This document shows, one piece after another, positions 1-42,879 of a stretch of 42,879 bases of DNA (positions are counted from its first letter, which is position 1; each line of letters begins with the position of its first letter). The position numbers and the translations under genes are program-made. The stretch lies in the NCBI GenBank assembly GCA_945881835.1, contig CAMCVP010000017.1:1-42879 (forward strand), read 5' to 3'. The DNA is from Chryseobacterium gleum (lineage in GTDB: Bacteria > Bacteroidota > Bacteroidia > Flavobacteriales_D > Sanyastnellaceae). A model generated the notes under the pieces. It did not search any database. It was given only the letters and a program-made list of their open reading frames with translations, and was not told the origin of the DNA.

Positions 1-890
1 AAACGAAGTTGTTATTGATTTTATCAGCGTTTGCGATGACAGGAGTTGTTGCGCAAACGGAAAGTAAGAATGAGTTCACTGTTGTCTTGCTCAATGATAC
101 GACAATCAAAGGAAATCAAGACGATGACACCTTACACATGCGAATTGGCGATATGAAGATTGATATTTATCCAGATTCAACTTCCAAGCTTGCAGCATCA
201 CATAGGAAGAGCAAGTCTTTGCCTTTGAATGAATTTGCTTGGTATGGTTTCAACGGAATGCGCTTTGGCTTTTTAACATTTATGGATGCCAATCAAAATT
301 CGTATGAGCCCGAGTGGTTGCAAAATCAGGGTAAAAGTAACTCCAGTGGTTACATAGGATTTGGTGTCATTAATACGTCTTTTGAACTAATCGAAGATAG
401 ATTTCGTTTAGGTACAGGATTAGGACTTACTTGGGAAACAATTGCAATAAATCGAAATTTAAGATTAGCCGAGGCAGACACATTTGGATTTCAAACAGGG
501 AGTTTTCCCGTTAGCGATGTCGCGACATTAAATTCAACTTATATCACAGTGCCATTGGTTTTTCAATACAACGCGAAAGTAACTGAGCAAGACCGAGAAG
601 ATCTTTGGATGAACGAAGAGCGCAATATTTTCCACATGTCATTCGGAATAATTGGCGGCTACCTCATTAACTCGAGCGCCCTGTACAAGTGGAAGGAAAA
701 CGGTGACAAGCGCAAGCAGCGAGTGGCTGGCGATTTCGGCGTAAATGAGTATATGTTGAATTTTTATACAGAGGTTGGCTTTACTAGCAGCTTGTCATTT
801 TTCTGGGAGTCTGCATTGCTGCCAAAATTTTCAAGCGGAGATGGTCCGGAAATTTCTTCAAATGCCTTCGGGCTGAAGTTGAACTTCTAG
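1..890 (+). CDS. Outer-membrane beta-barrel protein, 5' end cut by window
   Basis: The reading frame is open from base 3 and begins with a hydrophobic signal-peptide core (LLLILSAFAMTGVVA, then Q), so the start codon almost certainly lies a few bases outside the window; the first bases fit the tail of an ATG-AAA-ACG-AAG start. After the signal the protein has alternating aromatic and polar strands and ends in KLNF, a terminal phenylalanine typical of outer-membrane barrels. The layout resembles the PorT/outer-membrane beta-barrel group common in Bacteroidota. It probably sits in the outer membrane; no substrate can be inferred. It is convergent with the next minus-strand gene. Confidence 0.7.
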   Translation, partial: TKLLLILSAFAMTGVVAQTESKNEFTVVLLNDTTIKGNQDDDTLHMRIGDMKIDIYPDSTSKLAASHRKSKSLPLNEFAWYGFNGMRFGFLTFMDANQNSYEPEWLQNQGKSNSSGYIGFGVINTSFELIEDRFRLGTGLGLTWETIAINRNLRLAEADTFGFQTGSFPVSDVATLNSTYITVPLVFQYNAKVTEQDREDLWMNEERNIFHMSFGIIGGYLINSSALYKWKENGDKRKQRVAGDFGVNEYMLNFYTEVGFTSSLSFFWESALLPKFSSGDGPEISSNAFGLKLNF

Positions 891-926
891 CAAGTGGTTT
901 TGGTTAAGTAGAGGTATACAACGAAG

Positions 927-952
927 AAAGCTCGCAACGGCTGGCTTTTTTT
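927..952 (+). terminator. Weak candidate terminator between convergent genes
   Basis: A short stem AAAGC (927-931) pairs with GCTTT (944-948) and runs into a T tract (946-952). The stem is only five base pairs, so this is a weak call; it lies where transcripts from both sides converge. Confidence 0.25.
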
Positions 953-1604
953 ATTTGAATAATTCTGGAGTAAATTCTTCTGTCGGAAAAGCGAATTCTA
1001 TATACTTCTGGTATTTCGATTCGTTCACCAAAACAGGATGCAAATGCAATTTGCGTTGCTCAACAACAGGGAATGAATACGTGTCTTTCGAATCATAAGG
1101 ATTCTCAAAAGTGAATAGTAACAAACCTCTTTCCTTGTTCACTCGTTTGACCGTTAAATAATATTCAAGCGATTTCTCTATGTCTTCATAATTGAATTGA
1201 AGAATGCGGAATTGAATTTCATTTTCATCTTCGTGCTCAATAGCCGCAATGGGCGAGCCTTCCGGACCATCATAATACAAGTGTACAAATGCAGAGTCGT
1301 TGAATACCCAAGCTGATTCAAAAATGCCATCGCACGGATCGTAATAAACAAGTTTACCCTGAAATACTTCTAAAGGTAAATATGTTTCTTTCAAGTCGAA
1401 TTTAAAATTCCGAAAGAAAGGAACGGGAGGATAGTAAATGCTGTCTGAAGAAGTCCAAACCGGAGGTTTCTGAAATTTTCCTGGAGGCAACAAGTAAATC
1501 GCATGTCCATTTTCCCAGTTTTGAATGAAGAGGGTATCTGACTGAGCTTTCATGGAGAATGAAAAACCCAACAAGAAAAAAGGAATAGCTATCATTTTAT
1601 TCAT
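951..1604 (-). CDS. Secreted protein of unknown function
   Basis: A 217-residue protein with a clear N-terminal signal peptide (MNKMIAIPFFLLGFSFSMKAQS; start at residue 1 or 4). The mature part is acidic and aromatic, with many short beta-like stretches and no motif I recognise. Its start overlaps the end of the upstream minus-strand gene by eight bases, so the two are very likely translated together. Probably periplasmic or surface exposed. I cannot assign a function; the overlap with an outer-membrane-like neighbour suggests an envelope role, which is inference only. Confidence 0.65.
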   Translation of the reverse strand: MNKMIAIPFFLLGFSFSMKAQSDTLFIQNWENGHAIYLLPPGKFQKPPVWTSSDSIYYPPVPFFRNFKFDLKETYLPLEVFQGKLVYYDPCDGIFESAWVFNDSAFVHLYYDGPEGSPIAAIEHEDENEIQFRILQFNYEDIEKSLEYYLTVKRVNKERGLLLFTFENPYDSKDTYSFPVVEQRKLHLHPVLVNESKYQKYIEFAFPTEEFTPELFK

Positions 1605-2232
1605 AATAAAAATCTTGAAGTTTCATTCCCGCATCGACTTGTCTCGAGGCTATTCCAAAAGATACACCTAAGCGAACACCGTATTGCTCATTGATGGCAG
1701 ACTGGTTGTAGCGATAGTAAAGTCCTACCATGGGAGTAATGTAAGAGGGGATGTGCGATTTCAACTTGTAATGAATGCGAGCAACAGCGCTGCAACTCAT
1801 GCCAATATATTCCTGAGTGAAATCTCCCGCTGAAAAATAATCCATGCCGAGCGGATTCACTGAAAGGTGCATCGCTTGTCCGTCTTGCCCCAGATACATT
1901 CCAACACCTTCGGGAATGGCTAGGCAGATGAGTCCTAACGTTGCAATTCCAGGGTAGTCGCCATTTAAGGCTAAAAGATATGTTCCTAGAAGAGTGGATA
2001 CGGACGAATGAAATACGAAACTTTTGTCTTTGCTTAATCCAAGTTTGAAGCTATAGTTGAGGGTATAACGATCTCCGAAGGGAGCATAGAAATCGGTTCC
2101 TATGGAATAGACAATTGATTTGTTATAGGTCAAATTTTCAAAAGTAATTCCACCGTATAAATCATTTTGAGAATGTCCTTCTCTCGAAGTGAAAAATAAA
2201 GTGAAAAGGAATAAAATTCCGAGAAGTCTCAT
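1597..2232 (-). CDS. Secreted or outer-membrane protein of unknown function
   Basis: A 211-residue protein starting with a signal peptide (MRLLGILFLFTLFFTSREGHSQ). The rest is glycine-, tyrosine- and serine-rich with amphipathic strands (for example TLNYSFKLGLSKDKSFVF and YGVRLGVSFGIASRQ) and a central hydrophobic stretch, which suggests a small outer-membrane barrel, although the last residues (DFYYE) are not a classic barrel terminus. It is the first gene of a two-gene minus-strand unit with the overlapping secreted protein downstream and is divergent from the FKBP pair. Function unknown. Confidence 0.65.
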   Translation of the reverse strand: MRLLGILFLFTLFFTSREGHSQNDLYGGITFENLTYNKSIVYSIGTDFYAPFGDRYTLNYSFKLGLSKDKSFVFHSSVSTLLGTYLLALNGDYPGIATLGLICLAIPEGVGMYLGQDGQAMHLSVNPLGMDYFSAGDFTQEYIGMSCSAVARIHYKLKSHIPSYITPMVGLYYRYNQSAINEQYGVRLGVSFGIASRQVDAGMKLQDFYYE

Positions 2233-2294
2233 TTTTCAAAAATAAGCCGAATGAATTGATAATCTGATTAACTTGCATACCAAAATAAATTTCA

Positions 2295-3017
2295 ATGAAA
2301 CGTAAACATTTTGTACTTCTTGGAGCGAGCTTATTGGTGCTGAGTTCTAATGCAATGGATCAAGGAGAGAAAAAGAAAAAACCGAAAGACGAGCAAAAGC
2401 AATCTTCTGTAGTTCTTATGAACGAAAGCGACAGTTTGTCTTATGCAATCGGAATTAGCATTGCTAACAATATTGCATCTAGCGGTATTGGAGGATTGAA
2501 CGAGCATATCATGGGACAAGCCATTTTGGATCATGCAAATAAGGCGAACATTCTACCTAACGAAATGGTAGATCCATATATCCAAGGAATTTTAGCGAGA
2601 AGAGAATCAGAAAAAGCAACACAAATAATGGAAAAAGAAACGACGTTTTTAAAGGAAAATGGCGCAAAGCCAGGAGTAATGACAACCGCTTCAGGTCTTC
2701 AATACAAGGTTATTCGTGAAGGAAATGGCTTGTCACCAGATGACAACGATACCATCGTCGTTCACTACAAAGGTTCATTGGTAGATGGAAAGGTATTCGA
2801 TAGCTCTTATGAGAGAAATGAGCCGATTACCATTACAGCTGGACAAGTTATTCAAGGGTGGGGAGAAGGTTTGAAGTTGATGAAAGCGGGTGGACAGTAC
2901 GAATTGTATATCCCACAAAACTTGGCGTACGGTGAGCAAGGTGCAGGTGGAGTTATTCCTCCGTTTGCAACGTTGATTTTTGAAATGGAGGTCATTGAAA
3001 TTAAACCAGCGAACTAA
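2295..3017 (+). CDS. FKBP-type peptidyl-prolyl cis-trans isomerase (FkpA/Mip-like), copy 1
   Basis: Catalyses cis-trans isomerisation of proline peptide bonds, most likely as a periplasmic folding helper. A signal peptide (residues 1 to about 20) is followed by a lysine-rich linker, a helical dimerisation segment beginning at SDSLSYAIGISIANNI, and a C-terminal FKBP domain with VHYKGSLVDGKVFDSS, VIQGWGEGL, YIPQNLAYGEQGAGG and VIPPFATLIFEMEVIEI. These are the classic FKBP pocket elements, including the Trp at the pocket floor. Length (240) fits FkpA/Mip proteins. The second copy begins six bases after its stop, so the pair is probably one transcript arising from duplication. Confidence 0.92.
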   Translation: MKRKHFVLLGASLLVLSSNAMDQGEKKKKPKDEQKQSSVVLMNESDSLSYAIGISIANNIASSGIGGLNEHIMGQAILDHANKANILPNEMVDPYIQGILARRESEKATQIMEKETTFLKENGAKPGVMTTASGLQYKVIREGNGLSPDDNDTIVVHYKGSLVDGKVFDSSYERNEPITITAGQVIQGWGEGLKLMKAGGQYELYIPQNLAYGEQGAGGVIPPFATLIFEMEVIEIKPAN

Positions 3018-3022
3018 GAATT

Positions 3023-3712
3023 ATGAAACGTTTTGTACTTGCACTTCTGCTTGTTGCAATCTGCACTGCTTCCTTCGCTCAGAAGAAAAAAGGAAAATCA
3101 GACTCAAAGGCATTAGTCACTCATGAAGACAGTTTGGCTTATGCATTCGGACTTTCAGTAATGGAAAACGCTAAGAATGCAGGATTTGAGAATCTTTCCG
3201 ATGAGTTAATTATGCAGGCCATTCTTGATAGTAAGACAGGTAATGTCAAATTGGATAAGGACAAGGCAACAGGAATCATAAATTCAGAAGTTCGCAAGAA
3301 TTCTCAAAAGAAAGGTGAGATGAATAAGAAACGTGGAGAGGTCTATCTTGTTGAGAATGCTAAGAAGTCAGGAGTGAAAACAACTTCTACCGGTTTGCAA
3401 TACAAATCGAATGTTGAAGGAACGGGTATTGCTCCAGATAAAAACGATAAAGTAACGGTTCATTATCATGGAACAACCATTGATGGGGTAGTCTTTGACA
3501 GTTCGGTTGATCGCGGGAAGCCTGCAACATTCGGATTGAATCAGGTTATTCCTGGTTGGACAGAAGGATTGCAATTGATGACTGAAGGTTCCAAGTATAC
3601 GTTTTACATTCCTCAAGGATTGGCATACGGCTCGAGAGCACAAGGAAAGATTGAAGCGTTTTCAACTTTGATTTTTGAAGTTGAATTAATTAAAGTGGAA
3701 AAGATAGATTGA
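3023..3712 (+). CDS. FKBP-type peptidyl-prolyl cis-trans isomerase (FkpA/Mip-like), copy 2
   Basis: A 229-residue paralogue of the gene just upstream, with the same order: signal peptide (MKRFVLALLLVAICTASFAQ), lysine-rich linker, helical segment (EDSLAYAFGLSVMENAKNAG) and FKBP domain (VHYHGTTIDGVVFDSS, VIPGWTEGLQLM, YIPQGLAYGSRAQG). The loop that reads GVIPPF in copy 1 reads KIEAF here, so the loop beside the active site differs between the copies and may give different client preference; that is inference. It ends the two-gene unit before a strong terminator. Likely periplasmic. Confidence 0.92.
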   Translation: MKRFVLALLLVAICTASFAQKKKGKSDSKALVTHEDSLAYAFGLSVMENAKNAGFENLSDELIMQAILDSKTGNVKLDKDKATGIINSEVRKNSQKKGEMNKKRGEVYLVENAKKSGVKTTSTGLQYKSNVEGTGIAPDKNDKVTVHYHGTTIDGVVFDSSVDRGKPATFGLNQVIPGWTEGLQLMTEGSKYTFYIPQGLAYGSRAQGKIEAFSTLIFEVELIKVEKID

Positions 3713-3733
3713 CCTATCGAAAACTCAAGTTTT

Positions 3734-3763
3734 AAAACAGCGTTTCGGCGCTGTTTTTTTTTT
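3734..3763 (+). terminator. Rho-independent terminator after the FKBP pair
   Basis: A perfect nine-base stem AAAACAGCG (3734-3742) pairs with CGCTGTTTT (3749-3757) around the loop TTTCGG and runs directly into ten T residues. It lies 22 bases after the stop codon of FKBP copy 2. Confidence 0.92.
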
Positions 3764-3834
3764 GGTGAAAGCAAACTCCCTTAATGAATAAATATTAACT
3801 TGCAGGACCTAAGAATGATAGCTGGAGCAACTTA

Positions 3835-6800
3835 TTGTACTCTATTGCTGTCTTCAACTTGACCAACAAAACCAAAGCCTTGAATAGATTCTTTGTTTTT
3901 TTAATGTTTGTTTGTTTTTTACAACAAACTTCAAATGGGCAAGCTGATTGCGCAGGTTCAGCTCCTTTCTGCACGAGCACTGGTGTAACATTTCCAGCTG
4001 AAACATTAAATGGCGATGCTCCTTTTGGCCCCGATTACGATTGTTTATTTACAACTCCCAATCCTGCGTGGTATTATTTGAATATTTCTCAATCTGGAGA
4101 TATTAATATCACTCTTACGAACACGAACTTAGTAGATGTTGATTTTATTCTTTGGGGTCCTTTTGCGAGTCAAAGTGCAATGTGCACGTCTATTTTCAAT
4201 GGTACTGCTGGAATTGAAGATTGCAGTTATTTGACAGACGCTACTGAATATGTAGACATTACAGGTGCTATTGCGGGACAATGGTACATGTTTTTAATCA
4301 CGAATTTTTCCGATGTGCCCACTGAAATTATTGCAACACAAACAGGCGGCACGGGAGCTACAAACTGCGCCATTCTCTGCACGTTCAATGGAATCACGGC
4401 TAATCCAACGGCTTGTAATCAAGCAACTCAACAATATAACGTGAGCGGAACAATCTCTGTAACAGACCCGCCAAGTTCAGGTACACTCACGATTACCAAT
4501 TCATGCGGGGGAGCGCCGATTGTTTTGAATCCGCCTTTCGCGTCAAACATTCCATATTCATTTTCAAATCTATCTGCCAACGGATCTTTGTGCACTGTAA
4601 ATGCTGTATTTTCTTCGGATCAAACGTGCACAGGAGCGACGAACTATTTCGCGCCAGCGCCTTGTGTTCCTGCTCTGTGCAATATGGACTTTCTTCAAGC
4701 AGATATTGGAGCTTGTGATTTTGCAAACAACGCGTATGACATAAGCGGTTATGTTGAATTTTCAAATGCTCCGGCAACAGGACAGTTAATAATTGAAACA
4801 TGCGGCGGACAGCAAGTCACATTTAATGCTCCTTTTGTATCTCCAATTAACTATTCGATTTTAGATATTCCCTCCGATGGATTGGCTTGCGATGTTACCG
4901 TGTATTTCAGCGCAGCTCCTGCATGCACAAATTCTGTCGCATATGTCGCTCCAGATCCGTGTGTTTGCGCGGTAAGCGCAGGTACGTTTAATGCAATAAC
5001 AACGGGCAGCTCAAATAACTCACAATACTTATGTTATAGCGATCAATTCGATATAGTATCAAACAATGATTATTTGTTTTCTGCGAATATTTTCGACGAT
5101 GACACGCTTTATAATCCTGCTATTTGGTATTTGGTTTATGCTTGTCCGCCTACTGTTGGACAAGGCGGTTCAGTTGAAACAGACCCTTGCTTAGTTGGAA
5201 CTCTTTCAACACAAGATATCTCAGATTTAAACGACGGAAGTTTTATCGCTCAGTTTCCAGCTGGAACCTTCACGAACAATACGGTTTACTTTACCCCAAT
5301 CACAATGTACGATGTGACTACGGGAACTTATTCATTTACCAATTATGAAGGGATGTGTTATGACCTAGGTCCGACGTATACATACACCTACTTGCCCGAA
5401 ATCATTGAAGGAACTTCAACGCAAGATTGCGCTGGACAGACACTCACCGTTAGTTTTTCAGGTGGGGCGCCCGAGCTTTTAGGTACTTCTTTTATCGCAA
5501 CGAACTTATCTCCTGCAAACGCATTCTTTGTAGACGATACTTCTCCTAATAACGGAACTATTGTAGTTGGTGGATTACTCGACGGAGATATTGTAACTTA
5601 TACAATTGAAGACCAATACGGTTGTCCATACGTATACACATCAGCACCTTTTGCAGGTCCTGCTATTCCAACAATTACCAATCAGAATCCATTGTGCGTT
5701 GCGGATGCACCTGTTCAATTAACCGCAACTCCGGCCGGAGGAACATGGTCAGGTGTGGGTGTTTCTGCAACAGGATTGTTCAACCCGACAACAGCAGGTG
5801 TTGGACCTGAAGTTGTTTCGTATACACCCGCGGGATGCTCACTTACAGGCAATCTGACAATAACGGTTTACGGACCGTTGGATGCCACAATTGTGAATCC
5901 AGGTTCCTTGTGTATAGATGCTAATCCGATTACTTTAACTGCGGCTAGTCCTGGTGGAACCTGGAGCGGTTTAGGAATAACCAATCCGGCAACCGGTGCA
6001 TTTAATCCGAGTGTTGCAGGAGCAACAACAACAACAATTACCTATACCATTCCAGGAAACTGCGGAGATACAGATACACAAACCATAACGGTGAATCCAT
6101 TGCCTGTTGTCTCTTTCACAGCCGATGTAACTTCTGGTTGCGCACCATTGAGCGTAACGCTAACGAATACAAGCGTTCCTGTGGGAAACGGATGCACTTG
6201 GTGGTTAGATGGCGTTCCAAGTGGAAACAATTGCGCTTCGTTGAATTACACGTTCAATACACAAGGGTGTTACGATATCATGCTTTCAACGACAGATGGA
6301 AACGGTTGCAGCAGCAATGCTTCAATCACAGATTACATCTGTGTTTCACAGCAGCCTGTGTCTACGTTTAGTTGGTCGCCCATTTCTCCGAATGTTGGAA
6401 ATACGACTGTTCAGTTTATCAATTACTCGCTAGGTGCCGTGAGTTACGACTGGACGATTATGGATATGTATTACCTCAACGCTTCAGATCCTGTGTTCAC
6501 ATTCCCGAATGAAGCACCTGGAGAATACAGTGTTTGCTTGTTAGTAAGCAACGCCGACGGTTGCACCGATTTAAGTTGCGGAACAGTTGTGGTAAATGAT
6601 CAGTTCAATATTTTCGTTCCGAACTGTTTCACTCCGAATACAGATGGAAGAAATGAATTGTTCAAACCATCGATTCGCGGTGAATCATTGATTCAAACGT
6701 ATGAATTCAAAATATTCAATCGTTGGGGCGATGTGCTTTTTGAAACGAATGACATAAACGAAGGATGGTACGGTGAAGTAGACGGCGGCGAGTATTACGC

Positions 6801-6894
6801 AATAGACGGATTGTACTCTTGGCTAATTAAGATTCTACCGAAAAACGGACAAGAGCCTTTCGAGCAAACCGGTCACGTGACTATTATTCGTTAA
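3835..6894 (+). CDS. Large secreted protein with PKD-like repeats and type IX (type B, gliding-associated) sorting domain
   Basis: A 1,019-residue extracellular protein. The N-terminus carries a signal-like hydrophobic run (NRFFVFLMFVCFLQQTSNGQA). No ATG precedes it in frame: the open frame begins at 3799, so the start is a TTG at 3835 (or TTG 3880); the exact start is uncertain. The body is cysteine- and threonine-rich with beta repeats (GGTWSGVGV and GGTWSGLGI modules near residues 640 and 715), then a PKD-like segment (FTADVTSGCAPLSVTLTNTS). The C-terminus (FVPNCFTPNTDGRNELFKP ... FKIFNRWGDVLFE ... TGHVTIIR) matches the gliding motility-associated C-terminal domain, a type IX secretion signal. 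Paralogous to the protein at 10247. Probably a surface adhesin or anchored protein. Confidence 0.88.
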   Translation: MYSIAVFNLTNKTKALNRFFVFLMFVCFLQQTSNGQADCAGSAPFCTSTGVTFPAETLNGDAPFGPDYDCLFTTPNPAWYYLNISQSGDINITLTNTNLVDVDFILWGPFASQSAMCTSIFNGTAGIEDCSYLTDATEYVDITGAIAGQWYMFLITNFSDVPTEIIATQTGGTGATNCAILCTFNGITANPTACNQATQQYNVSGTISVTDPPSSGTLTITNSCGGAPIVLNPPFASNIPYSFSNLSANGSLCTVNAVFSSDQTCTGATNYFAPAPCVPALCNMDFLQADIGACDFANNAYDISGYVEFSNAPATGQLIIETCGGQQVTFNAPFVSPINYSILDIPSDGLACDVTVYFSAAPACTNSVAYVAPDPCVCAVSAGTFNAITTGSSNNSQYLCYSDQFDIVSNNDYLFSANIFDDDTLYNPAIWYLVYACPPTVGQGGSVETDPCLVGTLSTQDISDLNDGSFIAQFPAGTFTNNTVYFTPITMYDVTTGTYSFTNYEGMCYDLGPTYTYTYLPEIIEGTSTQDCAGQTLTVSFSGGAPELLGTSFIATNLSPANAFFVDDTSPNNGTIVVGGLLDGDIVTYTIEDQYGCPYVYTSAPFAGPAIPTITNQNPLCVADAPVQLTATPAGGTWSGVGVSATGLFNPTTAGVGPEVVSYTPAGCSLTGNLTITVYGPLDATIVNPGSLCIDANPITLTAASPGGTWSGLGITNPATGAFNPSVAGATTTTITYTIPGNCGDTDTQTITVNPLPVVSFTADVTSGCAPLSVTLTNTSVPVGNGCTWWLDGVPSGNNCASLNYTFNTQGCYDIMLSTTDGNGCSSNASITDYICVSQQPVSTFSWSPISPNVGNTTVQFINYSLGAVSYDWTIMDMYYLNASDPVFTFPNEAPGEYSVCLLVSNADGCTDLSCGTVVVNDQFNIFVPNCFTPNTDGRNELFKPSIRGESLIQTYEFKIFNRWGDVLFETNDINEGWYGEVDGGEYYAIDGLYSWLIKILPKNGQEPFEQTGHVTIIR

Positions 6895-7908
6895 TTACAA
6901 ATCCTGAAAAAGTGCAAACGCCTTCTTCCAAGGCATAACCGAACAAACAGATTTGTTCTTTCTGGAAATTTGCGCCATAATCTTCCAGTGTTTTCTGAAT
7001 TCATTCAAGGCGAAGAAATAGGAATGCTTGGGATCATAAACGTGTGTGGGCTCGCTGTTCGCACCGTTCAATTCAACAATGGAAAACGACTCTCCGTTTT
7101 CGAGTAACTCCCATGATTCAAATTTCACATCGAATCTGCCGTAATAAAAACCTTCAATTTGGTTTGAAATAGAATCGAATACACGTTCCAATTTTTCGCT
7201 GTTTCGAAAAGTAACGTCGAAGAAAGTCGCGCCCCGCGCATGATTCCCGATGCTTGAGAGTTCTTTCGTTTTTCCTTCTGGAAGAATTTCGTTCAAGTTT
7301 AGTGAACGGTCTTTTTCCAAATGAATTAAATGCAACGCATAGCGTTCGCTTTCTGCTACAAGTTCTTTTATGGAATGAATGCCATCTCCCGTTATTTCAA
7401 TTCCTTTCTTCTCAACGATTCCGGTAATTCTTCCGCGAGACTCTCCGGGTAATCTTGTATAGAAAATTCCAACTTCATTGTTGAAGGGAATCAACGATTG
7501 AATAACCATTTTCTCTTGGCAATTCAAGATGAAATGTTGAAGTTCGTTTTCGGAATGAATAAACTCAACACCACGTCCACGGCATCCTTTGGCGGGTTTC
7601 ACCACAACAGGGAATTCAATGTTGTTTGTTGAAATCCATTTTTGAATGGAAGTGAATTCTGTTTTCGAATTGAAATAAGATGTAGTTGGAAAGGTTCCTT
7701 CCGGAAGAAGATTGTACATGTCTTCTTTGTCCATAAGCCCCATGCCTCCAGTGGGCATGCTTGGATTGGTGCGTGTGAAAAATCCCAATCCACCTGAACG
7801 AAAACTTTCGAAGAAATAATAAGGCCCCATGGGTAAGTAGATGGTCCACATGGGCCAGTACTCCCAATGCGTCAATCGTGTCCAGCGCTGTTTAAGCGTG
7901 AGCGACAT
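6895..7908 (-). CDS. ATP-grasp ligase (D-Ala-D-Ala ligase-like fold)
   Basis: A 337-residue protein with the ATP-grasp order: nucleotide-binding strand and glycine-rich loop FPVVVKPAKGCRGRGVEF (about 99-116), a GDGIHSIKEL element (174-183), and the metal-binding end GRFDVKF ... SIVELNGANSEP (258-287) with the D and E-x-N ligands in place. Such enzymes join a carboxylate, through an acyl phosphate, to an amine or thiol; the substrate cannot be read here. The frame is open from 7959, but ATG at 7908 is preferred because it shortens the overlap with the upstream NRDE gene to 17 bases and starts at the MSLTLKQRW helix. The overlap implies co-translation. Its stop codon directly abuts that of the convergent gliding-type gene. 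Confidence 0.8.
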   Translation of the reverse strand: MSLTLKQRWTRLTHWEYWPMWTIYLPMGPYYFFESFRSGGLGFFTRTNPSMPTGGMGLMDKEDMYNLLPEGTFPTTSYFNSKTEFTSIQKWISTNNIEFPVVVKPAKGCRGRGVEFIHSENELQHFILNCQEKMVIQSLIPFNNEVGIFYTRLPGESRGRITGIVEKKGIEITGDGIHSIKELVAESERYALHLIHLEKDRSLNLNEILPEGKTKELSSIGNHARGATFFDVTFRNSEKLERVFDSISNQIEGFYYGRFDVKFESWELLENGESFSIVELNGANSEPTHVYDPKHSYFFALNEFRKHWKIMAQISRKNKSVCSVMPWKKAFALFQDL

Positions 7909-8608
7909 GTTCAATAATGTGTTGATGTCTTTGGTCGTCCCAGGACTGCCAATGAACATACTTGCTTTGCGTTGAATTCAATTCAACCTGACTAATGCTC
8001 TTGGTTGTTTGGTGCTCACGACTCATGAAAAAATTCAAATCCAAGGAATTAATATTTTGGTTGGAATGAATCTCTAAAAGTTGAGAAGAATCTATAGAGT
8101 CGATTTCAGCAAGTGTTTTGAAAAAGTGATTTCGTTTTTCTTCCTGTTGTTCTTTGGTGTACAAAGTAGGAGAGAAGAATACTTGCGGAGTTGAAAGGTC
8201 TATTGCGAAAAGATGTTTTTGATTTCCATCCCAAACGCATTGAAATGCATGATCAGTATCTAAATAAATGACTTGAAAGGGTTCAATGTTTTCAAGGTTA
8301 TAAAACAGAAATGCCGATTTGAAATTTTCTTCTTGAAAGAGATTCATTAAAATAATTCCTCTGCTTTCTCTATAAGGTGGAGCTGGAATGTGGCTTTCAA
8401 AAGCACCGTTGAGCAATATGGCCGTTCTTCCAAGATTGTCTGTAAGCAACCATGTTCCTTGCGCCTGCGCGTCGCGAGCAATGATTGCTTTGCGTTCGCC
8501 AAGATCAATAATTTCAGGGGGTAGTGAGTTTTTTCGAGAACGCTGTTCGTCGCGATTCGAGGTGATGACAATTCCTTGTGCCGACTTAACTATGCTGAGA
8601 ATACACAT
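7892..8608 (-). CDS. NRDE family protein (TANGO2-like)
   Basis: A 238-residue protein whose N-terminus, MCILSIVKSAQGIVITSNRDEQ, carries the diagnostic NRDE tetrad at residues 18-21 and the invariant Cys2 of the NRDE/TANGO2 family. Also typical is a segment around residues 41-60 with alternating DAQAQGTWLL and RTAILLNGA. The biochemical activity of the family is unsettled; the exposed Cys2 after methionine removal would fit an N-terminal-nucleophile-type fold, but that is inference. It is embedded in a minus-strand operon: it overlaps the end of the DinB-like gene by 19 bases and the ATP-grasp gene by 17. Confidence 0.85.
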   Translation of the reverse strand: MCILSIVKSAQGIVITSNRDEQRSRKNSLPPEIIDLGERKAIIARDAQAQGTWLLTDNLGRTAILLNGAFESHIPAPPYRESRGIILMNLFQEENFKSAFLFYNLENIEPFQVIYLDTDHAFQCVWDGNQKHLFAIDLSTPQVFFSPTLYTKEQQEEKRNHFFKTLAEIDSIDSSQLLEIHSNQNINSLDLNFFMSREHQTTKSISQVELNSTQSKYVHWQSWDDQRHQHIIEHVAHA

Positions 8609-9079
8609 GATTTGCGGTATTCCATGGTTGAAGGTGCGACTCCGAAATGTTCAGACATGGCAACATCTGAGATGTCATTCACTCCAATACGAATAAGTGC
8701 ATTGTGATGAATGCAATGCTCAAGGTTGAACACCAATTCACGAAAGAAGTTTGTTTCAACTTGAACGATTGATTCTCCAAGATTGTATGTGCTTGTTAAA
8801 GATATTCGGAAGATTTATTTCGGAACAAATCAATTTCAAGTGATGTTGAGCAAAGGCGATATCTGTTTCTAAAAGCAAATTGCGCTCACGATTGTCATAT
8901 GAAAATTCCCCGCTGTCATACCCCTTCAACAAACATTGAAACATTTCAATGCTGTGTCTTGTGTGTTGTCCGATTGTTGAATTACTCAACACAGCCAATG
9001 GTTTGCTGAAATCTACAGGATTCAACTGACCGATGACATGAGACAACTCAGTCAGGGTATGTTCAATGGTAGCGAGCAT
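8590..9079 (-). pseudogene. DinB-like protein gene with one frameshift
   Basis: The first frame starts at 9079 (MLATIEHTLTELSHVIGQL, then TIGQHTRHSIEMFQ) and stops early at 8756 after 107 residues. A second frame takes over near 8800-8825 (SLTSTYNLGESIVQVETNFF) and continues through NLEHCIHHNALIRIGV and FGVAPSTMEYR to a TAG at 8590-8592. The helix with paired histidines and the FGVAPST end are typical of bacterial DinB-like/DUF-type four-helix proteins, and the two halves add up to a normal length of about 163 residues. The span is 490 bases, one more than a multiple of three, which fits a single inserted base. It may be a real pseudogene or a sequencing error. It overlaps the NRDE start. Confidence 0.8.
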
Positions 9080-9085
9080 GCGCGC

Positions 9086-9496
9086 TTACTTGAAAATTGA
9101 TTTAAGAATAGGAAGCGACTTTCTGCTTTGATAAACAACAATGATGTTGCAGATGAATGTTGCAACAGCAAGGTAGAATACCTTTCCACCATCTCCTTTC
9201 ACATCAACACCTAAAATCATGAGGTGCGTAATTAGCGCCCCGGTAATTAAACCAAGCGAAAGCGCAGCACCGTAATGACTGTTCTTCGGCCACAATAAAA
9301 GCAATCCAGCAATCAATTCACCAACTCCGGTTCCAATACGTCCGTAGGGCTCCATGACATGATTCCAATGCATGTAATCGTCAATAGACTTGAAAATATA
9401 AATGGAAACTTCAGCTCCAGAGAACTTAAAGAATAGTGTTTGCAGCAGAATAACTGCTGGGAAATAACGCAACGCGTGGGATAGAATACTTGACAT
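9086..9496 (-). CDS. DoxX-like four-helix membrane protein
   Basis: A 136-residue inner-membrane protein with four hydrophobic segments: about residues 10-26 (FPAVILLQTLFFKFSG), 55-73 (GTGVGELIAGLLLLWP), 78-95 (YGAALSLGLITGALITHLM) and 107-126. The GELIAGLLLL element and the FKFSGA end of helix 1 fit the DoxX/DoxD-like family, linked to redox and sulfur metabolism in some relatives. The open frame runs to 9598, but the extra residues are only a read-through of the hairpin array, so the ATG at 9496 is chosen. The stop is six bases before the DinB-like start: first gene of the DoxX-DinB-NRDE-ATP-grasp run. Confidence 0.82.
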   Translation of the reverse strand: MSSILSHALRYFPAVILLQTLFFKFSGAEVSIYIFKSIDDYMHWNHVMEPYGRIGTGVGELIAGLLLLWPKNSHYGAALSLGLITGALITHLMILGVDVKGDGGKVFYLAVATFICNIIVVYQSRKSLPILKSIFK

Positions 9497-9540
9497 AAAA
9501 TTGAATTGAGTGTCAAATATACAAAACGCAAAGCGTTTTA

Positions 9541-9736
9541 CCTTCTTCGAAGGATGACACAACTCGTTGTGATGACAGCTTCGCTGATGACACAACACGT
9601 TGTGATGACAGCTTCGCTGATGACACGCTCGCGTGATGACACACTTCGTGCGATGGGTATCCGCATGGCGGTCATCACAACGAGTTGTGTCATCGGCTGC
9701 GCCGTCATCACGCGAAGCGTGTCATCCACGAAGTGG
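9541..9736. repeat. Array of 12 micro-hairpins with ATGA/TCAT spacers (array 1)
   Basis: Twelve tandem hairpins fill the space between two minus-strand genes. Spans (stem, loop): 9541-9553 (CCTTC, TTC); 9558-9571 (CACAAC, TC); 9576-9586 (CAGC, TTC); 9591-9604 (CACAAC, AC); 9609-9619 (CAGC, TTC); 9624-9635 (CACGC, TC); 9642-9650 (CAC, TTC); 9661-9671 (CCGC, ATG); 9676-9689 (CACAAC, GA); 9694-9704 (CGGC, TGC); 9709-9721 (CACGC, GAA); 9726-9736 (CCAC, GAA). The spacer is ATGA in the left part and its complement TCAT in the right part, so the array switches orientation near 9653-9660. Each arm pairs perfectly although arm sequences differ. The last hairpin touches the stop codon of the next gene. 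It has no coding role. Confidence 0.93.
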
Positions 9737-10042
9737 TTAGATGTAATTCGCCAAAAACGAATTATGCTCGTGACGCAAATCGTTAATGGTCTTCTCGAGC
9801 GTTGTGTAACGATCGCGAAGAACATCGTGTTCTTTCAGCGTTTCGGCATAGATGTGCTGCGCCAGTTCTTGTGTTTCGTTGCTTACTTTTTTCTCGAAAG
9901 AACCCAGGTCATGAGCCAATTGGTCAATGTTGTTGCGCTGAACAATGAACTGATTTTGGAAGTGTTCAACATTAGGTTTCAACTCGGCCTTTGATTCATA
10001 CATACCTGAAACATCTGAAAGGCGGTGGGTGTGAATTTGCAA
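9737..10042 (-). CDS. Small coiled-coil protein of unknown function
   Basis: About 101 residues, strongly helical and charged (NVEHFQNQFIVQRNNIDQLAHDLGSFEKKVSNETQEL ... is typical of the run), with heptad-like spacing from about residue 25 to 90 and no signal peptide or membrane segment. The start is uncertain: the longest frame uses TTG at 10042, the first ATG is at 10003, and the frame is open without an ATG back to 10088. Probably a cytoplasmic coiled-coil. The stop codon is flush against hairpin array 1, which could end its transcript. I do not recognise a family. Confidence 0.6.
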   Translation of the reverse strand: MQIHTHRLSDVSGMYESKAELKPNVEHFQNQFIVQRNNIDQLAHDLGSFEKKVSNETQELAQHIYAETLKEHDVLRDRYTTLEKTINDLRHEHNSFLANYI

Positions 10043-10246
10043 TTCTTGAAATGTGGAAGGTGTTGTGTGCTGATATAATTGTATGTGTTATTTGTTGAAT
10101 CAAAATTCATTTTATTATTGAAGAGGGGTTATGACGCAAGTCAAGATAGACGGTGAATGTTATCAATACACTCCGTAGAATTAATGATTCAATAATACGG
10201 TTTTGTGCATCTTTCAGACGTAATTTCGCCATTGCAAAATTTGTCA

Positions 10247-12835
10247 ATGGGAAACAGCTTCGGAAAAAAAATAGGTTCGCTTTTAGTGCTTGTTATTCTA
10301 TCGCTTTCTGCGAATTCCCAATGCATTGTTATCAATGAAGTCATGGTGAATGCCGCTGGTGCTTGCGATGGTGGCTGCACGCCAAGCACAAGTGAGTGGT
10401 TGGAATTATATAACACGTGCAGTACGCCGCAGGATATCTCTTGTTTCGTAATGACCGATGGAGATTTCGGTGTGACCTTTCCGGTAGGGACTATCATTCA
10501 GCCTTATAGTTTTTTTGTCATAGGATCTGCGAATTCTGGAGTTCCATTAAATCTTGATTTAGGCACTTGCGGCTGTACCTCTGGTCCGTCTTCTCAAGTT
10601 GGAATTTTTACCAATACAGCTGAGCAGTTGGTTTTTGCGAATTCTTCGGGGACAATTTTAGACGGGTTGTTTTGGGGCGGAGGTCAGTTCGTGCAAACAC
10701 CTTCGTTTACCACCGCCAATGGAATCGGCTGTCCAGATGTAACCATAGCTCTCTCCGATACTGATCCTGTTTTTACTTCGTTAGGTGGGCAGTCGAATAA
10801 CGACGGAGAGTCTATTTACAGAGAATGCGATGGAACGAACGTCTGGATTTCAGGAGGGAATGTCCCAACCCCCGGAACATCTAACTCTCCTTTCATTCCA
10901 ATTGTTTCAACACCAACAATTGTTCAACCTGGATGCGGAACAATCGCTTCCATTAGTGTGGCTGTTTCTGGGGGAGTTGGTCCGTTTACATATGAGTGGA
11001 TAGGCACAACGAACACCACTCCAATCATCGGAAATCTTCAACCTGGAAATTACACCGTGGCCATTACAGACCAGGGGCAATGTGGAACTCCGCAGTTGTA
11101 TACATACACCATTGTCGCCTCTCCGACAGATCCAGTTTTAGTATTAACCCCTTCATCGAGTTCTATTTGCGTTGGAGAGTCAACGACAATAGTTGCTAGT
11201 GGAAGTTCAAATTACGTTTGGAATGCAGATCCTACGCTGAATACAAACATTGGCGATATGGTCATTGCATCTCCAACGGTGACCACTACGTATGTCGCCA
11301 ACGCGAGCATAAACGGATGTTCACAAACCAATTCCATTACAATTGTTGTGAACGACTTTCCTGTTGCTACAGTCAATGCCAATTCACCTTTGTGTGAAGG
11401 AAATAGTTTGAATCTCACGGCGACGAATGTCGCTGGTGCCGCCTATGCTTGGAGTGGTCCGAATTTATTTTCCTCATTAAATCAAAATCCAAGTATTACT
11501 TCGGCAACACCTTTGGCCTCTGGGACATACACTTGCCAAGTGGGCTTGGGAACGTGTATTTCCACATACACGCTAGATGTGATTGTCGATGCACTTTCTC
11601 CTTCAATTATAAATCAAGCAGGTCCCTTTTGTATTTCCGATGCTGCATTCGATTTGAGTTCTCCGAATGAGCCAGGCGTATGGGGTGGATTGGGAGTAAC
11701 CAATACAACCACAGGATTGTTTCTGCCAAGTTCTGCGGGAGGAAATGTAAGCACCCTGATTACGTTTGACAGCGATAACTATTGCACTTCACCTTCAACC
11801 TTGAGTATTTCTGTGGCAGCAGCATTAGACGCTTCAATTTCATCACAAGTCCCTTTGTGTGTGAATGGAAATCCTGTCCAACTGCAAGTTGCAACTGCTG
11901 GCGGAACATGGAGCGGAAACGCCGTTAATTCAAGTGGAATGGTAAGTCCAGCTGCGCTCGGGGTTGGAACATTTCAAGCGATTTATACCCTAGCAGGAAG
12001 TTGCGGTGGAGCCGATACTATAACCGTTCAAGTGGTTCCCCTTCCACAATTTAATTTTACTTCGAATGTAACAACTGGGTGTGCGCCGTTGAATGTGCAA
12101 TTCAACAGCTCCTCTGCTTCAGCATTGTCTAGTTGCATTTGGAGCATCGATGGTCAGAATGTTGGAAATGGTTGTGGAAGTTTCAATTACAATTTTCAAT
12201 CTGCTGGATGTTTCACTGTTTCATTAACATCAACTGATGGAAACGGTTGTGTGAATTCCGTTTCTCAAACCGATTTAGTGTGTGTCGATTTATTTCCGGA
12301 AGCGGCTTTCCAATGGACACCCGTAACGCCTTCCTTGAATGCGCCGGAAGTTTCGTTTGTGAATTTGTCTTTGGGAAATACAACGAATCTTTGGAACATA
12401 AACGGCGTAGTGTCAACCAATGAAGACGTGCAATATTCTGTGTTAGATGCCACAGGAAGCACATTTGAAGCTTGCTTGGAAGTGTCTAATCAATATGGAT
12501 GCGCAGACTCTATTTGCTACACGATTTTCGTTAATCGTGAAGAAATAGTTTTTGTTCCGAATTCATTTTCACCAAACGACGATGGCATTAACGATGTCTT
12601 TTATCCAGTGTTATCTGGATTCAATTTGAATGAAATTCAATATGAATTTGGAATTTACAATCGATACGGTGAACGTATCTTCTATTCGCAAGATCCCGAA
12701 CAAGCTTGGATTGGTAACGCTTTCGGAAACGAATACTACGCGCAAATAGATGGCTACACCTGGACTTTGCGAATCATCACCTCTTCTTTCTCCGAACCCA
12801 ATGAACTAACCGGTTCGGTCGTTATCATCCGCTAG
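10247..12835 (+). CDS. Secreted lamin-tail-domain protein with type IX (type B, gliding-associated) sorting domain
   Basis: An 862-residue secreted protein. ATG 10247 is preferred over the upstream GTG 10205 because it places a normal signal peptide (GKKIGSLLVLVILSLSANSQ) at the start. The first mature segment (CIVINEVMVNAAG ... SEWLELYNTC ... FVMTDGDFGVTFPVGT) reads as a lamin-tail domain, an immunoglobulin-like fold common at the front of secreted Bacteroidota proteins. Beta repeats with GGTWSGNAV follow, then a PKD-like domain (FTSNVTTGCAPLNVQFNSS) and the sorting domain (FVPNSFSPNDDGINDVFYP ... IYNRYGERIFYS ... LTGSVVIIR). The C-terminal third is clearly paralogous to the protein at 3835. 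Hairpin array 2 begins nine bases after the stop. Confidence 0.88.
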   Translation: MGNSFGKKIGSLLVLVILSLSANSQCIVINEVMVNAAGACDGGCTPSTSEWLELYNTCSTPQDISCFVMTDGDFGVTFPVGTIIQPYSFFVIGSANSGVPLNLDLGTCGCTSGPSSQVGIFTNTAEQLVFANSSGTILDGLFWGGGQFVQTPSFTTANGIGCPDVTIALSDTDPVFTSLGGQSNNDGESIYRECDGTNVWISGGNVPTPGTSNSPFIPIVSTPTIVQPGCGTIASISVAVSGGVGPFTYEWIGTTNTTPIIGNLQPGNYTVAITDQGQCGTPQLYTYTIVASPTDPVLVLTPSSSSICVGESTTIVASGSSNYVWNADPTLNTNIGDMVIASPTVTTTYVANASINGCSQTNSITIVVNDFPVATVNANSPLCEGNSLNLTATNVAGAAYAWSGPNLFSSLNQNPSITSATPLASGTYTCQVGLGTCISTYTLDVIVDALSPSIINQAGPFCISDAAFDLSSPNEPGVWGGLGVTNTTTGLFLPSSAGGNVSTLITFDSDNYCTSPSTLSISVAAALDASISSQVPLCVNGNPVQLQVATAGGTWSGNAVNSSGMVSPAALGVGTFQAIYTLAGSCGGADTITVQVVPLPQFNFTSNVTTGCAPLNVQFNSSSASALSSCIWSIDGQNVGNGCGSFNYNFQSAGCFTVSLTSTDGNGCVNSVSQTDLVCVDLFPEAAFQWTPVTPSLNAPEVSFVNLSLGNTTNLWNINGVVSTNEDVQYSVLDATGSTFEACLEVSNQYGCADSICYTIFVNREEIVFVPNSFSPNDDGINDVFYPVLSGFNLNEIQYEFGIYNRYGERIFYSQDPEQAWIGNAFGNEYYAQIDGYTWTLRIITSSFSEPNELTGSVVIIR

Positions 12836-12843
12836 TTCGTCAT

Positions 12844-12941
12844 CACGAAGTGTCATCGCGCAGCGTCATCCGCACAGCGGTCATCACAACGTGTTGTGTC
12901 ATCCGCATAGCGGTCATCACGAAGTGTCATCCGCGAAGCGG
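12844..12941. repeat. Array of 7 micro-hairpins with TCAT spacers (array 2)
   Basis: Seven hairpins, all with an exact TCAT spacer: 12844-12852 (CAC, GAA); 12857-12865 (CGC, GCA); 12870-12880 (CCGC, ACA); 12885-12898 (CACAAC, GT); 12903-12913 (CCGC, ATA); 12918-12926 (CAC, GAA); 12931-12941 (CCGC, GAA). Each begins with C, ends with G and pairs without mismatch. The array fills essentially the whole gap between two convergent genes: it starts nine bases after one stop codon and ends one base before the other. Same design as array 1, in the right-hand orientation. Confidence 0.94.
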
Positions 12942-12942
12942 T

Positions 12943-13383
12943 CTATTTGATCATTTTTTTGAGATAATCCAAAATACTATCTTCCAACCCCGCCATATCG
13001 CTTAACTCAATTTCCAACGAACGCGTTGAATTAATGAGCTCAATGAGTGAAAGGAAAAGTGAAACACAGAAGAGAATGAGTGCAGTAGCAAAAGTGAATT
13101 CAGCGAAATTCATTTCTTCACGATAGATAAAATACATAGATGCAATGGCAAGCGCGAAACTAAGCACCCCAAATATCTGCATGTTTTTTATCAGCCTTAA
13201 TCGGAATTTTAAATTCTTAATTTGCGCATAGAGAAGTGCCGCTTCTTTCGGTTCACGGCCTTTGTAGCGGTCGTGAAGATTGCGAATAACATTGGCCAAG
13301 GCAAGAAATCGATTGGTATAGGCGAGCATAATTAAGCTGATCGCAGGAAACAACAATGCAGGGGTATTGATAGTTATGTCCAT
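12943..13383 (-). CDS. DUF2721-like membrane protein
   Basis: A 146-residue inner-membrane protein. The frame is open to 13479, but ATG 13383 is chosen because MDITINTPALLFPAISLIML followed by AYTNRFLALANVIRNLHDRY matches the conserved beginning of DUF2721 proteins; the upstream extension is a low-complexity run of TLYFTLYFT type. Hydrophobic segments lie at about 8-26, 72-90 and 96-118, with a charged cytoplasmic helix between the first and second (GREPKEAALLYAQIKNLKFRLRLIKN). Function of the family is unknown. It is divergent from the histidine kinase and convergent with the gliding-type gene across hairpin array 2. Confidence 0.75.
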   Translation of the reverse strand: MDITINTPALLFPAISLIMLAYTNRFLALANVIRNLHDRYKGREPKEAALLYAQIKNLKFRLRLIKNMQIFGVLSFALAIASMYFIYREEMNFAEFTFATALILFCVSLFLSLIELINSTRSLEIELSDMAGLEDSILDYLKKMIK

Positions 13384-13497
13384 TTTTACAATAAGTATTA
13401 CAAATGAAGTGAAATATAGTGTGAAATATAATGTGAAAAGGAGAGGAATCAACATTAAATTAGCAAACAACATTATCACGCTATTGAAGCAGACGCC

Positions 13498-14805
13498 ATG
13501 GAAAAAAAGTTAGGTGGAATAGAGTCGTCGAATCTAGAGGATAGTTCAATTCTTCAGGAGAAAACATTGCGTTTGCATGTGATTTTCATGTGGATTGTGG
13601 TTATGTTCTGCGTTGTCTATACAGGAGTTGATCTTTGGTTGGGACAATATTTACAAGCTGTCATCACATTTTCCACAATTTTTTTTACAGGGATTTCCTT
13701 TCTCCTTTACAAGCAGAAGAAATATTTCGTTTCGAAAGTTTGGAACATGCTTATTCTCACATTGATTATTCAGTTGTTGGTTATTCAAACGGGAATTGAT
13801 TCGTATGTATTCATTTATTTTATTCCCTTGCTTATGGGGAATTTGTTCATTTTTCAAGGAAAGGAAGCGAAAGCAGGTTATGTTATTTTAACGATTGATG
13901 CGATACTTATGGTTAACTCGATGTTGTTTTTGAACGACATTACTCCGCTTCCTAAAATGACAGAAGAGCTAGCCGAATTAGATGGATTCATGAATTTAGT
14001 TGGAGTGTCGGTCATCTGTATCGCAGAGACATTTTTCATTGTTAAAGTTACCGATGGTATTCATAGAAAGTTGGTGCTTCGCACGCGAGCTCTGAACATA
14101 AAAAACGAACAGTTAATGTCAACGTTGTATACACGGGACCGCATGATGTCCGTGTTGTCGCACGACTTACGTTCGCCAATAGCGTCTTTAGATTCTGCAG
14201 CTGAAATTCTACAAACCGACGGGATTGAACCTGAAATGCAAAAAGCTATTTTAGGACAATTCAAAGGACGAACCACAAGCGTTCTCGATTTAATTGACAA
14301 ACTTTTGCTGTGGACCAGAGCACAGACGAACAATATAGAATACAACGAAAATGAAATTTTACTTTCGGAGATTGAGGCTTTCGTTAAGAACATTTGCTCT
14401 CTATCAAGTTCTGATAAAAACATTCTTTATCAAGTTAATTTTGGCGTGACCGGGAATTCGAAAGTTCTAGGTGATAAGGATATGTTAGAAACTGTTTTCA
14501 GAAATTTAATTTCCAATGCCGCTAAGTATTCAAGAGAAAATGAAGAGGTTCAAATAACAGCTCAGCAAACCCCTCAAGGCTGGTGTTTCCGAGTGATTGA
14601 CTTTGGCGTTGGAATGACTCCTGAGTTTTTACGAAAAATGAATTCTGGAGATGTTCTTTCAACAAGAGGAACCAAAAACGAAATCGGTCACGGCTTGGGC
14701 TTGCAATTGGTAAACGACTTCTTAAACAAGCATAATTCACATTTATTGGTTTCAACTTTGGAAGGAAAGGGTAGTGAGTTCTACTTTTACCTGAAAGCTG
14801 CGTAA
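13498..14805 (+). CDS. Membrane-bound sensor histidine kinase
   Basis: A 435-residue kinase. About six hydrophobic segments occupy residues 25-185, followed by a short coiled linker and the kinase core: H-box VLSHDLRSPI with phospho-acceptor His222, N-box FRNLISNAAKY (334-344), G1 DFGVGM (368-373) and G2 GHGLGL (397-402). It should autophosphorylate at His222 in response to a membrane or small hydrophobic signal. No response regulator is encoded nearby, so it is an orphan kinase in this window. The DUF58 gene starts four bases after its stop and the sirtuin gene follows, forming a tight three-gene operon. Confidence 0.92.
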   Translation: MEKKLGGIESSNLEDSSILQEKTLRLHVIFMWIVVMFCVVYTGVDLWLGQYLQAVITFSTIFFTGISFLLYKQKKYFVSKVWNMLILTLIIQLLVIQTGIDSYVFIYFIPLLMGNLFIFQGKEAKAGYVILTIDAILMVNSMLFLNDITPLPKMTEELAELDGFMNLVGVSVICIAETFFIVKVTDGIHRKLVLRTRALNIKNEQLMSTLYTRDRMMSVLSHDLRSPIASLDSAAEILQTDGIEPEMQKAILGQFKGRTTSVLDLIDKLLLWTRAQTNNIEYNENEILLSEIEAFVKNICSLSSSDKNILYQVNFGVTGNSKVLGDKDMLETVFRNLISNAAKYSRENEEVQITAQQTPQGWCFRVIDFGVGMTPEFLRKMNSGDVLSTRGTKNEIGHGLGLQLVNDFLNKHNSHLLVSTLEGKGSEFYFYLKAA

Positions 14806-14809
14806 CAAA

Positions 14810-15748
14810 ATGCCAATAAACTTCGATCGGTCATACATACAATCTTATTCTTCACTTGAATTGCTTGCCAAACAAGCGGTGGAGGGATTTATTACGGGTA
14901 TGCACCGATCTCCTTATCATGGTTTTTCGGTAGAATTTGCCGAACACAGATTGTACAATGCTGGGGAGTCGACAAGACATCTCGATTGGAAATTATTAGC
15001 CCGAACTGACAAACACTTTGTAAAGCGTTACGAAGAAGAAACCAACTTGCGCTGTCAGTTAGTCGTCGACGTTTCGTCATCGATGTTATTTCCAACCATT
15101 AAAAATGCAGAAGGCAAAGAATGGAATAAGTTGAAGTTCGCGCTATACGGAGCAGCAAGTGTAATGGAGTTAATGAAGCGTCAGCGCGATGCCGTTGGAC
15201 TAAGCGTTTTCGCAAACGAACTCATGGTTCACACCAAAGCGGGAAGCAGCCAAGCGCATATTCGTTATTTGTATTCGGAAATGGAGAAGTGGTTGGAGCA
15301 AAGCGCTACTTCCTATCAAAATAACAGCAACGTTTCTGCAATCATTCATGAAATAGCCGAACGTATTCACAGAAGAAGTTTGGTAGTTGTATTCAGCGAC
15401 ATGCTCGACGACTCCAAGCAAGTGGAAGAAGTGTTTCAATCGCTTCAGCACCTTCGTCATAACAAGCATGAAGTGATTCTCTTTCATGTGGTGCATCAAG
15501 AACAGGAATTGGATTTCAATTTTGAAAATAGACCTTACTCGTTTGTCGATTTGGAAACAGGCGAGGAGGTGAAGGCGCATCCGCATGAATTGCGAAACGC
15601 TTACCAAGAAAAGATGAATGCGTTCCGTACTTCGTTGCAATTGAAGGCCGGACAAATTGGAGTCGACTATTTTCAGACATCCATTGAAGACGGAATACAA
15701 AACTGTATGCTTCAGTTCTTATTGAAGCGTCAGCGAATGATGATTTAA
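14810..15748 (+). CDS. DUF58 protein with von Willebrand A-type domain
   Basis: A 312-residue cytoplasmic protein of the DUF58 family. The signature GESTRHLDWKLLARTDKHFVKRYEEETN (about 52-79) is followed by a vWA-like core with a DxSxS metal site (VVDVSSSM, Asp87, Ser89, Ser91) and a second conserved VVFSDMLDD element. DUF58 proteins usually sit beside a MoxR-type AAA+ ATPase and membrane vWA proteins; none is present here. Instead it lies between an orphan histidine kinase and a sirtuin with four- and three-base gaps, implying co-transcription. Molecular function is not established. Confidence 0.88.
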   Translation: MPINFDRSYIQSYSSLELLAKQAVEGFITGMHRSPYHGFSVEFAEHRLYNAGESTRHLDWKLLARTDKHFVKRYEEETNLRCQLVVDVSSSMLFPTIKNAEGKEWNKLKFALYGAASVMELMKRQRDAVGLSVFANELMVHTKAGSSQAHIRYLYSEMEKWLEQSATSYQNNSNVSAIIHEIAERIHRRSLVVVFSDMLDDSKQVEEVFQSLQHLRHNKHEVILFHVVHQEQELDFNFENRPYSFVDLETGEEVKAHPHELRNAYQEKMNAFRTSLQLKAGQIGVDYFQTSIEDGIQNCMLQFLLKRQRMMI

Positions 15749-15751
15749 TTT

Positions 15752-16432
15752 ATGAAACATTTAGTGGTCTTAACTGGCGCTGGAACCAGCGCCGAAAGCG
15801 GTATTAGCACCTTTCGCGATTCAAACGGACTGTGGGAGCAATACCGCATTGAAGACGTTGCAACCCCGCAAGCTTGGCAACGCAACCCCGATCTTGTTAC
15901 CGAGTTCTACAACCAACGTCGATTGCAATTGAACGAAGTGCAACCCAACAACGGACACCTCATTTTGGCTCAATTGGAAAAACACTTCCGTGTTTCGATC
16001 ATTACGCAAAACGTCGACAACCTTCACGAACGCGCCGGTAGTTCTAACATCATACACCTACACGGAGAGCTTACCAAAATGAGAAGCGAATGCTGCGTAA
16101 ATGAAATTGGGCAAATTGCCCAATCGACTTCCAGCTCGTGCGAACACGGAAAACCCATACGTCCATATATCGTCTGGTTCGGAGAAGATGTCCCCTTGCT
16201 TCAAGACGCTGCTGAGTTAGTGGAAGAAGCCGACATCTTTATGGTTCTCGGTACTTCGCTGGAAGTTTATCCGGCAGCCGGATTACTTTACAATGTTCCG
16301 CTGAATGCAGAGCGTTGGGTCATTGATCCGAAAGTCCCTGAACTTGCAACCAAATTAGGTTTCAACGCAATACCCTCCGGTGCTTCCGAAGGTATGCAAC
16401 GCTGGTGCGAATTTCAAAAGATTAGTCTCTAG
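15752..16432 (+). CDS. cobB: Class III (CobB/SIRT5-like) NAD-dependent protein deacylase
   Basis: A 226-residue sirtuin that would remove acyl groups from lysine using NAD. Visible motifs: GAGTSAESGISTFRD (9-23), QNVD (86-89), catalytic His104 in HLHGEL, and IVWFGEDVP (140-148). Tyr53 and Arg56 (YNQR) fit the Y-x-x-R pair that in class III enzymes favours succinyl or malonyl lysine over acetyl lysine. The zinc ribbon looks degraded: only Cys114, Cys115 and Cys130 remain where two CxxC pairs are usual. Last gene of the kinase-DUF58 operon; its 3' end overlaps the convergent biotin carboxylase gene by 11 bases. Confidence 0.93.
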   Translation: MKHLVVLTGAGTSAESGISTFRDSNGLWEQYRIEDVATPQAWQRNPDLVTEFYNQRRLQLNEVQPNNGHLILAQLEKHFRVSIITQNVDNLHERAGSSNIIHLHGELTKMRSECCVNEIGQIAQSTSSSCEHGKPIRPYIVWFGEDVPLLQDAAELVEEADIFMVLGTSLEVYPAAGLLYNVPLNAERWVIDPKVPELATKLGFNAIPSGASEGMQRWCEFQKISL

Positions 16433-17909
16433 CGCGAAGCTTCCAAGCACTGGTCGCTTGCTCTGAACTGCTAAGCGTAGAAGCTGATTTGTTGTTTTGC
16501 TGAAACAATATCTCTGCTGCAATTGCCGCGACTTCTGTTTCTTCAACCGACAATTCTTTCTTCAAGATCTCTGGAGTGAAATAGTCCTTCACGAAATGCG
16601 TGTCGAAATTTCCAGATTTGAATGCTTCATGATTAATCGCCCATGAACAAAAATCAAGCGTAGTCTGAACTCCTGAGATCTTGTATTCCGCAATGGCTCT
16701 GGTCATGCGCTCAATAGCTTGCTCGCGATTTGCAGCGTGCACAATCAATTTCGCAATCATGGGGTCATAGTAAATTGGAATGTCCATGCCCTCTTCAAAT
16801 CCATCATCGACGCGAACGCCAGGTCCTTGCGGACGAACATACGTGTTCAATCGTCCAATGTCAGGAAGGAAGTTGTTCGTTGGATCTTCAGCGTATACGC
16901 GCACTTCAAGTGCGTGTCCGTTTATCGAAAGATCTTCTTGCGTGAACGCCAATTTCTCTCCGCGTGCCACACGAATTTGTTCCTTCACCAAATCAATTCC
17001 TGTAATGCTTTCTGAAACAGGATGCTCCACTTGCAGACGGGTATTCATTTCCAAGAAGTAATAATTCATCTTATCGTCTACCAAGAACTCTACTGTTCCT
17101 GCGCCTACGTAATCGCAACTTCTAGCCGCATCGCAAGCGCTCTTGCCCATGGCAGCGCGAAGTTCTGGAGTTAAAATAGCAGAGGGTGCTTCTTCAACCA
17201 CTTTCTGGTGACGACGCTGAATGCTGCATTCACGTTCGAAGAGGTGAACAATGTTTCCGTGTGTATCTGCTAAAACTTGAATTTCAATGTGTCGAGGTCC
17301 GCTAACGTAACGCTCAATGAAAACCGAACCGTCACCGAAAGAACTTACGGCCTCTGAAATGGCGCGTTCCATCTGCTCTTCAACTTCCTCAATCTTTTCA
17401 ACGATGCGCATTCCTTTACCACCGCCGCCTGCGCTGGCTTTAATGAGGATTGGAAGTCCAACTTCCAACGCAACACGCTTCGCTTGTTCCACATCGGCAA
17501 TGGCGTCTTCGGTTCCAGGAACCATGGGAATGTTGTACTTTCTTGCAGCAGCTTTTGCAGCAAGTTTACTTCCCATCATGTCTATGCTATTCGGATTCGG
17601 ACCAATGAAGGTGATTCCGTTTTCTTGAACTTTTCTTGCGAATCCGGCATTTTCTGAAAGGAATCCGTATCCCGGATGAATCCCTTCAACGCCTAACTCT
17701 TTACAAATCTCAATGATCTTGTCGGCTTGTAAATACGACTGGTTGGAAGGCGGAGGTCCAACGCAAACGGCCTCGTCGGCGTATTTCACGAAAGGTGCAT
17801 TTCTATCGGCTTCACTATAAATAGCAACAGTGGCAATTCCCATTTCTTTTGCTGAACGCATAATGCGCAAAGCAATTTCTCCACGGTTCGCAACAAGAAT
17901 CTTTTTCAT
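16422..17909 (-). CDS. accC: Biotin carboxylase subunit (acetyl- or propionyl-CoA carboxylase)
   Basis: A 495-residue biotin carboxylase, which uses ATP and bicarbonate to carboxylate biotin on a carrier protein, feeding an acyl-CoA carboxylase. Motifs: KKILVANRGEIALRIMRSA at the start, the glycine-rich ATP loop SAGGGGKGMRIV, and the catalytic stretch EMNTRLQVEHPVSE. ATG 17909 replaces the longer frame at 17930 because it gives the canonical N-terminus. It is about 45 residues longer at the C-terminus than the usual 450-residue AccC, so it may serve a propionyl-CoA-type carboxylase. No biotin carrier or carboxyltransferase gene is adjacent. Confidence 0.92.
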   Translation of the reverse strand: MKKILVANRGEIALRIMRSAKEMGIATVAIYSEADRNAPFVKYADEAVCVGPPPSNQSYLQADKIIEICKELGVEGIHPGYGFLSENAGFARKVQENGITFIGPNPNSIDMMGSKLAAKAAARKYNIPMVPGTEDAIADVEQAKRVALEVGLPILIKASAGGGGKGMRIVEKIEEVEEQMERAISEAVSSFGDGSVFIERYVSGPRHIEIQVLADTHGNIVHLFERECSIQRRHQKVVEEAPSAILTPELRAAMGKSACDAARSCDYVGAGTVEFLVDDKMNYYFLEMNTRLQVEHPVSESITGIDLVKEQIRVARGEKLAFTQEDLSINGHALEVRVYAEDPTNNFLPDIGRLNTYVRPQGPGVRVDDGFEEGMDIPIYYDPMIAKLIVHAANREQAIERMTRAIAEYKISGVQTTLDFCSWAINHEAFKSGNFDTHFVKDYFTPEILKKELSVEETEVAAIAAEILFQQNNKSASTLSSSEQATSAWKLRARD

Positions 17910-17952
17910 TCCACAAAAATGAACATACAATGTCCATTTTGAAAATTATTCG

Positions 17953-18798
17953 TCACTTTTTCTTCGGTGTCGTTTTCTTTTTCTTCTTGGGCTGAATTTT
18001 TATTGAATCGGTTGCAATCACATTCGTAGTTCCATTTGTGGTAAATGTTGCATTTGTGGTATTTAATTTAACGTCGGGCGATGACAAGTTAAAAGTTGTG
18101 ACAGAGGTGGGCGAAGCGTTCGTACTTTCTGTTGAAGTTGGGGAATCATTTTCCACACCTCTAACAGACTTAGATTCGGTAGCATCGTTTGCCGGTGCAA
18201 TGGTGTTTTCATCTTGAACCTCATCCGTTGTCAGAGTTTCGTACGTCTCCTCAACCTCGCGAACCACGGGTGTTACATAAATTCCTGATACAGGCTGCAG
18301 CTCGGCGTATTGTTCTGGATTTACTTTGAATTCTGAATTTTCAGAAACAGTGTCTTGATTGGAATTCGTTGACTTTTCTTCATTCAATGTATTTGATGAA
18401 TTGTTCGAAGCAACATTGTTGTTGTCTTTCGGAACGAACCAAATCACAGCGCCAACAACCGCGGCCATTCCAACCAATGAAAAAGAAACCGTGCGGAATC
18501 CGCTCCACTTGGGAAGAGGAGGGAAGAGTATGTTCAGCCACACTTTGAATCGCGAGGGCTTCTGCTGATTGAATTCTTTCTTCAAGTTTTTCCAAACGGC
18601 AGCAGGTGGATCTTGCATCTCGTGCTCGGAAGATTCAATGCTTCCCAAAAGCATTTTGAGTTCATTGAATTCCTTTTCGTTGGAAACATGCTGCAACACA
18701 AAGGCGCGTTCCTCTGGAAGCAAACCGTTGAATTCTTTGGTGCGCAAGAGGCGCTCCAAGTCTTCGGGCTGATAGGTGAAAGGTTTTTGTGTGCTCAT
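17953..18798 (-). CDS. Probable anti-sigma factor (single-pass membrane protein)
   Basis: A 281-residue protein. Residues 1-95 are cytoplasmic and acidic (EDLERLLRTKEFNGLLPEE), a single membrane helix follows at about 103-122 (VSFSLVGMAAVVGAVIWFV), and a long Asn/Ser/Thr-rich periplasmic tail ends in a polylysine patch. This layout and its start four bases inside the end of the sigma factor gene (ATGA-type overlap) strongly suggest an anti-sigma factor that holds the neighbouring ECF sigma factor at the membrane. No zinc anti-sigma motif (HxxxCxxC) is present. The low-complexity tail may be a linker rather than a sensor domain. Confidence 0.7.
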   Translation of the reverse strand: MSTQKPFTYQPEDLERLLRTKEFNGLLPEERAFVLQHVSNEKEFNELKMLLGSIESSEHEMQDPPAAVWKNLKKEFNQQKPSRFKVWLNILFPPLPKWSGFRTVSFSLVGMAAVVGAVIWFVPKDNNNVASNNSSNTLNEEKSTNSNQDTVSENSEFKVNPEQYAELQPVSGIYVTPVVREVEETYETLTTDEVQDENTIAPANDATESKSVRGVENDSPTSTESTNASPTSVTTFNLSSPDVKLNTTNATFTTNGTTNVIATDSIKIQPKKKKKTTPKKK

Positions 18799-19400
18799 GA
18801 TTGTAGTATAATGAAGAGAAATGAAAGTAAAAGTTCTTTGTATTCGTGAAGAATACCGTTGAGTTCTTTGAGGGTGTAGAAGATGCGCGATTTCACGGTT
18901 CCTTCAGAGCAGCCCATGGTTTCGGCTATTTCCGGATTGCTCAGTTCATGCACGAACCGAAGTTCGAAAGTGGTTCTCTTGGTTTCGTCTAATTGCGACA
19001 GCGCATCTTGCAGCGCCTCTTCGAATTTAGAACGGTCCATGTCGCGATCGTGTTCGTGCACTTCGGCTGTCGCAATAGCCATTCGCGCTTCAGCGCGAAC
19101 TTCATGCTTCGCATATTCATTCTTACACTGATTGTGCGCCATGCTGTAGAGCCACGTCTTGAAATTGCGTTTTACATCGAAGCCTTCGGCGTGACGAAAG
19201 ACTTTGCTGAACAGCTCTTGCGTGAAGTCGGCCGCAACCTCTTTGTCTTTTCGCAGCATGCGAAAGAAGTAAGAATGTATCGGCCGGCTGTAACGGGTGT
19301 ATAGTTCTTCGAAGGCGCGCTCGTTGCCGGCCGCAATCAGCGGCATAAGCTCTTCGTCTTTGAAGGGTGTATACGTTTTATGTTTGTTGAATAGTGCCAA
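18795..19400 (-). CDS. ECF-family RNA polymerase sigma factor, first module
   Basis: A 201-residue sigma-70 family factor. Region 2 (about 24-90) reads ERAFEELYTRYSRPIHSYFFRML then VAADFTQELFSKVFRHA and FKTWLYSMAHN; region 4 (about 135-185) has LSQLDETKRTTFELRFVHELS and the helix-turn-helix IAETMGCSEGTVKSRIFYTLKEL. It would direct polymerase to a small regulon when released. The gene downstream overlaps it by four bases and looks like its anti-sigma factor. The C-terminal residues (ELLLSFLFIILQS) are unusually hydrophobic. A Nudix gene lies downstream of neither in the operon: it is upstream and separate. Confidence 0.92.
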   Translation of the reverse strand: MALFNKHKTYTPFKDEELMPLIAAGNERAFEELYTRYSRPIHSYFFRMLRKDKEVAADFTQELFSKVFRHAEGFDVKRNFKTWLYSMAHNQCKNEYAKHEVRAEARMAIATAEVHEHDRDMDRSKFEEALQDALSQLDETKRTTFELRFVHELSNPEIAETMGCSEGTVKSRIFYTLKELNGILHEYKELLLSFLFIILQS

Positions 19401-19449
19401 GAGAAGGAGTTTTCATGCCGCTGTACAGGTAACGCACAGATCGGTTCAA

Positions 19450-20076
19450 TTATTTATATTTATTTTTTAAGTCTAAGCGGTCGCGCAACTCGAACAACAT
19501 CATGGCCGTCGCTCCCCAAATCAAATAGTCTTCGAATCGAATCGCTGGCACCGACTTCGTTTGCTGAATGTGCGGCATGAAGATGTCCATGCGCTCGGTC
19601 TTCATCTTCGCTCCGAAATGCGCCAAAGGAATAGGAACCAACGCTGCCACTTCTTTTTCATCAGGAATGAAATTCGGAATTTCATTTAATACAGTTGCAA
19701 AGGGCTGCACCAACATGCGACTCGGAGGAATGAAGATTTCATTCAGCTCAAAATATTTTTGTTCGGTTGGAAGGGAAAGCCCAACTTCTTCGTTCAACTC
19801 GCGCAAGGCCGTGTGCAACAGACTTTCATCGCCTTCATCTTTCTTCCCACCGGGAAATGCCATTTGTCCGCTGTGAACCCCGTTGTAAATCGGACGCTGA
19901 ATCAGGGTAAGACCGGCATCGCCTTCATGCGGATGTAGCACAATCACCACAGCGCTTTCGCGCGGAGTAGGCGTGAGCTTTCGCGCTTCAGCCGCGCTCT
20001 CGCGAATGTAGGCGTCGAGTTCGCTGTAGGCTTTCGGCTCGAAAGGTTTCAATAATTGTTCTTCAATCCACTGCAT
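19450..20076 (-). CDS. Nudix hydrolase, CoA pyrophosphatase-like
   Basis: A 208-residue Nudix enzyme likely to split coenzyme A or related dinucleotides into phosphopantetheine and adenosine phosphate. The CoA-type lead-in HSGQMAFPGGKKDEGD is followed by the Nudix box with ALRELNEEVGL, whose glutamates bind magnesium. ATG 20076 is preferred to the open start at 20238: it gives a standard N-terminus and leaves room for the promoter of the divergent aat gene. It is oriented away from aat and its stop is 50 bases from the ECF sigma start. Probably cytosolic. Confidence 0.85.
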   Translation of the reverse strand: MQWIEEQLLKPFEPKAYSELDAYIRESAAEARKLTPTPRESAVVIVLHPHEGDAGLTLIQRPIYNGVHSGQMAFPGGKKDEGDESLLHTALRELNEEVGLSLPTEQKYFELNEIFIPPSRMLVQPFATVLNEIPNFIPDEKEVAALVPIPLAHFGAKMKTERMDIFMPHIQQTKSVPAIRFEDYLIWGATAMMLFELRDRLDLKNKYK

Positions 20077-20105
20077 AGTTTTTCGTTTCCAAGTCAAAGT
20101 AGAAC

Positions 20106-20113
20106 TAACTTCG
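20106..20113 (+). promoter_or_regulatory. Candidate -7 element of the aat promoter
   Basis: TAACTTCG resembles the Bacteroidota -7 consensus TAnnTTTG with one change and lies seven bases upstream of the aat ATG, which would give a very short or absent leader. No matching TTG at the -33 position was found, so the call is moderate. Confidence 0.4.
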
Positions 20114-20120
20114 TATCGCG

Positions 20121-20786
20121 ATGCCAATTTACAGACTCTCAGACGAATTGTGGTTCCCCGGTCCAGAGGAATTTGAAGACAATCTTGTTGCTGTTGGCGG
20201 AGATCTTTCTGTTTCAAGATTGTTGCTCGCTTATTCAAAAGGAATTTTTCCTTGGTACGAAGAGCCCGGAGAGCCGCGCTGGTACTGTCCAGAAGAACGT
20301 TGTGTCTTTCACGTCCCTTCCTTCAAACCCAGTAAAACAACCCGCTTGCTTTACGACAAAGGTGTTTACACCTATTCGTTTGATCGCGCATTTAATCAAG
20401 TTGTCAGAGCTTGCGCGGGCAATGGTCGAGAAGACGAAACGTGGATTCTTCCTGAAATGATTCAAGCGTATACCGAACTACATGCCTTGGGATTTGCTCA
20501 TTCCGTTGAAGTTTGGAAAGGAGATGTTCTAGTCGGCGGATTGTACGGCGTGAACCTAGGCGCAATGTTTTGCGGAGAAAGCATGTTTTCGACGGAATCG
20601 AACACCTCTAAATTGGCCCTTTGGCATTTGATTCAGCGCTGCAAGGAATACGGAATGGAATGGGTAGACGGACAGGTGGAAAACGCTCACCTGGTTTCAT
20701 TAGGCGCTGAACTTATTTCTCGCGACGCCTATCTCGATCATTTGGAAAAGGCTCTTGAACAAGAGACACACCGAGGGAAATGGTAA
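20121..20786 (+). CDS. aat: Leucyl/phenylalanyl-tRNA-protein transferase
   Basis: A 221-residue enzyme of the N-degron pathway that adds Leu or Phe from tRNA to proteins with N-terminal Arg or Lys, marking them for ClpS/ClpAP. The conserved parts are visible: FPGPEEFEDNLVAVGGDLS near the start, the signature SKGIFPWYEEPGEPRWYCPEERCVF, then VGGLYGVNLGAMFCGESMFS and NTSKLALWHLIQRC. Length is standard. The gene is divergent from the Nudix gene and 43 bases ahead of the second ECF sigma gene, so the two may share transcription, although no direct link is known. Confidence 0.95.
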   Translation: MPIYRLSDELWFPGPEEFEDNLVAVGGDLSVSRLLLAYSKGIFPWYEEPGEPRWYCPEERCVFHVPSFKPSKTTRLLYDKGVYTYSFDRAFNQVVRACAGNGREDETWILPEMIQAYTELHALGFAHSVEVWKGDVLVGGLYGVNLGAMFCGESMFSTESNTSKLALWHLIQRCKEYGMEWVDGQVENAHLVSLGAELISRDAYLDHLEKALEQETHRGKW

Positions 20787-20829
20787 TTTTTCATTTCGAA
20801 TTAAACCCTTTTGAATCTTTCTCTTCTAG

Positions 20830-21420
20830 ATGGTAATGGTAGGACGTGAAAAAGAAATCTTAACTCTAATTTCCGTTTCAAGAACGCGAGATAAAGGATA
20901 TGAGATGCTTATTTCAGACTACCAAAAACAGCTTTACTTTTTTATTCGAAGAATGTTATTGAACCACGAAGACACCAACGATGTTTTGCAAGAGACTTTC
21001 GTTCGGGTATTCAAAGGAATAGACAATTTTCGCGGAGAAAGTAAACTGGGAACATGGATGCACAGCATTGCTTACAGGGAAGCGCTCGGTCACATAGAAC
21101 GAAGCAAGCGAACGGTGAAGGGAGATTGGAACGAACTCATTTTAAGTAACGCCAAGCAGTTAGAGGAAGACGCGCATTACACCGGCGATGAAATGCAACT
21201 GCGCTTACAAGCTATGGTGGCAGCACTTCCGGAAAAGCAACGCGCTGTGTTTGTGATGAAGTATTACGAAGAGAAGAAGTACACTGAAATAGCGGCGATA
21301 ACAGGAACAAGCGTAGGTGCGTTGAAAGCAAGTTTTCATCACGCCGTAGAAAAAATAAAACAAGACATTCAGCACAACGAAATGAAGGTTGAATTAAATG
21401 CAAAAGAAAATGAAGAATAA
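20830..21420 (+). CDS. ECF-family RNA polymerase sigma factor, second module
   Basis: A 196-residue sigma-70 factor (start at residue 1 or 3; two ATG codons are in frame). Region 2: YQKQLYFFIRRMLLNHEDTNDVLQETFVRVFKGI and LGTWMHSIAYREAL; region 4: LPEKQRAVFVMKYYEEKKYTEIAAITG with the helix-turn-helix TSVGALKASFHHAVEKI. It is of the type found in Bacteroidota operons together with a membrane protein and a periplasmic sensor. The next gene starts 23 bases inside this one in another frame, then a secreted sensor-like protein follows, making a three-gene module. Confidence 0.92.
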   Translation: MVMVGREKEILTLISVSRTRDKGYEMLISDYQKQLYFFIRRMLLNHEDTNDVLQETFVRVFKGIDNFRGESKLGTWMHSIAYREALGHIERSKRTVKGDWNELILSNAKQLEEDAHYTGDEMQLRLQAMVAALPEKQRAVFVMKYYEEKKYTEIAAITGTSVGALKASFHHAVEKIKQDIQHNEMKVELNAKENEE

Positions 21421-21844
21421 CGAGTGGAATATTCCTTCCGATTATTTCGAAAAAAATAAAAAAGCACTTATGCCCGTTCGGAAATTTCCAACAGGAAAAT
21501 GGCTGCTTGCTTTGGCTGCCGCATGTGTTATTGGTGTTGGATTTTTTATGTGGAAGGGCAAAGACCAAAACCAAGAGATTGCACAAGGTGAAAGAAGGGA
21601 AGATATAGGGGCGAAAGATCTTTCGACCACGGAAAATATAGGGGCGACATATCTTTCGCCCGAGGTAAGAGAAGGTAAGAATGGGGAAGATGTAGGGGCG
21701 AAAAATCTTTCGCCCGAGGAAGATGATGTAGGGGCGAAATATCTTTCGCCCGGAATTGCAGAAGGATTGAAAGAAATTCCGAGGGAAGAATTGGTAGCGT
21801 ATTTATTAGAAGAAGATTCAGAATTAATAGAAAACATAAATTAA
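21398..21844 (+). CDS. Membrane-anchored partner of the second ECF sigma factor, carrying in-frame palindromic repeats
   Basis: A 148-residue single-pass protein. A short cytoplasmic part (1-33; first start M1 or M5, with WNIPSDYFEK, a segment often seen at the start of such partners), a membrane helix at about 34-52 (KWLLALAAACVIGVGFFMW), then an acidic periplasmic tail. The tail is built largely of four repeats, each about ten residues (IGAKDLSTT, IGATYLSPE, VGAKNLSPEE, VGAKYLSP), encoded by a DNA palindrome inserted four times in the same frame. Position suggests an anti-sigma factor, but its N-terminus is short. The repeats are probably acquired filler rather than a binding domain; that is inference. 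Confidence 0.65.
   Translation: MQKKMKNNEWNIPSDYFEKNKKALMPVRKFPTGKWLLALAAACVIGVGFFMWKGKDQNQEIAQGERREDIGAKDLSTTENIGATYLSPEVREGKNGEDVGAKNLSPEEDDVGAKYLSPGIAEGLKEIPREELVAYLLEEDSELIENIN
21608..21751. repeat. Four in-frame copies of a GGGGCGAAA...TTTCGCCC palindrome
   Basis: Imperfect palindromes of 21 bases lie at 21608-21628, 21641-21661, 21695-21715 and 21731-21751. Each has the core GGGGCGA, a variable AT-rich centre and TTTCGCCC (TTTCGACC in the first copy). The start-to-start distances are 33, 54 and 36 bases, all multiples of three, so every copy is read in the same frame. Related palindromes are at 40404-40423 and 40449-40472. Confidence 0.9.
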
Positions 21845-21851
21845 TAATAGC

Positions 21852-22349
21852 ATGAAAAAGACAATGATTCTTTTACTGTGCATTTGCTCCTTGGGCGCAT
21901 ACGCACAACCCGATCGCGACGAGCCGAAGCGCAGCGAAAAAGTAGAAGCCTTGAAGCGCGCCTACATTACAAGCGAATTGGCCTTAACTCCCGTTGAAGC
22001 TGAAAAGTTTTGGCCGGTATACAATGCGCATGAAGAAACACAGAAGACCCACCGCAAGGAATTGAAAAAGGTAATGGACAAGATGGACGCTGTGGGTGAA
22101 AATCAAAAGGCATTTGAATCGTTGAACAACGAAATCTCAGCGCTTCGTGTGAAAGAGGTCGAAGAAGATTCAAACTTTATGATTGCATGCAGTAAGGTGA
22201 TTGGTGTTCAGAAAACCGCGAAGCTTCCGGGTATTGAAAGGGAGTTTCATAAAGTGTTGCTGGAAGAAGTCGGAAAGAAAAATGGACATCCCGGTCCTCC
22301 TCCAGGGGGCAGACCTCCGCATGGTCCAAGACACAGGAATTTAGATTAA
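21852..22349 (+). CDS. Periplasmic sensor-like protein of an ECF sigma operon (Spy/CpxP-like helical fold)
   Basis: A 165-residue secreted protein with a signal peptide (MKKTMILLLCICSLGAYAQ) and a mostly helical mature part (SEKVEALKRAYITSELALTPVEAEKFWPVYNAHEE) that matches the pattern of proteins often called sensors of ECF-type sigma factors, related to the Spy/CpxP-type helical scaffold. The C-terminus is proline-, glycine- and histidine-rich (GHPGPPPGGRPPHGPRH). It follows the membrane partner by seven bases and is likely periplasmic, perhaps sensing envelope stress or metal. The signal sensed is unknown. Confidence 0.75.
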   Translation: MKKTMILLLCICSLGAYAQPDRDEPKRSEKVEALKRAYITSELALTPVEAEKFWPVYNAHEETQKTHRKELKKVMDKMDAVGENQKAFESLNNEISALRVKEVEEDSNFMIACSKVIGVQKTAKLPGIEREFHKVLLEEVGKKNGHPGPPPGGRPPHGPRHRNLD

Positions 22350-22355
22350 GATTTT

Positions 22356-22363
22356 TATATTTG
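22356..22363 (+). promoter_or_regulatory. Candidate -7 element ahead of the SRPBCC gene
   Basis: TATATTTG matches TAnnTTTG exactly and ends four bases before the ATG at 22368, so a transcript from it would have almost no leader. No good TTG was seen at the -33 position. Confidence 0.5.
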
Positions 22364-22367
22364 CGCG

Positions 22368-22925
22368 ATGAAAAAATTCCTTAAAATTTTTGGGGTAATC
22401 ATTGGATCATTGGTTATCCTGTACGTTTTCGCTTGCCTTGCAGGTCCAAGCGAATTGAAAGTAACGCGTTCAATCACAATCAATGCCCCGGCAAGTGAAG
22501 TGTTTGTTCAAGTTGGCGATTTCAGCAATTGGTCGAAGTGGAGCATGTGGAGTCAACGTGATCCGAATATGCAAAGCACTTTTGAGGGCGACCCTATGAT
22601 GGTTCATCACAAATGGACATGGAAAAGCACGGAAGGAAATGGAACAGAAATTATCACTTCTGTAATTCTTAATGAAGAAATAAAATCAGATCTTCTTTTC
22701 GAAGGATTTGAAGATCCGAACAGAAGTACGTTTACTTTTAAAGAAATAGTTTCTTCAGCGGACTTGTCTGTCCCATGCACCAATTGCGCAACTGAGGTTT
22801 CGTGGACCATGGATATGGGTAAAATTCCATTTCAATACAGAGGAATGATGTTTATGTTTCAAGGTCGGTTAATAAAAGATTTTGACGGTGGCCTTGCTAA
22901 CTTGAAAAAAGTTTGCGAATCCTGA
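22368..22925 (+). CDS. SRPBCC (polyketide cyclase-type) protein with membrane anchor
   Basis: A 185-residue protein. An N-terminal hydrophobic helix (about 6-27, FGVIIGSLVILYVFACLAG) precedes an SRPBCC/START-like fold that begins KVTRSITINAPASEVFVQVGDFSNWSKWSMW, the typical entry of polyketide cyclase-like proteins, which form a ligand-binding cavity. No catalytic residues can be assigned. It follows the ECF sensor-like gene by 18 bases but has its own promoter-like element. Likely membrane-anchored with the domain in the periplasm, or a signal-anchored cytoplasmic domain; orientation is not determined. Confidence 0.78.
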   Translation: MKKFLKIFGVIIGSLVILYVFACLAGPSELKVTRSITINAPASEVFVQVGDFSNWSKWSMWSQRDPNMQSTFEGDPMMVHHKWTWKSTEGNGTEIITSVILNEEIKSDLLFEGFEDPNRSTFTFKEIVSSADLSVPCTNCATEVSWTMDMGKIPFQYRGMMFMFQGRLIKDFDGGLANLKKVCES

Positions 22926-22959
22926 TAAATGTAAGCAACCATTTAGCCTCTGACTGAGT

Positions 22960-22967
22960 TATCTTTG
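22960..22967 (+). promoter_or_regulatory. Candidate -7 element of the haloperoxidase-like gene
   Basis: TATCTTTG matches TAnnTTTG and lies 20 bases before ATG 22988, a normal spacing for a short leader. A TTG at -33 is not evident. Confidence 0.5.
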
Positions 22968-22987
22968 TAGTGCCTAAACCGTATACT

Positions 22988-25900
22988 ATGAAGTCTCTTT
23001 TACTTGCATTATCTATTTTATTCATTTCTGCATTTTCCATGCAGGCTCAAGAGTACTCTGTTGCCCGTCAATGGGATGAAGTTGTTCTTCAAGCCATTCG
23101 CAATGACAACGCGCGTCCTACCGTTCACGCTCGAAATTTGTTTCACATCCATGCAGCCATGTATGACGCGTGGGCAATTTTCGATGATACCGCGAAGACT
23201 TATTTGATTGGACAATCGTTGAATGGATTCAACTCTCCATTCGATGGTATCGAAACCCCTGCGAATATTCAGTTAGCAAGAGAGAAGGCTATAACTTATG
23301 CTGCTTACCGCATGCTTATTAATCGCTATCAGTATTCGCCTAATTGGTTAAATACCTTAACCATGGCGAATTTTGTGATGTTTGGATTGGGTTACAATAC
23401 GGCGGAAACATCCACAGATTACAGTGATGGTGACCCTGCTAAATTGGGAAACTACATCGCTGCGCAATACATTGCTTATGGAAATCAAGACGGGTCGAAT
23501 CAACAATTAAATTACTCGAATCAATACTATTTCCCAATTAATCCAGCCTTACTTCCTGTCTTTGCCGGAAATCCGAATATGATCGATATCAACCGTTGGC
23601 AGCCATTGAATTTGGCAAACTTCGTCGATCAAAATGGTTTTCCGGGATTGCCAACACCGGCTGCTCTTTCTCCTGAATGGGGAAATGTGAAACCCTTCTC
23701 TTTAACTGAAGCAGACAAGACGGTTCACATCAGAGACGGTAATTTCTGGAACGTATACAAAGACCCAGGACCACCGCCATTGCTTTTGCCAGGAGACACT
23801 GCATCATTGGAGCATCCTTTTGTCTATGGAAATGTTATGGTTGCGACTTGGTCGTCTCACTTAACTCCCGATGACACTTTATTGATAGACATTTCGCCCG
23901 CCAGCGTCTGCAACATTCCAGCTTTACCTGAAACTCCGAATGACTACCCGAATTTTTATAATTTGTTGGAAGGTGGCGATATCGGAACCGGACGTTCATT
24001 GAATCCAATTACGGGACAGCCTTATACACCTGAATTGGTGAAGAGAGGCGATTTTACACGAGTACTTGCTGAATTCTGGGCAGATGGTCCGCAAAGCGAA
24101 ACGCCTCCAGGGCATTGGTTCAAGATTATGAACGTCGTACATGACCACCCGCTTTTCGTAAGAAAATGGGGTGGGGAAGGTGAGATTTTAGACGACTTAG
24201 AATGGGACGTAAAAGCATACTTTGCAATGGGCGGTGCTGTGCACGATGCCGCTATATGCGCATGGGGAATTAAAGGGTATTACGACGGAAGTAGACCAAT
24301 ATCGGTTATTCGAAAAATGGCAGACTATGGGCAGTCTTCAGATTCGACTTTACCGAATTACCACTACCAAGGATTACCACTCATTCCTGACTACATTGAA
24401 TTGGTTCAGCCAGCAGATACGTTAAACGGATTTATGTCAGGAGACATCGGAGAAGTAAAAGTGCGTTCTTGGAAAGGTCCGAGTTACATTCCTAATCCAA
24501 CAAACACCTATGCTGGTGCCGATTGGATTCTTGCCAAAAATTGGTGGCCTTATCAAAGACCAACCTTCGTTACGCCTCCGTTCCCTGGTTACATCAGCGG
24601 GCACTCGACTTATTCAAGAACTGCAGCAGAGGTAATGACTGCTATTACTGGAACAGAATTTTTCCCAGGTGGAATAGGCGAGTTTTATGCGGCACAAAAT
24701 CAGTATTTAGTATTTGAAGAAGGACCTTCAACCGATGTAACTCTTCAATGGGCTACATACAGAGACGCAGCTGACCAGTGTTCGCTTTCGCGCATCTGGG
24801 GCGGGATTCATGCGGGGTTCGATGATATTCCAGGTAGAAAGATCGGAATTGAATTGGGACCACAAGCTGTTCATTTTGCAGAGAACATTCATAATGCAGT
24901 TGTACCTCATGTGGTGAATGTTACTTTTTCTGATCCGATTATATCATCTTCAGATATCGGAAACACTGTAAGTGCAATATTTCATTTCAACAAAGCCATG
25001 GCTCCTGCGGTTCTACCAACAGTAACTTTTGCATCTGTTGATTTAGCAAGCCTTGGTATCTTAACGCAATCGAATGTGTTTTGGTTGAATGATTCGGCTT
25101 TGGTTGTGGAATACGCGGTAGCGCAAGCAGATCAACAATACAGTGGTATCAACTTCCGAGTGGTTGGAGGTAAAGCAACAGACGGATGTTTCGCAAGAGC
25201 CTATGTTGGTGGAAACTGGAAGATTGATATGGTTCGTCCAGAACTTACCGCCTCTGTTGCTTCAGACATTTGGGTGACTGATGCAACAGCTACTGTTGGA
25301 ACAACAGAAGTAACGTTGTACTTCAACAAGACCATGGATACCAACTTCCCAGCGATATTGTCTTTCACCGATCAAACGCCTGCTGGATTGTCACAGAATA
25401 CGACTGCAGGATATTGGAGCAATGCGAGTACCTACCACGCGGTATTTGATGTTTCTGATATGGACGAGGATTGGTTGAATGTGAATTTACATTCTTTAAC
25501 AGCAAGCGATTTAGCAGGTAACTTACAAGTTGAAGATACGTTGTTGAATGTGTTAAACATAGACACTCGCAATCCTGCTGTAAATGTCGTTTCTACAAAT
25601 GCAGTTTTAACAGACGCTACAGCAGGTCAGACCTTCCAATTGACTTTCACTTTTGAGGAAGACATGAGTGTTAGCGAAATTCCAGTGGTGACATTTGTTG
25701 AAGGTGATCCAACGATTAATTCAATCAGTTTGCTTTCTTCTACTTGGAATTCAGCGACCGAATTCGTTGTTGAATATTTGGAAAACGACGGACAAGAGTT
25801 GTTCTCAGCGTTAACTCCAATCATTAGCGTGTATGACATTCACGGTAACGCTGCGGTTGATGCTGATGCAAGCGTGTTTACGATTGACACCGAGAATCCA

Positions 25901-26473
25901 ACAGTTGTTCAAATTATTCCTTCAACAACATTGTATGAAGGATTGACTTCTGACTTCTACATAGATGTGGTTTACAGCGAGACAATGAGCGCATCTATAA
26001 CTCCAACATTAGCTTTCGCTGATCCGTTTATTTTAGATTACTTCACGCTAACGAATGGCGCATGGATAGATGGGATTACATACCGATTCACCTATACACT
26101 CACTCTTCAAGGAATGCCGTTTTCAAGCGCTGATATTGATGTCAATTTAGCAAATGGAACAGATGCGCTGGGCAATCCGTTCATTACATCGGATTTTGTT
26201 GACGTACTTACCATAGACATTTTTGGAAGTGTTAGCGAGTCTGCACTGAATGCGATTCACGTCTTCCCGAACCCGTCATCTGATGTGGTAATTGTGGAAG
26301 GAATTCATTCCATGTTGAACCTTACCGTTCGCGATGAAGTGGGAAGAATCATCTACGCAGGAAGATCGGCTAGCCGCATTGAACTCAATGTTTCAAACTG
26401 GGCAAGTGGAATCTACTTGATGGAGTTCAATGATGGGAAGGGGATGAAGCAGGTACGCTTCGTTAAGAAGTAA
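22988..26473 (+). CDS. Secreted vanadium-haloperoxidase/PAP2-superfamily enzyme with Ig-like repeats and type IX (type A) sorting tail
   Basis: About 1,161 residues; ATG 22988 is chosen over 22970 because it places a normal signal peptide (MKSLLLALSILFISAFSMQAQ) first. All three motifs of the vanadate/acid-phosphatase superfamily are present: K429-x6-R436-P437 (KGYYDGSRP), SGH with His539 (PGYISGHST), and S601-R602-x5-H608-x3-D612 (SRIWGGIHAGFDD), so the active site looks intact. Such enzymes are haloperoxidases or phosphatases; which one cannot be told. The C-terminal half has about three repeats of Ig-like type with FTFEEDMSV-like and VYSETMSAS strands, then a type A sorting tail (VFPNPSSDVVIVEG ... 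GIYLMEF ... VRFVKK). Secreted through type IX. Confidence 0.9.
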   Translation: MKSLLLALSILFISAFSMQAQEYSVARQWDEVVLQAIRNDNARPTVHARNLFHIHAAMYDAWAIFDDTAKTYLIGQSLNGFNSPFDGIETPANIQLAREKAITYAAYRMLINRYQYSPNWLNTLTMANFVMFGLGYNTAETSTDYSDGDPAKLGNYIAAQYIAYGNQDGSNQQLNYSNQYYFPINPALLPVFAGNPNMIDINRWQPLNLANFVDQNGFPGLPTPAALSPEWGNVKPFSLTEADKTVHIRDGNFWNVYKDPGPPPLLLPGDTASLEHPFVYGNVMVATWSSHLTPDDTLLIDISPASVCNIPALPETPNDYPNFYNLLEGGDIGTGRSLNPITGQPYTPELVKRGDFTRVLAEFWADGPQSETPPGHWFKIMNVVHDHPLFVRKWGGEGEILDDLEWDVKAYFAMGGAVHDAAICAWGIKGYYDGSRPISVIRKMADYGQSSDSTLPNYHYQGLPLIPDYIELVQPADTLNGFMSGDIGEVKVRSWKGPSYIPNPTNTYAGADWILAKNWWPYQRPTFVTPPFPGYISGHSTYSRTAAEVMTAITGTEFFPGGIGEFYAAQNQYLVFEEGPSTDVTLQWATYRDAADQCSLSRIWGGIHAGFDDIPGRKIGIELGPQAVHFAENIHNAVVPHVVNVTFSDPIISSSDIGNTVSAIFHFNKAMAPAVLPTVTFASVDLASLGILTQSNVFWLNDSALVVEYAVAQADQQYSGINFRVVGGKATDGCFARAYVGGNWKIDMVRPELTASVASDIWVTDATATVGTTEVTLYFNKTMDTNFPAILSFTDQTPAGLSQNTTAGYWSNASTYHAVFDVSDMDEDWLNVNLHSLTASDLAGNLQVEDTLLNVLNIDTRNPAVNVVSTNAVLTDATAGQTFQLTFTFEEDMSVSEIPVVTFVEGDPTINSISLLSSTWNSATEFVVEYLENDGQELFSALTPIISVYDIHGNAAVDADASVFTIDTENPTVVQIIPSTTLYEGLTSDFYIDVVYSETMSASITPTLAFADPFILDYFTLTNGAWIDGITYRFTYTLTLQGMPFSSADIDVNLANGTDALGNPFITSDFVDVLTIDIFGSVSESALNAIHVFPNPSSDVVIVEGIHSMLNLTVRDEVGRIIYAGRSASRIELNVSNWASGIYLMEFNDGKGMKQVRFVKK

Positions 26474-26485
26474 AAATATTTAAGA

Positions 26486-27496
26486 TCAATTCGCAGGCGA
26501 ATCAGTTCGCTTTGCGAATTGCTCTTTTTTGATTTGTGCCTCGGCTTCCATTTTTTCGAACGCAGAGATTACACGCTTTACAAGCGGATGACGAATAACA
26601 TCGCTACCTGTAAGTTCAATAACACCAATGCCTTCAGCACCGCGAAGCAAGTCAACGCTGCGCATAAGTCCGCTGGGTTGATTGCGTGGAAGGTCGATTT
26701 GAGTGGAGTCGCCAGTGATGACGAACTTAGCTTGTGCTCCCATACGCGTAAGGAACATCTTCATTTGCGTAACTGTGGCGTTCTGCGCTTCGTCGAGAAT
26801 AACAAATGCTTTGTCAAGGGTACGCCCGCGCATGAAGGCGAGCGGAGCAATTTCAATGACTCCCTTTTCCATATACTCTGCTAACTTTTCGTAAGGAATC
26901 ATGTCCATAAGCGCGTCGTACAACGGCTGCAAATACGGATCGAGTTTCTCTTTCAAATCGCCCGGAAGGAAACCTAAATTTTCTCCAGCTTCAACTGCAG
27001 GACGAGTCAATACGATTCGTCGAACTTCTTTGTCTTTCAAAGCCTTCACTGCCAGAGCTACAGCAGTGTAAGTCTTTCCGCTACCAGCAGGCCCAATGGC
27101 GAAGAGCATGTCGTTCTTCGACATAAGCTCGACCATCTTTTTTTGATTTGGAGTTCGGGCGGTGATTTTATTTCCACCCGGACCAAAAACCAAAACATCT
27201 CCATTCGCTTTTTGAATATCAGGAGCATCCGTTTCCCCTAACGCAATGCGCTCCAATTGCTGAAGAGTTATGCCATGGTATTTATCAATGTGCCAAAAAA
27301 TAAGCGACAGAAAATCATCAAGGCGCTGAAGTTCGTCGTCACTGCCAACGGCCTTCAGCATATTGCCGCGGGTCATTATTTTTAACTTCGGAAATTTCGA
27401 TTGAACGAATTTGAATTTCACGTTATTCGGTCCAAAGAATTCAATGGGGTCAATGGATGGAAGGAAGAGCTCTTTTTCTGCCAATTTTTTGCACAA
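26486..27496 (-). CDS. phoH: PhoH-family ATPase
   Basis: A 336-residue cytosolic protein. The N-terminal half carries a KH-like or single-strand nucleic-acid-binding region (SIDPIEFFGPNNVKFKF ... LKIMTRGNML), and the C-terminal half is a RecA-type ATPase with Walker A GPAGSGKT (135-142), Walker B AFVILDEAQN (231-240) and TGDSTQIDLP. PhoH proteins are ATPases linked to RNA metabolism. It is convergent with the haloperoxidase-like gene with 12 bases between stops. The gene is divergent from the SAM hydroxide adenosyltransferase gene. Confidence 0.95.
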   Translation of the reverse strand: MCKKLAEKELFLPSIDPIEFFGPNNVKFKFVQSKFPKLKIMTRGNMLKAVGSDDELQRLDDFLSLIFWHIDKYHGITLQQLERIALGETDAPDIQKANGDVLVFGPGGNKITARTPNQKKMVELMSKNDMLFAIGPAGSGKTYTAVALAVKALKDKEVRRIVLTRPAVEAGENLGFLPGDLKEKLDPYLQPLYDALMDMIPYEKLAEYMEKGVIEIAPLAFMRGRTLDKAFVILDEAQNATVTQMKMFLTRMGAQAKFVITGDSTQIDLPRNQPSGLMRSVDLLRGAEGIGVIELTGSDVIRHPLVKRVISAFEKMEAEAQIKKEQFAKRTDSPAN

Positions 27497-27576
27497 TTAA
27501 TTGTGTCGAAAATAATGGAAATAACTGTTGAACACCTTTAATTTTCAGTGAAATTTGTTTAGAGTCGAAATTATCC

Positions 27577-28395
27577 ATGTCAATCGTAGCCCTTATATCA
27601 GATCTCGGAACCAAAGATCATTATGTTTCTTTGGTGAAAGCCGCGTTGCTGAATAACAATCCGACAATTATCCCCGTGGATATTTCTCACGAAGTAGGTT
27701 CCGGAGAAATTGGTAAAGTTGCCTTTTTGTTTCGAAGCGTTTGGGAGAGTTTTCCCTTCGGAACCGTATTTATAAATGGAGTCAGCAGCTACAAACAAAA
27801 CGGAATTGAGCATGTCATTGTTGAATACAAGGATCGCTATCTCATAACAGCAGACAACGGGTTGTTTTCGCTTATGTTTATGGATGTTGAAGAGCAAGAA
27901 TTTAAAGCCTATGTGTTGAAGTTAGACGACGAAGACGATAGCCGATTCCCGATGTCTGGTGTTTTCGCTAAGGCAGCTGCACAAATTACGCAAGGAAATA
28001 CTCCAGAAACGTGGTGCACCCCTTATCAGGAATTGAAGAAAATCAAAGGACTAGAGCCTTACATGACGGGACAAGATTTGATAATTCAAGTGAACTACAT
28101 TGATAAATTCGGGAATTTATATTTCAATTTAACGAAGAAAATGTTCGAGGAAATTGGTAAAGGCCGAAGCTTCGCTATTCCAATTAAACCGCAAACAACG
28201 ATTAATAAATTTCATTCCGGATTTGTAGATGTGGAAGTAGGCAATGAAGTCGCTTTTTGGGGACAGAATAACTATTTGGTCATCTCAATGAACCTGGGAG
28301 GTGGAGGAGATCGAGCAGGAACGTTTCACAGATTGATGGCTTTGCAACTTGGTGACTCATTAACTATTTCATTCCATGGTGACGCGAATCGTTAA
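27577..28395 (+). CDS. S-adenosyl-L-methionine hydroxide adenosyltransferase family protein
   Basis: A 272-residue member of the DUF62/SAM hydroxide adenosyltransferase group, which splits SAM to adenosine and methionine with water as nucleophile. The start IVALISDLGTKDHYVSLVKAALL and the following IIPVDISHEV, then ITADNGLFSLMF, are characteristic. Length is standard. The next gene starts 20 bases inside its end and moeA begins on the stop of that one, so the three are translationally coupled. Why SAM hydrolysis sits with a molybdopterin gene is unknown. Confidence 0.9.
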   Translation: MSIVALISDLGTKDHYVSLVKAALLNNNPTIIPVDISHEVGSGEIGKVAFLFRSVWESFPFGTVFINGVSSYKQNGIEHVIVEYKDRYLITADNGLFSLMFMDVEEQEFKAYVLKLDDEDDSRFPMSGVFAKAAAQITQGNTPETWCTPYQELKKIKGLEPYMTGQDLIIQVNYIDKFGNLYFNLTKKMFEEIGKGRSFAIPIKPQTTINKFHSGFVDVEVGNEVAFWGQNNYLVISMNLGGGGDRAGTFHRLMALQLGDSLTISFHGDANR

Positions 28396-28675
28396 AATGT
28401 CTTTTGATAAAGCGAATGCAGAATTGTTCCTTGAAATTTTCAACGAACATCGTGAACAAATTCGTGCGGCTGAAGGCTGCACGTATCTCGAGCTGTGGCA
28501 AACCGAAGAAAATGATTCAACCTTGTTTTTTACCCACAGCAGATGGGAGAATGAAGATCATTTGAATAACTACAGGCACAGCGATATTTTCAAAATCGTT
28601 TGGCCGAAGACCAAGGCGTTGTTCAATGCGCCACCGCAGGCGTGGACAGTCAACAGTCTCATAACACTGCCGTAA
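28376..28675 (+). CDS. Antibiotic biosynthesis monooxygenase (ABM)-domain protein
   Basis: A 99-residue single-domain protein of the dimeric alpha/beta-barrel type. The order fits the family: VTRIVKMSFDKANAELFLEIF, EHREQIRAAEGCTYLELWQT, LFFTHSRWENEDHLNNYRHS and FKIVWPKTKALF. Such proteins are quinone or antibiotic monooxygenases, haem-degrading proteins or small regulators; no residue here decides. It overlaps the upstream gene by 20 bases and its TAA overlaps the ATG of moeA by one base. Probably cytosolic. Confidence 0.82.
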   Translation: MVTRIVKMSFDKANAELFLEIFNEHREQIRAAEGCTYLELWQTEENDSTLFFTHSRWENEDHLNNYRHSDIFKIVWPKTKALFNAPPQAWTVNSLITLP

Positions 28676-29853
28676 TGAAAGAGCTCGTAACACCAAGTGT
28701 GGCCTTTCAAATAATAGGTGAAGTATTTCCTAAAGCAGAAGAAGAAATTGTTTCCTTGCACGCAACAGTCGGAAGAATGTTGGCTGAAGATATTTGTTCC
28801 GATCGCGACCAACCGCCATTTCATAGAGTCATGATGGATGGATATGCGTTTCAATTTTCCGCTTGGGAAAAGGGCATTCGAGAATTTGTTGTTGAAGGAA
28901 TTCAAGCAGCTGGAGATGCTCCTTCAACATTGAAAAATGAAAACGGATGCATTGAAATCATGACAGGAGCCGTGCTACCGAATGATTGTTCGGTAGTGAT
29001 TCAATATGAAAAATCAGTTCGCACAAATGATCTTATTCAATTTCAAATTGAAGAAGCGAAGCATTTTCAAAACATACACGCCAAAGGATTCGATCAAAAG
29101 CAAGGCGATAGAATATTAGCAGCAGGAACCGTTATTGGCCCTCTGGAAATTGCAACACTTGCTTCTGTGGGAAAGGCAAAGGTGAAAGTGTACAAGCAGT
29201 TTTCTGTCGCCATAGTTTCTACTGGAAACGAATTGGTGGAAGTTCATGAAACGCCTGCCGATTATGAAATCCGTTCAAGCAATTTGGAAATGCTACAAGC
29301 ATTGTTGTCCCCGCATTGCAGTCGCGTGAGTGTCTTTAGATTATCTGACGATGAACAAGAGACGACGCATTTCATTCAACATGAATTAGAAAATTTCGAC
29401 ATCGTTTGTTTTTCTGGTGGTGTGTCGAAAGGGAAATACGATTTTGTTGCGAAGGCGTTAGAGGCGAACGGTGTTCAAAAACATTTTCACGGCGTGAAGC
29501 AACGTCCGGGTAAACCGTTCTTCTTCGGAAGTAAAAACAACGTTATGGTCTTTGCCTTTCCAGGCAATCCCATTTCAGTGTTGCACTGCGCAACGCGCTA
29601 CTTGCTTCCGCATTTAAGAAATCATTCTTTGGAAAATGTGCGGTGCATTTCAACCTACAAAAATGCATCTGATTTAACAGTGTATGTTCCTGCCTTCCTT
29701 TCAACCAACAACGAGGGAAATAGAATCGCAACGATTGTTCGTCAGAATGGATCTGGCGATTACATGGGTGCGTTGGGTGCAAACGGATTTATTGAAGTTC
29801 TTCCGAATACGGAAGTGAAAGAAAACGAAGTTCTTTCGTTCTACAAATTCTAA
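28675..29853 (+). CDS. moeA: Molybdopterin molybdotransferase
   Basis: A 392-residue enzyme that inserts molybdate into adenylylated molybdopterin. ATG 28675 is taken because it overlaps the TAA of the ABM gene and gives the usual N-terminus (VTPSVAFQIIGEVF); the open frame starts earlier, at 28600, inside the ABM gene. Motifs: PPFHRVMMDGYAF, ITGAVLP-type segment EIMTGAVLPNDCSVVIQYE, SVAIVSTGNELVE, CFSGGVSKGKYDFV and RPGKPFFFG with AFPGNPISVLHC. It is last in the SAM hydroxide adenosyltransferase-ABM-moeA unit and overlaps the convergent moaA by four bases. Confidence 0.95.
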   Translation: MKELVTPSVAFQIIGEVFPKAEEEIVSLHATVGRMLAEDICSDRDQPPFHRVMMDGYAFQFSAWEKGIREFVVEGIQAAGDAPSTLKNENGCIEIMTGAVLPNDCSVVIQYEKSVRTNDLIQFQIEEAKHFQNIHAKGFDQKQGDRILAAGTVIGPLEIATLASVGKAKVKVYKQFSVAIVSTGNELVEVHETPADYEIRSSNLEMLQALLSPHCSRVSVFRLSDDEQETTHFIQHELENFDIVCFSGGVSKGKYDFVAKALEANGVQKHFHGVKQRPGKPFFFGSKNNVMVFAFPGNPISVLHCATRYLLPHLRNHSLENVRCISTYKNASDLTVYVPAFLSTNNEGNRIATIVRQNGSGDYMGALGANGFIEVLPNTEVKENEVLSFYKF

Positions 29854-30830
29854 CCTCCAACCGAGGCCATACTCTGAAAGTTTTTCGTAACCTGCATTTC
29901 TTCAGCCGCGAATCCATCTTTCGGCTTGGTTAAACATGCCGCTTCCAACGCATGTCGAATTTCTTCGTTTGTTTTTCCTTCACGAAGCAGCGTGCGAAGC
30001 AGGAGTGAAGGTGGAGCGTATAAACAAGATTTTACAAATCCTTCAGGTGTGATGCGAATGCGGTTGCAGGTGCCGCAGAAGGTTCTGCTGTACGCCGCAA
30101 TAATTCCAACTTGACCTATATGTCCGTCTATTGTGTAATTCTGCGCTGTAGCTCCAACCTCGAAAGGCACAGGAGTTAAGGAGGGAAAGTGATGCGTGAG
30201 TTCTTGCTCTAGTTTTTTCCAATTCCACTTCACGGCATGGTGATATTCTTTCCCGTTGAATGGCATCTCTTCAATGAAACGCACACGAACGTCTTTGTCT
30301 TTCGTGAGTTGCGCAAGTTCGAGAATATCTTCTTCGTTGTGGTGCTCAAGAATGACAGCGTTAATGCTCGTCTTTATTTTATGTTGAAGGAGTTTCTCCA
30401 ATGTTTGTTGCACCTTGTGAACTTCATTGCGTTTGGTCATGGAATGAAAACGCTCGGCATTCAAAGAATCGATGCTGAGGTTAACAGCGTTCCAGGGGAA
30501 TTGAAAAAACAGTTCTGAATTTTTCTCGTTGAAGGTTCCATTCGTGGTAATGCCAATGGAATGGAAGGCTTTCATTTCGAAAGCATGTGCTGCAATTTCG
30601 AAGAAGTCACCACGTGAAGTAGGCTCACCTCCGGTAAAACGAATCTTCGTTATTCCGCTTGCGGCAAGCACATCCAACATTTTTTTCCATTCGGAAGTAG
30701 AAAGCAACTGCGCGTTCTTCAGCCACTTCAAACCTTCTTCGGGCATGCAATACGTACAACGCAGGTTGCACTTGTCTGTAACAGCAAGGCGCGCGTAGGT
30801 AAGTGTTCTTCCGAAGGAATCGTTCAACAT
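29850..30830 (-). CDS. moaA: GTP 3',8-cyclase (radical SAM)
   Basis: A 326-residue radical SAM enzyme that makes 3',8-cyclo-GTP, the first step of molybdenum cofactor synthesis. The first 4Fe-4S cluster uses C21, C25 and C28 (CNLRCTYC); the second uses C252, C255 and C269 (CGTCNRIRITPEGFVKSC). FTGGEP (65-70) binds SAM. The C-terminus ends in GG, required in other MoaA enzymes. It overlaps the convergent moeA by four bases; a small unknown gene lies nine bases upstream. No moaC, moaD, moaE or mobA is seen in this window. Confidence 0.96.
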   Translation of the reverse strand: MLNDSFGRTLTYARLAVTDKCNLRCTYCMPEEGLKWLKNAQLLSTSEWKKMLDVLAASGITKIRFTGGEPTSRGDFFEIAAHAFEMKAFHSIGITTNGTFNEKNSELFFQFPWNAVNLSIDSLNAERFHSMTKRNEVHKVQQTLEKLLQHKIKTSINAVILEHHNEEDILELAQLTKDKDVRVRFIEEMPFNGKEYHHAVKWNWKKLEQELTHHFPSLTPVPFEVGATAQNYTIDGHIGQVGIIAAYSRTFCGTCNRIRITPEGFVKSCLYAPPSLLLRTLLREGKTNEEIRHALEAACLTKPKDGFAAEEMQVTKNFQSMASVGG

Positions 30831-30839
30831 GAAAAAAAA

Positions 30840-31169
30840 TTAAGCTTGAAATCCGTTTCGAAAGTAAGCCAAATCTTTTTCAACGGAGATTAGCAGCATC
30901 TTTCCGTCGATGGTGAACTCTTTGTGCCACGACTCTTTGTTCGAAGATAGGAACGCTTGCATTTCGAAATCTGGAATGTGCAGTTCCACTTCAGGCGCAT
31001 TCCAGATCATTTCACTCAATTGATCTTTTGAAGGAAAAATGCGGAAGACCAATTCAACACCATGAAAGATAATGCAGCTCACTTCAACCGCTTTGCTCTT
31101 CTGCAGTTGTTCTGCTTCTTTTTCAGTGATGCGAAAACGAAGTGCGTTATGTTTGATGCGAACCTTCAT
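30840..31169 (-). CDS. Small conserved-looking protein of unknown function next to moaA
   Basis: A 109-residue protein with no signal peptide or membrane segment. It begins MKVRIKHNALRFRITEKEAEQLQ and has several short beta strands with a helix between (SEMIWNAPEVELHIPD). It resembles small uncharacterised proteins that accompany molybdenum cofactor genes in Bacteroidota, but I cannot name a family with confidence. Its start overlaps the stop of the upstream oxygenase gene by one base, and moaA starts nine bases after it, so oxygenase, this gene and moaA are likely one transcript. Confidence 0.7.
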   Translation of the reverse strand: MKVRIKHNALRFRITEKEAEQLQKSKAVEVSCIIFHGVELVFRIFPSKDQLSEMIWNAPEVELHIPDFEMQAFLSSNKESWHKEFTIDGKMLLISVEKDLAYFRNGFQA

Positions 31170-32131
31170 TATTTGATCAATCCAATTTCAGCAAGGCGCT
31201 CGTTCAAAAAATCAATGGCGACAATAGGAGCAAAGGCAGGCTCTTCTCCAGCAGGCACGCACGAAGGCAAGCAGTCGAGTTTCATCTCCATTCTAGGGTG
31301 AAGGAAGAACGGAATACTAAACCGCGGAGTGCTCCACTTTTCGCGCGGAGGATTCACCACTCTGTGCGTGGTGCTTTTCAATTTGTTGTTGGTTAAACGC
31401 TCAAGCATATCGCCCACGTTCACCACAATATGATCGGGCAATGCCGTAACAGCCACCCACTCGTTTTGCTTATTCAAGACTTCCAATCCTTCAGCGCTAG
31501 CGCCAATGAGAAGCGTAATTAAGTTAATGTCTTCGTGTTGTCCGGCGCGCACGGCGTTCTTCTGTTCTGAAGTAATAGGAGGATAGTGAATGGGACGAAG
31601 GATGCTGTTCCCGTTGTGAATGTGAGCATCGAACCAGTTTTCTTCCAGACCTAAATGCAATGCAATGGCGCGAAGCAAATGCTTTCCGGTGTTTTCTAAA
31701 TCTTTGTATGCTTGAATCCCAACTTCGAAAAACGAAGGGAGTTCAGTAACGTGAATGTTCGCTGGATAATTTGATTTGATGGAATCACCGTCGGTGACTT
31801 CTTGTCCGAAGTGCCAGAACTCTTTTAAATCTCCGGCATTTGAATCTTTTGCGTGTTCCTTTCCGAAACTTGTGTAGCCGCGTTGGCCGGCAAGTTCTTC
31901 TCTTTCGTATTTCGTTTTCACTTCAGCGGGTAAAGCGAAGAAGTCTTGAACGACTTGATAAAGCTGAGAGATCGTATCGTCGGAAATAAGTGAATTCCTT
32001 ACGGCAACAAAACCGATTTCTTCGTAGGCCTTTCCCAACGCATTAACGAATAGTTGTTTTTCTTCGGGGGTGCCGTTTAAAAATTGGGCGAGGTCCACGG
32101 AGGGGATGCCCATCGGAAGTTCATTTGACAT
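31169..32131 (-). CDS. 2-oxoglutarate/Fe(II)-dependent oxygenase, isopenicillin-N-synthase-like
   Basis: A 320-residue non-haem iron enzyme. The start IPSVDLAQFLNGTPEEKQLF and GFVAVRN fit the DIOX_N domain. The catalytic domain holds the iron ligands H199, D201 (GQHEDINLITLL) and H256 (THRVVNP), and R270 with S272 (RFSIPFF) for the 2-oxoglutarate carboxylate. Substrate is unknown; the name isopenicillin-N-synthase-like refers to fold only. It is first in a minus-strand unit with the small unknown gene and moaA. Confidence 0.93.
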   Translation of the reverse strand: MSNELPMGIPSVDLAQFLNGTPEEKQLFVNALGKAYEEIGFVAVRNSLISDDTISQLYQVVQDFFALPAEVKTKYEREELAGQRGYTSFGKEHAKDSNAGDLKEFWHFGQEVTDGDSIKSNYPANIHVTELPSFFEVGIQAYKDLENTGKHLLRAIALHLGLEENWFDAHIHNGNSILRPIHYPPITSEQKNAVRAGQHEDINLITLLIGASAEGLEVLNKQNEWVAVTALPDHIVVNVGDMLERLTNNKLKSTTHRVVNPPREKWSTPRFSIPFFLHPRMEMKLDCLPSCVPAGEEPAFAPIVAIDFLNERLAEIGLIK

Positions 32132-32186
32132 AACAGGTGTTTCTACAAATCTAGATGCAGAACACTTGTCAAAAATTGCCTTTTAA

Positions 32187-32360
32187 TTAGATTTCGAACG
32201 AGAGACCGTTGATAGAAATTAGGCGCTGAATAGGAATGCGTTGATTGCATTCGGTGTAAATAATCTCCTCTTGCTTCTCTTTCTTTAGATCAACAATCTT
32301 GGTGATTAACTCTTGCATTTGTCCGTCTAACAAGAATTGGATTTTTACTTTTTTAAACAT
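32187..32360 (-). CDS. 57-residue protein of unknown function
   Basis: An open frame from ATG 32360 to TAA 32187 encodes 57 residues starting MFKKVKIQFLLDGQMQELITKIVDLKK and ending RLISINGLSFEI. It has alternating lysine, hydrophobic and glutamate residues, a short coiled part and no signal peptide. The coding look (no rare stretches, sensible residue mix) and the position between two genes support a real small gene; its start has an A-rich leader. Nothing identifies its role. It is 55 bases upstream of the oxygenase start, same strand. Confidence 0.55.
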   Translation of the reverse strand: MFKKVKIQFLLDGQMQELITKIVDLKKEKQEEIIYTECNQRIPIQRLISINGLSFEI

Positions 32361-32483
32361 TGCCTTTTTTTTACAAACTAACTCGTCTTTAATTAAGAAA
32401 ACGTGAATTTCATATTACCAAATCTTGAAGACTAGTCGTGATATATTGACCATTTATTACTTCAAGGCTTTACATTCCGTTAT

Positions 32484-32491
32484 TATCTTCG
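32484..32491 (+). promoter_or_regulatory. Candidate -7 element of lgt
   Basis: TATCTTCG is one change from TAnnTTTG and ends four bases before the lgt ATG, implying a nearly leaderless transcript. No convincing TTG at -33 was seen. Confidence 0.4.
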
Positions 32492-32495
32492 CCGC

Positions 32496-33701
32496 ATGTA
32501 TCCTACTTTATATCATGCCTTTTACGATTGGTTCGGTGTCGAATGGTCTTGGGCAAAAATGCTGAATAGCTTTGGTTTCTTTGTGGCATTGGCCTTCATA
32601 GTGGCGAGCTATACGCTTACGCTCGAACTCAGGAGGAAAGAATCCCTTGGGTTAATCAAAGGCGGAACACGTAAAGTGGTAATTGGGGGTGCTCCGAATA
32701 TGATGGACATCTTCTTCTCAGGATTAATGGGATTTATTTTAGGGTGGAAGGTGATATACTTGTTGTTGAATAGCGCACGGTTATTCAACGGCGTGAATTC
32801 TCCGCAGCATATTATTTTTTCGAAAAGCGGTTATCCGCTCTTGGGGATTTTAGTTGGAGGTGGATATGCTTACTTCCGCTATTATCAAGAGAAGAAAAAG
32901 CAGTTGGCTCAACCGCAAGAGAAGATGGAAGCGTTTTCTGCCGGTGAATACACTGGCACCATAACCTTTTTGGCAGCTATTGGCGGTCTAGCTGGCGCGA
33001 AGCTGTTCCATTTATTGGAGAATCCTGCTGAGTTAAGAGAGTTCTTTACACATCCTTCGTTGGAAAGTTTTATCAGTGGTCTAACCGTTTACGGCGGATT
33101 AATCGTTGGTGCAATTGTGGTTTTGACGTTTGCGAGAATGAAGAAGATTCCAATGTTGGTCTTGTCAGATGCTGCCACCCCTGGAATGATCTTAGCCTAT
33201 GGAATTGGACGTATGGGCTGTCACACAAGTGGTGACGGTGATTGGGGAATTGAAAACATTAGTCCGAAACCCGGATGGCTCTCATGGTTACCCGATTGGG
33301 CGTGGTCTTACGACTATCCGAACAACGTGAATAGAGTAGGAGAGTTTATGAGTTCAGATCAGTACGTAGGTTACGGAACGCATTTGGTTCCGGGAGTTTT
33401 TCCGACACCTTTGTATGAGATTGTTGCTGCTGTTGCGATTTTTATTTTATTATGGAGTATCCGCAAGCGTATTCAAACGGCGGGAATTATTACTTCACTC
33501 TATTTAATTTTTAACGGATTGGAAAGATTCTTCATTGAAAAGATACGCGTAAACAATAAATTCGACTTTTTGGGTGTTCAGGCAACACAGGCGGAAATAA
33601 TTGCTGTCCTGTTTATGCTCGGTGGAACCGTTTTGCTTTACTTTTCGTTGAAAAGAAAACCTGTTGACAAGTCGACATTTGCTTCGAAAAGAGAGTTTTA
33701 A
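32496..33701 (+). CDS. lgt: Prolipoprotein diacylglyceryl transferase
   Basis: A 401-residue inner-membrane enzyme that attaches diacylglycerol to the lipobox cysteine of prolipoproteins, the first lipoprotein processing step. About seven hydrophobic segments span the protein. The signature region reads GIGRMGCHTSGDGDWG (about 235-250): the GRxG core is kept, while the usual N-F-x-N-x-E after it is replaced by CHTSGDGD, a form I believe is common in Bacteroidota. The protein is longer than the about 270-residue Lgt of Proteobacteria, with an inserted stretch near residues 75-150 (EKKKQLAQPQEKM). It is followed by trxA with its own promoter. Confidence 0.9.
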   Translation: MYPTLYHAFYDWFGVEWSWAKMLNSFGFFVALAFIVASYTLTLELRRKESLGLIKGGTRKVVIGGAPNMMDIFFSGLMGFILGWKVIYLLLNSARLFNGVNSPQHIIFSKSGYPLLGILVGGGYAYFRYYQEKKKQLAQPQEKMEAFSAGEYTGTITFLAAIGGLAGAKLFHLLENPAELREFFTHPSLESFISGLTVYGGLIVGAIVVLTFARMKKIPMLVLSDAATPGMILAYGIGRMGCHTSGDGDWGIENISPKPGWLSWLPDWAWSYDYPNNVNRVGEFMSSDQYVGYGTHLVPGVFPTPLYEIVAAVAIFILLWSIRKRIQTAGIITSLYLIFNGLERFFIEKIRVNNKFDFLGVQATQAEIIAVLFMLGGTVLLYFSLKRKPVDKSTFASKREF

Positions 33702-33734
33702 GTCACAAATGTGAATGAAAAGATGATTTTTTTC

Positions 33735-33766
33735 TTGAAATTGAAAGAAAGATAGTATTACATTTG
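33735..33766 (+). promoter_or_regulatory. trxA promoter of Bacteroidota type
   Basis: TTG at 33735-33737 (-33) and TACATTTG at 33759-33766 (-7), 21 bases apart, fit the TTG-N17-23-TAnnTTTG pattern. The leader to ATG 33822 contains a hairpin, GTTTCG (33773-33778) pairing with CGAAAC (33783-33788). Confidence 0.72.
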
Positions 33767-33821
33767 TGCCCCGTTTCGTTTGCGAAACACAACATTTAAG
33801 AAACATAAAAAACTTACAGAT

Positions 33822-34139
33822 ATGGCAGTTGAAATTACAGACACAAACTACAGCGAATTGGTTGATGGTCCAGACAAAGTAGTGATGATTGATTTTTGGG
33901 CAGAGTGGTGCGGACCATGTAAATTGGTTGGTCCAATCGTAGACGAATTGTATTCTGAATACGAAGGTCGTGCGGTTGTAGGTAAAGTTAACGTAGACAA
34001 CAATCCAGAAATCAGTGCGAAATTTGGAATCAGAAATATCCCTACTATCATTTTCGTGAAGAACGGAGAAGTTGTAGACAAGAGCGTAGGTGCTGTTCCT
34101 AAGAACGTACTTTCTGAAAAGCTTGATGCTATTCTATAA
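33822..34139 (+). CDS. trxA: Thioredoxin
   Basis: A 105-residue cytosolic thioredoxin that reduces protein disulfides. The active site is WCGPC with Cys30 and Cys33 (DFWAEWCGPCKLVGP), followed by the cis-proline segment IRNIPTIIFVKNGE. ATG 33822 is used; the frame is open to 33780, but the extra residues are not thioredoxin-like. It has its own promoter and a terminator, so it is a single-gene transcript. Confidence 0.97.
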   Translation: MAVEITDTNYSELVDGPDKVVMIDFWAEWCGPCKLVGPIVDELYSEYEGRAVVGKVNVDNNPEISAKFGIRNIPTIIFVKNGEVVDKSVGAVPKNVLSEKLDAIL

Positions 34140-34164
34140 TAGTTTCATTTTTTTTTTTTTTTTG

Positions 34165-34190
34165 AAGAGGACCTCGGTCCTCTTTTTTTT
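34165..34190 (+). terminator. Rho-independent terminator of trxA
   Basis: AAGAGGACC (34165-34173) pairs perfectly with GGTCCTCTT (34176-34184) around a two-base loop, with eight T residues at the end (34183-34190). An additional run of about 17 T residues just before the stem (34147-34163) is unusual. Confidence 0.9.
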
Positions 34191-34264
34191 ACTACAAATG
34201 TGGTATTGCTCAAGGCCGATGTATAGTGTTCCTTTGCAATTGAGAATTAATCTAAATAAACGAA

Positions 34265-36475
34265 ATGAGAAGAGCGATTTATACAACAGTACTTTGTTTA
34301 TGCGGGATTCATGCCTTTGCGCAAAAGGATAGTTTGCCATCATTCACGTCATCGCCAGACACGTTACCAAAGTACATTATTAAGTACCTAGAAATTAAAG
34401 TTGCCTTATTGGAAGAGACAGGAAATCTTCCCGCGATAGATGGAGTAAGAATTTACGGTGGAAAGAAAACGGCATTTGTTACACCAGAGAAATTGAATAT
34501 TGACCTGTCGTCGAACAATTCACGACAGCTCTTCGGAAGAATCCCAGGTATTATGGTTTGGGAAAGTGATGGAAGCGGTATTCAAACTGGAATTGCAACG
34601 CGCGGATTAAGTCCGAACCGTTCATGGGAATTCAACATGCGTCAGAATGGATACGATATTTCTTCAGACGTTTTCGGATATCCAGAAGCGTATTACACTC
34701 CGCCTGCCGATGCGGTTAAACGGATTGAAGTGCTTCGCGGAGCAAGCAGCCTTCAATACGGACCTCAGTTTGGTGGAATGATTAATTATGTCTTCGACAC
34801 TGCTCCTGCCACAAACGGCAGCGAGACAAAGATTCGTCAGACCTTCGGCTCTTTCGGTTTGTTCAACAACTTCATTAGCACAGGGGTGCGTAAGGATAAA
34901 TTTTCGTTCTATTCATTTTACCACAGAAGATCGGCAGATGGTTGGAGAGAGAATAGCGGATACACGACGCAAACTGGATTCATTTCTGTCGGATACGATT
35001 TCAACGATAAGGTGAAAGTGAAAGCGGAGTATACCCATTCAGATATGCTTAGTCAGCAAGCCGGAGGGCTTACCGACGTTCAGTTCCAGGATAATGCACA
35101 ACAGAGTTTTCGAGCAAGAAACTGGATGAATATTCCATGGAACATGATGAATGTTCAGTTGGATATTGTGAGTTCAGAAAAATTTCAACTTGAATTAAAA
35201 ACCTTTGGATTGCTTGCTACGCGCGGAAGTGTCGGGTTCTTGGATCCGATTACCACGGCAGACAATGTTCTCACCACCACGAATGATTACGCAGTTCGTA
35301 GAGTAGACAGCGACCGATATCAAAATATAGGAACCGAGTTACGCGGCAAGTACGTTTTTAATCTATTTGGAAATGACCAGACGCTTGCCTTCGGTGCTCG
35401 CGCTTATCAGGCGAAGACCTTCCGTCATCAAAAGGGTAACGGTACAACAGGATTCGATTACAACATGGAATTGGATTCATTGGGGTATAAGGTGAATTAT
35501 GTTTTCGGAACCAAGAACTACGCGCTATTTGCTGAACAGGCGCTGTATGTTGGAAAACGCTTGTTGTTTGTTCCGGGTGTTCGGTTAGAACAGATTACTG
35601 CTACTGGCAGTGGAACAGTGAATTACAACAACGGCGATATTCCGTTGCAGGAGCGTACCGTTTCAAAAGTGCTAGCAGGAATAGGTGCAGAATTTCATTT
35701 AAATGAAGACAATGAAATTTACGCGAATGTTTCTCAGGCCTTTCGTCCAATGACATTCTCAGAGTTGATTCCTTCAGCCACGACAGACGTTATTGATCCG
35801 AACTTAAAATACAGCGAGTCGTTGAACATAGACCTTGGCGTGCGTGGTTCATGTAAGAATTATGTGAACTACGATGTGAGTGTTTATCAAATGAACATAC
35901 AAGATCGAATTGGAACCTATACTCAGAGCAGTATTCGTTATGTAACGAATATTGGTTCTTCCTTATCGAAAGGCGTTGAGATGTATGTGGAAGGAAATGT
36001 GTTAAGTAAATTCAAACATGGAAAATTCGGAAGTCTTCAACCGTTTGCTTCCATTGCCTACAACGAAGCGACTTACACCAGCTGGAACGATCCTACTGTT
36101 ATAGCGGGTTCTTCTTCCGACCGAACAAATAAAGCGGTTGAAAACGCACCTAGAAGGATTCAGCGCTACGGTTTAACCTATAAGTTGAAAGGATTCAGCG
36201 CAACCTATCAATTGAATAAGGTCAGCGAAGCATTTGCAGATGCGACGAATTCAATTTTGCCTTCTGTTGATGCCAAATCAGGACTTATACCAGCATACAG
36301 TGTAAGCGACTTGAGCTTTGGATATAGCGGTAAAGAGAATTACACCCTTCAAATGGGCGTGAACAACCTCTTCGACGAAAGTTATTTCACAAGAAGGGCC
36401 GGAGGTTACCCCGGCCCTGGATTATTGCCTTCGAACGGAAGAACTTTCTTCTTCACATTCGGAATAAATCTCTAG
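34265..36475 (+). CDS. TonB-dependent receptor, FecA-like
   Basis: A 736-residue outer-membrane receptor. After a signal peptide (about 1-20) comes the plug (SRQLFGRIPGIMVWESDGSG, IATRGLSPNRSWEFNMRQNG, then VKRIEVLRGASSLQYGPQFGG), a sequence typical of the FecA/iron-citrate branch, followed by a 22-stranded barrel and a C-terminal phenylalanine-rich end (FFFTFGINL). Probably imports a ferric chelate, but this is by likeness only. No TonB, ExbB or regulator genes lie beside it. Its last four bases overlap the convergent yceI-like gene (CTAG). Confidence 0.88.
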   Translation: MRRAIYTTVLCLCGIHAFAQKDSLPSFTSSPDTLPKYIIKYLEIKVALLEETGNLPAIDGVRIYGGKKTAFVTPEKLNIDLSSNNSRQLFGRIPGIMVWESDGSGIQTGIATRGLSPNRSWEFNMRQNGYDISSDVFGYPEAYYTPPADAVKRIEVLRGASSLQYGPQFGGMINYVFDTAPATNGSETKIRQTFGSFGLFNNFISTGVRKDKFSFYSFYHRRSADGWRENSGYTTQTGFISVGYDFNDKVKVKAEYTHSDMLSQQAGGLTDVQFQDNAQQSFRARNWMNIPWNMMNVQLDIVSSEKFQLELKTFGLLATRGSVGFLDPITTADNVLTTTNDYAVRRVDSDRYQNIGTELRGKYVFNLFGNDQTLAFGARAYQAKTFRHQKGNGTTGFDYNMELDSLGYKVNYVFGTKNYALFAEQALYVGKRLLFVPGVRLEQITATGSGTVNYNNGDIPLQERTVSKVLAGIGAEFHLNEDNEIYANVSQAFRPMTFSELIPSATTDVIDPNLKYSESLNIDLGVRGSCKNYVNYDVSVYQMNIQDRIGTYTQSSIRYVTNIGSSLSKGVEMYVEGNVLSKFKHGKFGSLQPFASIAYNEATYTSWNDPTVIAGSSSDRTNKAVENAPRRIQRYGLTYKLKGFSATYQLNKVSEAFADATNSILPSVDAKSGLIPAYSVSDLSFGYSGKENYTLQMGVNNLFDESYFTRRAGGYPGPGLLPSNGRTFFFTFGINL

Positions 36476-37005
36476 ACTTGCTTGATCATTTGAACGTTCA
36501 ACGCTAATTTGATTACCTCGTCAAGAACGATAGAACCATCTTCGCTTGTCGCGTTCCAAGTCAAACCGTATTCACTTCTGTTTAAAGCGCCTGTGATTTC
36601 GAAACCTGCTTTTACTTGTCCCCATGGATCAACCACAGTTCCAGTAAATTCAACGTTCATTGAAATTTCTTTTTCTACTCCGTGCATGTTGAACATACCT
36701 TTCATTGCATACTGACCATCGCCAGTCTTCGTGAATGAAGAAGACTTGAAATTCAATTTCGGGAATTTTTCTACATCGAAAAACTCAGGGCTCTTCAAGT
36801 GACCATCGCGTTGCTCGTTTCGTGTGCTAACAGAATCGATGTCCGCTTCAAAAGAAATTTCAGCATCTGAAAAGTCAGTTGCATCTGCAGCCATAGTTGC
36901 AGTGTACGTGTTGAAGATTCCGTTTACGTTGGTAATCATCATGTGACGAACTTTAAACCCAATTTCACTGTGGGCGCCGTCGATATTCCAAATTTGTTTG
37001 CTCAT
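36472..37005 (-). CDS. YceI family protein
   Basis: A 177-residue lipocalin-like protein of the YceI family, which binds an isoprenoid such as octaprenyl-phosphate in the few members studied. The lead sequence WNIDGAHSEIGFKVRHMMITNVNG is characteristic, and the core has DSVSTRNEQRDGHLKSPEFFDVEKFPKLNF. There is no signal peptide, so this copy is probably cytosolic, unlike the periplasmic E. coli YceI. The gene overlaps the end of the FecA-like receptor by four bases. Confidence 0.92.
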   Translation of the reverse strand: MSKQIWNIDGAHSEIGFKVRHMMITNVNGIFNTYTATMAADATDFSDAEISFEADIDSVSTRNEQRDGHLKSPEFFDVEKFPKLNFKSSSFTKTGDGQYAMKGMFNMHGVEKEISMNVEFTGTVVDPWGQVKAGFEITGALNRSEYGLTWNATSEDGSIVLDEVIKLALNVQMIKQV

Positions 37006-37079
37006 GTTATTTGTTTTTTCGAATTTAAAGATATTTCAGTTTGAACGATGCGGGTTTACAATAAAATAATGTTTGAAGA

Positions 37080-37832
37080 CTACAATTGAGAATTGAGAAG
37101 TCTTCCAGATTCAATTAATTTTTTCAATAATGGAGAGCGACGCGTGGCTTCCAATAAATTCAAATGTCCAACGTGGTGCGTATCTGTTCCAATGAAATCG
37201 ACCAAGTCCGCTTCAATTAAGCGTTCTGAAATTCTTTTCACTCCCGGTCCGTAATGCCCTGTTAAGCAGTTCGTGTTAATCTGAATCAGAATTCCGCGAT
37301 CTGCTATGTCTTCGTATTTCGAGAAGTTATTGTGCCAATACTCGTATCGTTCTGGATGGGCAAGAATGGGCTTATATCCGCTTAGTTGTAGGTTGAAGAC
37401 AGCGCGTTTATAATTGATCTGCTCAGTGTCGAAAGACAACTCAAACAAAACGTATTTATCTCCAAAACTAAGAATGTCATTTTTAGCAATGAGCTCTTCA
37501 AAATGCTCATCGACGTAGTATTCCGCAGCTGCTTCCAATTGAACATCTATTCCACGAAGCTTCAATTCTGCATTAACTAAGGCTTCCTTTTCGCGAATAA
37601 TTTCGGTCGTGTTTTTATACATGTCCCAAAAAATATGCGGAGTAGTAATCAGCTTTTTGAAACCCATGCTCTGCAAAGCGGAAATGAGTTCAATGGAATT
37701 TTCCATATCCACAGATCCGTCGTCAATACCCGGAAGCAAATGACTGTGCATGTCGGCAACAAGAGGTGCGAAGCTCAACGCATCTTCCAATTGAGGATTT
37801 TTCTTTTTGAAAAGGCTTCCGAATACCGACAT
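37080..37832 (-). CDS. CpsB/CapC-type PHP phosphatase
   Basis: A 250-residue metal-dependent phosphatase of the PHP fold. The metal-binding H29 and H31 are in VADMHSHLLPGIDDGS; further metal ligands are in TTPHIFWDMY, AHPERYE and GTDTHHVG. CpsB/CapC enzymes dephosphorylate tyrosine kinases of capsule or exopolysaccharide export. No capsule, Wzc-type kinase or export genes are visible here, so its partner is elsewhere or the role differs. It lies between YceI and the BtuB-like receptor, same strand, with 46 bases to the latter, and may be co-transcribed. Confidence 0.9.
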   Translation of the reverse strand: MSVFGSLFKKKNPQLEDALSFAPLVADMHSHLLPGIDDGSVDMENSIELISALQSMGFKKLITTPHIFWDMYKNTTEIIREKEALVNAELKLRGIDVQLEAAAEYYVDEHFEELIAKNDILSFGDKYVLFELSFDTEQINYKRAVFNLQLSGYKPILAHPERYEYWHNNFSKYEDIADRGILIQINTNCLTGHYGPGVKRISERLIEADLVDFIGTDTHHVGHLNLLEATRRSPLLKKLIESGRLLNSQL

Positions 37833-37878
37833 ACTTAATTTTATTGCTTGCTAAGATAATTCATTCGTTTGAGTTGTG

Positions 37879-39786
37879 TTAGTTTATGTTGAAACGAAAT
37901 CCAACACGGAACCAACGCCCCGGCATTTCAATGAATCCTTGATCAAAGTATTTTTTATCTAGCAAATTCGTCACGTCGAAATTCATCGTGATGTTTTCAT
38001 TCAGCTTCCACATGCCTCGGAAATCAAATACGGTATAGTTAGTTCCTGTGAAACGTTCTGTATAGCGCACGGTTAGGTTTGTGCTAAATGCGTTTGTTAT
38101 TTGCTGACGGTATTGAAATGTAACGCGGTGTCTTGCGTGATACAAGGCATATTTGCTTTGCACATCGTTTTCCGTTCCGAGTTGTGCATCGAGGTAGGTG
38201 TAGTTCAACTTCAAAGATGCATTGTCGCCAACTTGCCAATACAAATTCGCATTCACTCCTAAGAAATTAACGGTTGTAAAGTTAGAAGGCGTCCATTTAT
38301 CGGAATCACTCACTCGTGTGTAGTTGATGGCGTTGTATACGCTGCGATAAAATCCGCTTGCAGTGAAATTCAACCTTCCGAATTTCTTGAATCCCACCTC
38401 GAAGTTGCCTGCTTTCTCTTCCAACAGCGAATCGTTACCTGTGTTTGCACGATCGGAGTAATACAATTCAGTGTAGGAAGGAAGGCGATTGCCTGTTCCA
38501 ACATTGGCGAAGATTGCAGATTTGTCTGTGAAGTGACGAATGGTTTCAATGCCAGGGAAGAAACTAACCCCATTGGCCGTGTTGTATTGCGCATTCACAC
38601 CAACCGTGGTGTTGAATTTTCCAAGCATAAATCTTTCTTCACCATATAGGTTGAAGAACGAACGCGAGTGATCGCCAAGGTTGGTGCTTTGAATGATTTC
38701 CGTTCTTGCTTCAGCGCCTAAACCAAGTTGACCAAATTTATTTCCTCTTAAAGCATGGAATTCTAGGCCCGCCGCTTTGCTGTTGTGCGTGTTTTCATAG
38801 AGACTCGGATTGTCTTCAACAAGCACATAATGATCTTTGTTGAAACGCGCATAGGCAATGGGCTTGAACGTCCAGATGTTTTTCGCATCAACAATATTTG
38901 CTTTCGCTGAAACGAATGAAGTGTTCACCTCTTCAACCGCGTCTTTGTCGAACGGAAAGGCATAAAAGCCGTTGGCTCCAAAGTTGTTTTTGAAATGTCC
39001 AGCCATGACATCCAAGGTGTTGTTTCGCTTCAACTGATAATGTCCGAGGTAACTAATGCGTTGTTGTTCATTCGCTGAATTGTAGCGGTATCCGTTTGTT
39101 TTGAATTGACCAGCAGAAATGCTGTGTTGCGATCTGTTTCTTCCGAATGCTGCCATGGCTTGAATGCCATTCGCAACATAACCTTCTTGAGAAGATGCTG
39201 TGGCGTTGAAGGTTTCAACAAACGAAGTCCCTGCTCTAGGCAACGAAGTAATAATGTTAATGGCACCAGCCAACGCGTTCGAACCGTAGATTCTTCCGGC
39301 AGTTCCGCTCATGACTTCAATGCGTTCAATTTGTGAAAGGTCCACCGGAAGGTTCAGCATGTGGTGTCCAGTTTGCGGGTCGCGCATGGGAACACCGTTG
39401 ATTAGAATAAGGCATTGCTCGAATCCCGCACCCATCATGGAGATGTCTGCTTGCGCACCGAACGGCCCGCGCTCGCGAATGTCTAGTCCAGATACGTAAC
39501 CCAACAATTCGTTCAGGCTTCTAACGGGAAGAGACTGAATGTCTTTCTTAGAAATGATTTGCACATCTCTTCCGTAGTTTCCGTTCAACCTTTTTTCTTG
39601 AATGTTTGCACCAACAAGGACATAGGTTTCTATGGCAGGAAGGTTTATGTAATCTCGGGGAATAACATAACATTTTTCCATAGGGGGCTCAACAATGACT
39701 TTGATTGAATCGTTACCAGGCTGAGCCCAAGAACTTAATGTTGCAATGGCCGCGAAGGCAGTCAACAGGAGATGTTTTGTTTTCAT
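37879..39786 (-). CDS. TonB-dependent receptor, BtuB-like
   Basis: A 635-residue outer-membrane receptor. Signal peptide (residues 1-21), plug with SLNELLGYVSGLDIRERGPFG, CLILINGVPMRDPQTGHHML and VMSGTAGRIYGSNALAGAINII, then a barrel ending in GRWFRVGFRFNIN. The length and plug resemble the vitamin B12 and small-ligand receptors, but the substrate is unproven. The upstream gap is only 73 bases and holds no cobalamin riboswitch. It is divergent from the TPR gene, and promoter-like elements of both lie in that gap. Confidence 0.88.
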   Translation of the reverse strand: MKTKHLLLTAFAAIATLSSWAQPGNDSIKVIVEPPMEKCYVIPRDYINLPAIETYVLVGANIQEKRLNGNYGRDVQIISKKDIQSLPVRSLNELLGYVSGLDIRERGPFGAQADISMMGAGFEQCLILINGVPMRDPQTGHHMLNLPVDLSQIERIEVMSGTAGRIYGSNALAGAINIITSLPRAGTSFVETFNATASSQEGYVANGIQAMAAFGRNRSQHSISAGQFKTNGYRYNSANEQQRISYLGHYQLKRNNTLDVMAGHFKNNFGANGFYAFPFDKDAVEEVNTSFVSAKANIVDAKNIWTFKPIAYARFNKDHYVLVEDNPSLYENTHNSKAAGLEFHALRGNKFGQLGLGAEARTEIIQSTNLGDHSRSFFNLYGEERFMLGKFNTTVGVNAQYNTANGVSFFPGIETIRHFTDKSAIFANVGTGNRLPSYTELYYSDRANTGNDSLLEEKAGNFEVGFKKFGRLNFTASGFYRSVYNAINYTRVSDSDKWTPSNFTTVNFLGVNANLYWQVGDNASLKLNYTYLDAQLGTENDVQSKYALYHARHRVTFQYRQQITNAFSTNLTVRYTERFTGTNYTVFDFRGMWKLNENITMNFDVTNLLDKKYFDQGFIEMPGRWFRVGFRFNIN

Positions 39787-39810
39787 AGTACCGAATAAAA
39801 ATCAGTGGTG

Positions 39811-39841
39811 CGAAGATACTTCAATGTGTTTCGTACATTTG
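39811..39841. promoter_or_regulatory. Divergent -7-like elements of the BtuB-like receptor and TPR genes
   Basis: On the minus strand TATCTTCG (39811-39818) faces the receptor; on the plus strand TACATTTG (39834-39841) faces the TPR gene. Both resemble TAnnTTTG. The -33 parts are unclear. Confidence 0.45.
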
Positions 39842-39859
39842 CACTTCAAATATTGAATT

Positions 39860-40387
39860 ATGAATCATGCAGTGAAGTTTTTGTTTGCGCTATCGAGCGT
39901 GTTTATGACCGTTCTATTGTTCAGTGAAGGATCTTGGGGGAAGGGAATTGCGATGATTATTCCAACAGCCATCTTGGTATTCATGTGTACGCGCAGTGTT
40001 CGAATGATTTTGGTGTTTTATTACATGCAAGTTCAAAAGATTGAAAAGGCCCGTAAGTGGTTAGAGCGCATTAAAGTGAATCAGTTGTGGAAGAATCAAC
40101 GCGGATACTATTTCTTCATCAAAGGATCTATGGATGTTCAAACCAACAAGTTCTCTGAAAGCGAGCGTTTGTTCAAAGAAGCGTTACGTCTTGGTTTGAA
40201 GAAAGACGTTGACAAAGCAGCGGTGTATTTGAATCTTGCTGTTTTATCTGGAAACAAGAACGATAAAATGACAGCGACCATGCATTTGAAAAAAGCAGAG
40301 GCGTTGGATTCGAAAGGCTATTTGAAAAACGACATCAAGCAAGTGAAGAAGATGTTGAATGCCAGTCCGAAAATGGTGCGACGTTAA
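39860..40387 (+). CDS. Membrane-anchored TPR protein of unknown function
   Basis: A 175-residue protein with two membrane helices (about 6-23 and 27-52) and a cytoplasmic tetratricopeptide-like region (WLERIKVNQLWKNQRGYYFFIKGSMDVQTN and FSESERLFKEALRLGLKKDVDKAAVYLNLAVLSG, then ATMHLKKAEALD). The repeat helices suggest a scaffold for protein contacts. No function can be given. It is divergent from the BtuB-like receptor and is followed by a palindrome-derived terminator. Confidence 0.72.
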   Translation: MNHAVKFLFALSSVFMTVLLFSEGSWGKGIAMIIPTAILVFMCTRSVRMILVFYYMQVQKIEKARKWLERIKVNQLWKNQRGYYFFIKGSMDVQTNKFSESERLFKEALRLGLKKDVDKAAVYLNLAVLSGNKNDKMTATMHLKKAEALDSKGYLKNDIKQVKKMLNASPKMVRR

Positions 40388-40403
40388 TTGCGACAAATAA
40401 TTC

Positions 40404-40423
40404 GGGGCGAATAATCATTCGCC
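40404..40423. repeat. GGGGCGAAT-type palindrome
   Basis: GGCGAAT (40406-40412) pairs perfectly with ATTCGCC (40417-40423) around AATC. It is related to the palindromes inside the gene at 21398. It lies 16 bases after the stop of the TPR gene. Confidence 0.75.
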
Positions 40424-40448
40424 TTAATTTGTGGAAGAAAAATCTATT

Positions 40449-40480
40449 CGGGGCGGAAATATTTCTGCTCCGTTTTTTTT
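40449..40480 (+). terminator. Repeat-derived terminator
   Basis: CGGGGCGGAAAT (40449-40460) pairs with ATTTCTGCTCCG (40461-40472) over twelve positions, two being G-T, and is followed by eight T residues. It is a member of the same palindrome family as 40404-40423 and ends transcription before the GreA-like gene. Confidence 0.78.
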
Positions 40481-40500
40481 GAAGGATGAAATATTCTAGA

Positions 40501-40953
40501 ATGAATAAAATAGAGGTGTACGAAGCGTTGGTGAAGGTGATTCAGGAGCGAGGGGCTGAGATGCAATTGGCGTGGAATGAACTCATGGAGTCGAATAAGC
40601 AAGAGGGGAAGAGTTCGGCTGGAGATAAGCATGAGACTGCAGCGGCGCAGGTGCATCTGGAATTGGAGAAGATGGGAAAGCAAATGCAAGAGCACAATCG
40701 CAAATGCGAAGAGCTAGAGCGATTCAATCCGTCTAAACTAGAATCGAACAATCAAGTGAGAAGCGGTTCATTGGTTGAAACCAGCGTGGGCTGGTTTTAT
40801 ATCATAACCTCTTTCGGAAAACTCACCACACCATCAGGAAATTGTTTCATCATAAGTGCTGCCTCTCCCATTGGACAAGCGCTGTTTGGGAAGAAAATAG
40901 GAGAAGCGTTTCATTGGAATGGGAGGAAGGGGTCTGTGGTTGGGATCAGATGA
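40501..40953 (+). CDS. GreA/GreB-like C-terminal domain protein
   Basis: A 150-residue protein. The first half is helical and charged, with the SAGDKHETAAAQVHLELEKMGKQM pattern that many Bacteroidota proteins share with the transcript cleavage factor GreA coiled coil; the second half ends SPIGQALFGKKIGEAFHWNGRKGSV, similar to the GreA C-terminal FKBP-like domain. ATG 40501 is used over 40486. Likely a cytosolic transcription factor or an uncharacterised paralogue. The terminator just upstream suggests an independent transcript. Confidence 0.7.
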   Translation: MNKIEVYEALVKVIQERGAEMQLAWNELMESNKQEGKSSAGDKHETAAAQVHLELEKMGKQMQEHNRKCEELERFNPSKLESNNQVRSGSLVETSVGWFYIITSFGKLTTPSGNCFIISAASPIGQALFGKKIGEAFHWNGRKGSVVGIR

Positions 40954-41002
40954 CTGGGATGCTAGATTTAAACCTGTTTTTTATCGTAAGGCACCAACTA
41001 AA

Positions 41003-41821
41003 CTATTCCTTTTCAAATAAATCTATTTGATCCACTCTCAGGTTGCTTGGGTTCTCAAGAGCTAACCCAAAACCATATTCATCACCCTCAATCATTCCTG
41101 AAATTTTGAACAAGTCGCCAATAGAATAACCTATAAATTGAGATTTAATTTGGTTTTGACTCATTTCTAAATCTTCGTCTCCAAGAGTCATGTCGTATGC
41201 TTCATGAACAGAGTTAGAAACCCAGTATCTAAATGGTGTGTTGAAAACTTCAAAATCTACCCAATTTCCTATTATTCCATCGAGTTCCTTTGCCTTAAGT
41301 TGAAAAATCCAGTTGTCAATGTTCTTCGAGGACTTTACAATTTTCAAAATTTCATCCTGTCTTTGTTCTTCTGTGTCGTACAAATTATCGTTAACATCTA
41401 AAAGTTGGCTGAAGTAATTTAATTGATCAGAAGGATATTTTTTCATTTCAGCATTATTTCTTTCTATCATAATTTTTAAATTTTCATTAGAAAGTTTGGC
41501 TAACTCAAAAGTTGAAATCCTTAATTTCATGGGAGAGTTTGATGATATATATGAGATGGAAGGGTTGTTCAATGGATGTTTTATATCAATAAATTTTTCC
41601 ATTTTACAATCATAAGTTGTGTCCACTTCATTGTCTATAGATTTACTATAAAGTATTTTTAAACCCTGCGCATTAGTACCTTCGTATAATCCACTGGAAA
41701 TTTCAATTTCCTTTACGATATCCTTTTTTAGTTTATCAAATTCGCTTGATTCTTTTTTGTTGTTGCAACTAAGAATTAAAAGACTAGCAAGAATTAGAAA
41801 AAATATTGATTTGCGGAACAT
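41003..41821 (-). CDS. Lipoprotein of unknown function (downstream of pair)
   Basis: A 272-residue lipoprotein with lipobox LLILSC and Cys19 (start ATG 41821, chosen over 41854 because it gives the shortest canonical signal). The mature part is Asn-, Ser- and Lys-rich and helical (FDKLKKDIVKEIEISSGLYEG), and ends in a beta-rich segment with IGDLFKISGMIEGDEYGFG that echoes VGDKVMISGRTEG of the upstream gene, suggesting a shared OB-like module. The start lies two bases from the stop of that gene. Base composition looks more A+T rich than the neighbours. Function unknown. Confidence 0.72.
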   Translation of the reverse strand: MFRKSIFFLILASLLILSCNNKKESSEFDKLKKDIVKEIEISSGLYEGTNAQGLKILYSKSIDNEVDTTYDCKMEKFIDIKHPLNNPSISYISSNSPMKLRISTFELAKLSNENLKIMIERNNAEMKKYPSDQLNYFSQLLDVNDNLYDTEEQRQDEILKIVKSSKNIDNWIFQLKAKELDGIIGNWVDFEVFNTPFRYWVSNSVHEAYDMTLGDEDLEMSQNQIKSQFIGYSIGDLFKISGMIEGDEYGFGLALENPSNLRVDQIDLFEKE

Positions 41822-41823
41822 AT

Positions 41824-42375
41824 TTATTGAATGAATTTTGTGATTTCTGAGCATGCTAAATCAATTTCAGGCTTGTCTAATGCACCCGAATCCGTGAAAG
41901 ATCTTTCCCCTTCGGTTCTTCCTGAAATCATGACTTTATCACCAACGTTGAAAGTCTTACAAGGTGAATTATTAGATGTTTTACAATAAATAATGATTTG
42001 TCCGTACCCCTCTCCAAAAAAAAGAAATTCTTTCTCATTTTCTTCCGAATTGGTTGTTGCAGGCCCACAGTGAACATTAACCCAAACATAGCAATCCTCT
42101 CCCTCTCCAGTGATCTTCTCAACCATACCTATCCAGTTTTTTATTTGTATATTTTTGTTCAGAAAGGTTGATGCACGCTGTTCTATTTCAGATATTCGGT
42201 ATTCATTTCCTGTGTTTTTTTCTCGTTCATCTCTAAGAGTATGAACCATTTCGACAAAACCAACTTGATCACCAGGTCGAGGGTCGACAAATGCTTTTTT
42301 CTGATTCGAAGCGTTTTTACAACTAGTAATTAGAAGCATACATATGGCAATGGCAGAGTAAATCTTAGATGTCAT
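41824..42375 (-). CDS. Lipoprotein of unknown function with possible OB-like domain
   Basis: A 183-residue lipoprotein with lipobox LLITSC and Cys19. A coiled N-terminal part (EMVHTLRDEREKNTGNEYRISEIEQ) is followed by beta strands (KNIQIKNWIGMVEKITGEGEDCYVWVNVHCG, then VGDKVMISGRTEG), which look like an OB fold. It is the first of two adjacent lipoprotein genes, almost touching. The base composition and codons look different from the housekeeping genes to the left, so recent acquisition is possible. No function is assigned. Confidence 0.72.
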   Translation of the reverse strand: MTSKIYSAIAICMLLITSCKNASNQKKAFVDPRPGDQVGFVEMVHTLRDEREKNTGNEYRISEIEQRASTFLNKNIQIKNWIGMVEKITGEGEDCYVWVNVHCGPATTNSEENEKEFLFFGEGYGQIIIYCKTSNNSPCKTFNVGDKVMISGRTEGERSFTDSGALDKPEIDLACSEITKFIQ

Positions 42376-42879
42376 TGTTGTTTAGAGTTTATGTTAATTG
42401 CGTCGCAATATAAATAGATACTTTAAATTTTCCAAGATGACGTTTTAGACTTAATCAGGATTTTTATTCCGAGAATAGGATAGTTTGTTTTAATTATAGC
42501 GTATCCGCAGGCTTTGGAAAAGGATTGCAAAGAGATCGTTTTAACGGTAAATCAGATTTAAACTTATCGAATTCGAGAGGTTTAGATGTTACATTTCAAT
42601 CATACAGATTAAGTAATCCTTCAACAGTTCTCATAACAAAGTTCCAAATACGCAGTAGGAATGATGTAATTCTTACGAATGCCTTTGGCGAATGTCTTCG
42701 ACGATTTTAATTATGCAATAGGAATTATGCAATAGGAATTATGAAATGTCCTTGCCTGATTTAGGTTGTCACTTTTACTATCATCCTCATGGTTAATTAG
42801 ACAAATTTAAAGTTTTATTTCTTGGTTGTGTAGGATTTCTAGGTTTGAGTTCAAGTTGATAAGTAGGAGTATTATAATT
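42376..42879. other. A+T-rich region without a confident gene
   Basis: This 504-base stretch holds no open frame with a normal start. A frame without ATG runs from about 42439 to 42710 (YSVSAGFGKGLQRDRFNGKSD ...), which may be a decayed coding remnant, but nothing identifies it. The rest is A+T rich and includes a 14-base tandem repeat at 42709-42743. Nothing else is seen. Confidence 0.6.
42709..42743 (+). repeat. Short tandem repeat
   Basis: AATTATGCAATAGG occurs at 42709-42722 and again at 42723-42736, with a partial third copy AATTATG at 42737-42743. Confidence 0.85.

Follow-up and report, generated by a model that had tools for sequence, protein, structure and literature searches.

The window analysed here, a stretch of DNA of 42,879 nucleotides, carries two strings of very small hairpins separated by exact tetranucleotide tags (Table 1). 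The right end of array 1 abuts the TAA stop codon (9739-9737) of the minus-strand gene 9737-10042, and 44 nt separate the array from the next minus-strand gene (9086-9496), if the start given by our own gene caller is taken. Array 2 lies between two convergent genes, 10205-12835 and 12943-13473, and takes up the 107 nt that separate them; for the array 2 gene, relatives are present in genomes G009 and G015. The placing of the DNA in Bacteroidota is based on the CHU_C type IX domain encoded in the window and on the preliminary description. This second array was absent from the preliminary description of the window. Searches of the window against Rfam, at gathering score, and for tRNAs each returned 0 matches. 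Readings of array 1 as a CRISPR, riboswitch, tRNA or attenuator were rejected on these results and on the lack of a repeat-plus-unique-spacer layout. A coding repeat was likewise rejected, as open reading frames cross the array only mechanically and the unit lengths vary out of frame.

Table 1. Hairpin arrays of the window and the genes that flank them (window positions; a dot marks a feature without strand)
Feature	Position	Strand	Basis
Mini-hairpin array 1, ATGA/TCAT class, 12 hairpins, inward-facing halves	9541..9736	.	sequence, fold
Array 1, left half: 7 hairpins and 6 ATGA tags	9541..9652	+	sequence
Array 1, centre ATGGGTAT (8 nt), switch of tag orientation	9653..9660	.	sequence
Array 1, right half: 5 hairpins and 4 TCAT tags	9661..9736	-	sequence
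Array 2, ATGA/TCAT class, 7 hairpins, TCAT tags only	12840..12941	-	sequence
Gene downstream of array 1; weak MauE-like Pfam match, below cut-off	9086..9496	-	own gene caller, Pfam
Gene with stop codon abutting array 1; no Pfam family above cut-off	9737..10042	-	sequence, Pfam
Gene upstream of array 2; lamin-tail, PKD and CHU_C type IX secretion domains	10205..12835	+	Pfam
Convergent gene on far side of array 2	12943..13473	-	own gene caller

Array 1 had been described as twelve perfect hairpins, mirror-like about a centre at 9653-9660 and spaced by ATGA to its left and TCAT to its right. The spacers were borne out, with six ATGA and four TCAT tags. The left half consists, in order, of CCTTCTTCGAAGG, CACAACTCGTTGTG, CAGCTTCGCTG, CACAACACGTTGTG, CAGCTTCGCTG, CACGCTCGCGTG and CACACTTCGTGCG, and the right half of CCGCATGGCGG, CACAACGAGTTGTG, CGGCTGCGCCG, CACGCGAAGCGTG and CCACGAAGTGG. 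All twelve hairpins are therefore present, but only 11 of the 12 stems are perfect, the exception being the seventh, CACACTTCGTGCG (9640-9652), which has one A-C mismatch. The mirror likeness lies in the tag orientation and in the pairing of the two halves with each other (53-nt arms, 79%), not in the order of the hairpins. Folded as DNA, the array has a z score of -7.5, and as RNA an energy of -107.3 kcal/mol and a z score of -8.8, with 0 of 200 shuffles as low in either case. A single long foldback was rejected as the shared design, since array 1 folds in this way but many other arrays are one-directional or have very unequal halves.

We searched the 2.53-Mb genome that carries the window (G000) with the pattern GATGAC-N6..14-GATGAC, which demands no pairing and whose whole-genome count is the unbiased figure for density. 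It gave 113 forward and 91 reverse matches, 204 in all, against 1 and 7, or 8, for the backward-read control. In 493,640 sampled bases of G000, a class-free chain detector, which asks for an exact tag and hairpins of at least three pairs, picked out 48 arrays whose tags are 4 nt long and 6 whose tag has 3 nt; Markov shuffles (one per stretch) gave no array. The first 20 stretches sampled comprised nine picked for known arrays, two for a Y1 gene and nine arbitrary ones, and four later stretches were picked for arrays, so that the sampled densities are not genome averages; the nine arbitrary stretches (180,000 bases) held three array matches. A scan for runs of hairpins in 21 stretches found 39 runs, not all of them arrays of this design, compared with 7 in Markov shuffles. 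By our crude gene caller, the sampled arrays of G000 occupied 40 gaps, while 4 arrays lay in called genes and 4 at stretch edges. Across six sampled genomes the tag classes were ATGA/TCAT, TCAA/TTGA, ATTC/GAAT, AGA/TCT, AGG/CCT, GAGG/CCTC (one array) and CTTA/TAAG (one array; this class is mainly one site with varying spacers). A 'CGGA' chain picked by the class-free detector is probably not an array of this design.

The classes share a unit design, an exact tag of 3-4 nt and a hairpin of 9-15 nt that is nearly always perfect. When inserts were taken from tag to tag with no demand for pairing, perfect pairing was observed in 310 of 332 ATGA, 183 of 196 TCAA and 50 of 54 ATTC inserts. Counting each distinct insert once, the fractions were 94/115, 56/67 and 26/30, compared with 2.6%, 3.1% and 4.1%, respectively, when the inner bases were shuffled; covariation of the arms, which the preliminary description had suggested looking for, is therefore present. 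Most stem positions are occupied by two to four Watson-Crick types. At position 2 of the ATGA 11-mers, for example, all 34 distinct units are paired (AT in 12, CG in 17 and GC in 5), where independent columns would give 40%. Many sites and several species share words such as CACAACACGTTGTG, CCTTCTTCGAAGG, CCGCGGAGCGG, CACTTCGTG and CCGTTCCGG. The proposal that pairing rather than sequence is kept consequently holds in part: the arms vary while pairing is held, but words recur across sites and species and the loop is strongly constrained. Opposed neighbours of the same class within 150 nt of each other faced inward ('><') in 37 of 37 cases (15 ATGA, 18 TCAA, 3 AGA and 1 AGG), and many arrays run in one direction only. 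Nine of the 15 ATGA-class centres listed are CGCTCCGCGAAGCGG or its complement, array 1 not being one of them and two of the nine being orthologous; this common centre suggests that the ATGA arrays had a common founder.

This design has much in common with REP, BIME and REPIN elements, which the available text of four reports (PMC3733652, PMC6006769, PMC8266576, PMC12306157) describes as a foot tag on a hairpin, present in many intergenic copies, inverted pairs and clusters, with some copies within 15 nt of a stop codon and with alternative complementary stem bases within a family. The arrays likewise have many intergenic copies (204 against 8 control matches) and inverted unit pairs (37/37 inward), though many are single-direction. 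In contrast, REP tags are GTAG (GTRG) or CGTC, whereas the arrays carry ATGA, TCAA, ATTC, AGA, AGG, CTTA or GAGG, and in place of a stem conserved within the family the 306 oriented units of the ATGA class comprise 102 distinct ones and the 147 of the TCAA class 53, though many words recur. The arrays further differ from REPs in their mostly 3-6-bp stems, their long head-to-tail strings and the several classes that occupy one site between species. A cognate TnpA-REP (RAYT) was not found for them; at four of six loci with an IS200-type Y1 gene, a TCAA or ATTC array lies upstream. Filed as REP, the arrays fail two of the defining features tested, the tag letters and the conserved stem. We therefore refer to them as a new, BIME-like variant and not as REP, and array 1 would best be assigned to a family of intergenic hairpin arrays that resembles REP and BIME elements. 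Hairpin elements of fungal and sponge mitochondria are also mobile-looking intergenic mini-hairpins confined to closely related species, but they are organellar and, as far as the available text of the report goes, have no fixed short tag between tandem hairpins (PMC2800124). The TAACTGA repeats differ from the arrays in that the text available to us presents them as heptamer tandems (PMC4679880). The preliminary description knew of no named repeat of this design, and the accessible portions of the literature searched likewise contained neither a named repeat nor a description of a tagged mini-hairpin design.

The arrays are concentrated at gene ends. Counted over five genomes and over gaps no shorter than 40 nt, arrays occurred in 26 of the 63 convergent gaps, 42 of the 187 codirectional ones and 12 of the 103 divergent ones, an enrichment in convergent gaps relative to the rest (p = 2e-4). 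Where a tag lay within 40 nt of a gene end, the first perfect hairpin (at least 3 pairs) began -6 to +4 nt from the stop in 49 of 69 cases, a few of which may be chance hairpins. In 27 of 42 codirectional gaps, the start of the next gene was farther from the array than the stop of the preceding one. We also searched for U-tract terminators with a finder that is, like the gene caller, our own and crude. In convergent gaps these were detected at 5 of 54 gene ends with arrays, compared with 32 of 78 without (p = 6e-5); in codirectional gaps the difference (6/46 with arrays, 44/204 without) was not significant. The low count of 5/54 also separates the arrays from intrinsic terminators, in which a U-tract follows a GC-rich hairpin. 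Across the five genomes, codirectional gaps held 28 single-direction arrays, orthologous sites included, and 22 of these presented the right-hand ('<') type on the transcript; for G000 alone the figure was 9 of 10. A further 18 codirectional gaps have both directions. This transcript-strand bias, for which an element acting only as DNA would have no need, speaks for some link to transcription and against a purely strand-blind element.

These observations bear on the suggestion, made in the preliminary description, that the hairpins could be terminators. The gene-end position and the few U-tract terminators in convergent array gaps lend support to a possible terminator or 3'-end role. A role retained at the gene end could be that a string of hairpins behind the stop codon or codons stops or trims transcripts, and between convergent genes the array may separate the two, replacing a U-tract terminator. 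A REP/BIME-like family with such a putative 3'-end role is our best guess from the sequence, held with belief and doubt in about equal measure. Against it stand an array-free gene junction in genome G007 (see below), the lack of a significant terminator difference in codirectional gaps and the arrays in 12 divergent gaps. According to the available text of one report, REPs within 15 nt of a stop codon stall ribosomes in Escherichia coli (PMC12306157), so a translational effect is another possible role of the arrays.

We compared 48 orthologous gaps between six regions of G000 and up to seven relatives. In nine gaps both G000 and one or more relatives carry an array, the remaining 39 are array-free in G000 and in every relative, and none is discordant; the six regions are the window, four chosen for arrays and one arbitrary, so that four of six were array-picked, and of the 39 array-free gaps 2 are convergent and 15 are at least 100 nt long. 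At the level of genome pairs, in which species pairs are not independent, arrays were scored in both members for 26, in G000 only for 7, in the relative only for 0 and in neither for 115. On reading, the seven pairs scored as G000 only contained array sequence that was short, of AGG type with few exact tags, or interrupted by N. The tag class differed in 10 of the 26 pairs and in 5 of the 9 gaps. At the array 1 site, ATGA/TCAT units in G000 correspond to TCC...GGA hairpins with CTTA-like, partly varying spacers in G001, G003, G004 and G006; at the array 2 site, TCAT units occur in G000, G002, G004 and G008 and ATTC units in G001, G003, G005 and G006. The AGA and AGG classes differ by one letter, and a change of tag instead of a replacement may explain such cases. 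Since, in the gaps compared, class differences are seen only at shared array sites and gaps that are array-free in G000 are array-free in the relatives, the sites would either be landing pads or be kept by selection. We put forward, tentatively and with doubt outweighing conviction, that the arrays constitute a new bacterial repeat system in which interchangeable mini-hairpin words and a class tag occupy fixed gene-end sites. The class would be overwritten in place while the site stays occupied, and what is inherited would be the architecture (tag, foldability, inward polarity and site) and not the sequence. If such overwriting occurs, what selection or a copying machine reads would be a row of small hairpins as such, whatever their sequence, and this would be unusual for a genetic element.

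Within a site, unit number and order change rapidly. The TCAA site beside L035:15457 holds from 8 to 25 units in five genomes, and in G006 it has a three-unit period, with higher-order repeats of three units. In G007 the same gene pair is convergent, with 13 nt between the stops and no array, this junction being the only empty site obtained; an array is therefore not needed there. Where stop codons abut an array, the array may just have been inserted into a very short gap.

The distribution of the family was assessed with the ATGA tag pattern in 40 genomes. Of the nine genomes examined from the genus, seven (G000-G006) showed a strong excess over the reversed control, G008 showed a weak one (6 + 10 matches, control 0 + 2) and G007 showed none. 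Some excess is thus present in eight of nine genus genomes, and outside this genus no strong excess was found. Sampling of 216,393 bases of G007 yielded no array and of 178,050 bases of G008 one weak AGA chain, and no arrays of this design were found in 20 genomes outside the genus (one stretch of 3-20 kb each). A search of viral contigs with one exact 24-mer unit gave 0 matches. In a wider contig scan, in which our own genus was perhaps omitted, at least 115 pattern-matching stretches were judged to be chance, as they were single matches in many unrelated taxa. Separately, four genomes of other genera in the same family (G010, G015, G017 and G018) showed a modest excess of the ATGA pattern over the reversed control, and sparse arrays are possible there.

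A burst restricted to one genus, seen neither in the 20 outside stretches nor in the G007 sample, is also what purely selfish REP-like repeats might produce. Such repeats would spread via DNA replication or a single-strand nuclease, would have no host function and would lie next to stop codons as insertions elsewhere were lost. The fast change of unit number and order, including the three-unit higher-order repeats of G006, agrees with this account, as does the 13-nt junction of G007, which works without an array, so that an array can fill a working junction. The absence of any discordant gap among the 48, despite the class differences, and the scarcity of U-tract terminators in convergent array gaps argue the other way. 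We place a selfish repeat without function close behind the 3'-end role, as a serious possibility that falls short of an even chance.

The loops bear on whether DNA or RNA is the form that matters. A three-base loop is present in 603 of 668 units (229 distinct) and lacking in 65. Among these triloop units, which include related copies, 458 of 603 have a GNA or TNC loop, compared with 419 of 1950 background hairpins with a loop of this size, taken from G000 outside its arrays. On one strand or the other, the apex C(GNA)G occurs in 370 of all 603 triloop units and in 99 of 198 distinct ones, compared with 117 of 1950 in the background. Other loops than GNA/TNC are found in 77 of the 198 distinct triloop units, and the ATTC and AGG classes adhere less closely to the loop rule. 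A GNA loop on two G-C pairs is reported, in the available text of one study, to form an exceptionally stable, nuclease-resistant mini-hairpin of DNA, GCGAAGC melting at 78 C (PMC4686876). The array units resemble these mini-hairpins in the GNA loop closed by C-G and in the short stem, but the mini-hairpins are described there as short DNA fragments and aptamer parts, and the arrays are chromosomal strings of up to about two dozen. Because the preferred apex is that of an ultra-stable DNA mini-hairpin, we infer that selection or copying acts on single-stranded DNA. This weighs against regarding the arrays as RNA elements, that is, as transcribed 3'-UTR hairpins that protect or process mRNA and for which the DNA form is irrelevant. 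The location behind stop codons, the orientation bias of single-direction arrays relative to transcription and the very stable RNA fold of the whole of array 1 (-107.3 kcal/mol, z -8.8) would all suit RNA elements; the stem mismatches on the ATGA strand (22, including 2 G-T and 8 A-C) are too few to choose between DNA and RNA. We consider this reading, which overlaps in part with our best explanation, a real possibility, though less likely than not.

Tyrosine (Y1) transposases offer a candidate for the copying machinery. Two Y1 genes are present in G000 and six across the nine genus genomes, in four of them; the array-rich genomes G002, G003 and G005 gave no Y1 match. Both Y1 proteins of G000 match the IS200 model and solved IS608-type transposases, whereas against the REP_Tyr model the L002 protein scored 23 bits, with a cut-off of 80, and the L001 protein was not listed. 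An array lies just upstream at four of the six loci, in different surroundings within each clade: a TCAA/TTGA array in clade A (L001 in G000 and L053 in G006) and an ATTC array in clade B (L002 in G000 and L056 in G006). Within the sequence analysed for them, L054 and L055 lack an array, and none of the six loci yielded one of the ATGA class. Clade A is flanked by its own end-like hairpins, GCCCCCA..TGGGGG, which are longer, GC-rich and unlike the array units. Twelve such hairpins occur in the sample (at sites including L039:4963, L043:8391 and 9036, and L191:3163), 7 of them no more than 200 nt from a detected array, a zone that takes in 27% of intergenic bases; two more are found in a G003 gap with a short array. 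Elements of IS200/IS605 type resemble the arrays in having a tetranucleotide beside a DNA hairpin, and such Y1 genes adjoin some arrays, but in the end-hairpin comparison, which covers clade A, the array units do not look like the terminal hairpins, as they would in IS200/IS605 ends or MITEs.

If the arrays were REPs that the genome's own Y1 (HuH) transposases mobilise, a REPtron, the recurrence of upstream TCAA/TTGA or ATTC arrays in two clades and in different places would be accounted for, and the tag 5' of the hairpin foot is the layout read by TnpA-REP, as the available text of two reports has it (PMC6006769, PMC8266576). Yet the proteins are of IS200 type and score far below the REP_Tyr cut-off, clade A has its own end hairpins and may only land at arrays, G003 is 96% complete and has 67 pattern matches with no Y1 match, and the six loci lack ATGA arrays. 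Mobilisation by these enzymes is accordingly improbable. Of the parasitic REP-type repeat copied by a transposase that the preliminary description had considered, the REP-like reading fits best, and the copying by a transposase is putative.

Finally, an assembly or chance artefact has a negligible probability: N runs lie inside some arrays of G001 (L173/L207, L193 and L234) and contig G001:C16 ends in an array (L180), but the same design, sites and words occur in several separate assemblies, and shuffles gave 0 arrays. Draft assemblies do break at arrays, as at these points in G001, and array sizes there are lower bounds.

For the preferred REP/BIME-like family with a 3'-end role, a plausible origin is that the first units were hairpins of single-stranded DNA and came in as an inverted pair, in the manner of a REPIN. 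Arrays could then grow and shrink via slippage or unequal exchange over identical tags, and pairing would persist because only units that fold are copied or kept. The arrays would provide a test case for the reading of single-stranded DNA hairpins, for hairpin-based gene-end insulation without U-tracts and for REP-like repeats beyond GTAG. A motif search that relies on GTAG or on a conserved stem would overlook them.

Several further observations were made in the sampled stretches. In the REARRANGEMENT case, the gene at about L189:15030-15835 (G000:C21) is inverted in G000 relative to G001, G003, G004 and G006. The arrays that flank it belong to the ATGA class in G000 and read as AGG in G001 and G004; with an array on either side, an inversion of this kind would be possible. 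In another genus, tandem CTAGTCACTAGTCGT-type repeats unlike the arrays lie at both ends of a contig (L222, G019:C1; 48-275 and 19584-19784), the sole detector pick among the 20 outside-genus stretches. In the L035 region, the identity of G001, G003, G004 and G006 to G000 ranges from 85% to 96-97%, as if homologous recombination had taken place between species.
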